Of a DNA stretch of 64,000 bases, positions 1 through 64,000 are shown piece after piece. Origin of the DNA: Halogeometricum limi (GTDB lineage: Archaea; Halobacteriota; Halobacteria; Halobacteriales; Haloferacaceae); the NCBI RefSeq assembly GCF_900115785.1, contig NZ_FOYS01000003.1, forward strand, positions 496,001 to 560,000. Reading direction: 5' to 3'. How positions within the stretch are numbered: the stretch's first letter is position 1; each line of letters opens with the position of its first letter. The notes beneath the pieces are model-generated. The model saw only the letters and a list, made by a program, of their open reading frames with translations, was not told where the DNA came from and did no database searches. The translations under genes were made by a program, and so were the position numbers.

Positions 1-78
1 TGTTCGGCGTGCGGAGACTCTTTCGCCGACGAGGGCGAACTCAGAGACCACGTCAAGTCGGTCGGACTGGTCTACTGA
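1..78 (+). CDS. 3' end of a zinc-finger protein (partial)
   Basis: The window opens inside a reading frame that ends with TGA at 76-78. The 25 visible residues contain a CxxC pair (Cys-Ser-Ala-Cys) followed by a helix-like stretch with one His in the spacing expected for the second half of a C2H2-like finger. Only the C-terminal end is visible, so whether this is a one-finger micro-protein or the tail of a longer DNA-binding protein cannot be decided. It points towards pyrF and is convergent with it, with a 27-base gap. Confidence 0.6.
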   Translation, partial: CSACGDSFADEGELRDHVKSVGLVY

Positions 79-105
79 GACGGACTTTCGGGTCGATTCG
101 GACCC

Positions 106-912
106 TCAGTCGCGGTAGCGGTTGAGTCGCTTTTTCAGTCGTTTCGCCGCCTCGCCCGCGGCCTTGTCGAACGCCTCGCCGCGGTCCTCGCCGGCGAAGA
201 TGATTCCGCGCGAAGAGTTCACGAGGCCGACGCCGCCCGCGAGGCCGAACTCCACCGCCGCCTCGGCGTCGCCGCCCTGCGCGCCGATGCCGGGGACCAA
301 GAACGGCAGGTCGGGCACCTGTTCGCGGATGGACTCCAGTTCGTCGGGGGCCGTCGCGCCGACGACCAGGCCGACGTTGCCGTGTTCGTTCCACAGGTCC
401 GCGAGGGCGGCGACCCGTTCGTACACTCGCTCGCCGGAGGCGAGTTCGAGGTCCTGGAGGTCCTCGCCGCCGGGGTTGGAGGTGCGACAGAGGACGAAGA
501 CGCCTTTCTCCGGGCGGTCGAGGAACGGTTGGAGCGAGTCGCGACCCATGTAGGGGTTCACCGTGATGGCGTCGACGTCGTCGAGCAGTTTCGCGTACTG
601 TCGCGTCGTGTTGCCGATGTCGGCGCGTTTGGCGTCTAAGAGGACTGGCACGTCCTTGCCGTGCGCGTAGGCGATTGTCTCGCGGAGCGACCGCCAGCCG
701 TCGGCGTCCTCGTAGAACGCGGCGTTCGGCTTGTAGCAGGCGGCGTGTTCGTGCGTCGCGTCGATGATGCGGCGGTTGAACGCCCACTGCGGGAGGTCTT
801 TCTCCCGGAGGTGGTCGGGGATGCGAGACGGGTCGGCGTCGAGGCCGACGGAGACGACGCTGTCGACGCTGTCGATGCGGTCGGCGAGGCGGTCGAAGAA
901 CGCTCCGGTCAT
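106..912 (-). CDS. pyrF: Orotidine 5'-phosphate decarboxylase
   Basis: A 268-residue type-2 OMP decarboxylase that converts OMP to UMP in the last step of de novo pyrimidine synthesis. The family active-site block DAKRADIGNT sits at residues 93-102 and supplies the catalytic Lys95 and Asp98. The phosphate-binding loops lie in the later VPGIGAQGG and NSSRGI stretches. The frame is open further upstream, but the ATG at 912 is chosen because the protein then begins where the family does and the upstream extension reads antisense through the start of the kinase gene. It is divergent from the histidine kinase across an 87-base gap that must hold both promoters. Confidence 0.95.
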   Translation of the reverse strand: MTGAFFDRLADRIDSVDSVVSVGLDADPSRIPDHLREKDLPQWAFNRRIIDATHEHAACYKPNAAFYEDADGWRSLRETIAYAHGKDVPVLLDAKRADIGNTTRQYAKLLDDVDAITVNPYMGRDSLQPFLDRPEKGVFVLCRTSNPGGEDLQDLELASGERVYERVAALADLWNEHGNVGLVVGATAPDELESIREQVPDLPFLVPGIGAQGGDAEAAVEFGLAGGVGLVNSSRGIIFAGEDRGEAFDKAAGEAAKRLKKRLNRYRD

Positions 913-999
913 CGGTTGACGTGCACACCGCGCCGCCGAGAAGATTGCCCTTCGCACCGATAGATTGATACCGACGTTCGTGATAGTTCGGGCGAACGA

Positions 1000-2568
1000 A
1001 TGACGACCGACCGAGAGCGCGCCGCATCGCCGGACGACGGTGTCGACTCGACGTCCGCCGATGGAGACGACGCCGGGAGTCCGGTCGTCCTCGTCGTCGG
1101 CGACGGCGGAGACGTCGCCGCGGCCCTTCGAACCGCCGGCCTCGCCGTCAGGCGGGCCCCGACCGAAGACCGCGCGACGAAGGCGTTCGACTGCCTCGTC
1201 GTCGTCGCGGACGCGGTTGCCGCACTCGACGACGTCGAGTCGGTTCACTCCGCCGTCCCCGTCGTCTTCGTCGGCGGGGGCGAGACGGCGGCGGAGGCGG
1301 CGTTCGAGGCGGGTGCAGACGAGTTCGTCGCGGCCGCCGACGCCACCGCTCCGGCCGTCGTCGGCGCTCGCGTTCGCGGCGTCCTCGCTCGGGCGGAGAA
1401 CTCGCTTCTGGAAGCCGACCTCGCGCGCGAACGGAGCCTCCTCGACGCCATCTTCGAGACGGTTCCGGCGCACCTGTACGTCAAAGACCGCGAGGCGAAA
1501 CACGTCCGCGTCAGCGAGGCGTACGTCGACGACGCCGACCGATTCCTCGGGAAGACCGACTACGAGGTGTTCCGGCACGAACGGTCCCGAGACACCTACC
1601 GCGACGACGTCCGCATCATGGAGCGAGACGAACCCATCTTCGACCAGGAGGAACCGGTAGTCACCTCCGACACGCACAAGTTCTCGCTGCGCCACCTCCT
1701 CGAAGAACACGGCGAGTTCGAGACGCTCACGGGCAACTGGGTGCTCACCTCGAAAGTGCCCTGGCACGACGAGGACGGCGAGGTGGTCGGACTCGTCGGA
1801 TTCACCGTCGACATCTCCGAGGAGAAGGCGTACAGAGAGCGACTCGAACGGCAGAACGAACGGTTAGACGAGTTCGCCGGCATCGTCAGCCACGACCTGC
1901 GCTCGCCGCTGAACGTGGCGCAGGGTTACCTCGAACTCCTCGGTGAGTCGGTGGACGACGAGGCCGCGCGGGGGCACCTCGAACGAATCGAACAGGCGCA
2001 CCGCCGAATGAGCGAACTCATCGAAGACGTGCTTTCGCTGGCCCGACAGGGGGCGGTCGTGAACTCGGCGACGCCGACGCACGTCGGCGACGCGGCGACG
2101 CGGGCGTGGCGAACCGCGGTCCGAGGAGACGACGCGGTTCTCGACGTCGAGACGGACGACCTGACGGTCGACGCCGACGCGGGACGGCTCTCGGAACTGC
2201 TGGGGAACCTGTTCGTGAACAGCGTCGAACACGGTACGGACGACGGGAACGTCACGGTCCGCATCGGGAGCCTCGACGACGGGTTCTTCGTCGAGGACGA
2301 CGGGTCCGGTATCCCCGAGGACCGCCGCGAGTCGGTGTTCGAGACCGGGTTCACGACCGACTCCGACGGCACCGGGTTCGGTCTCGCCATCGTGAGGCGA
2401 ATCGCCGAAGCGCACGGGTGGGCGGTGCGGGCGACGGCGAGCGATTCGGGCGGTGCGCGGTTCGAGTTCGACCTCTGCACGCCGTCAGACGGGCCGTTCG
2501 AGGACCCAGAGCGCGCCCGTACAGCAGAGGACGAGGACGCCGAACACCGCGAGGGCGCCGGCGGGTGA
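1000..2568 (+). CDS. PAS-domain sensor histidine kinase with pseudo-receiver N-terminus
   Basis: A 522-residue soluble sensor kinase with no transmembrane segment. In order: an acidic 25-residue leader; a Rossmann-like receiver fold at about 28-130 without the acidic pocket or phospho-acceptor Asp; a short coiled linker; a PAS/PAC domain at about 145-275; the HisKA dimerisation helix with H-box SHDLRSPLN (His298); the N-box around Asn403; and GSGIPEDRR and GTGFGLAI glycine boxes near the end. It probably senses an intracellular ligand or redox signal through PAS and phosphorylates an unlinked regulator, since no receiver gene is adjacent. The last 28 codons overlap the convergent MFS gene, and the kinase domain proper ends before that overlap. 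Confidence 0.88.
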   Translation: MTTDRERAASPDDGVDSTSADGDDAGSPVVLVVGDGGDVAAALRTAGLAVRRAPTEDRATKAFDCLVVVADAVAALDDVESVHSAVPVVFVGGGETAAEAAFEAGADEFVAAADATAPAVVGARVRGVLARAENSLLEADLARERSLLDAIFETVPAHLYVKDREAKHVRVSEAYVDDADRFLGKTDYEVFRHERSRDTYRDDVRIMERDEPIFDQEEPVVTSDTHKFSLRHLLEEHGEFETLTGNWVLTSKVPWHDEDGEVVGLVGFTVDISEEKAYRERLERQNERLDEFAGIVSHDLRSPLNVAQGYLELLGESVDDEAARGHLERIEQAHRRMSELIEDVLSLARQGAVVNSATPTHVGDAATRAWRTAVRGDDAVLDVETDDLTVDADAGRLSELLGNLFVNSVEHGTDDGNVTVRIGSLDDGFFVEDDGSGIPEDRRESVFETGFTTDSDGTGFGLAIVRRIAEAHGWAVRATASDSGGARFEFDLCTPSDGPFEDPERARTAEDEDAEHREGAGG

Positions 2569-3678
2569 GACGGCGTCGGCGACGACGCCGCCGAGGAGTT
2601 CGACGGGCGCGACGGTGAGCCAGTACACCATCGAGGCGGCCGACAGCACCGTCGCGCGACCCACCGACTCGACTTCGTCGTTGACGTGTTGGTTTCCGAG
2701 CGTCAGCGAGACGACGGCGACGCCGCGCGCGAGGAGGAACACCGGTCCGGCGAGGAGGGGGACGGCCCAGAGGCCGACGTACGAGAGGCCGAGGACGAGT
2801 GGCGCCAGCGCGAACCACCCTCGGAGACCGAGTCGCTCTCGAATCGCGTCGGTGTGAAAACTCGCCACCGCGGTGCCGACGGTGAAGACGCCGTAGGCGA
2901 GGCCGACGGCCGTCTTCTCGGCCGAGGCCGGAACCCCGAGGTCGGCGGCGACGGCGGCCACGATTGGCTGGTCGAACACGTACACCATCTCGCCGAGGCC
3001 GAACACGAGCGCCACGTACAGGACGAACGAGCGAAGCGGCGGCCGCGAGAGGTGGCGACGAATCACGCGCGACGCGTCACGGACGGTGAACCGGTCGCCG
3101 CCCGCGTCGACTTCGGGGACGGTGAGGAGGATGGGGACGCCGAGCGCCGTCACCGCCGCCGTGGCGAAGAACGGAACGGAGAAGCGCCAGTCGGCCAACG
3201 CGCCGCCGACGGGCGCGGTGACGGCGCCGATTCCGAACCCGAGTGCGGCCGCCTTTCCGCGGACGGCGGCGAACTCGTGCGCTCTCTCCTCGCGAGCGAG
3301 AACGTCGTACAACCACGCGTCGTCGCTCCCGGAGCGGAACGTCTGACCGACGGCCCAGAGCGCGTAGACGACGGCGAATTCCCGAAACGTCGTCGAGAGA
3401 CCCAGCGCGGCGGTGGCGACGGCGACGACGCCCGTCCCGAGCAACATCCCGTTCCGACGCCCGAGTCGGTCGCCGAGGTAGCCCGTCGGAATCTCGCTGA
3501 CGACGAGCGTCACCCACCACAGGGCGTTCAGAACGCCTATCTCCGTGTAGGAGAGCCCCTGCGCTCTCACGAACAGAATCCACACCGCGGCGGTGAAACT
3601 CACACGCGTCGTGGCGGCGTAGGCGTAGTACTTCGCGATTGGCGACGAGAACCGCCCGCCGCCGAGTCGCTCGAGCAT
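2485..3678 (-). CDS. MFS transporter
   Basis: A 397-residue integral membrane protein with about 12 hydrophobic helices. The hallmark loop between helices 2 and 3 is present (GYLGDRLGRRNG, residues about 66-77), which identifies the major facilitator superfamily. The long middle loop between helices 6 and 7 (about residue 190-215) is typical. The substrate cannot be read from sequence; drug or sugar/metabolite efflux are both possible. The gene is convergent with the histidine kinase and overlaps its 3' end by 84 bases. Its ATG at 3676-3678 follows a short 48-base gap from the DUF3267 gene on the same strand, so the two may be cotranscribed. Confidence 0.85.
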   Translation of the reverse strand: MLERLGGGRFSSPIAKYYAYAATTRVSFTAAVWILFVRAQGLSYTEIGVLNALWWVTLVVSEIPTGYLGDRLGRRNGMLLGTGVVAVATAALGLSTTFREFAVVYALWAVGQTFRSGSDDAWLYDVLAREERAHEFAAVRGKAAALGFGIGAVTAPVGGALADWRFSVPFFATAAVTALGVPILLTVPEVDAGGDRFTVRDASRVIRRHLSRPPLRSFVLYVALVFGLGEMVYVFDQPIVAAVAADLGVPASAEKTAVGLAYGVFTVGTAVASFHTDAIRERLGLRGWFALAPLVLGLSYVGLWAVPLLAGPVFLLARGVAVVSLTLGNQHVNDEVESVGRATVLSAASMVYWLTVAPVELLGGVVADAVSPAGALAVFGVLVLCCTGALWVLERPV

Positions 3679-3726
3679 CGCTGGAAACCGTCCGCCGTGA
3701 CGCGAAAAAGCCGTCGAAGCGCGCGC

Positions 3727-4374
3727 TCACCGCTCCGGTTCGAACACGTAGGAGTGACGCACGTCGGCGTCGTACAGCACCGTCCCGCGCGGCCGGCGGA
3801 GGAGCGTGACGACGGCGTATATATCGCCCGCCGCCCCCGCGGTGTTGAACAGGACGGCGACGAACGCGGCGAACGCGACGAGGGGAACGGGCACGAAGAA
3901 CAACGCGAGCAGACACGGCGTGAGCACGGCGAGCGGAGCGGCGGTCACGACGAGCACCTCGTCCCGTCGCTGGAACTGCCCGAACGCGCACGCGTACGCC
4001 GCGCCGAGGTGCGGGACGACGCCGTAACGCACGTCGTAGCCGTAGTAGCGGTACACCGCGCCGTGGACGAGTTCGTGGACGACGACGGTGAGGAGGACGC
4101 TCCCGACGGCGATTCCCGCGACGAGACCGGACCGCAGGGCGAACGTGAACCCGAGCGCGTCCTGTTCGACGAGGAACACCGCCTCGAACACGGCTGACCC
4201 CTGCGCGACCCAGAGTACCGACCCGAACGCGGGAACCCCGAGGACGACGAGCACCGCGGCGAGGACGAACAGGACCGAGAGCGGATACTCGAACCTCGTC
4301 GGCGGCGCGTACCCCGGCGGCGTCTCCGGGGGGTGCGTCTTCGGTGACCGCTGGTCGTCGGTCCCCACGGTCAC
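3727..4374 (-). CDS. DUF3267 family membrane zinc-protease-like protein
   Basis: A 215-residue protein with a proline-rich, hydrophilic 28-residue N-terminus and about five to six hydrophobic segments. A perfect metalloprotease-type HExxH-like motif is present in the middle (VVHELVHGAVYRYYGY, HELVH), followed by a Tyr/Gly-rich stretch, as in the DUF3267 family (M50-related by fold, function unproven). The start is a GTG at 4372-4374, as there is no earlier ATG in frame. The ORF overlaps no other gene. It lies upstream of the MFS gene on the same strand. A role in intramembrane proteolysis is only suggested by family resemblance. Confidence 0.8.
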   Translation of the reverse strand: MTVGTDDQRSPKTHPPETPPGYAPPTRFEYPLSVLFVLAAVLVVLGVPAFGSVLWVAQGSAVFEAVFLVEQDALGFTFALRSGLVAGIAVGSVLLTVVVHELVHGAVYRYYGYDVRYGVVPHLGAAYACAFGQFQRRDEVLVVTAAPLAVLTPCLLALFFVPVPLVAFAAFVAVLFNTAGAAGDIYAVVTLLRRPRGTVLYDADVRHSYVFEPER

Positions 4375-4501
4375 GAATATCCGTCAGTGCCACCGGTACT
4401 GGTCATGAGTCAGATACGGCGGCCGGAGGTTTCGGTGTTGCCGTCGGTTCGATGCGGTTCCGTGTCCGTTCGAGACGAGTCGAGTCGCGGTTCCGAACGC
4501 G

Positions 4502-6052
4502 CTACCGTTCGGCGTCGTACACCACGTCACCGCCGACGACGGTGGCGGACACGTCGATATCGCGTATCGAGTCGGTCTCCCACGGCGATTCGGCGAGGAC
4601 GGTCAGGTCCGCGAGTTTGCCCGTCGCTATCGTTCCCAGACGCTCCTCGTCGAACCCGGCGTACGCCGCTCCCGAGGTGTACGCGCGGAGGGCGTCGGTG
4701 ACGCTCAGTCGCTGTTCGTCGGCGGGGGCGTTCACCGCCCAGTGGACGCCGAGGAGGGGGTCCAACGGCATGCAGTCGCTCCCGAACGCGAGTGGAACGT
4801 TCGCCTCGGCGAGGGCGGCGTAGCGGTTCGTCTCCGTCCGCCTGTCGCCGAGTCGAGATTCGTACAGTCCACCCTCGTCTGCCCACTTCAGGAAGTTCGG
4901 CTGGACGGAGGCGACGACGCCCGACTCCGCGAACCGCGCTATCGCCTCGTCGTCGGTGAGTTCGGCGTGTTCGACGCGGTGCCGACTCGCTCTGGGGTCG
5001 TCGCACGTCTCGTAGGCGTCGAGGACGGCGCGAACGGCCTCGTCACCGATGGCGTGCGCCGAGAGCTGAAAGCCGTGCGCGTCCGCCCGCGAGACGATGT
5101 CCCGCAACTCGTCGGGGTCGACCACCCACGAACCGGTCTCGCCGTCGTCGTCCGTGTACGGTTCGGAGAGTTTCGCCGTCCGCCCGCCGAACGACCCGTC
5201 GGTGTACGTCTTTATCGCGCCGACGCGGACCATCTCGCTCCCGTGGTTCGTCCGCAACCCGGCGTCTATCACGCCGTCGAGGTGGTCCGCCCAGTAGTTG
5301 ATGCGGACGCGGAGCGACAGGTCGCCCGCGGCGTCCAAGTCGCGGTAGACGCCCGGTTTCTCGGAGTTCCGGCACATGTCGTGGACGCCGGTGACGCCGC
5401 GTTCGTTCGCCGCCGACTGGGCGGCGCGAAGCAGTTCCGCCGTCTCCTCGCGGCCGGGTTCTATCTCGGCGTACACCACGTCGACGGCTTCCTCGACGAC
5501 GACGCCCGTCGGGTCGCCGCCGTCGGTGTGTACGTCGGCCGCGGGCATCTCGTCGACGTGTCTGTCGAGGGCGACGGAGTTCACGGAGACGACGTGCATA
5601 TCCTCGCGGAAGGCGGCGACGGGGCGGTCCGTCGAGACGGCGTCGAGGTCCTCGCGGCTGAGATAGCGCGACTCAGACCACGTGCTCTCGTCGTAGCCGA
5701 ACCCGAGAATCCACTCCGCCTCGCTCTCGCCGTCGCGGGCGAGTTCGTCGGCCCGTGCCGCGAGTCGGTCCGCGCAGTCGTCCGGGCCGGACGCGCCCGA
5801 GAGGTCGGCGTGGACGAGCGTTCGCCCGACCATGTCGAGGTGGGTGTGCGCGTCCACGAACCCCGGGAGGACCACGTCGCCGTCGAGGTGTCTCGTCTCG
5901 GTGTCGGTGCCGGCGAGGAACTCCACGTCGTACGTCTGCCCGAGGCGGACGATTCGTCCGTCGCGGACGGCCATCGCCTCGTACGTCTCGTCGGGGTCGG
6001 CGAGCGTGTGTATCTCTCCGTCGAGAAGAACGAGGTCAGCGGCGTCGGTCAT
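4502..6052 (-). CDS. Amidohydrolase family protein (YtcJ-like)
   Basis: A 516-residue metal-dependent hydrolase of the amidohydrolase superfamily, YtcJ/exoenzyme-regulatory type. The N-terminal composite beta domain leads into GFVDAHTHLDM with metal ligands His69 and His71. Further metal-site elements follow, including SAHAIGDEAV, HRVEHAELT and the late GSDCMPLDPL. It likely hydrolyses an amide or cyclic amide; the natural substrate is unknown for most of this subgroup. The ATG at 6050-6052 gives the usual N-terminus. It is divergent from hmgA across 131 bases. Cytoplasmic, no signal peptide. Confidence 0.88.
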   Translation of the reverse strand: MTDAADLVLLDGEIHTLADPDETYEAMAVRDGRIVRLGQTYDVEFLAGTDTETRHLDGDVVLPGFVDAHTHLDMVGRTLVHADLSGASGPDDCADRLAARADELARDGESEAEWILGFGYDESTWSESRYLSREDLDAVSTDRPVAAFREDMHVVSVNSVALDRHVDEMPAADVHTDGGDPTGVVVEEAVDVVYAEIEPGREETAELLRAAQSAANERGVTGVHDMCRNSEKPGVYRDLDAAGDLSLRVRINYWADHLDGVIDAGLRTNHGSEMVRVGAIKTYTDGSFGGRTAKLSEPYTDDDGETGSWVVDPDELRDIVSRADAHGFQLSAHAIGDEAVRAVLDAYETCDDPRASRHRVEHAELTDDEAIARFAESGVVASVQPNFLKWADEGGLYESRLGDRRTETNRYAALAEANVPLAFGSDCMPLDPLLGVHWAVNAPADEQRLSVTDALRAYTSGAAYAGFDEERLGTIATGKLADLTVLAESPWETDSIRDIDVSATVVGGDVVYDAER

Positions 6053-6183
6053 GTGTCACGAGGTGACGGGCACGAGCAAAACGGTTGGGGTGGCGGTCAT
6101 CGCCGGCCGTCGCGGTCGGTCCGGAGAGCGCACGGAGGTCCGGAACCGGTAACGGTTAGGGAGGTGGCGAAATACTCCCGGGC

Positions 6184-7404
6184 ATGAGCGACGCTACGCC
6201 GGCCGAGGAACTCGCCGAACGCGTTCGAGCGGGCGAGTTACGACTCCACGAACTCGACGACCACACCGACGCGGATACGGCGACGGCGGCCCGACGACTC
6301 CTCGTCGAAGAACAGTCGGGGGCCGCTTTGGACACCGTCGGCGACTACGGCTTCCCCGCCGAACGCGCCGACCCGAACATCGAGAACATGGTCGGCGCGG
6401 TGCAGGTACCGATGGGCGTCGCCGGTCCCGTCCGAGTCCGCGGCGGCAGTCTGGAGGGCGAACGCTACCTCCCTCTCGCGACGACGGAGGGCGCACTCCT
6501 CGCGAGCGTCAACCGCGGGTGTTCGGTGCTCAACGGCGCGGGCGGCGCGAACGCCCGCGTCCTCAAGTCCGGGATGACGCGCGCGCCGGTGTTCCGCGTC
6601 GCGGACGTGGTGGAGGCCGAAGCCCTCGTGGAGTGGGTCCGCGACAACGAGGACGCCCTCGCGGAGGCCGCAGAAGAGACGACGAACCACGGCGAACTGC
6701 TCGACGTGACGCCGTACGTCGTCGGCAACTCCGTCTACCTGCGCTTCCGCTACGACACGAAGGATGCGATGGGGATGAACATGGCCACCATCGCCACGCA
6801 GGCGGCTTGCGACGTCGTCGAAGCCGAGACGGACGCCTCGCTCGTCGCCCTCTCGGGGAACCTCTGTACCGACAAGAAACCCGCCGCTATCAACGCCGTC
6901 GAGGGTCGCGGACGCTCCGTCACCGCCGACGTGACCATCCCGCGCGAACTCGTCGAAGAACGCCTGCACACCACGCCGGAGGCCGTCGCCGAACTCAACA
7001 CCAGAAAGAACCTCGTCGGTTCGGCGAAGGCGGCCAGTCTCGGCTTCAACGCCCACGTCGCCAACGTCGTCGCCGCGATGTTCCTCGCGACGGGGCAGGA
7101 CGAGGCACAGGTCGTGGAGGGCGCGAACGCAATCACGACGGCGGACGTGCAGGACGGCGACCTGTACGTCTCCGTCTCCATCGCCAGCCTCGAAGTCGGC
7201 ACCGTCGGCGGCGGGACGAAACTCCCCACCCAGTCGGAGGGACTCGATATCCTCGGCGTCCGCGGCGGCGGCGACCCCGCCGGGGCGAACGCCGACGCCC
7301 TCGCCGAAGCCATCGCCGTCGGCTCTCTGGCGGGCGAACTCTCCTTGCTCTCTGCGCTCGCGTCGCGGCATCTCTCCAGCGCGCACGCCGAACTGGGTCG
7401 GTAG
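6184..7404 (+). CDS. hmgA: 3-hydroxy-3-methylglutaryl-CoA reductase (NADPH)
   Basis: A 406-residue class I HMG-CoA reductase that makes mevalonate for archaeal isoprenoid ether lipids; this step is the target of statins in haloarchaea. Family blocks are all present: ENMVGAVQVPMGVAGP (substrate loop), the NADPH-binding DAMGMNMAT segment, the Lys-containing GNLCTDKKPAAIN block, GTVGGGTKLPTQ, and a C-terminal catalytic His in SRHLSSAH. The ATG at 6184 matches the family start. A GGAGGT sequence lies at 6160-6165, too far upstream for a usual Shine-Dalgarno. The gene stands alone between divergent and convergent neighbours. Confidence 0.96.
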   Translation: MSDATPAEELAERVRAGELRLHELDDHTDADTATAARRLLVEEQSGAALDTVGDYGFPAERADPNIENMVGAVQVPMGVAGPVRVRGGSLEGERYLPLATTEGALLASVNRGCSVLNGAGGANARVLKSGMTRAPVFRVADVVEAEALVEWVRDNEDALAEAAEETTNHGELLDVTPYVVGNSVYLRFRYDTKDAMGMNMATIATQAACDVVEAETDASLVALSGNLCTDKKPAAINAVEGRGRSVTADVTIPRELVEERLHTTPEAVAELNTRKNLVGSAKAASLGFNAHVANVVAAMFLATGQDEAQVVEGANAITTADVQDGDLYVSVSIASLEVGTVGGGTKLPTQSEGLDILGVRGGGDPAGANADALAEAIAVGSLAGELSLLSALASRHLSSAHAELGR

Positions 7405-7425
7405 GTCGGTAACGTCTCGACTCCT

Positions 7426-7791
7426 TCACTCGGCCGTCCCTGTCTCGCCGCGCCGCCGCCGGAGCATCGGCCACAGAACCACTCCCGTCCCGGCGACGAG
7501 GAGCGCGACACCTACCACGACGAGCGTCAGGCCCGTTCCCGGCATCGTCCCGACGGCGACGCCCGCCGCCACCGACATCCACCCGAGACCCGACAGCGAG
7601 AGTCCCACCCCGCGTCGACGCTGTCCCTGCACGACGGCGGCCGTCGCGAGCATCGTGTAGCCGACGAGGAAGGCGAACCCGGCGAGAACCAGTCGCTGCG
7701 AGTGGAGTGCGAGGACGCCGCCGCCGACGAAACAGCCGGCGACGAGCGCGCGGACGAGGACGCCGACGGGTCTGGGATGCGAGTCGGTCAC
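7426..7791 (-). CDS. Small four-helix membrane protein, unknown function
   Basis: I do not recognise this gene. It encodes 121 residues with four hydrophobic helices, arranged as two hairpins separated by an Arg-rich loop (QGQRRRG), and an Arg/Glu tail. The frame is open up to a GTG at 7878 (150 residues), but codons between 7792 and 7878 use many A/T third positions, whereas codons after the GTG at 7789-7791 are nearly all G/C-ending. I therefore place the start at 7791. It is convergent with hmgA (21-base gap). Start choice is uncertain; the coding call is firmer. Confidence 0.6.
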   Translation of the reverse strand: MTDSHPRPVGVLVRALVAGCFVGGGVLALHSQRLVLAGFAFLVGYTMLATAAVVQGQRRRGVGLSLSGLGWMSVAAGVAVGTMPGTGLTLVVVGVALLVAGTGVVLWPMLRRRRGETGTAE

Positions 7792-8033
7792 ACTCGCGAC
7801 TCGGTCGGGTATCGGACAAAGCGTTTCGTTTTCGTCCGCTCTCGTGGCGTCTGCACCTGTCGACTCACCCGACTGCACGCCGTCGCGCGGTCGAGTGAGC
7901 GACGACTCGCAGACGCGACTCCAGTTCCGCCGAATCGCCCACTTTCACTCCGGACCCATGGCTCGGGTTTACCCGTCCGTCGGTGTTCTGTCGAAGTGCG
8001 TTCGCGGCGCCGCCCCGCCGCGGACGCCGTGTC

Positions 8034-8270
8034 ATGTCCCCCCGACCGAACGCACCAGCGACGGCTCCGGACGCCCGCGCTGGTACCGGCCCGCCGAACG
8101 CGCCGACGGACGCGTGCGACGCCGACGCGCGTCGCTCCGACGGAGCGGACGACCGACCGAGCGACGACTCGGACCTCCGGACGGCGACGCGTCTGCTCCG
8201 CCTCGCGAAACTCGCACTCGGCGTCCTCACCTCCCTGTTGACGGTGCTGAAACTGCTCGGCCTCCTGTGA
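8034..8270 (+). CDS. Small tail-anchored-like hypothetical protein
   Basis: A 78-residue unrecognised protein. The first 50 residues are Pro/Ala/Asp-rich and probably disordered; the last 22 form a Leu-rich hydrophobic helix ending at the stop codon, the layout of a tail-anchored membrane protein. Codon third positions are strongly G/C, which supports coding. The ATG at 8034 is preferred over a GTG at 7983 because the intervening residues are Arg-rich and non-acidic. A TATA-like GTTTACC is at about 7969-7975. Convergent with the DUF5817 gene. Confidence 0.5.
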   Translation: MSPRPNAPATAPDARAGTGPPNAPTDACDADARRSDGADDRPSDDSDLRTATRLLRLAKLALGVLTSLLTVLKLLGLL

Positions 8271-8307
8271 GGCCGCGCGGTGGCGCGGACGCTCCTCGCT
8301 CTTCCGG

Positions 8308-8838
8308 TCAGAGCAACCGATATCGTCCGCGTGACTCCGACACCTCGCCGCGCCGCGCCAACTTCTCCAGTAAGTCGGTCGCCTTCTCGCCGTCGACGCC
8401 GCGTTCGGCCGCGTAGGCGGCGACTTCGTCCTCTGTCGGTCTGTCGCCCTCGCGGAGGGCGTCTTTCACCACGTCCAGTCGGTTCGACGACGAGGACCGA
8501 CCCTGCGTGACGCGTTCGCCCGCCGCTTCCACCTCGCTCGCGTCCAGTCCGGAGCCTTCGAGATACTCTGCGTCGTCGATACCCGACTCCTCGACCAACT
8601 GCTCCATCTCGGTGATGTGCGCCGTCTCGGCGAACGCCTCGCTGTCGCCGTGCTGTTTGGCGAGGAGGGCCGCCCGCGCCTGTCTGGCCGCCTCTCTGTC
8701 CTCGGTTTCGATGAATCGCCGGAGCTTCTTCGTCTGGTGCGTCCGCTGACACCGCGGACACGTCGCCGTCTTCGACCGCCGCGCGTCAGAGAGCAACCAC
8801 ATGCTACCGCACTCGGTACAGCCGACCACCGCGTACAT
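8308..8838 (-). CDS. DUF5817-type zinc-ribbon / winged-helix protein
   Basis: A 176-residue protein conserved in haloarchaea. The N-terminus is a four-cysteine zinc ribbon (CTECGSMW ... CPRCQRTH, residues about 8-31), which resembles nucleic-acid-binding ribbons. A charged helical middle follows, and the last 50 residues look like a winged-helix module (AAERGVDGEKATDLLEKLARRGEV). The combination suggests a DNA/RNA-binding regulator, but no function is established that I know of. The ATG at 8836-8838 starts directly at the ribbon. Its divergent partner, the cupin gene, begins 72 bases away, so a shared promoter region is likely. Confidence 0.78.
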   Translation of the reverse strand: MYAVVGCTECGSMWLLSDARRSKTATCPRCQRTHQTKKLRRFIETEDREAARQARAALLAKQHGDSEAFAETAHITEMEQLVEESGIDDAEYLEGSGLDASEVEAAGERVTQGRSSSSNRLDVVKDALREGDRPTEDEVAAYAAERGVDGEKATDLLEKLARRGEVSESRGRYRLL

Positions 8839-8910
8839 ACGACCGCTTCCGCGTCGTCGGATTTGAACCTTCGCACCCAGGTTTATGTGCCGTCGAGGTG
8901 GCAGTTCCCC

Positions 8911-9261
8911 ATGGAACGCGTACCCACGGAGTCGGTGGAGGCGGTCGAAGCGGTGCCGGACGTCCACCTGTCGGTCCTCGCGGGGGCCGAGCGAATGAAC
9001 GTCCAGCACTTCCGCATCGAACCCGGCGCGACGGTGCCCGCGCACAGCCACGAACAGGAACAGGTCGGCTACATCACGCGGGGCGAACTCGTGTTCGTCG
9101 TCGGCGACGAGGAGGAGGAAGTCGTCGTCCGCGAGGGCGACTCGTACGCGCTGGCCGCCGACGAGGTTCACGGCGCGGAGAACCGCGGCGAGGAGACGGT
9201 CGAGGGCGTCGACATCTTCAGTCCGCCGCGGACGATGGCCGACTGGGCGGGCGGGGAGTAG
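8911..9261 (+). CDS. Cupin domain protein
   Basis: A 116-residue single-domain cupin. The first metal motif is visible as PAHSHEQEQVGYITRGE (two His plus Glu), and the second as DSYALAADEVHGAENRG (His). The beta-barrel length is normal for small stand-alone cupins that bind Mn, Fe or Zn. Such proteins act as dioxygenases, isomerases or ligand sensors; which applies here is unknown. Divergent from the DUF5817 gene. A C-terminal FSPPRTMADWAGGE tail is typical of the haloarchaeal group. Confidence 0.85.
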   Translation: MERVPTESVEAVEAVPDVHLSVLAGAERMNVQHFRIEPGATVPAHSHEQEQVGYITRGELVFVVGDEEEEVVVREGDSYALAADEVHGAENRGEETVEGVDIFSPPRTMADWAGGE

Positions 9262-9369
9262 CGGCGTCGCCGTCGCTCGGCGGTCGAAAAGAGTGAGAAG
9301 GTGGTGCGTCGCGGACGCCGATTCGCGGCTGTTCGCGCGGTGTGACCGCGCGAGCGCACGAAACGGTCT

Positions 9370-10632
<1,263 letters not shown>

Positions 10633-10657
10633 GAACGTTCGCTCCTTTTCTCACCGT

Positions 10658-10693
10658 CGGTAAAGTATTGCCGTTATCGACCGAGACGGCAAT
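10658..10693 (-). promoter_or_regulatory. icd promoter: TATA box with perfect inverted repeat upstream
   Basis: On the minus strand, ATACTTTA (10659-10666) lies 27-34 bases before the icd ATG, the spacing of a haloarchaeal TATA box for a leaderless or short-leader transcript. Directly upstream is a perfect 8-base inverted repeat ATTGCCGT/ACGGCAAT (10667-10674 and 10686-10693) with an 11-base spacer, placed where TFB/BRE contacts or an activator site would be. The centre-to-centre distance is about two helical turns. Whether a regulator binds here is inference. Confidence 0.5.
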
Positions 10694-10813
10694 TTTTCGA
10701 ACATCCGGCGAAGGTAGCCGGTTCGTCTCCCGACACTCGGAGGAGGGACGCGCGCGCCGCGCGAGAACGGCGAAGTCGTTGGTGTTTTCTCACCGCCTCT
10801 CGTCGGCGGTTCC

Positions 10814-11701
10814 ATGCGACTCATCGTCCACGGCGGTGCCGGCGGCGTCCCCGACGACCCAGAACCGCGACAACAGACCCTCGACGAAGCGGCCGCGACC
10901 GGGGCCTCACAGGGAACACCCGTCGACGCCGTCGAAGCGGCGCTCCGGGTCTTAGAGACCGACCCCGCGTTCAACGCCGGCGTCGGCGGTGCCGTCCAGT
11001 CCGACGGACGGGTCCGAACCGACGCGGGCGTGATGACGAGCGACCGCGAGACGGGCGCGGTGGCCGGGATGGACGGCGTCGAACACGCCGTCTCCGTCGC
11101 CCGCGTCGTGATGGAGGAGACGCCGCACGTCTTCGTCGCCGGACGGCCGGCCGTCGACGTGGCCGACGCGTTCGGCGTCGAGACGGGCGTCGACCTGTTC
11201 ACGACCGAGACGCGCGAACGCTGGGCGGACGCGAACCCGCCCGAGGGGTCGCCGAGAGACCACCTCGCGTGGCTCGAAGACCGGTTCGGCGGGACGAGTG
11301 CCACGGCGTCGAACGACGCGGACCTCTCGGACCACGACACCGTCGGGGCCGTCGCCTACGACGGCGACCGGTTCGCCGCCGCCACCTCCACGGGCGGGCG
11401 ATGGTTCGCCCTCGCCGGACGCGTCGGCGACGTGCCGCAGGTCGGGTCGGGGTTCTACGCGGCCCCCGCCGGAGCGGCCTCCGCGACGGGCGCGGGCGAA
11501 GACATCGCGAAGGCGACGCTCACCCGCCGCGCCGTCGGGCACGTCGAGCGAGGACTGAACGCGCAGTCGGCCGCCGAGTTGGCCATCGAGGAGTTCGCCG
11601 AACTCACCGGTTCCGGCGCGGGCGTCATCGTCGCCGACGACGAGGGCGTCGGCAGCGCGTTCAACACCGACGGGATGCAGACCGGCGTCGCCGAGCGGTA
11701 G
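10814..11701 (+). CDS. Isoaspartyl peptidase / L-asparaginase (Ntn hydrolase)
   Basis: A 295-residue plant-type asparaginase/isoaspartyl peptidase. The proenzyme begins with the family HGGAG motif, carries the GVGGAVQSDG and GAVAGM segments, and has the autoprocessing site at HDTVGAVAYD. Thr176 would become the N-terminal nucleophile after self-cleavage into alpha (about 175 aa) and beta (about 120 aa) chains. Substrate loops GRVGDVPQVGSGFYA and ATGAGE follow. It would remove isoaspartyl residues from damaged peptides or hydrolyse asparagine. Divergent from icd over a 181-base region. Confidence 0.92.
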   Translation: MRLIVHGGAGGVPDDPEPRQQTLDEAAATGASQGTPVDAVEAALRVLETDPAFNAGVGGAVQSDGRVRTDAGVMTSDRETGAVAGMDGVEHAVSVARVVMEETPHVFVAGRPAVDVADAFGVETGVDLFTTETRERWADANPPEGSPRDHLAWLEDRFGGTSATASNDADLSDHDTVGAVAYDGDRFAAATSTGGRWFALAGRVGDVPQVGSGFYAAPAGAASATGAGEDIAKATLTRRAVGHVERGLNAQSAAELAIEEFAELTGSGAGVIVADDEGVGSAFNTDGMQTGVAER

Positions 11702-11772
11702 GCATCGAGCGATAGCCACGCCGACGACGAGGCGTCGCCGAACCGCCAGACGAGACTGCCGAGAGCCGCGAC

Positions 11773-11777
11773 TTTTA
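11773..11777 (+). promoter_or_regulatory. TATA box of the SDR gene
   Basis: TTTTA lies 27-31 bases before the ATG at 11804, the placement expected of a haloarchaeal TATA element for a near-leaderless transcript. Confidence 0.45.
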
Positions 11778-11803
11778 CCGTCGTCGTCCCCTACGAACGC
11801 CTC

Positions 11804-12739
11804 ATGACGAACGACTGGACTGCCGAGAGCGTTCCCGACTGTACGGGTAAGACGGTGGTCGTGACCGGCGCGAACAGCGGACTCGGCTACGAGGCGACGA
11901 AAGCGCTCGCGGCGAACGGCGCGCACATCGTGATGGCCGTCCGAAGCCCCGACAGAGGCCGTGACGCCGCGAGAGACGTGCTCGGCGAGGTTCCCGACGC
12001 CGACCTCACGCTCGCGAAACTCGACCTCTCGGACCTCGACTCTGTCGAGCGATTCGCCGACTGGTTCGAGGCCGCGCACGACGAACTCCACGTCCTCGTG
12101 AACAACGCGGGACTGATGGCGCTCCCCCGGCGGGAGACCGAACAGGGCTTCGAGATGCAGTTCGGCGTCAACCACCTCGGTCACTTCGCGCTCACGGGCC
12201 ACCTCCTCTCCGCTCTCCGCGAGACGGACGGACAGACGCGCGTCGTCACCCAATCGAGCGGCCTCCACGAGAACGGCGAGATGGACTTCTCGGACCCGAT
12301 GGGCGAGGCGTCGTACGACAAGTGGGAGGCCTACGCGCAGAGCAAACTGGCGAACCTCCTGTTCGCCTACGAACTCCAGCGACGCCTCGAACTCGCCGGC
12401 GAGGAGGACGTGCTCAGCGTCGGCTGTCACCCCGGCTACGCCGCGACGAACCTCCAACGCCGCGGCCCGGAGATGGAGGGGTCGCTCCTCCGGCGAGTCG
12501 GCATGAGCCTCGCGAACCGCGCGTTCGCCCAGAGCGCCGAGATGGGCGCGTTGCCGACGCTGTACGCCGCGACGGCCGCCGACGTCGAGGGCGGTTCGTA
12601 CTACGGTCCGACCGGATTCCAGCACATGCGGGGGTACCCCGGCGAGAACGAGTCCAGCGAGGCGTCGCACGACGAGGCCGACGCGCACCGCCTGTGGGAA
12701 CTCTCCGAACACCTGACGGGCGTGACGTACGGTATCTGA
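11804..12739 (+). CDS. Short-chain dehydrogenase/reductase
   Basis: A 311-residue SDR of the classical type closest to the retinol-dehydrogenase/protochlorophyllide-reductase-like group. It has the NAD(P) glycine motif TGANSGLGYE near residue 27, NNAGLM in the middle, a catalytic Ser in VVTQSSG and the YAQSKLAN Tyr-Lys pair. The Arg following the second beta strand (VRSPDRGRD) suggests NADP preference. The extended C-terminus (about 50 residues) is normal for this subgroup. Substrate unknown. Separated by 102 bases from the asparaginase gene, with its own TATA box. Confidence 0.88.
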   Translation: MTNDWTAESVPDCTGKTVVVTGANSGLGYEATKALAANGAHIVMAVRSPDRGRDAARDVLGEVPDADLTLAKLDLSDLDSVERFADWFEAAHDELHVLVNNAGLMALPRRETEQGFEMQFGVNHLGHFALTGHLLSALRETDGQTRVVTQSSGLHENGEMDFSDPMGEASYDKWEAYAQSKLANLLFAYELQRRLELAGEEDVLSVGCHPGYAATNLQRRGPEMEGSLLRRVGMSLANRAFAQSAEMGALPTLYAATAADVEGGSYYGPTGFQHMRGYPGENESSEASHDEADAHRLWELSEHLTGVTYGI

Positions 12740-12803
12740 GCGAGGTTGCTCGGCGGGCGAGACGACCGGCGGTCGTGTACCGGCGAATCACACCCCGGCC
12801 ACC

Positions 12804-12811
12804 TTCTTTTA
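12804..12811 (+). promoter_or_regulatory. TATA box of the DsbA/FrnE gene
   Basis: TTCTTTTA ends 26 bases before the ATG at 12837, typical TATA spacing for a leaderless haloarchaeal transcript. Confidence 0.5.
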
Positions 12812-12836
12812 CTCCGAACCCCTCCAAGGCGACACC

Positions 12837-13472
12837 ATGAGCGATACCCAATCGGCCGGACGCATCACCGTCTTCTCCGACTACGTCTGCCCGTTCTGTT
12901 ATCTCGGCCGCGAGTCCCTCCGACGGTTCCAGGACTCCCGCGACGAGTTGTTGGAGATAGACTGGCATCCGTTCGACCTGCGGAGTCAGAAGCGCAACCC
13001 CGACGGCACCATCGACCACTCGGTGGACGACGGGAAGGACGACGACTACTACGAACAGGCGCGAGAGAACGTCCGCCGCCTGCAGGAGCAGTACGACGTG
13101 GAGATGGACCTCGAAATCGCCACCGACGTGGACTCGCTCCCGGCGCAGATAGCCTCCTACTACGTCAAAGAGCACCACGACTACGAGGCGTGGCTGGCGT
13201 TCGACGTGTCTATCTTCGAGGCGCTCTGGCAGGACGGCGAGGACATCGGCGACGAGGACCTCCTCGTCGAACTCGCCGAAGACGCCGGTATCGACGGCGA
13301 CGAGATTCGCTCGGCGCTCTCCGACGAGAACCTCCGCGAGGAGGTCCGCGCGAAGTTCACCGAGGCGCAACAGCAGGGCGTGACGGGCGTGCCGACGTTC
13401 GCCTACGAGGGCTACGCCGCCCGCGGTGCCGTGCCCCCGGAACACCTCGAACGACTCGTCGACGGCGCCTGA
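12837..13472 (+). CDS. DsbA family (FrnE-like) thiol oxidoreductase
   Basis: A 211-residue cytoplasmic DsbA-fold protein without signal peptide. The active site CPFC is at residues 18-21 in the FSDYVCPFCYLG context typical of FrnE/2-hydroxychromene-isomerase-like proteins, and the cis-proline loop GVTGVPTFAYEG is near residue 182. A helical insert fills the middle, as in the family. It probably acts in dithiol/disulfide exchange or glutathione-independent redox chemistry, but no substrate can be named. It has its own TATA box and is followed after 64 bases by the UbiB gene on the same strand. Confidence 0.9.
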   Translation: MSDTQSAGRITVFSDYVCPFCYLGRESLRRFQDSRDELLEIDWHPFDLRSQKRNPDGTIDHSVDDGKDDDYYEQARENVRRLQEQYDVEMDLEIATDVDSLPAQIASYYVKEHHDYEAWLAFDVSIFEALWQDGEDIGDEDLLVELAEDAGIDGDEIRSALSDENLREEVRAKFTEAQQQGVTGVPTFAYEGYAARGAVPPEHLERLVDGA

Positions 13473-13536
13473 GTCGGCCCTCTCCGATTCGGTCGAACCC
13501 TCTTTGTGCTCGCGCCACCGAGTGAGTAGCAACCGA

Positions 13537-15348
13537 ATGTCGGCCACCACCGCCACCGACGGAAGCGACGCGCCGCCGAGTGACGACGCTCGCGGCCCCA
13601 CTCCCGAACCGGACACCGACCGGCCCTCGGGCCTCGGCGTCCGTCTCCGGTCGCTCCGCCGTCTCGTCGTCGTCCTCCGCGTCTTCCTCCCCCTGTTCGT
13701 CGGCATCGCCCGCGACAGGCGACGATTTCTGCTGTTCGGGGGGTCTCGGAGAACCAGCGCCGAGACGCGGCGACGACGCGCGACGTACCTCCGCGACGAA
13801 CTCGTCTCGCTGGGGCCGACGTTCATCAAACTCGGCCAGATTCTCTCGACCAGACCCGACGCCCTCCCGAGCGAGTACGTGGAGGTGCTCTCCTCCCTTC
13901 AGGACGAGGTACCGCCGGACGACTGGGAGACCGTCCGTCCGCGAATCGAGGCGGAGTTGGGGCCGGTCGACGAGGTGTTCGACCGCTTCGACCGCGACCC
14001 CATCAGCGGGGCGAGTCTCGGGCAGGTGTACACCGCCGTCGCCGACGGCGAGGAGGTGGCCGTCAAAGTCCTTCGCCCGGACATCCGCCGCGTCGTCGAG
14101 GCCGACTTGCGCGTCGTGGAGACGTTGATGCCGGTTCTCCTGCGCTTTGCACACCCCGGCCAGCGGTTCACGTTCGAGAACCTCGCAGACGAGTTCGCAG
14201 ACACCGTCCACGAGGAGATGGACTACGCGCACGAGGCGACGATGCTCCGCGAGATTCGCGCGAACTTCGCCGACGACCCGAAGATTCGCGTTCCCGTCCC
14301 GCGCGAGGCGTACTCAACGCAGAACGTCCTCACGATGGAGTACGTGGAAGGCGTGAAGATAGACCGAGTGCGCGAGATAGAGCGACTGGGAGTCGACCGC
14401 GAGGAACTCGCGCGACGTCTCGAACGCACCTACATCCAGATGATTCTCGAAGACGGCGTCTTCCACGCGGACCCGCATCCCGGGAACTTGGCGGTGCAGG
14501 AGGACGGCACCGTCGTCTTCTACGACTTCGGGATGACCGGCCGCGTCGACGCCCGGACGCGAGACCACATGTACGACTTCTACGTCGGCGTCGCCCGCGA
14601 CGACGTCGCCGGCGTGCTGGACGCGTTCGTCGCGATGGAGGCGCTCGACCCGACCGCAGATAGGGTGCTCATGCGCGAGGCGTTCGAGGTGGCAATCGAG
14701 ACGTTCCGCGGGCAGGACGTCGACCAGTACCGCGTCCAGCAGTTGGTGTCGCAGTTCGAGGAGACGCTGTACGACTTCCCGCTCAGACTCCCGCAGGACC
14801 TCGCGCTCGTCGTCCGCGTCTCGACGGTGTTGGAGGGCGTCTGTCGGACGCTCGTCCCCGAGTTCGACTTCGTCGACGAGGTGACAGAGTACGTCCGCGA
14901 ACGCGGGATGGAGGGAGAAGACGGCGAGGAGTCGGTCGGCGAACGAGTCGCCCGCGAGTTCGCCGACGACGCGTCTCGCCAGGTGCGGGCGACGGCGCAG
15001 ACGCTGTTCTCCGTGCCGCCGAAGCTGAGTCGCGTCCTCGGGTTGGTCGAACGCGAGGACGTTCGGGTGAACGTCGTCCTCGACGACTCGGACGCGCTCA
15101 CGACGTTCGCGAAGAAAGTGGTCACGGGCGTCCTCCTCGCGGGGAACCTCCTCGCGGTGGCGTTGCTCTACGCGCTCACCAACGAACTCACGGCGGGCGT
15201 CGTCGCACTCGGGGCCGTCCCCCTCCTGTTCTTGCTCTACCGGTCGTTCCGCACGCGTCGCGGCATCCGGGTCCACGGCGACCCGCAGTTCACAAGGCAG
15301 GGACTGCGCGCACGCCGCGGCGAGGACGTCGGGGAGAACGGCGACTGA
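13537..15348 (+). CDS. ABC1/UbiB-family atypical kinase
   Basis: A 603-residue UbiB/COQ8-type protein. It shows the family KxGQ signature (FIKLGQILSTRPDALPSEY), the Ala/Gly-rich nucleotide loop SGASLGQVYTA, the VAVKVLRP lysine strand, HADPHPGNLAV catalytic loop and FYDFGM metal motif. Two C-terminal transmembrane helices anchor it. Bacterial and eukaryotic relatives support ubiquinone synthesis; in haloarchaea, which use menaquinone, a role in quinone or lipid handling is inferred. The ATG at 13537 is chosen because the upstream open frame (to 13426) is antisense-like and poor. It is convergent with the HxlR gene (6-base gap). Confidence 0.9.
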   Translation: MSATTATDGSDAPPSDDARGPTPEPDTDRPSGLGVRLRSLRRLVVVLRVFLPLFVGIARDRRRFLLFGGSRRTSAETRRRRATYLRDELVSLGPTFIKLGQILSTRPDALPSEYVEVLSSLQDEVPPDDWETVRPRIEAELGPVDEVFDRFDRDPISGASLGQVYTAVADGEEVAVKVLRPDIRRVVEADLRVVETLMPVLLRFAHPGQRFTFENLADEFADTVHEEMDYAHEATMLREIRANFADDPKIRVPVPREAYSTQNVLTMEYVEGVKIDRVREIERLGVDREELARRLERTYIQMILEDGVFHADPHPGNLAVQEDGTVVFYDFGMTGRVDARTRDHMYDFYVGVARDDVAGVLDAFVAMEALDPTADRVLMREAFEVAIETFRGQDVDQYRVQQLVSQFEETLYDFPLRLPQDLALVVRVSTVLEGVCRTLVPEFDFVDEVTEYVRERGMEGEDGEESVGERVAREFADDASRQVRATAQTLFSVPPKLSRVLGLVEREDVRVNVVLDDSDALTTFAKKVVTGVLLAGNLLAVALLYALTNELTAGVVALGAVPLLFLLYRSFRTRRGIRVHGDPQFTRQGLRARRGEDVGENGD

Positions 15349-15354
15349 GGACGG

Positions 15355-15765
15355 TTACTCGGCCTTCGCGGCCGCCGTCTCGGCCGCGTCGCTCTCGTCT
15401 TCCGTCGCCGCGGGGTCCTCGCCCGTCGGCGTCTCGGCCAGCCACTCGTTCGCCCAGCAGTTTATCTCGTCGAACACCGGCGCGAGCGACTCCCCTTTCG
15501 ACGTCAGCGAGTAGTACGTCGCGACGGGAGCGTCTTCCTCCAGTCGTCGCGAGACGAACCCGAGTTCCTGAAGGTCGTCCAGTACTCGAGAGAGCGTCCG
15601 CGAACTCGACCCCGTCGAGCGCTTGAGTTCGTTGAACCGTTTCTCGCCGTCCTGCAGGTCGTGCAGGACGATGAGTCGCCACTGGGAGCCGATCTGTTGA
15701 ATCGAGTCGATGACGCCGCACGCCGCGTCGCTGTATTTGTCTTCGTCCGAGGACACTCGTGTCAC
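15355..15765 (-). CDS. HxlR (DUF24) family winged-helix regulator, candidate thiol-based sensor
   Basis: A 136-residue HxlR/MarR-type regulator. The winged helix covers residues about 18-108 with the family core (GSQWRLIVLHDLQDGEKRFNEL, then SRTLSRVLDDLQELGFVSR). Cys16, just before helix 1, corresponds to the conserved N-terminal Cys used by YodB, CatR and HypR of Bacillus to sense quinones and disulfide stress; a second cysteine is Cys103 in the dimer helix. The C-terminal 25 residues are an acidic haloarchaeal tail. The start is a GTG at 15763-15765. It is divergent from the ring-cleaving dioxygenase operon across 95 bases, so it most likely controls that operon and itself. Confidence 0.88.
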   Translation of the reverse strand: MTRVSSDEDKYSDAACGVIDSIQQIGSQWRLIVLHDLQDGEKRFNELKRSTGSSSRTLSRVLDDLQELGFVSRRLEEDAPVATYYSLTSKGESLAPVFDEINCWANEWLAETPTGEDPAATEDESDAAETAAAKAE

Positions 15766-15784
15766 CTGGTGACTCCTACGTCCG

Positions 15785-15845
15785 GGAACCTACATATGGT
15801 TTCGGTTCCGTACTAAGTAACAGAGTGAAACTGGCGACGCGCCAG
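15785..15845. promoter_or_regulatory. Candidate operator region between HxlR and dioxygenase genes
   Basis: The 95-base divergent spacer contains a perfect inverted repeat GGAACC/GGTTCC (15785-15790 and 15804-15809, 13-base spacer) and a compact hairpin CTGGCG-ACG-CGCCAG (15831-15845) close to the dioxygenase ATG at 15861. HxlR dimers bind short palindromes, so the first repeat is the better operator candidate. The binding itself is inference. Confidence 0.4.
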
Positions 15846-15860
15846 TGTCTCCATTCATCT

Positions 15861-16802
15861 ATGAACACCACAGGAATCCACCACGTCACCGCCGTCGCGG
15901 GCGACCCGAGCGCGAACGTCCGGTTCTACACGGACGTCCTCGGTCTCCGCCTCGTCAAGCGCACGGTGAACTTCGACGACACGCAGACGTACCACCTCTA
16001 CTTCGGCGACGAGACGGGGTCGCCCGGCACGGCGATGACGTTCTTCCCGTTCGGCGAGGGTCGACCGGGTCGTCCCGGCCGGGGACAGGCCGTCGCGACG
16101 GCGTTCGTCGTCCCCGAGGGGAGCCTCGACTACTGGCGCGAACGCCTCGCGGACCGCGGCGTCGAGACGACGGACCGCGACCGGTTCGGCGCGGGCGTTC
16201 TCGCCTTCTCCGACCGCGACGGCCAACCGCTCGAACTGGTCGAAGGCGAGAGCGACGTCGAACCGTGGACCGACGGACCGGTCCCCGAGGACGCCGCACT
16301 CCGCGGGTTCTTCGGCGTCACGCTCCACTCGGCGGACCCGGGCGCGACGGGACGCGTCCTCGAACTGCTCGGGTTCGAGCGGAGAGACGAGGCCGAGGAC
16401 CGAGTTCGCTACGTCGCCGACGGTGACCGGGCGACGGTCGTGGATCTCCTCGAACGCGAGTCGCCGCGGGGACGCCCCGGCGTCGGGACGGTCCACCACG
16501 TCGCCTTCCGCGTCCCGGACGGGGAGACGCAGATGCGGTGGCGCGAGGAACTCTCGGACGCCGGGCAGTACGTCACAGAGCAGAAAGACCGGCAGTACTT
16601 CGATTCCATCTACTTCCGCGAACCCGGCGGCGTCCTGTTCGAAATCGCGACGGACGGCCCCGGGTTCACCGCCGACGAGTCCGTCGAATCGCTCGGGTCG
16701 GCGCTCAAACTGCCGCCGTGGCTGGAGTCCGACCGCGAGGACATCGAAGCGCGGTTGCCACCGCTGAACGCCGCCGACACGACGGAGGGGGTGTCGAACT
16801 GA
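15861..16802 (+). CDS. VOC-family ring-cleaving dioxygenase (MhqO-like)
   Basis: A 313-residue protein with two vicinal-oxygen-chelate (glyoxalase/bleomycin) modules, residues about 1-130 and 145-275. Metal ligands expected of the family are visible: His8 in GIHHVTAV, His213 in VHHVAFRV and Glu261 in GVLFEIATD. Length and the FTADES tail resemble MhqO-type ring-cleaving dioxygenases that open hydroquinone or catechol adducts. The ATG at 15861 begins directly at the first module. The downstream esterase overlaps by one base (TGATG), so the two are translationally coupled. Divergent HxlR gene suggests electrophile-inducible expression. Confidence 0.88.
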   Translation: MNTTGIHHVTAVAGDPSANVRFYTDVLGLRLVKRTVNFDDTQTYHLYFGDETGSPGTAMTFFPFGEGRPGRPGRGQAVATAFVVPEGSLDYWRERLADRGVETTDRDRFGAGVLAFSDRDGQPLELVEGESDVEPWTDGPVPEDAALRGFFGVTLHSADPGATGRVLELLGFERRDEAEDRVRYVADGDRATVVDLLERESPRGRPGVGTVHHVAFRVPDGETQMRWREELSDAGQYVTEQKDRQYFDSIYFREPGGVLFEIATDGPGFTADESVESLGSALKLPPWLESDREDIEARLPPLNAADTTEGVSN

Positions 16803-17446
16803 TGTCCGCCGACGACCCGCACGCCGACCAGCCGATTCAGACCGCCGGTGCCGACCCGGAGGACGCCGAGGTCGCGGTCGTCCTCGTCCACGGGCGCGGC
16901 GCGACGGCCCGCGGGATGCTCCAGTTCACGCAGGAGTTCCACCGCGACGGCGTCTGCTACGTCGCCCCGCAGGCACAGCGAGGGACGTGGTACCCGAACT
17001 CGTTCATGGCACCGCTGGAGTCGAACCAACCCTACTACACGTCGGCGCTCGCGCACGTTGACCGCGCCGTCCAGACGGTCCGCGACGCCGGGATTCCCGA
17101 CGAGAGAGTCGTCTTCGTCGGCTTTTCGCAAGGTGCGTGTCTCTCCTCGTCGTACGTCGCGAACAACCCGCGACGCTACGGCGGCGTCGTCCTCCTCTCC
17201 GGCGGGTTCGTCGGCGAGGAGGGGACCGAGTTCGACTTCGAGGGGTCGATGGCGGGAACGCCCGTCTTCCTCGGCGTCAGCGACGACGACCCCCACATCC
17301 CGCTCTCGCGCGCCGAGGAGACGGTCGCCGAGTTCGAGGAGATGGGCGCGGAGACGAGGTTCGACGTGTACGAGGGCCGCGGCCACGGCATCTTCCCCGA
17401 AGAGGTCGACTACATCGAGGAACTGTTGGACGAACTGCTGGGCTGA
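16802..17446 (+). CDS. Alpha/beta hydrolase, phospholipase/carboxylesterase family (MhqD-like)
   Basis: A 214-residue serine hydrolase. The oxyanion HGRGA motif is at about residues 40-44, the nucleophile elbow GFSQGA places Ser109, Asp161-163 lie in GVSDDDPH, and His195 in GRGHGIF completes the triad. The compact form matches carboxylesterase/phospholipase proteins such as MhqD, which accompanies a ring-cleaving dioxygenase in bacterial quinone-resistance loci. The ATG overlaps the dioxygenase stop codon. Cytoplasmic, no signal. The natural substrate is unknown; glutathione- or thiol-adduct hydrolysis is speculation. Confidence 0.88.
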   Translation: MSADDPHADQPIQTAGADPEDAEVAVVLVHGRGATARGMLQFTQEFHRDGVCYVAPQAQRGTWYPNSFMAPLESNQPYYTSALAHVDRAVQTVRDAGIPDERVVFVGFSQGACLSSSYVANNPRRYGGVVLLSGGFVGEEGTEFDFEGSMAGTPVFLGVSDDDPHIPLSRAEETVAEFEEMGAETRFDVYEGRGHGIFPEEVDYIEELLDELLG

Positions 17447-17482
17447 GGCGGTTCGTTCGCGGCCTCCTTCGGAGGACGTCGA

Positions 17483-17965
17483 CTACTCCTCGATTCCCAC
17501 GGTCAACTCGTCGGCTATCCAGACGGCGACGTTCGACCCCGTCCGGAGGTCGTACCCGTCCACGCCGAAGCGGTACGTCGTTTCGAGACCGGTGTCGACA
17601 CTCGCGGCGAGTTCGTACTCCCCCTCCGTCTCGACGCCGAGCGGAACGTCGGTGTGACCTCCGGACGGCACCGTCGTCTCGGTGTCCAAGAGCGTCTCCC
17701 CGGCGGTCGTGAGTTCGAGCGTCACCGTCCGTTCGCCGTCCGTCTCGTTGAACAGGACGGCGTCCATCTCGCGTTCGGCGGCGGCGACCGTTGCGGTCGG
17801 TTCCGCGTCCGTCGGTGCCGGCGTCTCCGTCGCAGTCGCGTCCGTCTCCGTCGCGGACGACGCGACTCCGGTGGCAGTCGCGGTGGCGTCGCCACGTCCA
17901 CCGAGGCAGCCCCCGAGTCCGAGCGACGTCACCACGGCGGCGGTCAGATACGTGCGTCGGTTCAC
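17483..17965 (-). CDS. Predicted Tat lipoprotein, unknown function
   Basis: A 160-residue secreted protein. The N-terminus has twin arginines, a hydrophobic stretch and a lipobox LGGC (Cys at residue 20), as in haloarchaeal Tat lipoproteins. A Thr/Ala-rich linker of about 45 residues, probably glycosylated, leads to a beta-rich domain with features of an immunoglobulin-like or FxLYD-like fold (NETDGERTVTLELTTAG, GVETEGEYELAASV). Initiation is at a GTG. No enzymatic motif is visible. Placed downstream of ppk1 on the same strand (36-base gap), which could mean cotranscription. Confidence 0.65.
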   Translation of the reverse strand: MNRRTYLTAAVVTSLGLGGCLGGRGDATATATGVASSATETDATATETPAPTDAEPTATVAAAEREMDAVLFNETDGERTVTLELTTAGETLLDTETTVPSGGHTDVPLGVETEGEYELAASVDTGLETTYRFGVDGYDLRTGSNVAVWIADELTVGIEE

Positions 17966-18001
17966 ACGCCGACTCCTCCCGACGAACGTATCACAGTTTC
18001 G

Positions 18002-20263
18002 TCACCAACCGTCGGAGACCGTCTGCCGTCTGGCCGCGTGCTCGGCGTCCGCGCGGGCCAGCGACATCAACACGTCCTGTGCGACGAGTTCCTCCTCGCC
18101 GTCGTCCGGCCGGAGTCGTTCGTACCCGCCGTCGGCGTCCATCACCCACCGTTTCCGGTTGTCGGCGAGGAGCGTCTGGAGAATCGCGTCGAGTTCGTGT
18201 CGAAGCAGTTCGTCTTCGACGGGCGCGACCGCCTCCACCCGCCGGTCGAGGTTGCGCGTCATCCAGTCCGCGGAGCCGATATAGTACTCGGAGTCTCCGG
18301 CGTTGTGGAAGTAGAATATCCGGGAGTGTTCGAGGAAGCGGCCGACGACGCTGGAGACGCTGACCGTCTCGGAGAGCCCCGGGACGCCCGGACGGAGGCG
18401 ACAGATACCGCGCACCACGAGGTCGATGTCGACCCCCGCTTGCGACGCCTCGTACAGTTCGCGGACCATCTGCGGGTCTTCGAGCGAGTTCATCTTCGCG
18501 ACGATGCGGGCGTCTCTCCCGGCGCGGGCGTGGTCCGCCTCGCGGCGGACGAGACGGACGAACGCCTCGCGCATCGTCTCGGGGGCGACGAGCAGTTTCT
18601 CGTACTCGGTGTGGCGAGCGTGACCGGTGAAGAAGTTGAACAGTTTCACGAGGTCCCGGCCCACGTCTCTGTCCGCGGTCAGAAGTCCCAGGTCGGTGTA
18701 CGTCTTCGCCGTCTCGGAGTGGTAGTTGCCGGTGGCGACGTGCGAGTACAACTGCACGCCGTCCGCTTCCTCGCGGACGACGAGGGCCGTCTTCGTGTGC
18801 GTCTTCAGTCCGAGGGTGCCGTAGGCGACGTGGATGCCCTCCTCTTCGAGTCGCTTCACCCATCGGAGGTTGTTCTCCTCGTCGAACCGCGCTTTCAGTT
18901 CGACCATCACCGCCACCTGCTTCTCCCGACTCGCGGCGTCGATGAGCGTGTTGATGACGCTCGAATCCGGCGCGGTGCGGTAGATGGTCGCTTTGATGGC
19001 GAGCACTTTCGGGTCGTTCGCCGCCGCGGCGAGGAACGTCTGGACCGTGCCGGCGAACGAGTGGTACGGGTGGTGGACGAGGACGTCTCCGGACCGAATC
19101 TCGGCGAACAACTCGTCGGGGCGGTCCGGGTCGGAGTCGGCCAACCGCGGGTGCGGTTGCGGCGTCCACTCGGGGAGTCTGAGGTCCGGTCTGTCGACGG
19201 CCGCGAGGTCGAACAGACACCGGTAGTCGATGCGTCCGCGGCGTTCGTACACCTCCTCGTCGCTCACGTCGAGGTGTTCGACCAACAGGTCGCGGACGAA
19301 CGCGGGCGCGTCAGCGTCGAGTTCCAACCTGACCACGGTGGCGAACCGTCGCTGTCTGAGGACGTCCTCGATGCTGTCGACGAGTCCCTCCGCAACCTCC
19401 TCGTTTCGCCGCACTTCGGCGTTACGCGTCACTCTGAAGAGCGACGTGTCCACCACCTCGACGTTCGGAAAGAGCAGGTCGAGGTTCGCACAGATAACGT
19501 CCTCTACGTAGACGAACCGATGGCTGTCGGCGGCGCTCTCCGCCGGGGTCGCCTCGACGTCCGCCGCGTCGACACCGGCCGCGTCGGTGCCGGTCACGTC
19601 GGCGACGGAGACGAGGCGCGGACGGTTCGGCGGCACCTTCACCCGGGAGAAGCGGACGTCGCCCTCCGGGTTGTCGCGGGTGAGGACGGCGACGGAGAGG
19701 CTGAGGTTCGAGATGAACGGGAACGACGCCGCCGGGTCGAACCGCAGGGGAGTCAGCGTCGGCAACACGGACGCCTCGAAGTACGACCGTAGCCCCCGAC
19801 GTTCGGCGGCGGTCAAGTCGCCGTAGTCGAGGATACGGACGCCGGCGTCCGCGAGGGCGGGACGGACCCGTTCGCGATAGCATCGGTCCTGTTCTTCGAG
19901 GAGGCCGTCCGCACGCGACAGGACGGCACGCCACTGCTCGTTCGGCGTCTTTCCGTCTGGCGACAACTCCGTCACGCCGGCGTCTATCTGCTGTTTGAGG
20001 CCGCCGACGCGTTTCATGAAGAACTCGTCGAGGTTGCCGGTGAAGATGGCGAGGAACTTCGCTCGCTCCGCCAGCGGATTCTCGTCGTCGAGGGCTTCGT
20101 GGAGGACGCGGTGGTGAAAGGAGAGTTCGCCGAGTTCGCGGTTGAGATACCACGCCGCGTCCGAGACGCTCGCGTCGTCGGCGTCGAACGCGTCGGGCGC
20201 GTCCGCGGGGGCGATGGACGGCGTCCGGGCGCGAGCGGTCTCCCGCGGGTCCTCCGAGGCCAT
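18002..20263 (-). CDS. ppk1: Polyphosphate kinase 1
   Basis: A 753-residue PPK1 that reversibly transfers ATP gamma-phosphate to polyphosphate. Four domains are present: N-terminal helical (YLNRELGELSFHHRVL), head, and two phospholipase-D-like C domains. The autophosphorylated histidine corresponds to His489 in LKTHTKTALV, and the second essential histidine to His646 in RFLEHSRIFYF. YSHVATGNYH and GSADWMTRNLDRR are further family blocks. An Ala/Asp-rich N-terminal extension is haloarchaeal. A PPP-type phosphatase lies 49 bases upstream on the same strand. Confidence 0.95.
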   Translation of the reverse strand: MASEDPRETARARTPSIAPADAPDAFDADDASVSDAAWYLNRELGELSFHHRVLHEALDDENPLAERAKFLAIFTGNLDEFFMKRVGGLKQQIDAGVTELSPDGKTPNEQWRAVLSRADGLLEEQDRCYRERVRPALADAGVRILDYGDLTAAERRGLRSYFEASVLPTLTPLRFDPAASFPFISNLSLSVAVLTRDNPEGDVRFSRVKVPPNRPRLVSVADVTGTDAAGVDAADVEATPAESAADSHRFVYVEDVICANLDLLFPNVEVVDTSLFRVTRNAEVRRNEEVAEGLVDSIEDVLRQRRFATVVRLELDADAPAFVRDLLVEHLDVSDEEVYERRGRIDYRCLFDLAAVDRPDLRLPEWTPQPHPRLADSDPDRPDELFAEIRSGDVLVHHPYHSFAGTVQTFLAAAANDPKVLAIKATIYRTAPDSSVINTLIDAASREKQVAVMVELKARFDEENNLRWVKRLEEEGIHVAYGTLGLKTHTKTALVVREEADGVQLYSHVATGNYHSETAKTYTDLGLLTADRDVGRDLVKLFNFFTGHARHTEYEKLLVAPETMREAFVRLVRREADHARAGRDARIVAKMNSLEDPQMVRELYEASQAGVDIDLVVRGICRLRPGVPGLSETVSVSSVVGRFLEHSRIFYFHNAGDSEYYIGSADWMTRNLDRRVEAVAPVEDELLRHELDAILQTLLADNRKRWVMDADGGYERLRPDDGEEELVAQDVLMSLARADAEHAARRQTVSDGW

Positions 20264-20312
20264 AACCTACGTCTGTCTCCGGAGTGACTTTACCGGTTCG
20301 CTCGTCGCGGCG

Positions 20313-21005
20313 TCACTGCACCGGCGCGACGGCCGGGTGGACCCACTTCGAGTCTTTCCGCTCTTCGGCCGTCTCCTCGGGGGTCACGGTGACGTACTCG
20401 TCGCCGTACCAGTCGTAGGCGGTGAGTTCGTTGCCGTAGACGCACCCGGTGTCGAGGCCGACGGCGTACCGGCGGTCGACGGGCGCCGAGAGCGGCGTGT
20501 GACCGAAGAAGACCCGACTCGGCCCCTGGTACACTTCCCACCAGTAGGGTTCGTTGCCGTCGTCGTCGGTGAACGAGCGGAAGTTCTCCAGTTCCTCGAC
20601 GGAGTGCTCGTCGAGCGGTTTTCGCGGGTCCACGCCGCCGTGGACGACGAGTGCGCCGTCCCAGGAGATGGCGACCGGAAGCTCGCGAATCCACTCCATA
20701 TCCGCCTCCGAGAGCTCTTCGAGGTGTTTCTCGCCGCGGATGAGTTTCTCCTCGTTGTTGCCGCGGACGGTGAGCATGTTCGGCGCGTCGCGAACCATGG
20801 AGACGACGCCTGCGCTGTCGGGGCCTTTGCGGACGAGGTCACCGACGAACACGACCAGGTCGTCCTCGGTGACGTCGAGTTCGTCGAGCATCTGCTCTAG
20901 CTCCGCTCGACAGCCGTGAACGTCACCGACGACGTAGAGCTGGTCCCAATCGTTCACGTCGACTCGCCGGTGGTTCACGTCTGCGTCGAATACTGGCAGG
21001 CTCAT
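20313..21005 (-). CDS. PPP-family metallophosphoesterase
   Basis: A 230-residue calcineurin-like phosphoesterase similar to PrpE/ApaH and serine/threonine phosphatases. Metal motifs are GDVHGC (residues about 28-33), GDLVRKG, then GNNEEKL where most members have GNHE, and VVHGGV and GHTP later. The His of GNHE, which protonates the leaving group, is therefore Asn. It could still act on polyphosphate, dinucleoside polyphosphates or phosphoproteins. It precedes ppk1 on the same strand, which suggests phosphate or polyphosphate-related work. TATA-like CAATAAAC on the plus strand (21034-21041) reads as GTTTATTG for this gene. Confidence 0.85.
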   Translation of the reverse strand: MSLPVFDADVNHRRVDVNDWDQLYVVGDVHGCRAELEQMLDELDVTEDDLVVFVGDLVRKGPDSAGVVSMVRDAPNMLTVRGNNEEKLIRGEKHLEELSEADMEWIRELPVAISWDGALVVHGGVDPRKPLDEHSVEELENFRSFTDDDGNEPYWWEVYQGPSRVFFGHTPLSAPVDRRYAVGLDTGCVYGNELTAYDWYGDEYVTVTPEETAEERKDSKWVHPAVAPVQ

Positions 21006-21033
21006 CTATCTCTCTGACACGAGGCTACGGAGC

Positions 21034-21041
21034 CAATAAAC
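21034..21041 (-). promoter_or_regulatory. TATA box of the phosphoesterase/ppk1 unit
   Basis: GTTTATTG on the minus strand lies 29-36 bases before the phosphoesterase ATG (21003-21005). It would drive the phosphoesterase and possibly ppk1 and the lipoprotein downstream. Confidence 0.4.
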
Positions 21042-21205
21042 CGTTACTAGGATGCTCCGTGTGTTCTATATAGTCACTCGGGGCGGGTCGGCTCCGGGAC
21101 AGAACGGGTCGTTCGGACGGCGACGGCCGACGTCAAATCGGCGGACGACCCGGCGTCGGCGGTGGGTCCGCAACCTCTTTCATCCGCTCGCGCCAACGAC
21201 GCGTC

Positions 21206-22096
21206 ATGAGCATCGGACCCCTCGACGACGAGACGGTCGAGAAGTATCGGGAGGCCGGACAGATTCTCCGGCAGGTTCTCGACGAAGCGGCCGAGATGGT
21301 CGAACCGGGCGTGACCCACCTCGAAGTCGCCGAGTACTCGGAAGACCGAATCTACGAACTCGCCGACGGCTGTGCCTTTCCCACCAATATCAGCGTGAAC
21401 GAGGAGGCGTCGCACGCCAGCCCCGGACGCGACGACGACACCGAGTTCGGCGAGGACATGGTCTGTCTGGACTGCGGCGTCCACGTCGACGGCTACATCG
21501 CCGACGCCGCCGTGACGGTGGACCTCTCGGGGAACGCGGAACTGAAAGAGGCCGCAGAGGAGGCACTCGACGCCGCCCTCGACGCCGTCGAACCCGGCGC
21601 GCAGACGGGCGCCATCGGCGCGGAGATAGAGGACGTCATCCGCGGCTACGGCTACACGCCGGTGTTGAACCTCTCGGGGCACGGCGTCGCCCGGTGGGAC
21701 GCTCACACGGGGCCGAACGTCCCCAACCGCGGCGCGGAACGCGGCGTCGAACTCGAAGTCGGCGACGTGGTGGCCATCGAACCGTTCGCGACGACGGGGT
21801 CCGGCAAGGTCACCGAAGGCTCGAAAGAGGAGATTTACAGTCTCGAACGGGACCGGTCCGTCCGGAACCGCTCCGCGCGGAAGGTGCTCGACCAGGTGAA
21901 AGACGAGTACAAGACGCTCCCGTTCGCCTCGCGGTGGATAGACGCCCCCCGTGCCGACATCGCCCTCCAGCGACTGAAACAGCAGGGCGTCCTGCACGGC
22001 TACCCGGTTCTGAAGGAAGACGACGGCGAACTCGTCAGTCAGGCCGAACACACGATAGTCGTCACCGAAGACGGCTGTGAGATACTGACCGAGTAG
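21206..22096 (+). CDS. map: Methionine aminopeptidase, type II
   Basis: A 296-residue archaeal type II MetAP, which removes initiator Met from nascent proteins. The five metal ligands are all visible in order: Asp in GVHVDGYIADAAV, Asp ten residues later, His in LSGHGVARW, Glu in VAIEPFATTG and Glu in SQAEHTIVV. The type II insertion (about 60 residues, from KVTEGSKEE to the second His-rich loop) is present. ATG at 21206. Preceded by 200 non-coding bases shared with the divergent phosphoesterase; a TATATA-like string at 21065-21070 lies far from the start. Confidence 0.95.
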   Translation: MSIGPLDDETVEKYREAGQILRQVLDEAAEMVEPGVTHLEVAEYSEDRIYELADGCAFPTNISVNEEASHASPGRDDDTEFGEDMVCLDCGVHVDGYIADAAVTVDLSGNAELKEAAEEALDAALDAVEPGAQTGAIGAEIEDVIRGYGYTPVLNLSGHGVARWDAHTGPNVPNRGAERGVELEVGDVVAIEPFATTGSGKVTEGSKEEIYSLERDRSVRNRSARKVLDQVKDEYKTLPFASRWIDAPRADIALQRLKQQGVLHGYPVLKEDDGELVSQAEHTIVVTEDGCEILTE

Positions 22097-22108
22097 TCCG
22101 CGAAGCGC

Positions 22109-22306
22109 TCAGGCGTTGTTCATCCGCAGGGCGTTCTCCACGCCGCAGAGCGAACAGATGGAGATGCGGTACGGCTCGCGGGAGAACGCCGCGGTGTCGG
22201 GGTTCTTCCCCTCTTCTCGCAGTTCGACCCGGACTCTGTGGACGGTGTCGCGGCCGCAGTCTGTACAGCGTTCGGTCCGTTCCGTAGAGTTGGGGGTCGT
22301 GCTCAT
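22109..22306 (-). CDS. Small zinc beta-ribbon protein (paralogue A)
   Basis: A 65-residue protein with two CxxC knuckles (CTDCGRDT near residue 14 and CSLCGVEN near residue 52) separated by about 35 residues, the pattern of a zinc beta-ribbon. The mid part FSREPYRIS is nearly identical in the neighbouring paralogue. Both end in LRMN(N/D)A. No function is known to me; nucleic-acid binding or a structural regulator role is possible. Immediately downstream (12 bases) is the convergent map stop. Confidence 0.75.
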   Translation of the reverse strand: MSTTPNSTERTERCTDCGRDTVHRVRVELREEGKNPDTAAFSREPYRISICSLCGVENALRMNNA

Positions 22307-22330
22307 CTGTTTCCTATACGCCAGTATCGA

Positions 22331-22342
22331 GCATGAATTTAC
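22331..22342 (-). promoter_or_regulatory. Promoter element shared by the two zinc-ribbon paralogues (copy A)
   Basis: Minus-strand GTAAATTCATGC sits 25-36 bases before the ATG of the gene ending at 22306. The same WAAATTCATRC core is found at the same distance before the second paralogue, so it is likely the TATA/BRE region duplicated with the gene. Confidence 0.45.
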
Positions 22343-22388
22343 TTGCTAGAATCACGAATATCGACGTGCTACCCGGCCGTGCGTCGAG

Positions 22389-22586
22389 TTATGCGTCGTT
22401 CATGCGGAGCGACTCCTCCGTGTCGCAGACGGAACAGACGGTGATTCGGTAGGGCTCTCGCGAGAAGTCGGTCGTCCCCTCGTTGCCGCCCTCCTCTTTG
22501 AGTTCTATCTGTACGCGGTGGCGAGTCTCTCGCTGGCATTCTGTGCACTCCTCTGTGTACTCGTCCGCGTCTGGTGTCGCGCTCAT
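22389..22586 (-). CDS. Small zinc beta-ribbon protein (paralogue B)
   Basis: A 65-residue tandem paralogue of the gene at 22109-22306, equal in length and alignable end to end without gaps. CxxC pairs are CTECQRET and CSVCDTEE. Shared core residues include FSREPYRI and the LRMN-A ending. The frame stays open far upstream (to 23081) only because it is antisense to the HIT gene; the ATG at 22584-22586 is selected from the paralogue alignment and its promoter element. Tandem duplication with divergence of both ribbon and promoter is clear. Confidence 0.75.
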   Translation of the reverse strand: MSATPDADEYTEECTECQRETRHRVQIELKEEGGNEGTTDFSREPYRITVCSVCDTEESLRMNDA

Positions 22587-22609
22587 ACAATTAAATACAT
22601 ACCAGACAC

Positions 22610-22623
22610 GTATGAATTTTGGT
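22610..22623 (-). promoter_or_regulatory. Promoter element shared by the two zinc-ribbon paralogues (copy B)
   Basis: Minus-strand CCAAAATTCATAC lies 24-37 bases before the ATG at 22586 and matches the element before paralogue A in both core sequence and position. Confidence 0.45.
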
Positions 22624-22694
22624 TCTCTAATCACTGAATATTTCTCCGAACTTCGCTCCACGAGAACTAAATCGGCCGCCTGCGAGGTGGCGGT

Positions 22695-23279
22695 ATGGAC
22701 CAGATTTTCGCGCCGTGGCGTATCGACTGGGTCGAACGCGACGGCGACGAGAGCGACGCGGACGGCGCGGGCGAGTGCCCGTTCTGTTCGCTCCCCGACT
22801 CCGAGGACGACCGGGAGTCGAGAATCGTCGCCCGGAGCGACCACGCGTTCGTCCTGTTGAACAACTACCCGTACAATCCGGGCCACGCGATGGTCATCCC
22901 CTACCGCCACACGGGGTCGTGGAGCGACCTGACCGACGCCGAACTGTTGGACCACGCGAAGTTGAAGACGCGGACGCTGGACGCCTTGGACGACGCGCTC
23001 TCGCCGGACGCCGCGAACGCGGGCGAGAACCTCGGCGGCGGCCCGTCCGGCGGGTCTATCGACGACCACCTGCACACGCACGTCGTCCCGCGGTGGGGTG
23101 GCGACACGAACTTCATGCCCGTCGTGAGCGACACGAAGGTCATCGTCGAGGCGTTAGACGACACGTACGAACGACTCCACGAGGCGTTCGCCGCCCAGAG
23201 CGGAGCGACAACCGGGGGGGAGACGGACGCCGTCTCGTTCGAGGACGACCGGGAGTACGACGACGACGGCCCCGCTTGA
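22695..23279 (+). CDS. HIT family nucleotide-binding hydrolase
   Basis: A 194-residue histidine-triad protein. A zinc-type CxxC (CPFCSLP, about residue 28) precedes the domain, and the catalytic HxHxHxx motif is present as HLHTHVVPRW. NYPYNPGHAMVIPYRH is the conserved purine-nucleotide binding segment. This layout matches the Ap4A phosphorylase/HIT-hydrolase group found in archaea and actinobacteria. The acidic tail after about residue 170 is a halophile extension. It acts on AMP-conjugates or dinucleoside polyphosphates; exact substrate is unproven. Confidence 0.9.
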   Translation: MDQIFAPWRIDWVERDGDESDADGAGECPFCSLPDSEDDRESRIVARSDHAFVLLNNYPYNPGHAMVIPYRHTGSWSDLTDAELLDHAKLKTRTLDALDDALSPDAANAGENLGGGPSGGSIDDHLHTHVVPRWGGDTNFMPVVSDTKVIVEALDDTYERLHEAFAAQSGATTGGETDAVSFEDDREYDDDGPA

Positions 23280-23309
23280 TCTCGGCCGCACGCGTTCGTC
23301 TCTCCGACG

Positions 23310-23399
23310 GCCGGTCCGAAGCGTGACGGTGGTCGAACGCGTGCCGGCGGTCCGAAGTGTGCCGACAGCCCGAAGCGTGAGCGTGGCCGGAACCGCGCC
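23310..23399. repeat. Degenerate 18-base tandem repeat, five units
   Basis: Between the HIT gene and the CDF gene, five consecutive 18-base units (23310, 23328, 23346, 23364 and 23382) share a GGTCCGAAGCGTG-like core with point differences. The period is a multiple of three, so a short open frame runs through it on the minus strand, but the residues it would encode are His/Arg-rich and unlike haloarchaeal proteins. I treat it as a non-coding minisatellite. Confidence 0.5.
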
Positions 23400-23456
23400 G
23401 GCGTCGGCGACGGTCGGTCGGAAGTGTCATACTCCTCTGTCGGATACTGTTCGTCG

Positions 23457-24386
23457 ATGAGCGGAGACCGGGGCCGCGTGATGCGGCGAGTCGGGTTCGT
23501 CGTCCTCGGGGTGAACCTCGTCCTCGCACTCGCGAAGGCGGGCGTCTGGTGGTCGACCGGAAGCCTCGCCGTCGGGTCCGAGGCGGTCAACAGCGTCTCC
23601 GACGCCGTCTACAGCGTCATCGTCCTCGCGGGCCTCTACTTGACGACGCAACCGCCGGACTTCGAACACCCGCACGGCCACGAGCGAATCGAGCCGTTCG
23701 TCTCGCTTTTCGTCGCCGTCGGCGTGTTCGCGGCCGGGGCGGGCGTCCTCTGGAACGCGACGACGTCGGTGTTGAACGGCACGTACGGCAACCCCGCCGG
23801 CGCCGCGGGCGTGACGGTTCTCGTCGCCTCCGGCGTCGTGAAGTACGGCCTCTACCGCTACTGTCTCAGCATCGGCGAGCGTGAACACTCGCCCGCCATC
23901 GTCGCGACGGCACTCGACAACCGAAACGACATCCTCACCGCCGGCGCCGCCCTCGTCGGCGTTTTGGGTGCCGGTTTCGGCGTCCCCATCCTCGACCCCA
24001 TCGCGGCCGGCGTCGTCTCCCTCGGCATCGTCTACACGGGGTACGAAATCGTCCGCGACAACGTGAACTACCTCGTCGGCGCGGCCCCCTCCGACGAACT
24101 CACGGCGGAGATTCTCTCGCGCGCCCTCGAACACCCGAACGTCCGCGGCGCGCACGACGTGGTCGCACACTACGTCGGCCCGGAGATAGACGTGAGCCTC
24201 CACATCGAGGTCGAAGGCGACATGACGCTCCTCGAAGCGCACGACATCGAATCCGACGTGGTGACCGCGATACGCGAGTTGCCGGAGGTGGACGACGTCT
24301 TCGTCCACGTCGACCCGAAGGAACTCGGCGAGTGGAAGGAGGACGAACGGACGCGCCTCTACGAACGGCGGACCAGAGAGGAGTGA
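23457..24386 (+). CDS. Cation diffusion facilitator family transporter
   Basis: A 309-residue CDF efflux protein with six predicted helices in the first 205 residues and a ferredoxin-like cytosolic C-terminal domain (DMTLLEAHDIESDV, VDDVFVHVDP). Metal-site residues of the family occur in helix 2 (SVSDAVYS) and helix 5 (NRNDILT); the first His/Asp ligands vary from the Zn type, and EHPHGHERIEPF lies in the loop after helix 2-3. It exports divalent metal (Zn, Mn, Fe or Co). The ATG at 23457 is preferred over a GTG at 23424 that falls next to the repeat tract. Confidence 0.9.
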   Translation: MSGDRGRVMRRVGFVVLGVNLVLALAKAGVWWSTGSLAVGSEAVNSVSDAVYSVIVLAGLYLTTQPPDFEHPHGHERIEPFVSLFVAVGVFAAGAGVLWNATTSVLNGTYGNPAGAAGVTVLVASGVVKYGLYRYCLSIGEREHSPAIVATALDNRNDILTAGAALVGVLGAGFGVPILDPIAAGVVSLGIVYTGYEIVRDNVNYLVGAAPSDELTAEILSRALEHPNVRGAHDVVAHYVGPEIDVSLHIEVEGDMTLLEAHDIESDVVTAIRELPEVDDVFVHVDPKELGEWKEDERTRLYERRTREE

Positions 24387-24398
24387 GTTCGGTCCGAC

Positions 24399-24992
24399 TC
24401 AGAACAGACTGGAGAGGGCGAGTCGAATCCACCCGAGGAACGGGACGCGAACCTGCGCTTTCGCGCGGACCCAGTCGGGGTCGACGGGCGGCGCGAGGCC
24501 CGTCACCTGGTCGTAGCGGGCGTTGTTGTCGCCCTTCGTGATGTAGCCCGCGTTCGGCGCCGGGCAGTTGGCCAGTTCCTCGCAGTCGTCGACGTGACTC
24601 CCGATGGCGTCGGGGTCGGCCTCGTCGTACCAGTTCTCGCCCTCTTCGACGTGGAACTGCGCGCGGTGGATTATCGGCGACCCGACGCGCCCGGGCGGCA
24701 TGTAGACGACGACGTCACCGGCCGCCGAGAACCGGGTGTAGCCGTCGGCTTCGGCGCGCGTGACGATGCCGTGGTCGTCGGCCGCCGCCCCGGCGTAGCG
24801 ACCGACGTCGCTCACGACCACCATGTCGCCGGTGTCGATGTGCGGTTCCATGCTCGGACTCTCGACGGCGACCATCGGCGGCCAGACGCCCGTCAGCGTG
24901 AACAGGAGGGCACCGACGAGGACGACGGCGGCGGCCGTCTGGAGGACGTCGCGGACGTACAGGGGAAGGCGGGGACCCGGTTCGTCGACCAT
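24399..24992 (-). CDS. S26 family signal peptidase (archaeal Sec11 type)
   Basis: A 197-residue type I signal peptidase. An N-terminal transmembrane helix (residues about 17-36) precedes the nucleophile in VESPSMEPH (Ser47). As in ER/archaeal SPases the general base is a His (GSPIIHRAQF) rather than Lys, and ITKGDNNARYDQ supplies the catalytic-region Asp. It cleaves Sec signal peptides on the outer membrane face. The C-terminal hydrophobic VPFLGWIRLALSS segment may be a second anchor. The ATG is at 24990-24992; the longer open frame upstream is antisense to the GNAT gene. Confidence 0.92.
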   Translation of the reverse strand: MVDEPGPRLPLYVRDVLQTAAAVVLVGALLFTLTGVWPPMVAVESPSMEPHIDTGDMVVVSDVGRYAGAAADDHGIVTRAEADGYTRFSAAGDVVVYMPPGRVGSPIIHRAQFHVEEGENWYDEADPDAIGSHVDDCEELANCPAPNAGYITKGDNNARYDQVTGLAPPVDPDWVRAKAQVRVPFLGWIRLALSSLF

Positions 24993-25079
24993 CGACCATG
25001 TGTGAGCGAACGACCGGCAAAAGGGCCGCGGTTCTCGCGGACACCAACTGTCATATCGCCGCGCCGCGTCGGCCGACGC

Positions 25080-25499
25080 ATGGACGACTACGAACTCGTC
25101 CGCGACGTCCCCGACGCCGAGACGTTCTGCGCCCTCCGCGAGGCGGCCGGGATGTCGCCGCGCAGTCTCGACGGTGCCCGCCGCGGCCTCCCGAACACCG
25201 TCTTCGGCGTCCATGTCGACGCCGCGGGCGAGACGGTGGCGATGGCTCGAATCGTCGGTGACTCGGGGACGGTCTATCAGATCACGGACATGGCCGTCCA
25301 CCCCGACCACCAGGGGCGCGGAATCGGCACGCGGATGATGGACGAACTCGTCGCGTACCTCGACCGCGAAGCGCCCGAAGACGCGTACGTGAACCTCCTC
25401 GCCGACGTGGAGGGGTTCTACGAACGCTGGGGATTCGAGTCGACCGCACCCGCCTCGCGAGGGATGTTTCTGCGAACGAACGCCTCGGAGGACCCGTGA
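25080..25499 (+). CDS. GNAT family N-acetyltransferase
   Basis: A 139-residue GCN5-related acetyltransferase. The acetyl-CoA motif is visible as MAVHPDHQGRGIGTRMMDEL, followed by a VNLLADVEGFYERWGF motif B. Substrate not predictable. The stop TGA at 25497-25499 overlaps the GTG start of a 45-residue zinc-ribbon protein (GTGA arrangement), so the two are likely cotranslated. Divergent from the signal peptidase over 87 bases. Confidence 0.9.
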   Translation: MDDYELVRDVPDAETFCALREAAGMSPRSLDGARRGLPNTVFGVHVDAAGETVAMARIVGDSGTVYQITDMAVHPDHQGRGIGTRMMDELVAYLDREAPEDAYVNLLADVEGFYERWGFESTAPASRGMFLRTNASEDP

Positions 25500-25633
25500 G
25501 CGACGCCGACCTGCCGGAACGCTGTCCGCACTGCGGGGCACGAGACTCGATTCGGAAGCGGTACACCACCGGCGGCGGGTGGCGCGCGGAGTATCGCTGT
25601 TCGGAGTGCGGGCGGGCCTACGTACCGGGGTGA
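25496..25633 (+). CDS. 45-residue zinc-ribbon micro-protein coupled to GNAT gene
   Basis: A GTG at 25496-25498 overlaps the acetyltransferase stop (GTGA) and opens a 45-residue frame ending with TGA at 25631-25633. The product has two Cys pairs, CPHCGARDS and CSECGRAY, spaced 24 residues apart, the signature of a zinc ribbon. Codon third positions are almost all G/C. Many haloarchaeal proteins of this size and pattern exist, with largely unknown roles. It could modulate the acetyltransferase or act independently. It is convergent with the methylthiotransferase gene. Confidence 0.7.
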   Translation: MSDADLPERCPHCGARDSIRKRYTTGGGWRAEYRCSECGRAYVPG

Positions 25634-25655
25634 GCGGTGAGAACGGCGTCGCCGG

Positions 25656-26909
25656 TCAGACCGGCTTCCCGAACGCGTACACCGTCTGGTGACTCGTCAC
25701 TTCGACGTCGAGGAAGTCGCCGGGTTCGACGCCGTGTTCCGTGGCGTTCTGGACGATTATCTGTCGGTAGGCCTCGTCGCGGCACTTCACGGAGTCGCCC
25801 GTCCCCTCCTGTACGACCATCACCTCGTGCGTCTCGCCGACCATGGCCTCGTACGCCTCGGCGACGACGTCCATCTTCAGGTCGGACATCTCCTTCGAGC
25901 GCTCCTTCTTCACCGTCCCGCCGAGGCCCTTCATCTCGGCGGCGTCGGTGCCGGGTCGCTTCGAGAAGCGCGTGACGTTCACCTTCTCCGGACGAACCTC
26001 GCGGAACAGCGCCATGCTCTGTTCGTGGTCGGCGTCCGTCTCCGTCGGGAAGCCGACGATGAAGTCCGTCGAGAGCGTCCAGTAGTCCAGTTCCCGGTCG
26101 AACGTCTCGACTATCTCGACGAACTTGTCGACGCGGTGCTGGCGGCGCATGTCTTCCAGTACCGTGTCCGACCCCGACTGCACCGGCAGGTGGATGAAGT
26201 TGTACAGGTTCTCGTGTCTCGCGAACACGTCGACGAGTTCCTCGTGGATACCGTGGATGCCGCCGGGGTTCGCCATCCCGAGGCGGACACGGAACTCGCC
26301 GTCTATCTCCGAGCAGATGCGGTCGAGCAGTTCGGGGAGCTTCCGGTCGCCCTCGTCCCAGCCGTAGACGCCGGTGTCTTGGCCGGTGATACGTATCTCC
26401 TTCGCGCCGGCGTGGACGAGTGCGCGGGCCTTCTCGACGTTCTCTTCGACGGGCGGGGAGTCCACCCGGCCCGTCGCGAACTTCGTGATGCAGTACGAGC
26501 AGTTCGACATACAGCCGCGGGCGATGGGGAGGATGCCGACGACGCCGTCCAAGACGGGTTCGGTTCCCGGCCCCGGCGTGGGGCACTCGCCGTTCGTCAC
26601 CGCCGTCGGGACGTCGTCCCAGTGGAGAATCTGGGCGTCGACGCCCTCGTCGCGGAACTCGTCGCCCTGCGCGAGCGCCATACAGCCGGTGACGATGAGG
26701 TCCGCCGTCTCCTTCTCCAACTCTTTGGCCCGTCGGAGCATGTTGCGCTCCGTCTTCTCGACGACCGTACAGGTGTTCATGATGGCGACGTCGGCTCGTT
26801 CGGGTCCCTCGACGCGGTAGTGACCGGCATCGCGGAGCGCGCTCTCGATGGCTCGGCTCTCGCCGCGGTTCGAGGTACAGCCGTACGTCTCGATGTGATA
26901 TCGGGCCAT
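25656..26909 (-). CDS. tRNA N6-threonylcarbamoyladenosine methylthiotransferase (e-MtaB)
   Basis: A 417-residue radical-SAM methylthiotransferase that converts t6A37 to ms2t6A37 in tRNA. The N-terminal UPF0004 domain provides the auxiliary-cluster cysteines Cys11 (ETYGCTSNRGES), Cys47 (MNTCTV) and Cys76 (VTGCMA). The radical-SAM cluster is CMSNCSYC (Cys133, Cys137, Cys140). A TRAM domain closes the protein. Sequence context matches the archaeal/eukaryotic e-MtaB (CDKAL1-like) branch. The ATG at 26907-26909 is used; the frame continues upstream only as antisense of the propeller gene. Confidence 0.93.
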   Translation of the reverse strand: MARYHIETYGCTSNRGESRAIESALRDAGHYRVEGPERADVAIMNTCTVVEKTERNMLRRAKELEKETADLIVTGCMALAQGDEFRDEGVDAQILHWDDVPTAVTNGECPTPGPGTEPVLDGVVGILPIARGCMSNCSYCITKFATGRVDSPPVEENVEKARALVHAGAKEIRITGQDTGVYGWDEGDRKLPELLDRICSEIDGEFRVRLGMANPGGIHGIHEELVDVFARHENLYNFIHLPVQSGSDTVLEDMRRQHRVDKFVEIVETFDRELDYWTLSTDFIVGFPTETDADHEQSMALFREVRPEKVNVTRFSKRPGTDAAEMKGLGGTVKKERSKEMSDLKMDVVAEAYEAMVGETHEVMVVQEGTGDSVKCRDEAYRQIIVQNATEHGVEPGDFLDVEVTSHQTVYAFGKPV

Positions 26910-27026
26910 TCCGTCGTCCTGAGATGATTCGTGCGCGGGCAAAAGGCCGACGGTTGTGCCCGGCGACGCGAGTCGGAGTCGCCCGGACGAAAACGTTGAT
27001 AACACGATAGTGTCAGGAGTCAGTCG

Positions 27027-28256
27027 ATGCCCTCCCACCGCACGTCGACGCGCCGCCGCTTCCTCTCGGCCGTCGGCGCGACGACGCTCGCCGCGTTCGC
27101 CGGGTGTACCGGAACGGCGGACCGCTTCGACGGCACCGTCGGCGACGGCGTCGACGACGTCGAGAACCCCACCGCGGACTGGCCCCTCCCGAACTTCGAC
27201 GCCGCCGCGACGGCGTACAACCCCTCGCCCGTCGGCCCGACCGAGAAGCCCACGGAACGGTGGCGAGTCGACAGCGAGTCCACGCCGACGGCTCGCGTCA
27301 CCGTCGTCGGCGACACCGCCTACGTCCCGACGTGGAACGCCCTCCTCGCGTTGTCCACGAAAGACGGTTCCGAGCGGTGGCGCGTCGGTCCCATCGCGGA
27401 CGGCGAGCGCTCGCCGTCGCCGTACTTCACCGGCGCGTCCGTCTCGAACGGTACCGTCTACGTCGGCACGCACGACGACAGGGGCGTCCTCGCTCTCGAC
27501 GCGGAGACGGGTGAGGAACGGTGGCGCTACCGGAACGACGGGCGCTACTACGCGACCGCTCCGCTCCCGATAGAAGAGGGCGACTACGTCGCGACGGGCG
27601 ACGACAGGGGCCACGTCGCCGTCCTCGACGCCGAGACGGGCGACCCCGAGTGGACGTTCGACGCGTTCGGTGCCGTCGAAGCCCTCGCCGGGTCGCTGAC
27701 GACGCTCTACGTCGGCACCGAGAGCGGCGAGGTGTACGCGCTCTACCGCGGCCGCGGGATGTGGCGACGCAAACTCCCCGGCGCGATTCGCGCGCTCGCC
27801 GCGCAGGGGTCGACGCTCCACGTCGGCACGTTCGGCGGCGGCGTCTTCCGACTGCGAGGCGGCGCACACACCGGGCGGACGGAGTGGCACGCCGAGGACG
27901 GCTTCGTCGCCCACCGCGGGATGTCGCTCGCCGACGGCATCCTCGTCGGCTCCGACCTCGCCCGTTCGCAGGGAATCGAGACGGAGACGGGGCGGGTTCG
28001 CTGGCAGGTGGAGGGCGACTTCGGCACGCCGCCGGCGGCGTCGCACGCGACGGCCTACCTCGGCGGCGGGTCGGGCGTCGTCGCCGTCGCCCTCGACGGC
28101 GGCGTCGGCGTCGAGGACGCGCGAGTGTTCCCGAAGCGCTGGACGTTCTCAACGGATTCGGCCGTCGAGAGCGGCGTCACCGTCGCCGACGACGCGCTCT
28201 TCTTCGCGACGAGCGGACGCGAGCAGGACTCGCCGCGAGTGTACGCGCTGGAGTAG
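27027..28256 (+). CDS. PQQ-like beta-propeller lipoprotein (copy 1)
   Basis: A 409-residue secreted protein. The Tat signal (RRRFLSAVGATTLAAF) ends in a lipobox AGC at about residue 30. The rest consists of repeated propeller blades with the PQQ-type pattern, for example ALSTKDGSERWRVG, ALDAETGEERWRYR and VLDAETGDPEWTFD. Such proteins are anchored outside the membrane and act as scaffolds or assist other surface proteins; there is no evidence for bound PQQ. It is followed 38 bases later by a paralogue of nearly equal length. Confidence 0.85.
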   Translation: MPSHRTSTRRRFLSAVGATTLAAFAGCTGTADRFDGTVGDGVDDVENPTADWPLPNFDAAATAYNPSPVGPTEKPTERWRVDSESTPTARVTVVGDTAYVPTWNALLALSTKDGSERWRVGPIADGERSPSPYFTGASVSNGTVYVGTHDDRGVLALDAETGEERWRYRNDGRYYATAPLPIEEGDYVATGDDRGHVAVLDAETGDPEWTFDAFGAVEALAGSLTTLYVGTESGEVYALYRGRGMWRRKLPGAIRALAAQGSTLHVGTFGGGVFRLRGGAHTGRTEWHAEDGFVAHRGMSLADGILVGSDLARSQGIETETGRVRWQVEGDFGTPPAASHATAYLGGGSGVVAVALDGGVGVEDARVFPKRWTFSTDSAVESGVTVADDALFFATSGREQDSPRVYALE

Positions 28257-28294
28257 CCACCGAACGGAGCGACCGGACGGAGACGAGAAGAGAT

Positions 28295-29518
28295 ATGACG
28301 GACGACGAAAACTCCCGACCGATGCCCTCCAGACGCCACCTCCTCGCCGGTGTCGGCAGTCTCGCGACCGCCGGACTCGCGGGGTGTCTCGACGCGGTGG
28401 ACGACCGCTCCGAGCAGTTCTCCCCGGGGAGCGACCACGCCACCGACTGGCCGATGCCGCGCTACGACGCGGCCCAGACGGCGTTCGCGCCGGACGCCGT
28501 CGCTCCCCGGAACGGCGCGACCGAGCGATGGCGAACCGAGGCGCGGACGCCGAACGGGAGTCCGGTCGTCGCCGGCGGCGTCGTCTACCTGCCTCGCGCC
28601 GCCGGCCTCGTCGCCTACGACGCCGGGAGCGGGGAGGAACGCTGGACGTACGCGCCCGAAGACAGTCCGTGGCCGGGGTCTCCGCTCGTCGTCGGCGACA
28701 CGCTGTACGTCCCGTTCGGGAGCGACATCGGACTCCACGCCATCGACGCGAACACCGGCGAACGACGCTGGTCTCGCGAGGACGTGGACGCTCGCACGAC
28801 GCCCGTGCCCGCCCGAGACGACGACGCCGTCTACGCGGGTTCTCAGCGGACCGGCCTGCACCGCCTCGACGGCGAGACGGGCGAGTCGATGTGGGAACGG
28901 GACGTGTTCGGCGTTCCCTCGGCGCTGGCCTCGGACGCGTTCGGCGGTCTCTTCGTCGGCACCGAAGGCGGCCACGTGTACGCGTTCTCGGACGTGACGC
29001 CGGAGTCGCCGCGCGAGGGGTGGCGCGAGGACGCCGGGAGCGCCGTCGAGTCGCTTCTCCCCACCGACGAGGGCCTCCTCGTCCACACGTTCTCGGACCC
29101 GCTTCGGTGTCGACAGGGCGGCCTCCACGCCGGGAGCGTCCGCTGGGAAGTCGAACAGGAGTACGCCAATAGTCCGCCCGTCCACGCGGGCGTCTGGGTC
29201 TTCAGCGCCGGCTACGACTCGGTCGGGTCGGTCCGCGAGTACGACGCCGCCGTCGGATGGCGAGCGAGCGGTCGGTACGACCGCGCGGCCCCCGTCGCCG
29301 CCGGTGACCGCCTCTACGTCGGCAACGAACGCGGCGTCCACGCGTTCGAACTCTCGGGCGGGACGGGTATCGGGCAGTTCCGACTCGGCGGGAAGCGGTG
29401 GTCGCAGTCGCTGTCGACGACGGTGGAGGGCCTCGCCGTCGGCGACGGCGCGCTGTTCGCGGTGACGAGCGGCGACGACGAGAACCCGGCGGCGTTGGTG
29501 GCGTTCGACCCGCAGTGA
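28295..29518 (+). CDS. PQQ-like beta-propeller lipoprotein (copy 2)
   Basis: A 407-residue paralogue of the previous gene with the same architecture: Tat signal (SRRHLLAGVGSLATAG), lipobox AGC, a DWPMPRYDAAQTAF-type first strand that is DWPLPNFDAAATAY in copy 1, then blades such as AYDAGSGEERWTY and AIDANTGERRWSR. The ATG at 28295 is used because it starts 12 residues before the twin arginines. The pair arose by tandem duplication and is probably cotranscribed. Confidence 0.85.
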   Translation: MTDDENSRPMPSRRHLLAGVGSLATAGLAGCLDAVDDRSEQFSPGSDHATDWPMPRYDAAQTAFAPDAVAPRNGATERWRTEARTPNGSPVVAGGVVYLPRAAGLVAYDAGSGEERWTYAPEDSPWPGSPLVVGDTLYVPFGSDIGLHAIDANTGERRWSREDVDARTTPVPARDDDAVYAGSQRTGLHRLDGETGESMWERDVFGVPSALASDAFGGLFVGTEGGHVYAFSDVTPESPREGWREDAGSAVESLLPTDEGLLVHTFSDPLRCRQGGLHAGSVRWEVEQEYANSPPVHAGVWVFSAGYDSVGSVREYDAAVGWRASGRYDRAAPVAAGDRLYVGNERGVHAFELSGGTGIGQFRLGGKRWSQSLSTTVEGLAVGDGALFAVTSGDDENPAALVAFDPQ

Positions 29519-29527
29519 GTGAGGAGA

Positions 29528-30166
29528 CTACTCCTCGGGGAATCCGGACACGATTTCCACACCGCTGGAAGCACCAATCCGCTCCGCGCCGGCGTCGAAC
29601 ATCGCCATCGCCTCCTCGTACGACCCCACGCCGCCGCTTGCTTTCACCGGCAGGTACTCGGCCATCAGTTCCACGTCTTCGATGGTCGCACCGCCGTCGG
29701 CAAAGCCCGTAGAGGTCTTCACGAAGTCGGCGTCCGCCTGCACGGCGGCCTCACAGGCGCGGCGTTTCTCTTGGTCGGTCAAGAGGGCCGTCTCGATGAT
29801 GACTTTCACCGGGATGGGGACGGCGGCGACGACTTCCGCGATGTCCTCTTCGACGGCGTCGTACTCGTCCGCCTTCAGACGACCGACGTTTATCACCATG
29901 TCCAGTTCGTCGGCGTCGTTCTCCCACGCGTCGACGGCCTCCTCGCGCTTTGCGGCCGTCGAGTGCTGCCCGTGGGGGAAGCCGACGACGGTGGCCAGCG
30001 TCACGTCCGGAGCGTACGCGGCCGCTTCGGCGACGTAGCACGGCGGGATGCAGGCGTTCATGCCGTACTCGGCGGCGTCGTCGAGGACGGACTCCACGTC
30101 CGCGAACGTCGTCTCGGGGCCGAGGACGGTGTGGTCGATGCGTGCGGCGAACTCCGTGCGGTCCAT
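29528..30166 (-). CDS. deoC: Deoxyribose-phosphate aldolase
   Basis: A 212-residue class I aldolase that cleaves 2-deoxyribose 5-phosphate to glyceraldehyde 3-phosphate and acetaldehyde in deoxynucleoside catabolism. The Schiff-base Lys lies in DFVKTSTGF, the second catalytic Lys in PVKASGGV, and the catalytic Asp in [10 protein letters not shown]. The ATG at 30164-30166 gives the standard N-terminus ([12 protein letters not shown]). It lies 3.5 kb from a uridine phosphorylase and 1 kb from a PfkB kinase. Confidence 0.94.
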
Positions 30167-30323
30167 GGCGGCGAAGACGACGACAGGATGTAAAAGCGAC
30201 TCGAATACGCGGGCGTCGTCGGTCTCGCTCGAACGGCAGTGGTGAACGGTACGGGGTCGTCTACGGCGGCTCCGATGTCCGGTTTCCGTAAGGCTTTCAC
30301 GGCCGCCAACCGCCCGAGAGAGC

Positions 30324-31142
30324 ATGGCCATCCTCCCCGAAGGGTTCGCGTTGCCACCGCTTCCGTACCTTCTCGGACTCCTCGTCGCAGTCGGCGTCGT
30401 CGTCGCCGCGGTGAACCGTCGCCGTCCCGCGGTCACGGCCGAGCGAATCCTCGCGTTCACGCCCTGGATGGTCCTCGGGTCTGCCGTCCACGTGCTCTAC
30501 GCCGTCGACGGCCTCCCGGCCGTCCTCCGCCCCCTCGGCGGCACGCCGGCCGTCTACCTCTCCGTCGGCGTCGTCGGCGTCGGGACGTTCGTCGCCGCGG
30601 CGGCGTGGGCCGACGAGATGGTCGTCCCCGTCCTCGCGGGCCTCGGGACGCTCCTCGGCCTCGTCGTCGTCGCCGCCGGCGTCCTCGTCGGACTGTCCGC
30701 CGGCACGCTCTCTCCGCTTCTCCCGACGCTGGGTCTCGTCCTCGCTCTCGTCGTCGCGGCGGCGACGTGGGCCGCCCTCGTCCGCGTCTACCCGGACGCC
30801 GAACTCACCGCGCCGGTCGGCGCACTCGCCGTCTTCGGCCACTCGTTGGACGCCATCTCGACCGCCGTCGGTATCGACCTGATGGGGTTCGCGGAACGAA
30901 CGCCGCTCTCGCGCGAGATAATCGAGTTCGCGGCGACGCTGCCGACGGAACCGTACCTCGGAACGGTGTGGCTGTTCGTCCTCGTCAAACTCGTCCTCGT
31001 CTCGGGTATCGTCGCCCTGTTCGCCGACTACGTCCGCGAGGACCCCGCCGAGGGCTACACGCTCCTCGGCTTCGTCGCCGCCGTCGGTCTCGGACCGGGC
31101 GCGCACAACCTCCTCCTGTTCACGCTCCTCGGCGGGGCGTAG
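30324..31142 (+). CDS. DUF63 family membrane protein
   Basis: A 272-residue archaeal integral membrane protein with about seven to eight hydrophobic helices. Family traits: a [18 protein letters not shown] segment with His and Asp in a helix, and a late [10 protein letters not shown] segment. DUF63 is widespread in euryarchaea and remains functionally unassigned; the His/Asp pairs in membrane helices hint at a transporter or membrane hydrolase. Possibly cotranscribed with the downstream PfkB gene (54-base gap), although the latter has its own TATA box. Confidence 0.85.
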
Positions 31143-31158
31143 CGTCGCCGGGGGGCGA

Positions 31159-31165
31159 CTTTTTA
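31159..31165 (+). promoter_or_regulatory. TATA-like element before the PfkB kinase
   Basis: CTTTTTA lies 32-38 bases before the ATG at 31197, slightly farther than average, consistent with a short leader. Confidence 0.35.
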
Positions 31166-31196
31166 CCGCCGGCCCGCCAAACTCACTGAGCTACCT

Positions 31197-32060
31197 ATGC
31201 CACGCGTTCTCTGCGCCGGTCACGTCAACTGGGACGTGACGCTCCGCGTCGATTCGCTCCCCGAACCGGACGGCGAGACGACCGTCTCCTCGCGCGTCGC
31301 CGGCGGCGGCGGCAGTGCGTCCAACGTCGCCGTCGGCCTCTCGGACCTCGGCGTCGACAGTTCCATCCTCGGGAGCGTCGGCGACGACGAACACGGCCGT
31401 CTCGCCCGCGAACAGTTGGGGGAGAGAGGCGTCGACTGCCGACACGTCGTCACCGCACCCGAAGGGGAGACGACGCGCAAGTACGTCGTCGTCGAACCCT
31501 CCGGCGAGGTGATGATGCTAGGTTGTCCGGGGGCGAACGAGGCGTTCATCGCGGCCGACGTCTCCGAAGGGACGCTCCGCGAACTCGACCACCTCCACCT
31601 GACGAGTCAGCGACCCGAGACGGCCACGCGACTGGCCGAACGCGCCGGCGAACTCGGCGTGACGGTCAGTTTCGACCCGGGACGCCGTATCGGCGACCGA
31701 GCCTACGGAACGGCGCTCTCGGCGGTTGACTACCTGTTCTTGAACGACCGCGAAGCCGCACTCGCGCTGGACGCGTTCGACCTGAACGAACAGACGCTCG
31801 TCCTCAAACACGGCCCCGACGGGGCGGAGGTTCGCGTCGACGGCGAGCGTATCGCACACCCGGGCTACCCCATCGACGCCGTCGACACCACCGGCGCGGG
31901 CGACGCGTTCGCCGCGGGGTTCGTCGCCGCTCGCGTCGCCGGCGACGACTTCGAGCGAGCACTGGCCGTCGCGAACGCCTGCGGCGCACTCGTCTCGCGC
32001 GTCCCCGGCGCGCGAACCGACCTCTCGTGGAAACAGGTCGACGCCTTCCTCGGCGAGTGA
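31197..32060 (+). CDS. PfkB-family sugar/nucleoside kinase
   Basis: A 287-residue ribokinase-type kinase. The N-terminal PfkB signature region is GGGGSASNVAVGLSDLG and the C-terminal signature is DTTGAGDAFAAGF with the catalytic Asp in GAGD. Candidate substrates include ribose, ribose 1-phosphate, nucleosides and 2-keto-3-deoxysugars. The gene lies between deoC and udp, which favours a role in pentose or nucleoside breakdown; haloarchaea are known to use PfkB-type ribose-1-phosphate kinases in a pentose-bisphosphate pathway. This particular assignment is inference. Confidence 0.88.
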   Translation: MPRVLCAGHVNWDVTLRVDSLPEPDGETTVSSRVAGGGGSASNVAVGLSDLGVDSSILGSVGDDEHGRLAREQLGERGVDCRHVVTAPEGETTRKYVVVEPSGEVMMLGCPGANEAFIAADVSEGTLRELDHLHLTSQRPETATRLAERAGELGVTVSFDPGRRIGDRAYGTALSAVDYLFLNDREAALALDAFDLNEQTLVLKHGPDGAEVRVDGERIAHPGYPIDAVDTTGAGDAFAAGFVAARVAGDDFERALAVANACGALVSRVPGARTDLSWKQVDAFLGE

Positions 32061-32086
32061 CTGCACCGGGGCCATCTGCCGGACGC

Positions 32087-32092
32087 GTTTTA
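32087..32092 (+). promoter_or_regulatory. TATA box of membrane-protein gene at 32117
   Basis: GTTTTA sits 25-30 bases before the ATG at 32117. Confidence 0.45.
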
Positions 32093-32116
32093 CAGTTCGA
32101 CTCCGTAGCGGAAGCG

Positions 32117-32623
32117 ATGTCGGCGCTCACCACCGGTCTCGCCGGGTCGTTCGAGACGGCGCTCGCGTTCGTCGGGCTGAGTGCGCTCTCCGGATTCGTC
32201 GCGGCGTTAGCGATGGACCTCCCGATGGTGAGCCAAGAAGAGGGGTTCACGCCGGCGTACGTCGCCGCGTCGATACTCCGCGGCACCGACCCGAACGAGG
32301 TGTCCGCCTTCGACGCACACGTCGTCCACCACGGCGCGGGCGTCCTCGCGGGTGTCCTCTACGCCGCCGTCTACTGGATGCTCGCCGCAGTCGTCCCGCC
32401 CGTCGTCGCCGCGGGACCGATTTCGCTCGTTCCGCACGCGCTCGCGACGGCGGCCGTCGTCGGGTTCGTCTACACGGTTTTCGCACACGTCGTCCTCCCG
32501 CGCGGTGCCGAACGCGTCTACGAAGAGCGGTCGACGGCCGTTCGCGGGCAGTGGCTCCGCTCGTCGTTCGTGTTCGGCCTGACGCTCGCAGTCGTGTTGC
32601 CACTCCTCACTGCGGGACTGTGA
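32117..32623 (+). CDS. Four-helix membrane protein, unknown function
   Basis: A 168-residue unrecognised membrane protein with four predicted helices. The loop after helix 1 (MDLPMVSQEEGFTPAYVAASIL) and the start of helix 2 with paired His (HVVHHGAGVLAGVLY) are distinctive; another His/Leu-rich helix carries FAHVVLPRG. The His pair at a membrane helix mouth could bind metal or haem, but there is no family evidence. The ATG at 32117 is placed by the TATA box and by the preceding residues being out of character. Confidence 0.65.
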   Translation: MSALTTGLAGSFETALAFVGLSALSGFVAALAMDLPMVSQEEGFTPAYVAASILRGTDPNEVSAFDAHVVHHGAGVLAGVLYAAVYWMLAAVVPPVVAAGPISLVPHALATAAVVGFVYTVFAHVVLPRGAERVYEERSTAVRGQWLRSSFVFGLTLAVVLPLLTAGL

Positions 32624-32642
32624 ACGGAAGAGCGCGGCGTCG

Positions 32643-33191
32643 TCAGCCGTCTGCGGGGTCCGTCTCGCTCGCTCCCGACCGGAACACGCCGGACTCGGCG
32701 TCAGCGTCGTCGCCGACGTCGTTCCCATCGGCGTCGTCATTCCCATCGCGGTCGTCACCATCGCCGTCGTCGTGCGTCGGAGCGACCCGCGGCCCGAAGC
32801 GCGCGTAGCCGCCGGCGACGACTGCCGACCCGAGGAAGTTACAGGCGACGTCGAGAACGGTGTCGGCCGGCGACCCGGCCATAAAGGCGAACGCGGGTGT
32901 CGCGTACTCGAGAAGCTCCCACGCGCCTGAACAGAGGGCGACGAGGAAGACGACGGACGCGACACGGACGCGCGAGAGCACGAGCCATCCGGTGATGGTC
33001 GCGCCCGCGAGCGTGTGCGTCAGGATGTCCCACCACCACACCGACTCGTAGAGGGGGAGCAAGCCGAGTGTGGCGACGAGCACGGTCACGGCGGCGAGCG
33101 CGCGACGTGTCGCGACGCTCAGGAGTGCGAACCGCCACCTGTGGGGAATGTCGGTCGCGTCGGCTCCGCTCGTGACTGGCGTGAGTGACAT
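32643..33191 (-). CDS. VanZ/YjdF-like membrane protein with acidic tail
   Basis: A 182-residue membrane protein. Residues about 33-135 contain four hydrophobic helices with the pattern typical of VanZ/DUF2238-like proteins: WWWDILTHTLAG, then WELLEYATP, then DTVLDVACNFLGS. The C-terminal 45 residues are very rich in Asp, Gly and Asn (runs such as DDGDGDDRDGNDD), a cytosolic acidic tail. Function is unknown. The ATG at 33189-33191 is selected; the open frame beyond it is Arg/Pro-rich and non-coding. Convergent with the preceding gene (19-base gap). Confidence 0.65.
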   Translation of the reverse strand: MSLTPVTSGADATDIPHRWRFALLSVATRRALAAVTVLVATLGLLPLYESVWWWDILTHTLAGATITGWLVLSRVRVASVVFLVALCSGAWELLEYATPAFAFMAGSPADTVLDVACNFLGSAVVAGGYARFGPRVAPTHDDGDGDDRDGNDDADGNDVGDDADAESGVFRSGASETDPADG

Positions 33192-33651
33192 ACTGGATTG
33201 GAGCGTGTACCGTCGAGTCGGTCGTCCGGCGAGGCGCGTGGCCGAGAACGTGCTCGGTGGCGAACCGGCCGCGACGCGGAGTGGGGGGGGTGTACTCGCG
33301 TCGCGGCGAACCGCCGCACGTTCGATGGCGCACCGCCTACCGTCGCCGGATGACCGCACTGTTCGACCCGGGAAGTTGGTGTACGCAGGGACGAGCGGGG
33401 GAGTGCCCGTCCAGGCGAGGGGGGGATGGGATGGACATCCCGGGTCGACAGTGTTCGACGGCCATCGAGTACGAGGCGGCTATCGGGCTTAGTTATCGGT
33501 CCGATATCGTGACTTTCGCGTCGGTTAAACGGTCCCGAAGCAGCCGTTAGGACGGGGCGAACGAGGTGGATTCGGAGCGCTCTGCCCGTCGGCGGACCGA
33601 CCGTCTCTCGCGGACCGCGTCGTTTTTGGGGCCGTCCCGTGAGGCACGTGT
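33192..33651. other. 460-base gap without a convincing gene
   Basis: No frame here shows acidic composition or G/C-biased third positions; the longest frames give Arg/Ser-rich products. The segment includes a run of eight G (33285-33292), GGGGGGGATGGGATGG near 33420, and A/T-richer sequence at 33488-33532. Only the last part is explained, as the udp promoter (TTTTT at 33623-33627). It may hold a small RNA or be a decayed gene; nothing stronger can be claimed. Confidence 0.4.
33623..33627 (+). promoter_or_regulatory. TATA-like T tract of udp
   Basis: TTTTT lies 25-29 bases before the udp ATG at 33652, the spacing of a haloarchaeal promoter. Confidence 0.35.
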
Positions 33652-34380
33652 ATGGCCAAACAGCCCCACCTCCTCGTCGAAGAAGGTGACGTCGAAGACA
33701 TCGCACTCGTACCCGGCGACCCGGGGCGCGTCGACCGCATCGCGAAGCAGTGTGAGAGCGTCGAAGAAGTCGCGCAGAACCGCGAGTACAAGGTCGTCAA
33801 CGCGACGTACGAGGGCGTCCCGCTCACCATCTGCTCGACGGGTATCGGCTGTCCATCGGCCGCCATCGCCGTCGAGGAACTCTCGCGCGTCGGCGTCGAG
33901 ACGTTCGTCCGCGTCGGCACCATCGGCGCACTGCAGGAACACGTCGAAATCGGCGATATGATCGTCGCGACGGGCGCGGCGAAGGAGGAGGGAACCTCGA
34001 AGCGCTACGAGTCGGAGGTCATCCCGGCCGTGCCGGACTACGACGTGCTGACCGCCCTCGTGGACGCCGCGGAGGCGAACGACGAGGACGTCCACGTCGG
34101 CCCCATCGTCTCCGACGACGCGTTCTACAACGAGTCCGACGAGTACGTGCAGGAGTGGAACGCCGCCGGCCTCCTCGCCATCGAGATGGAGGCGGCCACC
34201 GTCTTCTCGCTCGCGCGCCGGAAGGGCCTCCGCGCGGGCGCTATCTGCACCGTCGACGGCAACCTCGTGAAGGGGACGCAGAAGGGCGCGGACTCCGACG
34301 AGGAACTCCCGGAGAAGGCGAAGAACAACGTCGAACGGGCCATCGCACTGACGCTGGATGCGGTCACTACCCTCGCGTAG
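33652..34380 (+). CDS. udp: Uridine phosphorylase / nucleoside phosphorylase family
   Basis: A 242-residue nucleoside phosphorylase (PNP_UDP_1 family) that would split uridine or a related nucleoside with phosphate to base and (deoxy)ribose 1-phosphate. Visible blocks: PGDPGRVDRIA (phosphate site), STGIGCPSAAIAVEEL, RVGTIGALQ, and the ribose/base region LLAIEMEAATVFSLA with its Glu-Met-Glu. It is followed after 3 bases by the HPP-Usp gene on the same strand, so the two are probably cotranscribed. With deoC and the PfkB kinase nearby it points to nucleoside catabolism. Confidence 0.92.
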   Translation: MAKQPHLLVEEGDVEDIALVPGDPGRVDRIAKQCESVEEVAQNREYKVVNATYEGVPLTICSTGIGCPSAAIAVEELSRVGVETFVRVGTIGALQEHVEIGDMIVATGAAKEEGTSKRYESEVIPAVPDYDVLTALVDAAEANDEDVHVGPIVSDDAFYNESDEYVQEWNAAGLLAIEMEAATVFSLARRKGLRAGAICTVDGNLVKGTQKGADSDEELPEKAKNNVERAIALTLDAVTTLA

Positions 34381-34383
34381 GCG

Positions 34384-35856
34384 ATGTCACGGCTCCGACG
34401 GCTCGCGGCGAACCTCGCGGGGCGACTCTCGTCGTTCTCCGGGCGGGTCAGGCGGGTAGAGCGCCGGGAACTGTCGGAGTTTCGTCGATGGCTGGAGAAC
34501 ACGAACAACCTCCTCCACCTCTCTATCGTCCTGTTCGTCCCGCTTCTCATCGGCTTCGTCACGTTTCTGACGGGGCGAATCGGAACGCTGTCGTACCTGT
34601 TGTTCCCGCCGCTGGCGTCGGGGACGTACACCCTCTTTTCGGACCCCGAGGGACGATACGCCAGTCCGACGAAGTTCGTCGCGAGTCTCACGGCCGGTGC
34701 GCTGTGCGGACTCGCCTCGCTGTGGGCCACGGTGATGGTCTACGGCGAGACACAGACGGTCGTGCCGCACCCCGAGAGCGCCGCGCTCGCGGTGTTTCTC
34801 ACCGGACTCGTCACGTGGGCGGCCGACGTCGAGGCGCCGTCGGCGTTCTCGACGGCGCTCTTGACGCTCGTCTCGAACCCGGGGACGCCGCTGTCGCAGA
34901 CGCAGAGCGCCACGGCCTACGTCGTCAACATCTTCCTCGCGTCGCTCATCGTCGCCGGGGTGTTCGTCGTCTGGCGCGAGAAGTTCTACGAGCAACGGGC
35001 GCGGTTCCTCTACGAGACGGTCCGCGGCGACGACCACGTCCTCGTCCCGATGCGCGGCGAGAACGCGTCGCGGACGGCGCTGTTCGGCGCGCGTCTGGCC
35101 GCCGCCCACGACGCCGGGAAAGTGGTGCTTCTCGCCGTCGTCGAGGACGCAGAGCGGGCGCGACCGGTCGACGCCGGAGTCGAGAGAACGGGTGCGACGA
35201 CGACGGGCGACTCGGGCGAACTCACCGGTGAAGCCGGGACGGCGGCCGCCCGACTGGAGTCGTGCGCCGCGGACTTACGGACGCGGGTGGGCGTCCCCTG
35301 CGAAGTCGTCGTCGCCGCCGGGGACCCACTGGAGACGACGCTCCAGACCGCCCGAAACACGAACTGCGACCTCGTCGTGACGCCGTACGAGGAGGACCGC
35401 GGGTCGCTCTCGGCGTTCGTCCGTGGGGTGTTCCGCAGTTCTATCGACGCCGTGGCGTTCCGCTCCGTCGGCGAGACGCGACGCTGGAAGCGCATCCTCG
35501 TTCTCGTCTCCCGGCCGGGCGACACGGCGCACGCGATGATAGACTTCGCCCTCCGTCTGGCGGGGCGAAACGGCGTCGTCAGCGTCACGACCTGCATCGG
35601 GAGCGAAGTCGAGCGACGGCGCGCGGAGACGCGACTCGCGAACCTCGTCGAGACGGCGGACGCACCCGTCGAGACGCGCGTCTCGCGGACGGACGTCCGC
35701 TCGTTCATCTCCGCGAACGCCGGGTCGTACGACCTGCTCGTCCTCGGGTCGAGCGGTGAGCGGTCGGCCGCCTCGCGGTTCGTCGCGCCGCCGACGTTCG
35801 AGCGACTCCAGACCGTCGACTGCGACGTCGCCGTGTTCGACCGCGGCAACCTCTGA
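34384..35856 (+). CDS. HPP membrane domain fused to two universal-stress-protein domains
   Basis: A 490-residue fusion. Residues about 45-205 form an HPP-type membrane module of five helices (PPLASGTYTLFSDP, YASPTKFVASLTAG, and VEAPSAFSTALLTLV are HPP-like). Two UspA-like Rossmann domains follow, at about 215-365 (DDHVLVPMRGENASRTAL) and about 375-485 (RILVLVSRPGDTAHAM, ending LLVLGSSGERSAASRF). HPP proteins include nitrite transporters in plants and cyanobacteria; the archaeal fusion may couple transport to nucleotide or stress sensing. The ATG lies 3 bases after udp. Confidence 0.82.
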   Translation: MSRLRRLAANLAGRLSSFSGRVRRVERRELSEFRRWLENTNNLLHLSIVLFVPLLIGFVTFLTGRIGTLSYLLFPPLASGTYTLFSDPEGRYASPTKFVASLTAGALCGLASLWATVMVYGETQTVVPHPESAALAVFLTGLVTWAADVEAPSAFSTALLTLVSNPGTPLSQTQSATAYVVNIFLASLIVAGVFVVWREKFYEQRARFLYETVRGDDHVLVPMRGENASRTALFGARLAAAHDAGKVVLLAVVEDAERARPVDAGVERTGATTTGDSGELTGEAGTAAARLESCAADLRTRVGVPCEVVVAAGDPLETTLQTARNTNCDLVVTPYEEDRGSLSAFVRGVFRSSIDAVAFRSVGETRRWKRILVLVSRPGDTAHAMIDFALRLAGRNGVVSVTTCIGSEVERRRAETRLANLVETADAPVETRVSRTDVRSFISANAGSYDLLVLGSSGERSAASRFVAPPTFERLQTVDCDVAVFDRGNL

Positions 35857-35865
35857 GGCCGGGCG

Positions 35866-37077
35866 TTACGTCTCGTCCTCGTCGTCGAGAACGGTCTGCG
35901 CCTCGGCGTCTTCTTCCGACGGTTCCCCCTCCATCAGTCGCCGCTCTAACTCCTCGACGCCGGTGCTCCCGAGCGCGGACTCCGCGAGGAAGTGCGCGCC
36001 CAGCGTCGCCGGACTGATGACGGTGTCCGCGCCGGCGCGTTTCAGCTTGTTCACGTTCTCGCGTTGCGTCGCCGCGGCGACGATGGTCACCTCCGGGTTG
36101 AGTTGCCGCGCGGTCAGGATGGCGAGGGCGTCCTCGGCGTCGTTGTTCGTCGCGACGACGACGGCGCGGGCGGACTCCACGCGGGCGCGGTGCTGGGAGT
36201 CCTCGTCGCTCGGGTCCGCCGTGAGGACGGTGAATCCGCGCTCGGAGAGGCGACGCGTGCGCTCCTCGTTACCGGTGAGGATGAGGACGTCGGACTTCCC
36301 GGTGAGTTCTTCGAGTATCGGTTCGGTCAGGTCCCCGTGGCCGAGGACGAGGACGTGGTTCTCTAACAGGTCGAGTTGTTCTTCTGTCATGCGTCCGAGT
36401 GCTTTGGAGAGTCGCGCTTCGATGAGCGGTGTGAAGACGACGCCGAGGACGACGGCGAACGCCGAGACGGTGACGAGCAACACCGAGAGAGTGAACAGTC
36501 TGCCGACGGCCGACTGCGGGGTGATGTCGCCGTAACCGACGGTGCTGCCGGTGACGAGCGAGAAGTAGAACGCGTCCAGCAGGGTGTCGACCGAGCCGAA
36601 CTCGTCGCGGAGGGCGAACGCGCCGACGGTGCCGTACGCCTGCGCTCCGGCGAGAGCGGCGAGCGCGCCGATTTGCGTCGTCGTCAACTCCACTTCGCGG
36701 TCGAAGGCGCGGTAGTTCACCCCGACGACGACGAACGCGACGGCGGAGAGACCGACGAGCGGAAGCGACTGCTCGTTCGACTGAAGCAGCCCCTGCGCGG
36801 CGGTGATGGGCACGAGGAGCATGTTCGCGTACCACGCCACGCGGAGACGGCGGCGCAGACCGAACGCGGTGAGGAGGAGGACGAACCCCGTGAGCGTCCC
36901 CGTGAACGCCGCCACCTGCTGGACGTATCCCGGGAGGGTGACGCCGAACAGGACGAACTCCGGGGCGTCGATGGTGACGGTGATGTTGGCGATGCCCGTG
37001 ACGACGGAGAGGACGCCGACGAGGGACGTCAACACCATCGAGGCGCGCGCACCGACCCACTCCCGTTCGAGCACCAT
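35866..37077 (-). CDS. Potassium channel with TrkA-N (RCK) domains
   Basis: A 403-residue protein. Several N-terminal hydrophobic helices lead to a pore loop with selectivity filter TVGYGD at residues 179-184, followed by an inner helix. The cytosolic part has an NAD-binding RCK/TrkA-N domain (HVLVLGHGDLTEPIL) and an acidic tail. It is the layout of ligand-gated K+ channels, here with more helices before the pore than the two-helix type. Convergent with the HPP-Usp gene (9-base gap). Part of a potassium-related block with the genes at 37683-40120. Confidence 0.9.
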   Translation of the reverse strand: MVLEREWVGARASMVLTSLVGVLSVVTGIANITVTIDAPEFVLFGVTLPGYVQQVAAFTGTLTGFVLLLTAFGLRRRLRVAWYANMLLVPITAAQGLLQSNEQSLPLVGLSAVAFVVVGVNYRAFDREVELTTTQIGALAALAGAQAYGTVGAFALRDEFGSVDTLLDAFYFSLVTGSTVGYGDITPQSAVGRLFTLSVLLVTVSAFAVVLGVVFTPLIEARLSKALGRMTEEQLDLLENHVLVLGHGDLTEPILEELTGKSDVLILTGNEERTRRLSERGFTVLTADPSDEDSQHRARVESARAVVVATNNDAEDALAILTARQLNPEVTIVAAATQRENVNKLKRAGADTVISPATLGAHFLAESALGSTGVEELERRLMEGEPSEEDAEAQTVLDDEDET

Positions 37078-37212
37078 ACCTCTCCGGTGGGTCGTTTCCT
37101 ACTTAACCGAAACGACAGCGAGCGGCGGTGGACGGCCGCGGGGACGACTGCCACACTCGTCGACGTACCGCCGACGCATCGCTGACGCACTGCCCACGCA
37201 CCGCCGACCCGG

Positions 37213-37593
37213 CTACAGGTCCACCACGTCGGCGGACTTCGCCGACCGCTCGGCGTCGCCGGTGTTCGCCGTCCCCGTCGGTTCGAAGAGAAGGACGTTC
37301 GCCCCCGCCTCGGAGACGGGGCGGTGTTCGACGCCGCGAGGGACGACGGCCATCTCCCCGGCGTCGAGGCGGACGTCCGCCTGGTCGCGGAGTTCGAGCG
37401 TCACCGACCCGTCGACGACGAGGAACAGTTCGTCGGCGTCGGGGTGGCTGTGCCAGACGAATGCGTCCTCGAACTTCGCGAGTTTCACGGCCTGCCCGTT
37501 CGACTCGGCGGCGAGACGCGGCGACCACGTCTCGGAGAACGTCTCGAAGGCGTCGGCGAGGTTCACCGGACGGACCGCTTCGGTGTCGGACAT
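37213..37593 (-). CDS. Cupin domain protein
   Basis: A 126-residue cupin. Metal motif one is WHSHPDADELFLVVDG (two His and Glu) and motif two is EMAVVPRGVEHRPVSE (His). Close to the small cupins that bind Fe or Mn and act as sugar-binding or dioxygenase-like proteins; function unknown. The ATG at 37591-37593 is preferred over an upstream in-frame GTG at 37692 because the added residues are Arg-rich. It is divergent from the RCK-C gene at 37683. Confidence 0.8.
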   Translation of the reverse strand: MSDTEAVRPVNLADAFETFSETWSPRLAAESNGQAVKLAKFEDAFVWHSHPDADELFLVVDGSVTLELRDQADVRLDAGEMAVVPRGVEHRPVSEAGANVLLFEPTGTANTGDAERSAKSADVVDL

Positions 37594-37682
37594 AGCCTCG
37601 TCGACGGGACGCCGAGCGATAAGCCTGCGGCGAACCGCGCGGACGATACACGTAACTCGTTCCAGTCGAGAGGAACGTTCAG

Positions 37683-38918
37683 ATGGAACCACTGCCGGTC
37701 GAACTGCTCTACGGACTCTACCTCGGTGTGCTGACCGGGTTCGTCCCGGCGCTCATCGCGTGGGCACTCGGCTTCGTCTTTCGGTACTTCACGGGAATCA
37801 CCATCCCCGGCCTCGCCGTCGTCGGTCTCGGCGTCGCCATCGCGGGGCTGAACGGCGGCCTCCTCGCGCTCGCGGACCCGGCGGTCACCGTCTCGGACAA
37901 CCAGGTGCGACTCACCGTCGCCCTCCTCGTCGTCCTGATGGTGACGCTGTACGCGCACAGCCTCGGCGACAAGATGGGCGCGAACCTCCCGAAGAAGCTC
38001 TCGCTGCGCGAACTCACGGCGCGGACGCTCTCTTCGGACGTGGTCGAACTCGTCGGCGGGCGCGGCCAAGTGCGCGTGAGCGTCGTCGGCGAAGTCGGCG
38101 ACGTCGAAGGGTACCCACCGCTTCCCGCGGCCCTCCGCGAAGAGATTCGCGCGGGCGAGTGGACGTTCCCCGCCGACGTGCCGCTTCTCGACATCGAGAC
38201 GCGCGTCGAGGACCGCCTCCGAACCGACTTCGACCTCGCGGAGGTCGAGGTGACGCTGGACGAACGCGCCCGCGCAACCGTCGCGGCGGCCCCCGGAACG
38301 AGCGGACTCTCGAAGCGGCTCCAGCCCGGTGAACGCGCCGTCTCCGTGACGGCACTCGTCCCGACGGGAACGGCCCGCGGCGACGAGGTGACGGTCCTCG
38401 CCGGCGAGGAGACGTTCGTGGCTCGCGTCCTCGGCGTCGCCGACGGCGGGAAGAAGCCGGACAAAGCCGCCCCGAAGGAGGACGTCGACGTCGGTACCGT
38501 CACGGACGGGGGCGTCGACACCGCACCCACGGGTACGGTTCCGACCGCGGCGGGCGGGGAGTCGCGCGTGACGCTCGCCGTCCGCCGACAGGACGCGTCG
38601 ACGCTCCTCGCGACCGACGACGTCGCCCTGTTCGTTCGGTCGCGCGGCGTCCGACGCGAGTTCGAGTTGGTCACCCTCCTCCGTCGCTCGGGCAAGCGGT
38701 TCCGGCGGCTCACCGCCCGCGAAGGCGGCGTCTTAGACGGATTGACGCTGGGCGAGGCCGACGTCCGCGACCGGCACGACGTCGTCGTCCTCGCGGTCAG
38801 ACACGAGGGGAAGTGGACCGTCGCCCCCCGCGGCGGGCAGGCGGTCGCCGCCGGCGACGAGTTGATAGTCACCGGTGCGTACCCCGACCTGACCGCGTTC
38901 TCGGAGGTGGTGGCGTGA
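37683..38918 (+). CDS. Membrane protein with C-terminal TrkA-C (RCK-C) domain, copy 1
   Basis: A 411-residue protein with three hydrophobic helices in the first 95 residues (LLYGLYLGVLTGFVPALIAWALG and two more), then a long cytosolic part. Two regions resemble TrkA-C/RCK-C beta-alpha domains, around residues 205-250 and at the end (REFELVTLL ... DRHDVVVLAVRHEGKW ... GDELIVTGAYPDL). TrkA-C domains bind small ligands such as c-di-AMP in K+ systems. No channel filter is present. It is coupled to the next gene through a GTGA overlap. Confidence 0.8.
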   Translation: MEPLPVELLYGLYLGVLTGFVPALIAWALGFVFRYFTGITIPGLAVVGLGVAIAGLNGGLLALADPAVTVSDNQVRLTVALLVVLMVTLYAHSLGDKMGANLPKKLSLRELTARTLSSDVVELVGGRGQVRVSVVGEVGDVEGYPPLPAALREEIRAGEWTFPADVPLLDIETRVEDRLRTDFDLAEVEVTLDERARATVAAAPGTSGLSKRLQPGERAVSVTALVPTGTARGDEVTVLAGEETFVARVLGVADGGKKPDKAAPKEDVDVGTVTDGGVDTAPTGTVPTAAGGESRVTLAVRRQDASTLLATDDVALFVRSRGVRREFELVTLLRRSGKRFRRLTAREGGVLDGLTLGEADVRDRHDVVVLAVRHEGKWTVAPRGGQAVAAGDELIVTGAYPDLTAFSEVVA

Positions 38919-40120
38919 CGCCGCTTCAACTCGGCCGAGTCACCGACCTGCTCGGAGTCGTGTTCGCCCAAGCACCGCTCGTCTTCGGACTCGTCGCCCT
39001 CTCGGCGGGTATCTCCGCGGCGGCGGCGATACTCTACCGCTGGTACACCCGCGACGTCGCTCCGACGTGGTTGGCCGCGCTGTTCGGCGGGTCGTCGACG
39101 GCCGTCTACCTGAACGCCGTCGGCCTCCTGAAGACGACGACGGAGGACCCGGCGGCCGTCTTCGACCCGGCGACGGTGCTCGTGAACTCGACCATCCTCG
39201 TCGGCGCCATCGCCGTCTCGCCGGTCGGTCGAACGGTCGGCGACCGAATCGCGACCGACGTGTTCGCCGTCGCCGGTGCCACCTCGATAGACGCCGAAGT
39301 CGGGCGCATCGTGCGAACGGTCGGCCGAGTGACGGTCGTCGAACTGCCCGACGCCGACGACATCGGTGACATCGACGGCTACGACGCCGTCCCCGCGGAG
39401 CGAAAGACGGCCATGGCGGGCAAACGACTGCTGTTCCCGCGTCAACTCACGAGCGACGAACTCGTGGACCGACTCGTCACCCGAATCAAGGAGGACTACG
39501 GCGTCGGCCACGTCGACGTCGAACTGGACGCGGACGACGAGGTGTCGTATCTCGCGCTCGGCCGCCGCGCGGCCGGGTTGGGGCCGACGATGCCGCCGGG
39601 CGTCGCGGCCGTCGCCGTCCGCGGCGACCCCGGCGCGGGAGCGTCCGCGGGCGACGCCGTGCAACTCTGGACCGTCGGCGACGACGGCGACCCGGAACGC
39701 GTCGCCAGCGCCGAACTCCGCGCGACGACGGACGACGTCGCGACCGTCCTGCTAGACGAATCGGAGGCCGAACGACTCGACCACGCGGCGACGTACCGCC
39801 TCCTCACGCTCCCGTCGGACCCCGGCGCGGAACACGAGTTCACCTCGTTGCTCCGCGCGGCCGACGAGACGATGGAGACGGTGCGGGTGGCGGCGGGGAG
39901 CGAACTCGTCGGGACGACGCTGCGAGACCTGAACACCACCGTCGTCGCCGTCGCGCCCGCCGAGGGACCCGTCGAGTCGATTCCGGCCCGGTCGCGCGAA
40001 CTCGCGGTCGGCGACACGCTGTTTCTCGTCGCCCGCCCCGAGACGATTCGTCGCGTCGCGCGGGCGGCCGAAGGCGACGAGGAACCGCCCGCGGACGCGG
40101 CCCGAAACGACGACGACTGA
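38915..40120 (+). CDS. Membrane protein with C-terminal TrkA-C (RCK-C) domain, copy 2
   Basis: A 401-residue partner of the previous gene, started by a GTG whose last bases are the upstream stop (GTGA at 38915-38918). Three N-terminal helices precede cytosolic domains; the end carries a TrkA-C fold (EFTSLLRAADETMETVRVAAGSELVG ... SRELAVGDTLFLVARPE is split here by its loop). The protein is distantly alignable with its neighbour in layout but not closely in sequence. Together they likely form a heteromeric membrane sensor or a regulator of the nearby K+ channel; that is inference. Confidence 0.8.
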   Translation: MTPLQLGRVTDLLGVVFAQAPLVFGLVALSAGISAAAAILYRWYTRDVAPTWLAALFGGSSTAVYLNAVGLLKTTTEDPAAVFDPATVLVNSTILVGAIAVSPVGRTVGDRIATDVFAVAGATSIDAEVGRIVRTVGRVTVVELPDADDIGDIDGYDAVPAERKTAMAGKRLLFPRQLTSDELVDRLVTRIKEDYGVGHVDVELDADDEVSYLALGRRAAGLGPTMPPGVAAVAVRGDPGAGASAGDAVQLWTVGDDGDPERVASAELRATTDDVATVLLDESEAERLDHAATYRLLTLPSDPGAEHEFTSLLRAADETMETVRVAAGSELVGTTLRDLNTTVVAVAPAEGPVESIPARSRELAVGDTLFLVARPETIRRVARAAEGDEEPPADAARNDDD

Positions 40121-40204
40121 CGAGAACGGCGACCGACACGGAGGAGACACCGACCGACAGACTGCGGCGCAATACTCATGTCCTCCCGGCAGGCATACCG
40201 AGGT

Positions 40205-40495
40205 ATGACGACCGTACGTTGGCGTTTGTTCGCCGACCTCGCGGAGGTGGCCGGCGACAGAGAGACCACCGTCACCGTCGGAGACGGCGCGACGGTCGAA
40301 GACGCACTCGACGCACTGTTGGACGGACGGAACGGCCTCCGCGCCCGCGTCTTCGACGACGGCACCCTCGCGGACCACGTGAACCTCCTCCGGAACGGTG
40401 ACGACGCGTCGCTCTCCGAGAGCGTGGAGGAAGACGACGAACTCGCGCTGTTTCCCCCGGTCAGCGGCGGTGCCAGCTCACACCATCGCGTCTGA
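40205..40495 (+). CDS. Ubiquitin-like small archaeal modifier protein (SAMP1/MoaD type) with C-terminal extension
   Basis: A 96-residue beta-grasp protein that aligns along its length with haloarchaeal SAMP1/MoaD proteins: RLFADLAEVAGDRE at the start, ATVEDALDALLDG, VNLLRNG and the ending ELALFPPVSGG. In SAMP/MoaD proteins the Gly-Gly is normally the very C-terminus, adenylated by UbaA for protein conjugation or sulfur transfer. Here seven more residues (ASSHHRV) follow Gly88-Gly89 before TGA. The ATG at 40205 is used instead of a start at 40178. The last 18 bases overlap the convergent SDR gene. Either processing exposes the di-glycine, or activity is altered. Confidence 0.88.
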   Translation: MTTVRWRLFADLAEVAGDRETTVTVGDGATVEDALDALLDGRNGLRARVFDDGTLADHVNLLRNGDDASLSESVEEDDELALFPPVSGGASSHHRV

Positions 40496-41548
40496 GGGGA
40501 CGTCTGGGTGGTCGCGGACGTACTCGACCAGCGTCCGAGCGTACGCGCCGAACGCCGGCGGCGACACGCCCGTCCCCGCCAAGTCGCGGCGCGCGTTCGG
40601 GCAGACGTAGCGCGTCGGGTGCGTGAAGTACGGCACGACGGCCGGGTCCACGCCGGTCCACCGGCGAACGCGCTCGACGGAGAGCACGCGAGTCAGGAGC
40701 GACTGCGACGTCGGCACCGAGAGGACGCGCCGGTCCGTCGCCGCGGCGAGGATACTCCGGACGTCGGCGACGGTGGGCGGGTGCGGGTCACACAGGTTGT
40801 ACGTCGTGCCGACGGCGCGGTCCGTTCGCGAGAGGGCGTCGATAGCGTCGACGACGTAGTCGCGGGGGACGACGTTCAATTCCGTCGTCGTCGCGCCGCG
40901 GAGTCGCGGAAACACCGCGAGACGAGGCTGGCGAAGCAGGAACCGAATCAGGTAGTACGGCCCGTCGTACTTCTGCGTCTCGCCCGTCCGACTGTCGCCG
41001 ACGGTTATCGCGGGGCGGTAGACGGTCGCCGCGAGTCCGTCGGCCATCCGGTCGCGGACGGCGACTTCGGCGAGATACTTCGTCTCCTCGTAGTGGTTGG
41101 TGAACGACTGGCCCTCCCGAAGCATCGCCTCGTCGAACACGCCGCCGTACCGGCCGCTGACGTAACAGGTGCTGACGTACTGGAGTCTCGCGTCCGCGCG
41201 TTCGGTGAAGTCGAGGACGCGTTCCGTTCCCTCGACGTTGACGCGCCTCGCGAGTTCGCGTTCGACGCCGAGGTCGTACACCGCCGCGAGGTGGAACACC
41301 TCGTCGGCGTCGTCCGCGAGTCTCTCGTACCGGTCGTCGGCGAGTCCCACCCTCGCGTCCGTCAGGTCGCCCTCGTGGAGTCGAATCCGGTCTGCCCAGT
41401 CCGTGCCCGCGATTTCGGCGGCGCGTCGCTCCGCTTCGTCTCGGTGGGCCGACTGCACGAGACAGTCGACGCGGTCGGTCCGGTCGAGGAGACGGTCGAC
41501 CAGCGCGGACCCGAGAAAGCCCGGAAACCCCGTGAGGAAGACGCTCAC
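40478..41548 (-). CDS. SDR family NAD(P)-binding protein, acyl reductase-like (NAD_binding_4)
   Basis: A 356-residue extended SDR. It opens with the glycine motif FLTGFPGFLGSAL and has the YVSTCYVSGRY and Y-E-E-T-K (HYEETKYLAE) active-site elements. This resembles the reductase domains of fatty-acyl-CoA reductases and thioester reductases. The GTG at 41546-41548 overlaps the stop of the upstream aldehyde dehydrogenase (GTGA), so I prefer it to an ATG at 41567-41569 that adds only Arg-rich residues. Coupling with an aldehyde dehydrogenase suggests a joint aldehyde/acyl redox task. Confidence 0.85.
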   Translation of the reverse strand: MSVFLTGFPGFLGSALVDRLLDRTDRVDCLVQSAHRDEAERRAAEIAGTDWADRIRLHEGDLTDARVGLADDRYERLADDADEVFHLAAVYDLGVERELARRVNVEGTERVLDFTERADARLQYVSTCYVSGRYGGVFDEAMLREGQSFTNHYEETKYLAEVAVRDRMADGLAATVYRPAITVGDSRTGETQKYDGPYYLIRFLLRQPRLAVFPRLRGATTTELNVVPRDYVVDAIDALSRTDRAVGTTYNLCDPHPPTVADVRSILAAATDRRVLSVPTSQSLLTRVLSVERVRRWTGVDPAVVPYFTHPTRYVCPNARRDLAGTGVSPPAFGAYARTLVEYVRDHPDVPSDAMV

Positions 41549-43125
41549 TCGCCGCCGCCGCGTCGCCATGCGGTGAGTCGGTCGGTCAGTCGCGCGTTCG
41601 CGTTCAGGAAGAAGGTCCAGACGCCGCGGGGGACGCCCGAAGGCCGCGTGAGCGGGCGGCCTCGCTGTGTGGCGACGGTCTGGGACTCCGTGAAGCGCGT
41701 CATGCCGACTTCGCCGTGTCGGCGGCCGATACCGGAGTCGCCCACGCCGCCCATCGGGGCGTCCAGCGACGCCCACGCGGCCGCGTAGCCGTCGTTGACG
41801 TTCACCGTCCCGGCCTCGATTCGCTCTGCGACCTGTTCGGCGCGCGCGGTGTCCTCGGACCAGACGCTCGCGTTCAGTCCGTGCGGACCCTCGTTCGCCC
41901 GTTCGACGGCGTCGGCGATGCCCGACACCTCGTAGACGGCCGCGACGGGACCGAACGTCTCCTCGGTCGCACAGGTCATCTCGGGCGTCACGTCCGTCAG
42001 CACGGTCGGTTCGTAGGCGTACGGGCCGACGTCTTCGCGTCTCCGTCCGCCCGTCAGCACCGACGCGCCCTTCTCCGCGGCGTCCTCGACGTGCGATTCG
42101 ACCTTCTCCAACTGCCGTTCGGAGGCGAGCGTTCCGACGTCGTAGTCGAAGTCGTACCCCGACCCGAGCGTGAGTCGGCGGGCCTCCTTCACGAACGCGT
42201 CCACGAACTCGTCTCTGACCTCGCCGTCGACGTAGATTCGCTCGATGGAGATGCACAACTGCCCCGCGTTCGAGAACGAGGCGTTCGCCGCGTTCCGGGC
42301 GGCGGCCTCCACGTCGGCGTCAGCGAGGACGAGCATCGGGTTCTTCCCGCCGAGTTCGAGCGAGCAGTCGACGAGGTTCCGTCCCGCGGTTTCGGCGACG
42401 ACGCGGCCGACGTCGGTGCTCCCGGTGAAACAGACGTAGTCCGCTTCCTCCACCATCGACTCGCCGAGTTCGTCGCCGTAGCCGGTGACGACGGGGAAGA
42501 GGTCCTCCGGGAGGCCCGACTCGACGAGGAGTTCGCGGAGTCGAAGCGCCGAGAACGGCGTCCCCTCGTCGGGTTTCAGGACGACGGCGTTGCCCGCGAG
42601 GAGGGCGGGGACGGCGTCGGAGATGGCGAGCGTGAGCGGGTAGTTCCACGGCGAGATGATTCCGACGACGCCGACGGGGTGGCGGTGTTCCGTCGCTCGC
42701 GTGGCCACCGGGACGGCGCCGCCTCGCCGGCGACTCGACAGGTACGACCCGGCGTGGTTCGCGTAGTACCGCGTCGTCGCGGCGATGTCGATGGCCTCCT
42801 CGTGGGCGTCGACGCGCGACTTGCCCGTCTCGGCCTGTGCGACGTCCAACAGCGACGACTGCTCGTCGAGCACTCGGTCGTGGAACGCCTCGAAGACCGC
42901 GACCCGGTCGCGTAGCGGTCGGTCCGCCCACTCCGACTGCGCCTCCCGGGCGCGTTCGTAGGCGGCGCGAACGTCGTCTGCGTCACAGGCGGGAACCGTT
43001 CCGAGCGTCTCGCCGTCGAACGGTGACTCGACGGCGAGCGTGGGACGGTCCGAAACGGTGGTGACGTCGTCCGCGAGAGCGTCGAACTCGAACCGGCGGA
43101 CGGTCGTCTGCGTCGAGAGCGTCAT
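41545..43125 (-). CDS. Aldehyde dehydrogenase (succinate-semialdehyde dehydrogenase family)
   Basis: A 526-residue NAD(P)-dependent aldehyde dehydrogenase. Blocks seen in order: PWNYPLTLAISDAVPALLAGN (cofactor), FTGSTDVGRVVA, SLELGGKNPMLV with the catalytic Glu, NAGQLCISIERIYV with the nucleophilic Cys, and ATEETFGPVAAVY. It is closest to succinate-semialdehyde dehydrogenases, but medium- or long-chain aldehydes are possible. A 35-residue C-terminal extension with PRGVWTFFLNANARLTDRL follows the domain. TATA box TATAAAC on the plus strand at 43150-43156 is well placed. Confidence 0.9.
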   Translation of the reverse strand: MTLSTQTTVRRFEFDALADDVTTVSDRPTLAVESPFDGETLGTVPACDADDVRAAYERAREAQSEWADRPLRDRVAVFEAFHDRVLDEQSSLLDVAQAETGKSRVDAHEEAIDIAATTRYYANHAGSYLSSRRRGGAVPVATRATEHRHPVGVVGIISPWNYPLTLAISDAVPALLAGNAVVLKPDEGTPFSALRLRELLVESGLPEDLFPVVTGYGDELGESMVEEADYVCFTGSTDVGRVVAETAGRNLVDCSLELGGKNPMLVLADADVEAAARNAANASFSNAGQLCISIERIYVDGEVRDEFVDAFVKEARRLTLGSGYDFDYDVGTLASERQLEKVESHVEDAAEKGASVLTGGRRREDVGPYAYEPTVLTDVTPEMTCATEETFGPVAAVYEVSGIADAVERANEGPHGLNASVWSEDTARAEQVAERIEAGTVNVNDGYAAAWASLDAPMGGVGDSGIGRRHGEVGMTRFTESQTVATQRGRPLTRPSGVPRGVWTFFLNANARLTDRLTAWRRGGGE

Positions 43126-43149
43126 GGCTCTCAGTTCGGTCGGGTGCTG

Positions 43150-43156
43150 TATAAAC
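43150..43156 (-). promoter_or_regulatory. TATA box of the aldehyde dehydrogenase-SDR operon
   Basis: Minus-strand GTTTATA is 25-31 bases before the ATG at 43125, a near-consensus haloarchaeal TATA box; it would drive both the dehydrogenase and the coupled SDR gene. Confidence 0.6.
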
Positions 43157-43213
43157 GAGGTGAAACGTGAGAAGACGTCGCAGACTGCGCGGGGTCGAAG
43201 CGGGAGTCGCCGG

Positions 43214-44050
43214 TCAGTTAGGTCGCGGTCGGGCCGTGAACAGCGTCTGAACGATGCTGTAGGGGTCGTACACCGACTGGTGGCACTGGCAGTAGACGTC
43301 GTTCTCCGCGTTGAACTTCGCGGAGCCCTCGGTCTTGTACTTCGGGACGCAGCAGAAGTGCGTACACTTGTTCAGCCAGGCGACGAAGCCCTCCTGCGTG
43401 GAGGCCTCTATCCATGGGTCCTCCTCGGCTAACTCCATGATCTCTTCGGAGCGGATGACCTGGATGGGGATGACGTCCTCGGCGTCCTCGGAGCGCCAGC
43501 GACCGGTCGCGGGCTTGCCGAGGCCGGCCTGACCGACGCCGTTGCCCCACTCTCTGTAGTCCGAGAAGTCGTCGACGTGGAGGCGGTCGCCCTCCGAGTA
43601 GGCCTCGGACTGCCACGCGTACCCGGGGTTCGACCCCGAGACGAAGTAGTTGTCAGAGTCGTAGTCGGGTTGGATACCGCCGTAGGACTCGACGCCGCAG
43701 TACTGGAACCACTCCGAGGAGTAGGTGACGCCGGAGCCTTTGAAGTCCTCGGTCTCTGCGATTTGGACCGTGATACCGTTCTGCGTGACGCTTTTCACCT
43801 CGGGCCAGACGCCTTTGAGGTAGCCTTCGCTGTCTATCTCGAGGGGAATCTGCGGCATCCCGCGCGGGGCCGGTCCCGCGATGTTCTCGATGGCGTACGC
43901 CTGCGTCGACCCGCCGCCCGCACCGGGGGAAGTCGTCGCAGAGTTGATAGCGGCCGCGCCCGTCGCCCCGACGCCAGCGAGTGTCGCGCCCCCCACGACA
44001 CCCTTGACGAACCGGCGACGACCCGAGTCGTCCGGGTACTTGTCGCTCAT
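43214..44050 (-). CDS. Rieske iron-sulfur protein with Tat signal
   Basis: A 278-residue exported Rieske protein. The Tat signal (RRRFVKGVVGGATLAG) works as an uncleaved anchor in this family. Box I reads CTHFCCV with ligands Cys229 and His231, and box II CQCHQSVYDP with ligands Cys254 and His257; Cys234 and Cys256 would form the conserved disulfide. The residue before Cys234, usually Gly, is Cys233. A long insertion separates the N-terminal anchor from the cluster domain. It acts in a bc1-like quinol-oxidising complex on the outer membrane face. No cytochrome b or halocyanin gene is adjacent. Confidence 0.9.
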   Translation of the reverse strand: MSDKYPDDSGRRRFVKGVVGGATLAGVGATGAAAINSATTSPGAGGGSTQAYAIENIAGPAPRGMPQIPLEIDSEGYLKGVWPEVKSVTQNGITVQIAETEDFKGSGVTYSSEWFQYCGVESYGGIQPDYDSDNYFVSGSNPGYAWQSEAYSEGDRLHVDDFSDYREWGNGVGQAGLGKPATGRWRSEDAEDVIPIQVIRSEEIMELAEEDPWIEASTQEGFVAWLNKCTHFCCVPKYKTEGSAKFNAENDVYCQCHQSVYDPYSIVQTLFTARPRPN

Positions 44051-44072
44051 ACTGGAACCTTCGTCCGGCCGG

Positions 44073-44079
44073 TAAAAAG
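44073..44079 (-). promoter_or_regulatory. TATA-like element of the Rieske gene
   Basis: Minus-strand CTTTTTA lies 23-29 bases before the ATG at 44050, consistent with its own promoter even though a small membrane gene lies upstream on the same strand. Confidence 0.45.
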
Positions 44080-44153
44080 CATGACGAAACCCACGTTCGC
44101 TCAGACCACCCGACGTGGAGGCGTCGCTGGTGCGGCAGTCGAATCCGCCGTCC

Positions 44154-44348
44154 TCACGAGGAGTCGCCGCGTCCGCGCGTCAACGCCCAGAGGACGAACA
44201 CGAGGCCTTCGAGGCGGACGATGGGGTACACCCACGCCCGCGCCTCGGTGTCGCCCTTCGTCACGAGTTTCAGCCAGAAGTCCGTGAATTCCTTCGGGCG
44301 GAGCAGTTCGACGACGCCCAGACCGAGTGCGAGTGCTCTCAGGAGCAT
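44154..44348 (-). CDS. Small membrane protein, unknown function
   Basis: A 64-residue protein with two hydrophobic segments: an N-terminal helix (LLRALALGLGVVELL) and a C-terminal one (WVYPIVRLEGLVFVLWAL), joined by a loop with FTDFWLKLVTKGD. I do not recognise a family function. The ATG at 44346-44348 is used. It is divergent from ppc (101 bases) and upstream of the Rieske gene on the same strand. Confidence 0.65.
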   Translation of the reverse strand: MLLRALALGLGVVELLRPKEFTDFWLKLVTKGDTEARAWVYPIVRLEGLVFVLWALTRGRGDSS

Positions 44349-44418
44349 ACCGGAGATAGGCCGCGAGCGGACAAGTGGATGGCGCCTCTCCGGGCAAAAT
44401 TTTCTACCGACTCGTGGG

Positions 44419-44425
44419 CTTTTAC
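44419..44425 (+). promoter_or_regulatory. TATA box of ppc
   Basis: CTTTTAC sits 25-31 bases before the ppc ATG at 44450; the longer open frame extending to 44375 therefore overlaps the promoter and is rejected as coding. Confidence 0.55.
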
Positions 44426-44449
44426 ACGCCGGCGAGTATACTTCGAGGT

Positions 44450-47143
44450 ATGGAGTTACACACCAGAGACGTCAGACAGGACGTCCGAGAACTCGGGGCA
44501 CTTCTCGGCGACGTCTTGGAGGCGCAGTCGTCCACGGAGTCGTTCCAGACGGTCGAAGACATCCGGACGGCCGCCATCGACTACCGCAAGGGCGACTTAG
44601 AGTCGCGGACGCGGCTGAGCCAAGTACTCGACGGACTCTCCCCGGACGGTGAGAGCGTCGTCGCACGCGCGTTCACCACGTACTTCGAACTCATCAACCT
44701 CGCGGAAGAGCGAGAGCGCGTCCGAACGATTCGCGAGTCCTCCCAAGAGGGCACGCTCGAAGACGGCCTCGTCGCCACCGTGGAGTCGTTCGCCGACGGC
44801 GACGCCGACCCGGAGACAGTCCAGCGCGTCCTGAACGACGTCCTCATCGAACCGACGTTCACCGCTCACCCGACGGAAGCGCGGCGGAAGACGGTCAAAG
44901 CGAAGCTTCGCGCCATCGCGGCCCGTATCGAGGAGATGGACGAACGGCGCCTCACCGACCGCGAGCGCCAGCAGTTGTGGCGAAAGGTCGACGCCGAAGT
45001 GACGAGCCTCTGGCAGACGTCGCAGGTCCGCGGGCGTCGCCCCGAACCGCAGGACGAGGCGCGGAACGTCCAGTGGTATCTCGAATCCATCCTGTTCGAC
45101 GTCGTCGGCGAGGTGTACGCCGAGTTCGAGGACGTTCTGGCGGAGGAGTACCCCGAGGTGGACGTCCCGAAACTGTTCGAGTTCCGGTCGTGGGCCGGGT
45201 CGGACCGCGACGGCAATCCGTTCGTCACCCCTGAGGTGACGGAGGACACGCTGGAACGCCAGCGCTCCGTCGTCTTGGAGAAGTACAGCGACGCGCTGAA
45301 GGAACTCTCGGGCGTCCTCAGTCAGGACGGCTCGCGCGTCGAAGTGGGCTCGGACCTCGAACGGTCGCTCGTCGCCGACCGTGAGCGTCTCCCCGTCGTC
45401 GCCGCGGAGACGGAGGAACGCTACCCGAACGAGCCGTACCGACAGAAGCTGAAACTGATGCGCGAGCGTATCCGCCGCATCGAGGACGTCCGCCCCGACG
45501 GCTACGCGGGCCACGAGGAACTGCTCTCGGACCTCGAAGTCATCGACCAGAGCCTCCGGAACAACGGCGCGGAAGTCGTCGCCGACGAGTATCTCAGTCC
45601 GCTGATGCGACAGGTGGCCACGTTCGGCTTCACCCTCGCCAGTCTGGACCTGCGCGACCACCAGGAGAACCACACGGAGGCCGTCCACGAGGCGCTCTCG
45701 CAGGAGGGAATCGACTACCTCGGGCGCGACGAGGAGGGCCGTACCGAGGTGCTGACCGAGGCGATTCTCCAGGAGGAACCGCTTCTCGACTTCGAGAACC
45801 TCGAAGACCTCTCCGAGACGGGCCAGCGCGTCCTGACGCGCTTCGAGAAGCTCGGCGAGTGGCAGAAGGAGTACGGCGTCGGCGCCATCGACACCTACTG
45901 CATCTCGATGACCGAAGAGCCGAGCCACGTCCTCGAAGTGCTGTTCTTGGCGGACCAGGCGGGCGTCGTCTCGCTGCCGGACCACTGCGGACTCGACGTC
46001 GTCCCGCTTCTCGAAACCGAGTCGGCGCTCAACGGCGCGCGCCGCATCATGGGGACGCTCTTCGAGAACGAGGCGTACCAGAAGGTGCTGGCCGCCCGCA
46101 ACGGCGTCCAGGAGATTATGCTCGGCTACTCCGACTCGAACAAGGAGAACGGCTACCTCGCGGCCAACTGGGACCTGTACAAGAACCAGCGCCGACTCGC
46201 CGACATCTGCGAGGACTTCGACGTGAAGATGCGTCTGTTCCACGGCCGCGGCGGTTCCATCTCTCGCGGCGGCGGCCCGATGAACGAGGCGATGCTGGCG
46301 CTCCCGAACGAGACGGTAACGGGCCAGATAAAGTTCACCGAGCAGGGCGAGGCCATCGCCGAGAAGTACGCCAACCCGCGCATCGCCGAACGCAACCTCG
46401 AACAGATGCTGAACGCGCAGGTTCGCGCGCGCCACGAGGCGCTCCACGAACCCGAGGACGACGTCCCCGACGAGTGGGCCGACGCGATGGATACGATGGC
46501 GACGGCGGCCAGAGCGGAGTACCGCGGCCTCTTGGAGTCCGACGGCTTCGTCTCGTACTTCGGACAGGCGACGCCCATCGGCGTCATCGAGGACCTGAAC
46601 CTCGGCTCTCGCCCGGCCTCTCGCTCCGGCGAACGCACCGTCGAGGACCTGCGGGCCATTCCGTGGGTGTTCTCGTGGACGCAGTCGCGCTGTATCATCA
46701 CCGGATGGTACGCGCTCGGAACGGGCATCCAGACGTACCTCGACGAGGGCGGCGACGTGGCGACGCTCCGCGAGATGTACGACGAGTGGCCGTTCTTCCG
46801 GACGACGCTCGACAACGCGTCGCTCGCACTCGCGCGAACGGACTTCGGCATCGCCGAACACTACGCGGCGCTCGCCGACGACGACCTGCGAGAGGCGTTC
46901 TACCCGCGCTTGCAGGACGAGTACGAACGCGCCCGCGACATCGTCTTGAACGTGAGCGGACGCGAGTCGCTCCTCAAGCGACAGTGGTTGGACGAGAGTC
47001 TCCGCCGCCGAAATCCGTACGTCGACCCGCTGAACCTGTTGCAGACGCACCTGCTGTCGCAGACGCACCGAACCGACGCCGAGGAACGGACGCTTCGGCT
47101 GACGGTGAAAGGTATCGCGGCGGGGATGAAAAACACCGGATAA
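44450..47143 (+). CDS. ppc: Phosphoenolpyruvate carboxylase
   Basis: An 897-residue bacterial-type PEPC that makes oxaloacetate from PEP and bicarbonate to refill the TCA cycle. All signature blocks are present: FTAHPTEARRKTVKAK with the catalytic His, SWAGSDRDGNPFVT, GYSDSNKENGYLAANW with the essential Lys/Asn region, and FHGRGGSISRGGGPMNEAM (the Gly-rich catalytic loop). Length is standard. The C-terminal RNPYVDPLNLLQTHLL and TVKGIAAGMKNTG are the allosteric Asp site and conserved end. The ATG is placed by the TATA box. Confidence 0.96.
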   Translation: MELHTRDVRQDVRELGALLGDVLEAQSSTESFQTVEDIRTAAIDYRKGDLESRTRLSQVLDGLSPDGESVVARAFTTYFELINLAEERERVRTIRESSQEGTLEDGLVATVESFADGDADPETVQRVLNDVLIEPTFTAHPTEARRKTVKAKLRAIAARIEEMDERRLTDRERQQLWRKVDAEVTSLWQTSQVRGRRPEPQDEARNVQWYLESILFDVVGEVYAEFEDVLAEEYPEVDVPKLFEFRSWAGSDRDGNPFVTPEVTEDTLERQRSVVLEKYSDALKELSGVLSQDGSRVEVGSDLERSLVADRERLPVVAAETEERYPNEPYRQKLKLMRERIRRIEDVRPDGYAGHEELLSDLEVIDQSLRNNGAEVVADEYLSPLMRQVATFGFTLASLDLRDHQENHTEAVHEALSQEGIDYLGRDEEGRTEVLTEAILQEEPLLDFENLEDLSETGQRVLTRFEKLGEWQKEYGVGAIDTYCISMTEEPSHVLEVLFLADQAGVVSLPDHCGLDVVPLLETESALNGARRIMGTLFENEAYQKVLAARNGVQEIMLGYSDSNKENGYLAANWDLYKNQRRLADICEDFDVKMRLFHGRGGSISRGGGPMNEAMLALPNETVTGQIKFTEQGEAIAEKYANPRIAERNLEQMLNAQVRARHEALHEPEDDVPDEWADAMDTMATAARAEYRGLLESDGFVSYFGQATPIGVIEDLNLGSRPASRSGERTVEDLRAIPWVFSWTQSRCIITGWYALGTGIQTYLDEGGDVATLREMYDEWPFFRTTLDNASLALARTDFGIAEHYAALADDDLREAFYPRLQDEYERARDIVLNVSGRESLLKRQWLDESLRRRNPYVDPLNLLQTHLLSQTHRTDAEERTLRLTVKGIAAGMKNTG

Positions 47144-47219
47144 CCGTCGCGGGCGAACGAGGGACGCGACGCCCGCCGGTCGGGTGCCCCCCGTCGCCGC
47201 CCACCGGTGCGCGACGGTG

Positions 47220-47387
47220 CTACGGTTCTCTGATGTCGTACTGCGACCCGCACTCCGGACAGACGGTGCGTGCGGCCCGATACTCTGGTTTCAATCGTCG
47301 ACGTGCGCCCCCCGTACGAGCGTCTGTCGGACACGGTGCCTCCACCATCTGCCCACAGTGTGGGCACGCCACCACGGCCACTCCCAT
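47220..47387 (-). CDS. 55-residue zinc-ribbon micro-protein
   Basis: A minus-strand frame from ATG (47385-47387) to TAG (47220-47222) encodes 55 residues with CPHCGQMV near the N-terminus and CPECGSQYD near the end, plus a Cys-Pro between, a typical four-cysteine zinc ribbon. Between them is an Arg-rich stretch (GGARRRLKPEYRAAR) that could contact nucleic acid. A TTACAAATA element lies roughly 25-35 bases upstream of the ATG. No function is known to me. It is convergent with ppc (76-base gap). Confidence 0.62.
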   Translation of the reverse strand: MGVAVVACPHCGQMVEAPCPTDARTGGARRRLKPEYRAARTVCPECGSQYDIREP

Positions 47388-47515
47388 GTTCGAAATCTAT
47401 GACGAATATTTGTAAGCTTTACTGCCTCGAGCGGACCTGTCTCCCACCGAGACGGTCTTAGCGGCGTGATAACGAGTGTCTCGATGTCACGATTTCGTCC
47501 GGGCCGGCGGTCGGG

Positions 47516-48310
47516 TCAGACCTGGTTCCACGGCGCCTCGTCGAAGTCGACGATGCGCGTCCGCTCCTCGATTCCGTCTATCTTCTCGACGTCTTCGTCG
47601 TCCAGTTCGAGTTCGAGGGCGCCGACGTTCTCGCGGATGTGGTCGGGGGAGGCGGCCTTCGGGATGGCCGTGACGTTCTCTTTCTGCATCAACCACGCCA
47701 GCGACACCTGCGCCGCACTCGCCTCGTGCTTTTCGGCGACCGCCTGAATCTCCTCGACGTCCGCCACCTGACCGCGGGCGATGGGGCAGTAGGCGACCAG
47801 TTGGTGGTCGTGTTCGACGGCGAACTCGTGCAGTTCCTCCTGCGGGAGCATCGGATGCATCTCGACCTGGTGGGCGTACAGCGGTGCGTCCAGTGTGTCG
47901 ATGGCCTCCTCTAGCTGGTCCGGGCGGAAGTTGCTCAGACCCACGCGCTCTATCACGCCCTCGTCGACGAGTTCGTCGAGGGCCGGGAGCGTCTCGTCGG
48001 GGTCGTAGGTGTTGATCGGCCAGTGGACGTACATCAGGTCGATGCTGTCCACCTGAAGTTTCTCCGCGCTCTCGTGCGTCGAGTCGAGGACGTCGTCGAA
48101 GCCGAGGTTGTCGGTGTCTATCTTCGAGGCGAGAAACACCTCGTCGCGGTCGACGCCCGCCAGGCCCTCGGCGACGTACTCCTCGTTGTCGTAGCCCTGG
48201 GCGGTGTCGACGTGTTCGTAGCCGACCTCCATCGCGAGTTCGACGGCGTCGACGCACTCGTCTCGCTCGTCCATCTGGTAGGTGCCGAAGCCGAGTTCGG
48301 GGATGTCCAT
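47516..48310 (-). CDS. Aldo/keto reductase
   Basis: A 264-residue AKR of the 2,5-diketo-gluconate-reductase-like type. The catalytic tetrad is visible: Asp and Tyr in VDTAQGYDNEE, Lys in FLASKID and His in MYVHWPIN. The cofactor-binding end AIPKAASPDHIREN is normal. Substrate unknown; probably NADPH-dependent reduction of aldehydes or sugar derivatives. The ATG at 48308-48310 is used because the family N-terminus (ELGFGTYQM) follows at once. Divergent from the saccharopine-dehydrogenase-like gene. Confidence 0.92.
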   Translation of the reverse strand: MDIPELGFGTYQMDERDECVDAVELAMEVGYEHVDTAQGYDNEEYVAEGLAGVDRDEVFLASKIDTDNLGFDDVLDSTHESAEKLQVDSIDLMYVHWPINTYDPDETLPALDELVDEGVIERVGLSNFRPDQLEEAIDTLDAPLYAHQVEMHPMLPQEELHEFAVEHDHQLVAYCPIARGQVADVEEIQAVAEKHEASAAQVSLAWLMQKENVTAIPKAASPDHIRENVGALELELDDEDVEKIDGIEERTRIVDFDEAPWNQV

Positions 48311-48442
48311 ATCCGGTGGCTCTCGCGCCGCGGTGTCAACGGCACCGGTCGCGGCAGAGGACGCTGGTTCTCGACACTGGTTCCCGCAGTCGGCCGACCG
48401 CAAGCCGGTACGAATAACCCTCCGTCGGTCGAACGTGGAGAC

Positions 48443-49711
48443 ATGACCGACGACGCTCGACTCCTCGTCTACGGTGCCTACGGATACACCGGCCGTCTCG
48501 TCGCCGAAGAAGCGGCCGAACGCGACTTCGACGTGGTCCTCGCGGGCCGCGACGAGGTGAAGACCCGAGAGGTCGCCACCGAACTCGACCTGCCGTATCG
48601 GACGTTCGACGTGTCGCAGACGGCCAACCTCCTAGACGACGTTTCGGTCGTCCTCAACTGCGCCGGGCCGTTCGCCGAGACGGCGGACCACGTGGTCGAC
48701 GCCTGCATCGAGACGGGGACGCACTACCTCGACATCACGGGCGAACTCCCCGTCTTCGAGCGCATCAAACGCCGCGGCGACGAGGCCGAAGCGGCCGGCG
48801 TCACCCTCCTCCCCGGCGTCGGGTTCGACGTGGTGCCGACGGACTGTCTCGCCGCCCACCTGAAAGACCGACTGCCGGACGCGACGCACCTCACGCTCGC
48901 GCTCGAATCGGACGGCGGCGTCTCGCCGGGAACGCTCAAGACCGCACTCGGCGACATGAGCGGCGGCGGTGCCGTGCGACGGGACGGTGACCTCCGGTGG
49001 ACCCCCGTCGGCCACAAGACCCGCGCCATCGACTTCGGCGACGGCCTCCACCGGGCCGTCACCATCCCGTGGGGCGACGTGTCGACGGCGTACTTCACGA
49101 CCGGAATCCCGAACATCGAAGTCTACCTCTCGCTGCCCGCCGGCGGCCGCCGCGCTCTCACCGCGACGCGCTATCTCGGCGGCGTCTTGGAGTCGACCCC
49201 CGTCAAATCGGTGCTCCGACGCCTCGTCGAGACGTACGTCGAGGGTCCGGACGAAGAGAAGCGCTCCACCAGTGAGGCCCGCATCTGGGGCGAAGTCCGC
49301 ACCTCGCGCGAACGTCTCGTCTCCCGCCTCCGGACGCCAGACACGTACGAGGTCACCGTCGAGGCGGCACTGCTCTGCGCGGAGAGAGTCCTCGCGGGCG
49401 ACGCCCCGACGGGGTACCAGACGCCCGCGGCGGCGTTCGGCCCGGACCTGATTCTCGAAGTCCCGGGCGTCGAACGCGTCGACCTGAAAGACGACGAAGT
49501 CGTCGCCCGGCAGTCGGGGCCGGAACGCGAGGCGGCGGACGCGGCACTCGGCGACGACGCGGACGCGGAGACGGCGGACGCGGGAGACGACCACGCGGCC
49601 GCAGACGCCGGTGCCGAGGGCGATGGACCGACGCCGCGCGCCCTCTCGGACGACGCGGAACCCGCGATTCGCCGCCGCGAGACCGAAGCGGGCACCGTCG
49701 AGGACGAGTAG
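48443..49711 (+). CDS. Saccharopine dehydrogenase-like / trans-acting enoyl reductase family protein
   Basis: A 422-residue NADP-binding oxidoreductase. The Rossmann motif is VYGAYGYTGRLVAEEAAERD at the N-terminus; the family segments LNCAGPFAETADHVVDACIE and LLPGVGFDVVPTDCLAAH follow. This group includes mycobacterial trans-acting enoyl reductases and plastid lipid-droplet proteins, so lipid or isoprenoid reduction is plausible. The last 65 residues form an acidic, Ala-rich tail ending in ETEAGTVEDE. Convergent with the PHP gene (6-base gap). Confidence 0.85.
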   Translation: MTDDARLLVYGAYGYTGRLVAEEAAERDFDVVLAGRDEVKTREVATELDLPYRTFDVSQTANLLDDVSVVLNCAGPFAETADHVVDACIETGTHYLDITGELPVFERIKRRGDEAEAAGVTLLPGVGFDVVPTDCLAAHLKDRLPDATHLTLALESDGGVSPGTLKTALGDMSGGGAVRRDGDLRWTPVGHKTRAIDFGDGLHRAVTIPWGDVSTAYFTTGIPNIEVYLSLPAGGRRALTATRYLGGVLESTPVKSVLRRLVETYVEGPDEEKRSTSEARIWGEVRTSRERLVSRLRTPDTYEVTVEAALLCAERVLAGDAPTGYQTPAAAFGPDLILEVPGVERVDLKDDEVVARQSGPEREAADAALGDDADAETADAGDDHAAADAGAEGDGPTPRALSDDAEPAIRRRETEAGTVEDE

Positions 49712-49717
49712 GTCGGT

Positions 49718-50485
49718 TCAGACGAGTTCGACCGGGTCGAGACCGGTTCGCTCGGCGAACCCGGCGAGTTCCTCGGCGAGTGGTTCCACGTCCTCGGGCG
49801 CGTGCGCGTCGGACCCGAGGGTGAACGAGACGCCTCTGTCGCGAAGGACGTCGAAGAACGCTGGCGTCGGGTGGAACTCGCCGTACTCGCGGCGGACGCG
49901 CCCGGCGTTCACCTCGGGGACCGTTCGCGACGCCGCGAACGCGTCGGCGACCCGTTCGTACTGTTCTCGGGTCGCCAGCCCCCTGAGTGCGGGAGTTCGC
50001 TCTATCAGGTCGGGATGTGCGGCTATCTCGAACAGTTCCGAGTCGACGAGAGAGACGAGTCTGTCGAAGTACGTCTCGACCAGTTCGCGGCGACGGCGTT
50101 CCGGAAGGGCGGCGAAGTGGTCGGCGTCGTGGACGTTCCGCCCGTCGAGTTCGTGGACGCTCCCGACGGCGTAGTCGAAGTCGGCGTCGGCGAGGAACGA
50201 GCGAATCTCGGCCTCGGACGCGGGGTCGTAGTCGACTTCGGCGGCGTCGAAGATGCGGAGGTCGAACTCCGAACGCAGCGAGTCGAGCGCCTCGCGTCGG
50301 CGTTCGTACGTCACGTCGAAGTTGAAGCCGTACTCGCGGCGAGCCTGGACCGCCCAGTCGGCGTCGAGCACCATGCAGTGGTCGGCGATACCGACGCCCG
50401 AGAGGCCCGCGTTCTCGGCGGCGGCGAGCATCGACCGAAGGAACCCGCCGTCTGAGTAGTTCGAGTGGAGGTGGTAGTCGTACAC
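49718..50485 (-). CDS. PHP-domain phosphoesterase
   Basis: A 255-residue PHP-family protein related to histidinol phosphatases and the polymerase PHP domain. It starts with [13 protein letters not shown] (two metal-binding His and Asp), followed by [17 protein letters not shown] (Glu/Asp), [10 protein letters not shown] and [13 protein letters not shown]; all are expected metal-ligand segments. The start is a GTG at 50483-50485, immediately before the first strand; the longer frame is antisense of pyrG. Could act as histidinol-phosphate phosphatase or as a nucleotide phosphoesterase. Divergent from pyrG (147 bases). Confidence 0.87.
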
Positions 50486-50632
50486 GTTCGAGGAGCGATA
50501 CGGCGTGGGGGCGGTAGTAGCTTCGGACGCGACGGCCACGGACGGACCTCTCAGCGCAGGACAACGTGGGTCGCTCTGGCAAAGAATCGGTCGCTCCGAA
50601 ACGGTTTTGAGGTGCGCTGGCACACACTCGGT

Positions 50633-52294
50633 ATGCCGAAGGAACCCGAAACCGGGTACGACCCCTCGTTGGGTCGGAAGTTCATTTTCGTAACCGGAGG
50701 CGTGATGTCGGGGTTGGGCAAGGGCATCACCGCCGCCAGTACGGGCCGACTGCTCTCGAACGCCGGGTTCGACGTGACGGCGGTCAAAGTCGACCCGTAC
50801 CTGAACGTCGACGCGGGGACGATGAACCCGTACCAACACGGCGAGGTGTACGTCCTGAAAGACGGCGGGGAAGTCGACCTCGACCTGGGGAACTACGAGC
50901 GCTTCCTCGGAGTGGACATGACCTCCGACCACAACGTCACGACGGGGAAGACGTACCAGCACGTCATCCAGAAAGAACGCGCCGGAGACTATCTCGGAAA
51001 GACCGTCCAGATAATCCCGCACGTCACCGACGACATCAAGCGGCGCATCCGCGAGGCGGCCGCGGGGACGGACGTCTGCATCGTCGAAGTCGGGGGCACC
51101 GTCGGCGACATCGAGGGAATGCCGTTCCTCGAATCGCTCCGCCAGTTCGCCCACGAGGAAGAGGACGAGGACATCCTGTTCACGCACGTCACCCTTGTCC
51201 CGTACTCGAAGAACGGCGAGCAGAAGACCAAGCCAACGCAGCACTCGGTGAAGGAACTGCGGAGCATCGGTCTGCAACCCGACATCCTCGTCGGCCGCAG
51301 TTCGAACGAACTCGACCCCGAGACGAAAGAGAAGATAGCGCTGTTCTGCGACGTGCCCACCGAGGCCGTCTTCTCGAACTCCGACGTGGAAGACATCTAC
51401 CACGTTCCCCTGATGGTAGAAGAGGAGGGACTCGACGAGTACGTCATGGACCGCCTCGGCCTGGCCGGGGAGGCACTCCCGAAGGCGGACCGGGACAGTC
51501 GCTGGCGCGAACTCGTCACCCGAGAGCGCGAACAGGAGGTCGACATCGCCCTGGTCGGCAAGTACGACCTCGAAGACGCGTACATGTCGGTCAACGAGGC
51601 GCTGAAGCACGCCGGTATCGAGACGAAAACCGACGTGAACGTGCTCTGGGTCGACTCCGACGAGATGCTCGACAAGCACACGAATCGTCTGAAAGAGGCC
51701 GACGGCGTCGTCGTCCCCGGCGGGTTCGGCACGCGCGGGACGGCCGGGAAGATAGAGGCCATCCGCTACTGCCGCGAGAACGACGTTCCCTTCCTCGGAC
51801 TCTGTCTGGGTTTCCAGATGGCCGTCGTCGAACACGCGCGCAACGTCCTCGGCTACGAGGACGCGCACTCGGTCGAACTCGACCCCGACACGTCCTACCC
51901 GGTCATCGACCTCCTGCCCGAACAGTACGAGACCGAAGACATGGGCGGGACGATGCGCCTCGGCGCGCACGAGACGGACATCGCCGCGGACTCGTTGGCC
52001 GCGCACGTCTACGGCGACACCGTCTGCACGGAACGGCACCGCCACCGCTACGAGGTCGCTCCCGACCGAATCGACGAACTCGAAGACGGGGCACTGACGT
52101 TCTCCGGGCGTGCAGACAACCGCATGGAGATACTCGAACGAACGGACCACCCGTACTTCCTCGGAACGCAGTTCCACCCCGAGTTCCGGTCCCGCCCGGA
52201 CCGCGCGAGTCCGCCGTTCCTCGGCTTCGTGCGCGCCGTCCTCGACGAACTGGACGCCCGTGACCTCGTCGCGGACCCGGAGGTGCAGGCCTGA
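50633..52294 (+). CDS. pyrG: CTP synthase (glutamine hydrolysing)
   Basis: A 553-residue enzyme that aminates UTP to CTP. The N-terminal synthetase domain contains [20 protein letters not shown] and [20 protein letters not shown]; the C-terminal class I amidotransferase has the nucleophile Cys391 in [10 protein letters not shown] and the His515/Glu517 pair in QFHPEF. The ATG at 50633 matches family starts. Its stop TGA overlaps the ATG of guaAb (TGATG), so synthesis of the two nucleotide enzymes is coupled. Confidence 0.97.
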
Positions 52295-53211
52295 TGGTCG
52301 ACACCGACTCCTTCATCGAAGAGGCCAAAGAAGAGATTCGCGAGACGGTCGGCGACGCGCACGCCATCATCGCCCTCTCGGGCGGCGTCGACTCCTCCGT
52401 CGCCGCCGCGTTGGCGTACGAGGCCATCGGCGAGCAACTCACGCCCGTCTACGTCGACACCGGCCTGATGCGCAAAGGCGAGACAGACCAGATTCGCGAG
52501 ACGTTCTCGTTCATGGAGAGCCTCCGCATCGTCGACGCGGAGGACCGCTTCCTCGACGAACTCGAAGGCGTCGTCGACCCCGAGAGGAAACGCGAAGCCA
52601 TCGGCGCGCAGTTCATTCGCGAGTTCGAACGCGAGGCGCGCGACACCGACGCCGACTACCTCGTGCAGGGGACCATCTACCCCGACCGCATCGAGTCCGA
52701 AGGCAACATCAAATCGCACCACAACGTCGGCGGCCTGCCGGACGTCGTGGACTTCGAGGGCATCGTCGAACCCGTCCGCGACCTGTACAAAGACGAGGTG
52801 CGAGAGGTCGCTCGCGCACTCGGCCTCGAATCGGTCGTCGCCGAACGGATGCCGTTCCCCGGCCCCGGACTCGCCGTCCGCATCGTCGGCGAGGTGACGA
52901 AGGAGAAAGTCGAGGTGGCCCGCGACGCGTGCCACGTCGTCGAGGAGGAAGTCGAGAAACACGACCCGTGGCAGGCGTTCGGTGCCGTCGTCGGCAAGGC
53001 CACCGGCGTGAAAGGCGACAACCGCGTTCACGGCTGGATCGTCGCCGTTCGCTCCGTGGAATCGCGCGACGGGATGACCGCGCGCGCCCAGGAACTGCCG
53101 TGGGAGACGCTCCAGCGCATCCAGTCGCGCATCACGGGGCAGAACGAGAACGTCGCGCGCGTCGTCTACGACGTAACACACAAGCCGCCTGCGACCATCG
53201 AGTACGAATGA
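52294..53211 (+). CDS. guaAb: GMP synthase subunit B (ATP pyrophosphatase)
   Basis: A 305-residue archaeal GMP synthase PPase subunit that adenylates XMP and accepts ammonia from the separate glutaminase subunit (GuaAa, not in this window). Motifs: [15 protein letters not shown] (P-loop), [22 protein letters not shown]-type middle and [15 protein letters not shown], with the C-terminal dimerisation domain ending KPPATIEYE. Starts on the pyrG stop and overlaps the next gene by four bases (ATGA). Confidence 0.96.
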
Positions 53212-53531
53212 CCGTGCTCATCGCAGGACCAGACGAAGACGGCCTCGGCGACGCGTTGACCGACCTCGGCGTCGAGTTGGTGCGCGTCGAAGGAATCGCG
53301 AACCGCGACACCCTCGTCGACGCCGGCGTCGAAACCGCGGAGACGCTCGTCCTCACCGACATGGACGACGCCTCCAGCATCCCCGTCGCGCGCGAAGCGA
53401 ACCCGAACATCCGCGTCGTCGCCTACTCGCGCGACTCGCTCCCGGAGTACGCGCGCGGACAGGCGGACCTCTCCGTGGACCCCGACCTCCTCGCGGCCGA
53501 CGTGGTCGCAGAGGAACTCGTCGGCGCGTAG
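53208..53531 (+). CDS. Small Rossmann-like protein coupled to guaAb
   Basis: A 107-residue protein starting at the ATGA overlap with guaAb. It resembles a trimmed TrkA-N/RCK-type Rossmann domain: [19 protein letters not shown] at the N-terminus, [22 protein letters not shown] in the middle and [21 protein letters not shown] near the end, which mimic the beta-alpha-beta order of NAD-binding K+ regulators but without a clear GxGxxG. Its strict coupling to GMP synthase suggests a regulatory or nucleotide-binding role; function is unknown. Confidence 0.75.
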
Positions 53532-53544
53532 GCCGAGCGAGAAC

Positions 53545-53928
53545 TCAGACGGGAGCGGACACGGCGTCGTCGGCGGAGCGTGCGGCCTCTTTTCCCGCCT
53601 CTATCGGGCTGTCGCTCCCGCCGTCGACCGCTCTCTCGTACGCTTCGACGAACGCCTTCGCGACCCGTCGGGCCGCCTCGAACCCCTCGGTGTGCGCGAA
53701 CGGTTCGTTCCCTTCTTCTCCCTCTCGAACGACGGAGACGCCGTACCGTTCGGTCTCGGCGTGTTCCGTGTTCGGGTCGACCGGTCGAAGCCACAGCGAC
53801 GGCGACCGGGCGTCGTCGCTCACCCGGTCGAACCGCGTCACCGGACGCGGGTCGTACTTCTGGTGGACGTGTTCGTCCGCGTCGGCTTCGGCCCAGTTCG
53901 CGTGCGGAGCGTCGTCGTTGGTTGGCAC
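53545..53928 (-). CDS. Hypothetical acidic haloarchaeal protein
   Basis: A 127-residue acidic soluble protein I do not recognise. The N-terminal third (HANWAEADADEHVHQKYDPRP) is His/Asp-rich; a central region with LWLRPVDPNTEHAETERYGVSVV suggests a small beta-sheet; the C-terminus is an Ala-rich helix (GFEAARRVAKAFVEAYERAV). Starts with GTG at 53926-53928. Convergent with the guaAb-linked gene (13-base gap). Confidence 0.6.
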   Translation of the reverse strand: MPTNDDAPHANWAEADADEHVHQKYDPRPVTRFDRVSDDARSPSLWLRPVDPNTEHAETERYGVSVVREGEEGNEPFAHTEGFEAARRVAKAFVEAYERAVDGGSDSPIEAGKEAARSADDAVSAPV

Positions 53929-54310
53929 GTCCGTGCGTCGGGTCCGGAGCGAACTATCCCTTCGGGCCGGCGTCGCCCGGTGCGCACGACAGGCGTCAGA
54001 CGATTTAGCCGAATCAACGTCGATTAATGCCTGCCTACACGCTGTAAACGGCTAAATCCGGTATCAGGGTCGGCCCGGTTGAAGTACCTCCCGTCCCAAG
54101 GAACGAGTGCGGTGACGCGGCGTGCGCATCGCAGTCGGACGGCGACGCGACTCCGGCGGCCCGCAGCGAGTCGCCGCGGTCGGCGCGTGTCCCCGCACGC
54201 GTCGTCGCCCATCCCGACGGTGGAGCGTGAACGCGCCGTCCCCGAGGCGCGTACGATGTCGAACCCGTGGATTGCTCCCACCCCACCCCGTCCACGACTC
54301 GACATCGGCC

Positions 54311-54446
54311 CCACAGGCAGACGCACCCACCACCCACCACCCACCCGACACCCCCCCACAGGCAGACGCACTCACCACCCACCCGACACCCCCACAGGCA
54401 GACGCACTCACCACCCACCCGACACCCCCACAGGCAGACGCACCCC
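54311..54446. repeat. 36-base tandem repeat, about 3.5 copies
   Basis: Copies of a unit starting CCACAGGCAGACGCA begin at 54311, 54356, 54392 and 54428. The second and third copies are identical 36-base units; the first is nine bases longer through extra CCACC-type triplets, and the last is cut after about 19 bases. One strand is nearly pure C/A; the other has GGGTGGGTGG runs. Units abut directly without spacers. All three frames stay open because the period is a multiple of three. Confidence 0.8.
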
Positions 54447-54547
54447 ATCAGACTCCCCGCATTCGGTCCTCCCTGCGACCCCGTTGGCACTGTTCGAATC
54501 CGCAGTTGCGGACAGTTCGTGAAGCCCGAACGAACCGGGAACTCACA

Positions 54548-54556
54548 CGTATATCC
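54548..54556 (+). promoter_or_regulatory. TATA box of the TFS paralogue
   Basis: CGTATATCC lies 25-33 bases before the ATG at 54581, separating the gene from the repeat tract upstream. Confidence 0.5.
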
Positions 54557-54580
54557 GGCGACCGTGTCTCCCTAGTTCAC

Positions 54581-54898
54581 ATGCAATTCTGTGACGAGTG
54601 CGGTTCGCTCATGCACACGGAGGGCGACGCGTGGGTGTGTCGCTCGTGCGAGTACGAGGAGCCGAGGGACTCGCAAGCCGAAGCGGCGATGGCGACCCGG
54701 GACGGACAGCAGGACGACGGGGCACCGACCGTGGTCGACGCGACTCAGGGCTCATCCGAGACGGTGCGGGAGCCGTGCCCGGCGGACGACTGCGACAGCG
54801 GCCGGGCCTACTACGAGATGATGCCGAAGCCGGGCGGCTCCTACGAGGTTCGGCTGTTCACCTGCGTCGAGTGCGGCCACAAGTGGCGCGACTCCTGA
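54581..54898 (+). CDS. TFS paralogue lacking the catalytic acidic pair
   Basis: A 105-residue protein with the two zinc ribbons of archaeal transcription factor S: N-terminal FCDECGSLMH ... CRSCEYEE and C-terminal CPADDCDSG ... CVECGHKWRDS. In TFS/TFIIS the C-terminal ribbon tip carries Asp-Glu, which donates catalysis to RNA polymerase for transcript cleavage (Asp87-Glu88 in the copy at 58381). Aligning from the next Cys, the positions here are Gly86-Ser87 (KPGGSYEVRLFTC). It probably binds the polymerase funnel without promoting cleavage, as proposed for inhibitory TFS paralogues of Sulfolobus. The linker is acidic and poorly conserved. Confidence 0.85.
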   Translation: MQFCDECGSLMHTEGDAWVCRSCEYEEPRDSQAEAAMATRDGQQDDGAPTVVDATQGSSETVREPCPADDCDSGRAYYEMMPKPGGSYEVRLFTCVECGHKWRDS

Positions 54899-54997
54899 CG
54901 GAACTCGCACCCGGAGTGCGAACCGCTCGTCCGGAGGGCGCCGACCAGAGTTGCCACCGCCGAAACCCACATACTCGACGGTCGGATAGTTGGCCCG

Positions 54998-56047
54998 ATG
55001 AGCGTCCGCGTCTCGACCGGTGCCCGCCTCCACTTCGGCTTTCTCAACCTGAGTCTCGCTCACCAGCGACTGTACGGCGGACTCGGCGTCGGACTCGACG
55101 AACCGCGGACCACCGTCGTCGCCGAACCGGCCGAGGCCGTCCGGTGTCGCGATAGCGACGCCCGCGCGTACGTCGAACGCGCCGTCGACATCCTCGACGT
55201 GCCCGGTGCCGACGTGGACGTGGAGTCGACGCTCCCGCGACACGCCGGACTCGGAAGCGGGACGCAACTCGCGCTGGCCGTCCTCGACGCCGTCGCGCGG
55301 GCACACGACCGCGACGTGTCCGTTCGAGCGCTCGCGCCGCGTCTCGGACGCGGCGGGCGGTCGGGCATCGGCGTCGCCACCTTCGAGACGGGCGGCGTCC
55401 TCGTCGACGCCGGCCACCCGACGGCGCGCTTTACGACCGACCGGCCCGCCGACGGCGACTGGACCGTCCCGGCCGTCGCCGCGCGCCACCCCGTCCCGGA
55501 TGACTGGCGGTTCCTCGTCGTCGTCCCCGACGCCGACCCCGGACAGAGCGGCGAGGAGGAGGACGAGAGCATGCGCTCCGTCGTCGAACGCGCCGACCCC
55601 GCCGTCGCCGACCGAATCTCCGGCGTCCTCTCGCGTCGGCTGCTCCCGGCCGTCGCCGACGGGAGTGCCGCGCGCTTCGGCGAGGCGGTCGCGGAGATGG
55701 GCCGTCTCAACGGCACGTGGTACGCCGACGAACAGGGCGGCGTCTACCGCCCGCCCGTCGGCGAACTCGTCGCCTCGCTGGAGGACGACCCGGCGTGCTA
55801 CGGCGCTGGACAGTCCTCGTGGGGGCCGGCCGTCTACGGCGTCACGGACGCGGCACACGTCGACGAGGCGCGCGCGGCGGGCCGCGAAGCACTGGCCGCC
55901 GCCGGCGTCGGCGGCGAGGTACTCGTGGTCCGCGGACGGAACACGGGAGCGTCGGTAGACGGAGACACAGTCGCGGACGGGAACGAGAGAGCAGACGCGG
56001 GCGGAGATGCGGACGCGGACGACGGCCCGAGTCCCCGAAACGGTTAA
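54998..56047 (+). CDS. Beta-ribofuranosylaminobenzene 5'-phosphate synthase-like GHMP protein
   Basis: A 349-residue member of the GHMP kinase superfamily closest to RFAP synthase of methanopterin synthesis. It begins STGARLHFGFLNLS, has YGGLGVGLDEP and the glycine loop PRHAGLGSGTQLALA, then RGGRSGIGVATFETGG. Haloarchaea are thought to use folates rather than methanopterin, so the product may be a modified pterin or another aryl-riboside. The C-terminal 25 residues are an acidic tail. Preceded by a small hairpin after the TFS stop. It is followed 24 bases later by the RecA-like gene. Confidence 0.82.
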   Translation: MSVRVSTGARLHFGFLNLSLAHQRLYGGLGVGLDEPRTTVVAEPAEAVRCRDSDARAYVERAVDILDVPGADVDVESTLPRHAGLGSGTQLALAVLDAVARAHDRDVSVRALAPRLGRGGRSGIGVATFETGGVLVDAGHPTARFTTDRPADGDWTVPAVAARHPVPDDWRFLVVVPDADPGQSGEEEDESMRSVVERADPAVADRISGVLSRRLLPAVADGSAARFGEAVAEMGRLNGTWYADEQGGVYRPPVGELVASLEDDPACYGAGQSSWGPAVYGVTDAAHVDEARAAGREALAAAGVGGEVLVVRGRNTGASVDGDTVADGNERADAGGDADADDGPSPRNG

Positions 56048-56071
56048 CGGACGGGACGGTGAGAGGCGGAC

Positions 56072-56908
56072 ATGGAGAGTATTCCGTTCGGCGTCTCCCG
56101 CCTCGACCGCATCGTCGACGGCGGCGCACCACCCGGTTCGGTCGTCCTCCTCGTCGGCGAACCCGGAGCCGGTGCCCGCGAGTTCGTGTTCACGAGTGCG
56201 ACGATGAACGCCCTCCACGGCGTCGACGACGACCTGTTCGAACTCTACTACGGCGACGTACACGAAGAGTCAGTCCCGCCGAACGAGGTTCACTACCTGT
56301 CGTTCACCGCCGACGAGTCGAGTCTCCGACAGGAGATGTCGTACGTGTTCGACGACACCATCGTCGACACCGCGGGCGACCGAATCCGCTTTCGAGACTT
56401 CTCCGCGGAGTACTTCCGTCCGAGTCCCATCCCGCACGAGTGGTACGCGGGCGAGGCGAAGACGCTCCGTGACCTCGGCGAACGCCACAGCGGCGAACCC
56501 GTGCTGACCGCCCTCGGTGACTACTTGGACGACAACGCCGCGGACAACCTCGTCGTCATCGACTCCGTCACGGACCTCGTGGCGGCCGTCTCCGACGACA
56601 TGTCGTGGAACGACCTCTCGATGGTGATGCGCGGCATCACGAAGGCCGCACACCGGTGGGGCGGTCTCATCCTCGCCGTCGTGAGTCGCGACACGCTCGA
56701 ACCCACGCAACTCGGACACCTGATGGACGCCGTCGACGGCACCCTCCAGTTCCAGTGGGAGACGGGCGGGTCGAAACGAGCGCGAACCCTCGTCGTCCAG
56801 GAGTTCCGCGGCGTCCTCTCGCGTCTGGAATCCGAGGATATCGTCCGGTTCGAGACGCAGATTCACGACGGCGGCTTCGACGTGAGCGACGTGCGGAAGA
56901 TCCGTTGA
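56072..56908 (+). CDS. RecA/RAD55-superfamily (HTR-like) protein with degenerate Walker A
   Basis: A 278-residue KaiC/RAD55-like P-loop relative found in haloarchaea next to transducer-like genes elsewhere. The N-terminal FGVSRLDRIVDGGAPPGSVVLLVGE matches the family start, but the Walker A (GEPGAGARE, residues 29-37) lacks the lysine of GxGKT. The Walker-B-like strand (DNLVVIDSVTDLV) and downstream VVSRDTLEPTQLGHLMDAVDG are intact. It likely binds partners or nucleotide without efficient hydrolysis. Probably cotranscribed with the GHMP gene. Confidence 0.8.
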   Translation: MESIPFGVSRLDRIVDGGAPPGSVVLLVGEPGAGAREFVFTSATMNALHGVDDDLFELYYGDVHEESVPPNEVHYLSFTADESSLRQEMSYVFDDTIVDTAGDRIRFRDFSAEYFRPSPIPHEWYAGEAKTLRDLGERHSGEPVLTALGDYLDDNAADNLVVIDSVTDLVAAVSDDMSWNDLSMVMRGITKAAHRWGGLILAVVSRDTLEPTQLGHLMDAVDGTLQFQWETGGSKRARTLVVQEFRGVLSRLESEDIVRFETQIHDGGFDVSDVRKIR

Positions 56909-56949
56909 CCTCCTATCAGTTCGAAAATACGACACCACCGCAGACAATA

Positions 56950-56954
56950 TTTAA
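56950..56954 (+). promoter_or_regulatory. TATA box of the coiled-coil/zinc-ribbon operon
   Basis: TTTAA lies 27-31 bases before the ATG at 56981, in an A/T-rich patch between two GC-rich genes. Confidence 0.55.
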
Positions 56955-56980
56955 GTTAGAATAGCGTAACGTTCGGACGA

Positions 56981-57793
56981 ATGGGAGGGGAACGGGTGGA
57001 GACCACCTCGGACGAACTCGAACGGTGGGCCGAACAGAAAGCATCGGAACTGGGGACGAGTCGCGCGGACGTGACGGCGCGCGCACTCGCCGCGTACCGG
57101 ATGGTCGACGAGAGTCGAGAGCGCGGGCCGAACCCGCTTCGGCGGGTCCAAGAACGACTGACCGCCGTCGACGGCCGCGTCTCGTCCGTCGAGACGGACC
57201 TCGACGAGAAGGTGACGGACCTCCGAAACCGCGTTATCCAAGTCAAGCGCGAGGCGGACGCGAAAGCGCCGGAAGCGCACGCACATCCCGAGTTGCAGGA
57301 TACTATCGACGACGCCCTCGACGCCGTCGACGACGTGGCGAACGACGTCTCGGCGCTCGAACGGCGGATGGACCGCGGCTTCGAAAACTACGAGGACATC
57401 TTAGAGTACCTCACGGACGCCACCGAAGAGACCGAGGACCGCCTCGAAGCGGCGGTCGGTGTCGTCGTCGAACTCCGGCGACGCGTCGAGGACTTAGAGG
57501 GCTTCGACGCGGAACGCGCGGCCGTCGGTGACCTCAAGCGCGAGGCGAACCGCGCCGGCGTCTCGACGGCGAAGTGCGAATCCTGCTCCGAGACGGTCAA
57601 AATTGCCCTGCTGGAGGCACCGTACTGCCCGCACTGCGGCGAGACGCTCGCGGGCGTCGAACCCAAACGGCGACTGCTCGGGTCGTCGTGGCTCACGACC
57701 GGAACCCGCCCCGCACTCGAAGAACCTGAGACCGAGGAGGGGGACCGGACGGCGTCCACCGGTGAATCCGGATTCGAGTGGGGAGGGACCTGA
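56981..57793 (+). CDS. RHH-like, coiled-coil and zinc-ribbon protein, unknown function
   Basis: A 270-residue protein I do not recognise by name. Residues about 8-45 (DELERWAEQKASELGTSRADV, then ARALAAYRMVDES) look like a ribbon-helix-helix or similar DNA-binding helix pair. Residues about 55-185 are a long coiled coil (heptads of Leu/Val with DEKVTDLRNRVIQVKREAD). A four-cysteine zinc ribbon follows (CESCSETV ... CPHCGETL, residues about 200-225), then an acidic tail. Three bases separate it from the next gene. Its position before TFS suggests a chromatin- or transcription-linked role (inference). Confidence 0.7.
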   Translation: MGGERVETTSDELERWAEQKASELGTSRADVTARALAAYRMVDESRERGPNPLRRVQERLTAVDGRVSSVETDLDEKVTDLRNRVIQVKREADAKAPEAHAHPELQDTIDDALDAVDDVANDVSALERRMDRGFENYEDILEYLTDATEETEDRLEAAVGVVVELRRRVEDLEGFDAERAAVGDLKREANRAGVSTAKCESCSETVKIALLEAPYCPHCGETLAGVEPKRRLLGSSWLTTGTRPALEEPETEEGDRTASTGESGFEWGGT

Positions 57794-57796
57794 CGG

Positions 57797-58336
57797 ATGC
57801 CCGACGAGAACGAGACTGAACCCGTCGCCGACTCCCCGTTCGAATCGGCGACGATAGCCGACGAGTCGGAGCCGGAGGCGGCGGCCGACGACGCCCGCAA
57901 CGGTGACGCTCGCGGCGACGACGCGAACGCGAAGGAGGACGCTGACGACGGCGACGAACCACTCGCCGAACTCGCCGCGCGCATCGAGCGCCGACGGAAC
58001 GGAGACGACGGACCGGCGGGCGCGGCGGACTCGCCCCCCGAGTCGCCGTTCGAGACGATGGCCGTGGAGGCGGTGGACACGGATTCACTGTGGACGGAAC
58101 TGGCGGGCGAGTCCGAGCAGGCGTCCGGCGTCGGCGTCGGCGAGGCCGCACGGACCGCCGGCGAAGACTCCCGCGGCAACGTGGACCACGTCGTCTCGAA
58201 GCGCGCGTTCTGCCAGCAGTGTCCGCACTTCACCGACCCGCCCGAACTCGCCTGCGGTCACGACCGAACGTCTATCGTGGAAGTCGTCGACGCCGACCAC
58301 TTCCGCGTCCGGAACTGCCCGATGGTCGACGACTGA
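57797..58336 (+). CDS. Acidic protein with C-terminal four-cysteine metal site
   Basis: A 179-residue protein, very acidic and probably disordered up to residue 130 (several SPFE motifs: DSPFESATIAD, ESPFETMAVE). The C-terminal 45 residues contain FCQQCPHF and later CGH and NCPMVDD, a compact Cys4/His cluster. Starts 3 bases after the coiled-coil gene and precedes canonical TFS by 44 bases. The repeated SPFE elements may be docking motifs for a partner. No function is known. Confidence 0.7.
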   Translation: MPDENETEPVADSPFESATIADESEPEAAADDARNGDARGDDANAKEDADDGDEPLAELAARIERRRNGDDGPAGAADSPPESPFETMAVEAVDTDSLWTELAGESEQASGVGVGEAARTAGEDSRGNVDHVVSKRAFCQQCPHFTDPPELACGHDRTSIVEVVDADHFRVRNCPMVDD

Positions 58337-58380
58337 GCCGAGGCGCACGACATTAGTGTCTGAGGTGGGTTAGTCCGACC

Positions 58381-58704
58381 ATGCAGTTCTGTGAGGAGTG
58401 CGGTTCGATGATGCACAATCAGGACGGCGAGATGGTCTGTGCGAGTTGCGGCGCGACGCAGACGCAGGATTCGGACCTCGCCGAACAGTACGTCTCGACG
58501 GAGGCGCAGGACGACTCGGACGTCATCGAGACGGAGGAGGGCGCGGACTTCGAGGGCAAACCGACGGCGACTGACGTGACCTGCGACGACTGTGGCCACG
58601 GCGAGGCGTGGTACACCATCAAACAGACCGGCGCGGCCGACGAACCGCCGACGCGATTCTTCAAGTGCAAGGAATGCGGAAAGCGCTGGCGCGGCTACAA
58701 CTGA
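58381..58704 (+). CDS. tfs: Transcription factor S (RNA polymerase cleavage factor)
   Basis: A 107-residue archaeal TFS (formerly RpoM/RPB9-like). N-terminal ribbon FCEECGSMMH ... CASCGATQ, acidic linker, then C-terminal TFIIS-type ribbon CDDCGHGEAWYTIKQT ... ADEPPTRFFKCKECGKRW. The tip Asp87-Glu88 enters the polymerase active site to cleave backtracked RNA. Length and motifs are canonical. Sits at the end of the run of genes from 56981; short spacing suggests cotranscription, though a separate promoter is possible. Confidence 0.95.
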   Translation: MQFCEECGSMMHNQDGEMVCASCGATQTQDSDLAEQYVSTEAQDDSDVIETEEGADFEGKPTATDVTCDDCGHGEAWYTIKQTGAADEPPTRFFKCKECGKRWRGYN

Positions 58705-58746
58705 CGACGCGACACGTTCTTGTCATCTCGGCGTGATTTCCGAACG

Positions 58747-59151
58747 ATGACCCTCCGCTCGCGTCTCCAGCACCGACTCCGCCCGTGGCACGCCGTGATG
58801 CTCGCCGTGTTTCTCGCTGGGGCGGCGTTTTCGCTCCGCGACGGCGACTACGCCCCGTTTCGCGTCCTCGCCGCCGTCGTCGCCGGTCTGTTCACGCTCG
58901 TTCTGTTTCAGTTCACCGTCGGCAACCTCTGGGCGTACGCCGTCGAGTACCACAACGCGGGCGGCAGTTGGACCGACGCCCCGTTCCTCGCGCCGTTCGC
59001 CGCCGGCGGCGGCGCCGGCGCGGTGACGCTCTTCTACACGGACAGTCTCGGCGCGGCGGCGTGGGCGGCGTTCTGGACGTTCGCCGTCGTCGCGGCAGTC
59101 GTCGCGGGCGCCGCGTGGTTCCTCGCGGGTTACCGCGACTCCGCCGCCTGA
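58747..59151 (+). CDS. Four-helix membrane protein, unknown function
   Basis: A 134-residue unrecognised integral membrane protein. Four hydrophobic helices are predicted (HAVMLAVFLAGAAFSL, VLAAVVAGLFTLVLFQF, a Gly/Ala-rich one near residue 82 and WTFAVVAAVVAGAAWFLAG). The N-terminus is basic (RSRLQHRLRPW). The last 22 bases overlap the convergent hydrolase gene. The ATG at 58747 is preferred over a start at 58720. Confidence 0.65.
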   Translation: MTLRSRLQHRLRPWHAVMLAVFLAGAAFSLRDGDYAPFRVLAAVVAGLFTLVLFQFTVGNLWAYAVEYHNAGGSWTDAPFLAPFAAGGGAGAVTLFYTDSLGAAAWAAFWTFAVVAAVVAGAAWFLAGYRDSAA

Positions 59152-59759
59152 AGCCACGGGACCAAGAACTCCGAAACCGTCGTCGCCACCGTCGCGCTCT
59201 GTCCGACGAAGAAGTGGTCCGCGTCGAGTTCGGCGACCGACTGCTCGAACTCGCGGGCGCGTTCGGCGACGAGGTGGGCCTCGGCGACGTCGTCGCGCGT
59301 GCCGTACACCACCTGCACGGGAACCGGAATCTCGGGGAACGAGTCGACCACGTCCAAATCGTCGGCGAGTCGGTGCGCCGGGGCGAGAGCGGAGACGGCC
59401 GACACCGCCGCGCCGTCGGCGGCGGCCAAGAGCGCCATCGCACCGCCGAAGCTGAACCCGAACAGAGCGACGTGGTCGTATCGCTCTCCGGCCCACTCGA
59501 CGGCGCGGCGGGTGTCGGAGCGTTCGCCGTAGCCTTCGTCCCACGGCCCGTAGTCGAAGCGAAGGCAGTCGACGCCGCGTTCGCCCAGTTCGTCGCCCAC
59601 CGCCACGAGTCGCTCGTCGCCGCGGTGGCCGCGGTGCTGGGGATGGGGCGGACAGGCGACGACGACGGCGTCCGCTCGGTCGTCGTCGGGGTCGTTCGCG
59701 GCCGTATCGAGCGTCGCGCGGACGTCGCGACCACCCGGAACGAGGACAGTCTGGGTCAC
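59130..59759 (-). CDS. Alpha/beta hydrolase (dienelactone hydrolase-like)
   Basis: A 209-residue serine hydrolase. The nucleophile elbow is FGFSFGGAMAL, preceded by DCLRFDYGPWDEG, and Asp/His of the triad fall in YGTRDDVAEAHL and DADHFFVGQS. This is typical of the AB-hydrolase group often named YitV/dienelactone-like. Cytoplasmic. The start is GTG at 59757-59759. Divergent from the pspA gene across 52 bases that hold the pspA TATA box. Confidence 0.87.
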   Translation of the reverse strand: MTQTVLVPGGRDVRATLDTAANDPDDDRADAVVVACPPHPQHRGHRGDERLVAVGDELGERGVDCLRFDYGPWDEGYGERSDTRRAVEWAGERYDHVALFGFSFGGAMALLAAADGAAVSAVSALAPAHRLADDLDVVDSFPEIPVPVQVVYGTRDDVAEAHLVAERAREFEQSVAELDADHFFVGQSATVATTVSEFLVPWLQAAESR

Positions 59760-59781
59760 GGGACATCTTGACCGCGTGAGG

Positions 59782-59787
59782 TTTTAA
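59782..59787 (+). promoter_or_regulatory. TATA box of pspA
   Basis: TTTTAA is 25-30 bases before the pspA ATG at 59812, near-consensus for a leaderless haloarchaeal transcript. Confidence 0.6.
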
Positions 59788-59811
59788 GGCCAGCGTGAAC
59801 AAGATACAGGC

Positions 59812-60642
59812 ATGGGAATCCTCTCACGCACGTCTTACGTCATCCGGTCGAAGATCAACTCCATCCTGAATCGAGCGGAGGACCCCTCGGAGACGCTGGA
59901 CTACTCCTACGAGAAGATGCGTGACCAACTCCAGCAGGTCAAACAGGGTATCGCCGACCTGACGACGCAGAAGAAGCGACTGGAGATTCAGAAGCGTCGT
60001 CTCGAAGAGAACGTGGAGAAGCACAACGACCAGGCCCGCGAGGCGGTTCGACAGGACCGCGACGACTTGGCTCGACGCGCCTTAGAGAAGAAGCAGGCGA
60101 AGATGAGCCAGATAGAGGAGTTGGAGACGCAGATAGCCAACTTACAGGAGACGCAGGACGGCCTCGTCGACAAGAAGAACCAACTCCAGAACCGCATCGA
60201 AGAGTTCCGCACGAAGAAGGAGACGATGAAGGCGCGCTACGAGGCCGCAGAGGCGTCCTCTCGCGTCTCCGAGGCGATGTCCGGCGTCGGCGACGAGATG
60301 GGCGACGTGGGCCGCGCCCTCGAACGCGCGGAGGACCAGACCGACGAAATGGAGGCCCGTTCGGCCGCGATGGACGAACTCGTCGACACCGGCGCGTTCG
60401 ACGACGTGATGTCGGACAAGGACGCCATCGACCGCGAACTCTCCACGGGTCGGTCGAACGCCGAAGTCGACGGCGAACTGGAGACGCTGAAAGCGGAGAT
60501 GGGTAAGTCCGCCGCCCCGTCCGAAGACGCCGAGACGGAATCGTCGAGCGCGGACGTGGACGAGGAACTCGAAGAGATGGACGTGGCCGAAGAGGACGTC
60601 GAAGCCGAACTCGAAGAGCTGAAGAACGAAGACGACGCCTGA
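59812..60642 (+). CDS. pspA: PspA/IM30 family membrane-stress protein
   Basis: A 276-residue ESCRT-III-like protein that polymerises on damaged or stressed membranes. The N-terminal amphipathic start and helix 1 (MGILSRTSYVIRSKINSILN, then EDPSETLDYSYEKMRDQL) are typical, and the body is a long coiled coil from about residue 25 to 190. The final 70 residues are acidic and Glu/Asp/Ser-rich with EELEEMDVAEEDVEAELEE, longer than bacterial PspA. It is followed 87 bases later by a membrane protein with an acidic N-terminus on the same strand. Confidence 0.93.
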   Translation: MGILSRTSYVIRSKINSILNRAEDPSETLDYSYEKMRDQLQQVKQGIADLTTQKKRLEIQKRRLEENVEKHNDQAREAVRQDRDDLARRALEKKQAKMSQIEELETQIANLQETQDGLVDKKNQLQNRIEEFRTKKETMKARYEAAEASSRVSEAMSGVGDEMGDVGRALERAEDQTDEMEARSAAMDELVDTGAFDDVMSDKDAIDRELSTGRSNAEVDGELETLKAEMGKSAAPSEDAETESSSADVDEELEEMDVAEEDVEAELEELKNEDDA

Positions 60643-60729
60643 CTCCTCTCAGTGTTTTCCTCTCTCGTCCGACCGACCGCGAGTGGCCACGGTAGCTTTA
60701 CGCTTTCTCTCGAAAGGTGTAGGTGACCG

Positions 60730-62022
60730 ATGTCGAAAGACGACGACCGGGAGACGTCCGACCGAGGCGGGACGGGCGACGCCGGGAGCGGTACCGGAGA
60801 CGGTGACGGGCCACAGAACGACCGCGAGGCCGCCGAAGAAGCGGCCGAAACCCGACGTGAGAGCGAGGGCGGCGACGCCGACGCCGACGCCGACAGAACT
60901 GGCGGCGACGACGGTGAGGATGTCGACGAGGATGCGAGCGACGATTCCGACGAGGACGCGAGCGACGCTGATTCCGACGAGGACGCGAGCGACGAGCGAG
61001 AGGGCGAACCCAGCGACACGATGCGAAAACGCGCCGGCGAGAGTCGCATCAAACTCTGGTACCTCCTCGACGCGAACCGGTGGTTCGTCTCGATGATTCC
61101 GCTGGCGGTGATTTTCTTGGCCGCCCTCGTCTTCGGCGTCCTCGACCCCGCACCGCTCGTGTCCGCGGTCCGCACCGGCGACCCCATCGAGACGCTGTTT
61201 CAGGCGTTCGTGACGGCGACTATCACCGGCGTCACCCTCGTCGTCTCCATCAACTCGCTCGTCCTCTCGCAGGAACTCGGCCCCCTCGGCGACCAACGGG
61301 ACCGCATGGAGGGCGCGATGGCGTTCCGCAGCGACGTCGAAGACGACTTAGAGGTACCCGCGGCCCCGCCGGAACCGTCGGCGTTCCTCCGCGCACTCGT
61401 CGATGCCGTCCAGAACCGCGCGAACGACCTGCAAGAGACCTCCGCCGGCGACGACGAGAACGAAGAGCGCATCGCCGCGTACGTCGAGAGTCTCGTCTCG
61501 CACTCCGAGGAGGTGTCGAACGAACTCGAAGAAGAGCAGTTCGGGACGTTCGACGTGTTGCTCGCGGCGCTCGATTTCAACTACTCGTGGAAGATTTATC
61601 AGGCGCGCCGTCTCCGGAACGAGTTTCGCGACGGTCTCAGCGAAGAGGCGCGCAACGCCTTAGACGAGGTGGTGAACACGCTCACCTACTTCGGCCCCGC
61701 CCGAGAGCACTTCAAGACGCTGTACTTCCAGTGGGAGCTCATCAACCTCTCGCGAGCGATGCTGTACGCCTCGATTCCGTCGCTCACGGTGTCCTCGCTG
61801 GCGATTCTGTATCTCAACAACATCGGGTCGATAACGGGGGCGACCGCCGGCGTCCACAACCTCGTCATCGTCGTCTCGCTGACGACGGTGGTCGCACTGT
61901 TACCGTTCGCCGTCCTCCTCTCGTTCATGCTCCGCATCGCCACCGTCGCGAAGCGGACGCTCTCCATCGGGCCGTTCATCCTGCGGTCGGCCAGTCGGTC
62001 CGAGGACCTCGACTGGGAGTAG
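60730..62022 (+). CDS. Acidic-repeat membrane protein downstream of pspA
   Basis: A 430-residue membrane protein of unknown function. Residues 1-95 are a disordered acidic leader with repeats of DEDASD type. Four predicted helices lie at about 118-140, 155-175, 345-368 and 378-402, with a large charged cytosolic or external domain between pairs (about 190-330). Conserved-looking ITGVTLVVSINSLVLSQELGP follows the second helix. The 4-helix arrangement and location next to pspA suggest a membrane-stress partner (inference only). Confidence 0.7.
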   Translation: MSKDDDRETSDRGGTGDAGSGTGDGDGPQNDREAAEEAAETRRESEGGDADADADRTGGDDGEDVDEDASDDSDEDASDADSDEDASDEREGEPSDTMRKRAGESRIKLWYLLDANRWFVSMIPLAVIFLAALVFGVLDPAPLVSAVRTGDPIETLFQAFVTATITGVTLVVSINSLVLSQELGPLGDQRDRMEGAMAFRSDVEDDLEVPAAPPEPSAFLRALVDAVQNRANDLQETSAGDDENEERIAAYVESLVSHSEEVSNELEEEQFGTFDVLLAALDFNYSWKIYQARRLRNEFRDGLSEEARNALDEVVNTLTYFGPAREHFKTLYFQWELINLSRAMLYASIPSLTVSSLAILYLNNIGSITGATAGVHNLVIVVSLTTVVALLPFAVLLSFMLRIATVAKRTLSIGPFILRSASRSEDLDWE

Positions 62023-62027
62023 CGGGG

Positions 62028-63068
62028 TCAGCGCGGTTGCGCGCCCGTCCCGCTTCGACCGACGTCTCGCAGACGAATCTCGCCCGCGTCGATGGGGACG
62101 CCGTCGTATCCGTCTTCGTCGAGCAGTAACGCGCCGTCGAGGTCGGCGTAGTCGAGCAACGGCGCGAGGTGGCACGCGGCGGCGATGGCGGCGTTCGACT
62201 CGATCATACAGCCGAGCATGACCTCCAGTCCGTGCGCGCGAGCGGTGTGTATCATCCGTTTCGCCTCCGCGAGGCCGCCGCACTTCATCAGTTTCAGGTT
62301 CACGATGTCCGTCCGGTCGGCGACGCGCGGGACGTCCGCGAGCGTGACGCAGGACTCGTCGGCGGCGATGGGCAGCGCGGACCGTTCGTAGACGAACTTC
62401 AGTCCCTCCGGGTCCGACGCGGGCACGGGTTGCTCGACGAACTCCACGTCGTAGTCGGCGAGCGTCTCAGACATCGCGACGGCCTCGCGAGGCGTCCACG
62501 CCTCGTTCGCGTCCACGCGAATCGTCGCGTCGGGCGCGGCGTCGCGAACGGTGTCGACTATCTCCTCGTCGCGGTCGGTCCCGAGTTTCACCTTCAACAC
62601 GGAGTAGCCGTCGTCGACGGCGGCTTCCGTCTTCTCGCGCATCGTCTCCGTCTCGTCTAACCCGACGGTGAACGACGTCGTCGGGGCTTCCGTCGGGTCG
62701 AGTCCCCACAGGCGGTAGAGCGGGAGGCCGAGGCGCTTCGACGCGAGGTCGTGGAGTGCGATGCTCACGGCCGCGCGCGCCGACGGGTTCCCCGCCACGC
62801 GTTCGCGCATCAGTCGCTCGATGCGGGCGTGTCCGTGGGGGTCGCCGACCGACTCGACGACGTCGAGGAGTTCCGGGAGAACCGCCTCGACGGTGTCGGC
62901 CGTCTCGCCGTAGTGCGCCGAGGGGGCGGCCGCCCCGATACCGGTCATCCCGCCGTCGTCGGTGACGCGGACGACGACGTTCTCCGCCTCGGTCTGCGTG
63001 CTCCGCGAGATGGTGAACGCGTCGGCCAGCGGGTACGAGACGCGTTCGAACTCGGTCGTCAAGAGCAC
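62028..63068 (-). CDS. Dipeptide epimerase (enolase superfamily, MLE/Ala-Glu epimerase type)
   Basis: A 346-residue enolase-superfamily enzyme. The catalytic KxK is in YSVLKVKLGTDRDEE, metal ligands in RVDANEAWTP, FVEQPVP and ADESC, and the second catalytic Lys in NLKLMKCGGL. These match L-Ala-D/L-Glu or related dipeptide epimerases. It epimerises peptides, for instance from cell-wall or protein turnover. Starts with a GTG at 63066-63068, 2 bases after the DUF1611 stop, a known partnership in bacteria and haloarchaea. Confidence 0.92.
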   Translation of the reverse strand: MLLTTEFERVSYPLADAFTISRSTQTEAENVVVRVTDDGGMTGIGAAAPSAHYGETADTVEAVLPELLDVVESVGDPHGHARIERLMRERVAGNPSARAAVSIALHDLASKRLGLPLYRLWGLDPTEAPTTSFTVGLDETETMREKTEAAVDDGYSVLKVKLGTDRDEEIVDTVRDAAPDATIRVDANEAWTPREAVAMSETLADYDVEFVEQPVPASDPEGLKFVYERSALPIAADESCVTLADVPRVADRTDIVNLKLMKCGGLAEAKRMIHTARAHGLEVMLGCMIESNAAIAAACHLAPLLDYADLDGALLLDEDGYDGVPIDAGEIRLRDVGRSGTGAQPR

Positions 63069-63070
63069 GG

Positions 63071-64000
63071 TCAGTCCTCCAGAATCGCGTCCAGCACCTC
63101 GTCGGCGTCGAAGCGAACGAGGTCCGTCGCGGGCGCGTCCAGTTCGTCGGCGTAGGCGTCGACGGCGTCGCGGGCGTCGGCGTCGTCGAGGTGCGAGGTG
63201 TTCAACGCGCCGGCGACGACTTTCGACTCGTGGACGGGCGCCGACAGCGACTCGTAGAGGTCGACGTACTCGGAGACGGGCGGGATGTCGAACGACTCGT
63301 AGCCGTGGATTGCCTCGCGGCCCTCGACGTGACAGAGGACGAGCGAGTCGGCCATCGCGCCGTGGAGGATGCCGCAGGTGACCGCGGAGTACGCCGGGTG
63401 CGTGATGCTCCCCTGTCCCTCGACGAACAGCACGTCGTAGTCGTCGCCCATCTCAAGAATCATCTCCTCGACGGCTCCCGCGGTGAAGTCCGAGACCACG
63501 CGGTCGATAGGGTTGCCCCACCCCGCTATCATGATTCCCGTCTGTCCCGTCGGGACGAACCCGGCGTCGATACCGCGTTCGCGGGCCGCCTCGACCAGTT
63601 CCAAGGAGACGGTCATCTTCCCGACCGAACAGTCGGTCCCGACGGTGAGAACCACGTCGGCGTCGACGTCCGCGGACGTCCCCTGCGCCACCGAGAGGTC
63701 CTCGTGCGGCTTTCGGACGTCGTTCAGGTCGACGCCGTGGTCGGCCGCGAGGCGGGCGAACTCCTCGTCGTCCGAGAGGAAGTAGTGCAGTCCGGCGATG
63801 ACGTCACAGCCGCGTTCGATGGCCGTTCGGACGTCCTCGCGCCACGACTCGTCGAAGCCGCCGCCGATGGGTGCGATGCCGACGAGGAGGGCGTCCGCGT
63901 CGGGCGCGTCGTCCATCGAGGCGACGATGGGCACGTCCGGTAAGTCCGCGCGGTGGTCGCGCGCCGTGGTGCCGGGGTTGTCTCTGTCGAGGACGGCGAC
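63071..64000 (-). CDS. DUF1611 family NTP-binding protein (5' end outside window)
   Basis: The frame runs from the stop at 63071-63073 through the window end, so the N-terminus is missing; 309 residues are visible. It contains a P-loop-like GTDCSVGKMTVSLEL and VFVEGQGSITHPAYS, with VGIAPIGGGFDESW earlier, as in DUF1611 proteins that show a MobB/DtbS-like NTPase fold. In known genomes it is encoded with dipeptide epimerases and is suggested to act on the same peptides (possibly a ligase or amino-acid modifier); activity is unproven. Internal ATG at 63934 is not the true start. Confidence 0.88.
   Translation of the reverse strand, partial: VAVLDRDNPGTTARDHRADLPDVPIVASMDDAPDADALLVGIAPIGGGFDESWREDVRTAIERGCDVIAGLHYFLSDDEEFARLAADHGVDLNDVRKPHEDLSVAQGTSADVDADVVLTVGTDCSVGKMTVSLELVEAARERGIDAGFVPTGQTGIMIAGWGNPIDRVVSDFTAGAVEEMILEMGDDYDVLFVEGQGSITHPAYSAVTCGILHGAMADSLVLCHVEGREAIHGYESFDIPPVSEYVDLYESLSAPVHESKVVAGALNTSHLDDADARDAVDAYADELDAPATDLVRFDADEVLDAILED

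Follow-up and report, generated by a model that had tools for sequence, protein, structure and literature searches.

A SAMP1 gene of Halogeometricum limi encodes a short extension after its di-glycine that is probably a pro-sequence removed by JAMM1

The DNA analyzed here, a window of 64,000 nucleotides from Halogeometricum limi, contains at positions 40205-40495 of the plus strand (96 aa, stop included in the coordinates) a gene for SAMP1, a β-grasp ubiquitin-like modifier of the MoaD type. The translated protein, MTTVRWRLFADLAEV...LALFPPVSGG-ASSHHRV, belongs over its full length to the NCBIfam SAMP1 equivalog NF041918, which it matches with 109.3 bits against a curated cut-off of 60, residues 4-89 aligning to profile positions 1-91. 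A further match of 50.6 bits was obtained with the Pfam ThiS family (PF02597), and the top matches in the PDB are the structures of Haloferax volcanii SAMP1 (2l83, 4hro and 3po0; E=2.7e-28). The initial annotation had described a SAMP1-like protein in which Gly88-Gly89 is followed by ASSHHRV; the family and structure matches bear out the identity, and translation confirms the tail.

The codons of Gly88-Gly89 (40466-40471, plus strand) specify the conserved di-glycine that constitutes the predicted mature end of the protein. This pair is invariant in the alignment of SAMP1 orthologues, the protein body leading up to it is well conserved, and the SAMP1 family models terminate at Gly89, so that the seven last residues lie outside the known family. 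The tail itself, presumably a pro-peptide, occupies 40472-40492 on the plus strand and is followed by a TGA stop codon at 40493-40495. In an AlphaFold model built with 16 homologues, residues 1-80 are predicted confidently (block pLDDT 82-93), while residues 88-95 are of low confidence (pLDDT<50) and the chain is modeled as unstructured from residue 88 onward. On the minus strand, a convergent SDR gene (ORF 40478-42256, stop codon 40478-40480) has its 3′ end at 40478-40495, where it covers the stop codon of SAMP1 and the five tail codons before it; the overlap is exactly 18 bases, as originally noted. Upstream of SAMP1 lies a gene (38813-40120) with a product that, judged by eye, is similar to TrkA-C ligand-sensing domains in its C-terminal part, and the ORF that precedes it (37683-38918) resembles that gene.

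The window SAMP1 is the sole SAMP1 of a genome that keeps both MoaE (one copy, 100 bits) and a UbaA-type E1 (one copy, 277 bits). Moreover, all three SAMPs of this genome are tailed, and all three carry Ala directly after the di-glycine: SAMP1 ends in GG-ASSHHRV, SAMP2 in KGG-AP, and SAMP3 in VAGG-ARE. The SAMP1 and SAMP3 ends of 243 genomes of the order, one genome per species, were read with a DNA pattern that leaves the tail free but demands a non-T base at its last position; the survey rows were transcribed by hand into a parsing script, to which the SAMP1 of the window was added by hand. Tails were found in 26 of 145 readable cases for SAMP1 and in 67 of 139 for SAMP3, and many orthologues that pass NF041918 encode, like the window protein, a VSGG motif with further residues behind it. 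SAMP2 was searched for among relatives, a set including the genera Halorubrum, Haloplanus, Halobellus and Haloferax, with a query whose identity as SAMP2 was confirmed through its match to PDB 2l32; 13 of the 30 relatives read have a tailed SAMP2.

On the SAMP1 tree, the tail state switches at least 8 times, with 12 switches by parsimony. The comparison across genomes indicates that tails are common in the order and evolve repeatedly. Neither the view that the extension is an exceptional case nor the view that the protein is probably inactive finds support, tails being widespread and borne in this genome by SAMP2 and SAMP3 as well. In Halorubrum, a SAMP1 tail reads SVGR. Within the Halorubrum clade, pN/pS is 0.39 at tail positions 2-4, as compared to 0.24 in the SAMP1 body and 0.75-0.81 after the stop; given the few codons involved, these values are only suggestive of selection at the level of the tail. 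An extension of 113 residues in SAMP1 of G036 (locus L093) appears to be a read-through at a site where relatives stop after four residues (SxxR).

Although the tails vary, the residue directly after the di-glycine does not vary freely. It is small (Ala, Ser, Thr, Gly or Cys) in 25 of 26 tailed SAMP1, 58 of 67 tailed SAMP3 and 11 of 13 tailed SAMP2 proteins, whereas in untailed SAMP1 genes the codon behind the stop specifies such a residue in 34% of cases (binomial p of 5e-11 for SAMP1 and 1e-18 for SAMP3). Loci L033-L076 were left out of these statistics, as they were retrieved with the search peptide FPPVSGGA, which favors GG-Ala. When genera are counted by majority, the first residue is small in 11 of 12 for SAMP1 (p=7e-5) and in 22 of 26 for SAMP3 (p=2e-7). 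The bias is weaker at the following positions, with small residues at +2 and +3 in 10/24 and 13/23 SAMP1 tails and in 22/58 and 21/51 SAMP3 tails, respectively. The recurrence of tails across the order with so strongly constrained a first residue is thus more than would be expected by chance. Exceptions, in which the first residue is Arg, His, Asn, Val or Ile, occur in a few genera. Among them are the g48 genomes G114, G100, G125, G175 and G180, whose SAMP3 tails have Arg, His or Asn after the di-glycine; in most of these g48 exceptions the SAMP3 stop overlaps the ATG of the next gene (ATGA).

A cleavage site would be expected to constrain the residue that follows GG, and the bias seen there supports processing by a JAMM protease. 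The genome of H. limi encodes two JAMM-family proteins. The first, the desampylase JAMM1, lies on the same contig as the window, approximately 26 kb past its right end (C3:585989-586423, minus strand). Its sequence, which contains SEVCG...HSHPESDPVPSRTD, scores 184.6 bits against NF041370, for which the cut-off is 130, and the JAMM motif E...HxHx7Sx2D is intact (HSHP-ESDPVP-S-RT-D); by family score and motif alike it is a desampylase, and a cognate JAMM protease is accordingly present in the genome of the tailed SAMP1. The second, JAMM2 (C6:491898-492206), also keeps the JAMM motif.

A search of the 243 genomes with this JAMM1 gave 172 positives. Among genomes more than 90% complete, all 71 in which SAMP1 or SAMP3 is tailed possess JAMM1, and all 33 that lack it are untailed; a further 70 are JAMM1-positive and untailed. 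No NF041370 desampylase above the cut-off was found in any of the 33 JAMM1-less genomes of this completeness. The association between tail and JAMM1 is significant both by genome (Fisher 3e-9) and by genus (26/45 vs 0/12, p=2e-4). It is phylogenetically clustered, in that 25 of the 33 JAMM1-less genomes belong to one family, yet it survives shuffling within families. The relatedness of species was handled by collapsing genera and by shuffling JAMM1 labels within families: 7.4 tailed JAMM1-less genomes were expected and none was observed (p=5e-5; genus-collapsed p=6e-4). A tailed SAMP3 with no detected JAMM1 occurs in three genomes (G175, G030 and G038), all of them incomplete (87, 81 and 59%). 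Another candidate, G223, was rejected, as what had been matched there is not SAMP3 and is not in frame. In G033, a ubiquitin-like gene with an ASGG end is immediately preceded by a gene of the JAMM1 type (locus L092, C1:6250-6973), an arrangement that recalls the adjoining Csub_C0702/Csub_C0703 pair.

Taken with the sequence of the window protein, in which the extension follows straight upon the di-glycine and begins with a small residue (GG-A) as in a JAMM precursor, these data make it probable that the SAMP1 tail is a pro-sequence cut off by JAMM1 after GG. Removal of the tail by a JAMM protease had been proposed initially, and that proposal is supported by the desampylase orthologue, the association of tails with JAMM1 and the constraint after GG; the cleavage itself is a prediction. 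That the tail is instead removed by another enzyme, be it JAMM2 or, halting at GG, a general protease or carboxypeptidase, appears unlikely. While JAMM2 is indeed present in the genome with its motif kept, SAMP1 is untailed in the relatives that have only a JAMM2-type protein (G013, G023, G026, G027 and G034), tails are never found in near-complete genomes devoid of JAMM1, and a general carboxypeptidase would leave the residue constraint after GG unexplained.

The SAMP1 tree places the window genome and G002 as sisters (support 91/76). A tail is present in this sister species as well (GG-AGRRRV) but is absent from the congeners G001, G003 and G004, where SAMP1 stops at GG; the tail is therefore not fixed in the genus. 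The distance from the di-glycine to the SDR stop is 79 nt in G002 and 6 nt in the window genome, and this 73-bp difference is best read as an intergenic deletion in the lineage of the window, relative to G002. Such a deletion would have brought the SDR end to adjoin the di-glycine, with the result that the tail codons past Ala-Ser are antisense to the SDR. The C-terminus of the SDR is conserved between the two species, reading PSDAMV in the window and SSAAMT in G002 and ending at the same residue in both.

An origin of the tail by stop loss, inferred initially from the overlap, hence stands in so far as the intergenic region with the stop was probably lost through the deletion of ~73 bp; the overlap, however, is no general cause of tails, since G002 already has a different tail that lies in non-coding DNA and overlaps nothing. 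Nor are the two tails simply homologous, despite both ending in RV, as the final codons of the window tail find their counterpart in the SDR gene end and not in the G002 tail. A tail of this origin, with a sequence that is poorly conserved among orthologues, might also belong to an inactive or decaying copy that has lost its stop by deletion and retains its tail, in a cell that lives without SAMP1. This seems very improbable, given that conservation of SAMP1 is good as far as the di-glycine, that no second SAMP1 accompanies the gene in a genome retaining MoaE and E1, and that all three SAMPs are tailed within an order-wide pattern that is constrained. A sequencing or assembly error that hides a true stop right after GG, as in the three untailed congeners, is very unlikely, because the reading frame of the SDR on the other strand runs unbroken across these bases and stops where that of its orthologue does, the independently assembled sister species is also tailed, and tails recur in dozens of genomes.

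Adenylation by UbaA requires a free C-terminal glycine, as established for H. volcanii. In the encoded window protein VSGG is not terminal, and a mature end would therefore have to come from the predicted cleavage by JAMM1. The ribosome would make a SAMP1 precursor with a short unstructured tail, and JAMM1 would cut the bond after Gly89, thereby freeing ASSHHRV and placing Ala90 (40472-40474, plus strand) at the P1′ position of the presumed cleavage site, where most tailed SAMP1 and SAMP3 proteins have a small residue. Once exposed, the mature VSGG end would be open to adenylation by the E1 (UbaA), and the adenylated SAMP1 would proceed to a thiocarboxylate, for molybdopterin synthesis with MoaE, and to conjugation with lysines. 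From the sequence data we infer both the cleavage and the activity of its product in H. limi.

H. volcanii SAMPs have been studied as proteins with a ready-made di-glycine, and JAMM1 has been regarded chiefly as the enzyme that detaches them from their targets. H. volcanii SAMP1 (HVO_2619; PDB 3po0, 4hro and 2l83) is of the same family and of the same length up to VSGG, but GG is already its encoded C-terminus, whereas the window SAMP1 has seven more residues. The precursors of eukaryotic ubiquitin, SUMO and NEDD8 likewise have an extension after GG that is removed before activation, although by cysteine-protease DUBs and SENPs and not by a JAMM metalloprotease.

Closer precedents exist among archaea. 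Both in vitro and in vivo, HvJAMM1 cleaves a linear SAMP1-MoaE fusion precisely behind its GG, and the fusion is functional in vivo only with JAMM1 (PMC4443979). The enzyme family and the VSGG end are the same as in H. limi; that fusion was artificial, however, whereas the window protein has a natural short tail. A natural precursor trimmed by a JAMM protease, as proposed for the window SAMP1, is known from Caldiarchaeum, where CsJAMM processes SAMP precursors (PMC6043591), although this is a distant archaeal lineage and the processing demonstrated there in vitro is predicted here. In addition, a bulky residue after GG blocks cutting of an archaeal ubiquitin precursor by the related Rpn11 and Gly speeds it, which fits the small residue found after GG in the present proteins (PMC6043591). 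JAMM maturation of a SAMP is thus familiar from Caldiarchaeum; for natural precursors in haloarchaea, no report was found in the literature.

The data suggest that SAMPs are precursors in much of the order and that JAMM1 has a second, upstream role, with processing predicted to depend on JAMM1 and on a small residue after GG. This upstream role is directly testable in culturable relatives, and annotators need not treat residues after GG as an error. JAMM1 would be tolerant of many tails, so that the position of the stop could drift and extensions of any length, even whole domains, would be accepted provided that they begin with a small residue. Were everything behind GG to be trimmed off by JAMM1, the place of the stop codon would be nearly neutral save for the first residue, and a SAMP gene could overlap a convergent gene, as in the window, run into the start of its downstream neighbor, or be fused in frame to the next domain.

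The latter two are found for the other SAMPs. In the window genome the tail codons of SAMP3 share bases with the GTG start of the next gene, and many Halorubrum-type SAMP3 ends overlap the next start as GCATGA. In several genera, SAMP3 is fused in frame to a conserved protein of ~86 aa that ends in RAGG, and SAMP2 is fused in frame to AhpC/TSA-type peroxiredoxins (loci L144 in G039, L150 in G015 and L154 in G018); the Pfam AhpC/TSA family matches the fusions of G015 and G018, and that of G039 is similar by eye. Such natural SAMP polyproteins, as whole-domain fusions, would need cutting too. A wider and more tentative possibility, somewhat short of an even chance, is that JAMM1 serves in many haloarchaea as a licensing maturase on which the entire SAMP system depends. 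SAMP1-3 would be born inactive and sometimes as polyproteins (SAMP2-peroxiredoxin, SAMP3-RAGG); this one enzyme would turn sampylation on when it trims and off when it deconjugates, and freeing the modifier would at once free the partner fused to it.

The ~86-aa protein after SAMP3 (loci L091 and L109-L128) has the pattern FRGISxRLA...LTEVTVxFEGD...KAMRAGG, in which the terminal RAGG is invariant; no family for it was found in Pfam, NCBIfam or the PDB. In H. limi the corresponding locus lies outside the window (G000:C3:198460-198717), and the congeners without SAMP3 are also without the ~86-aa protein. Finally, SAMP2 of G035 (locus L160) bears an extension that is, by eye, GNAT-like.
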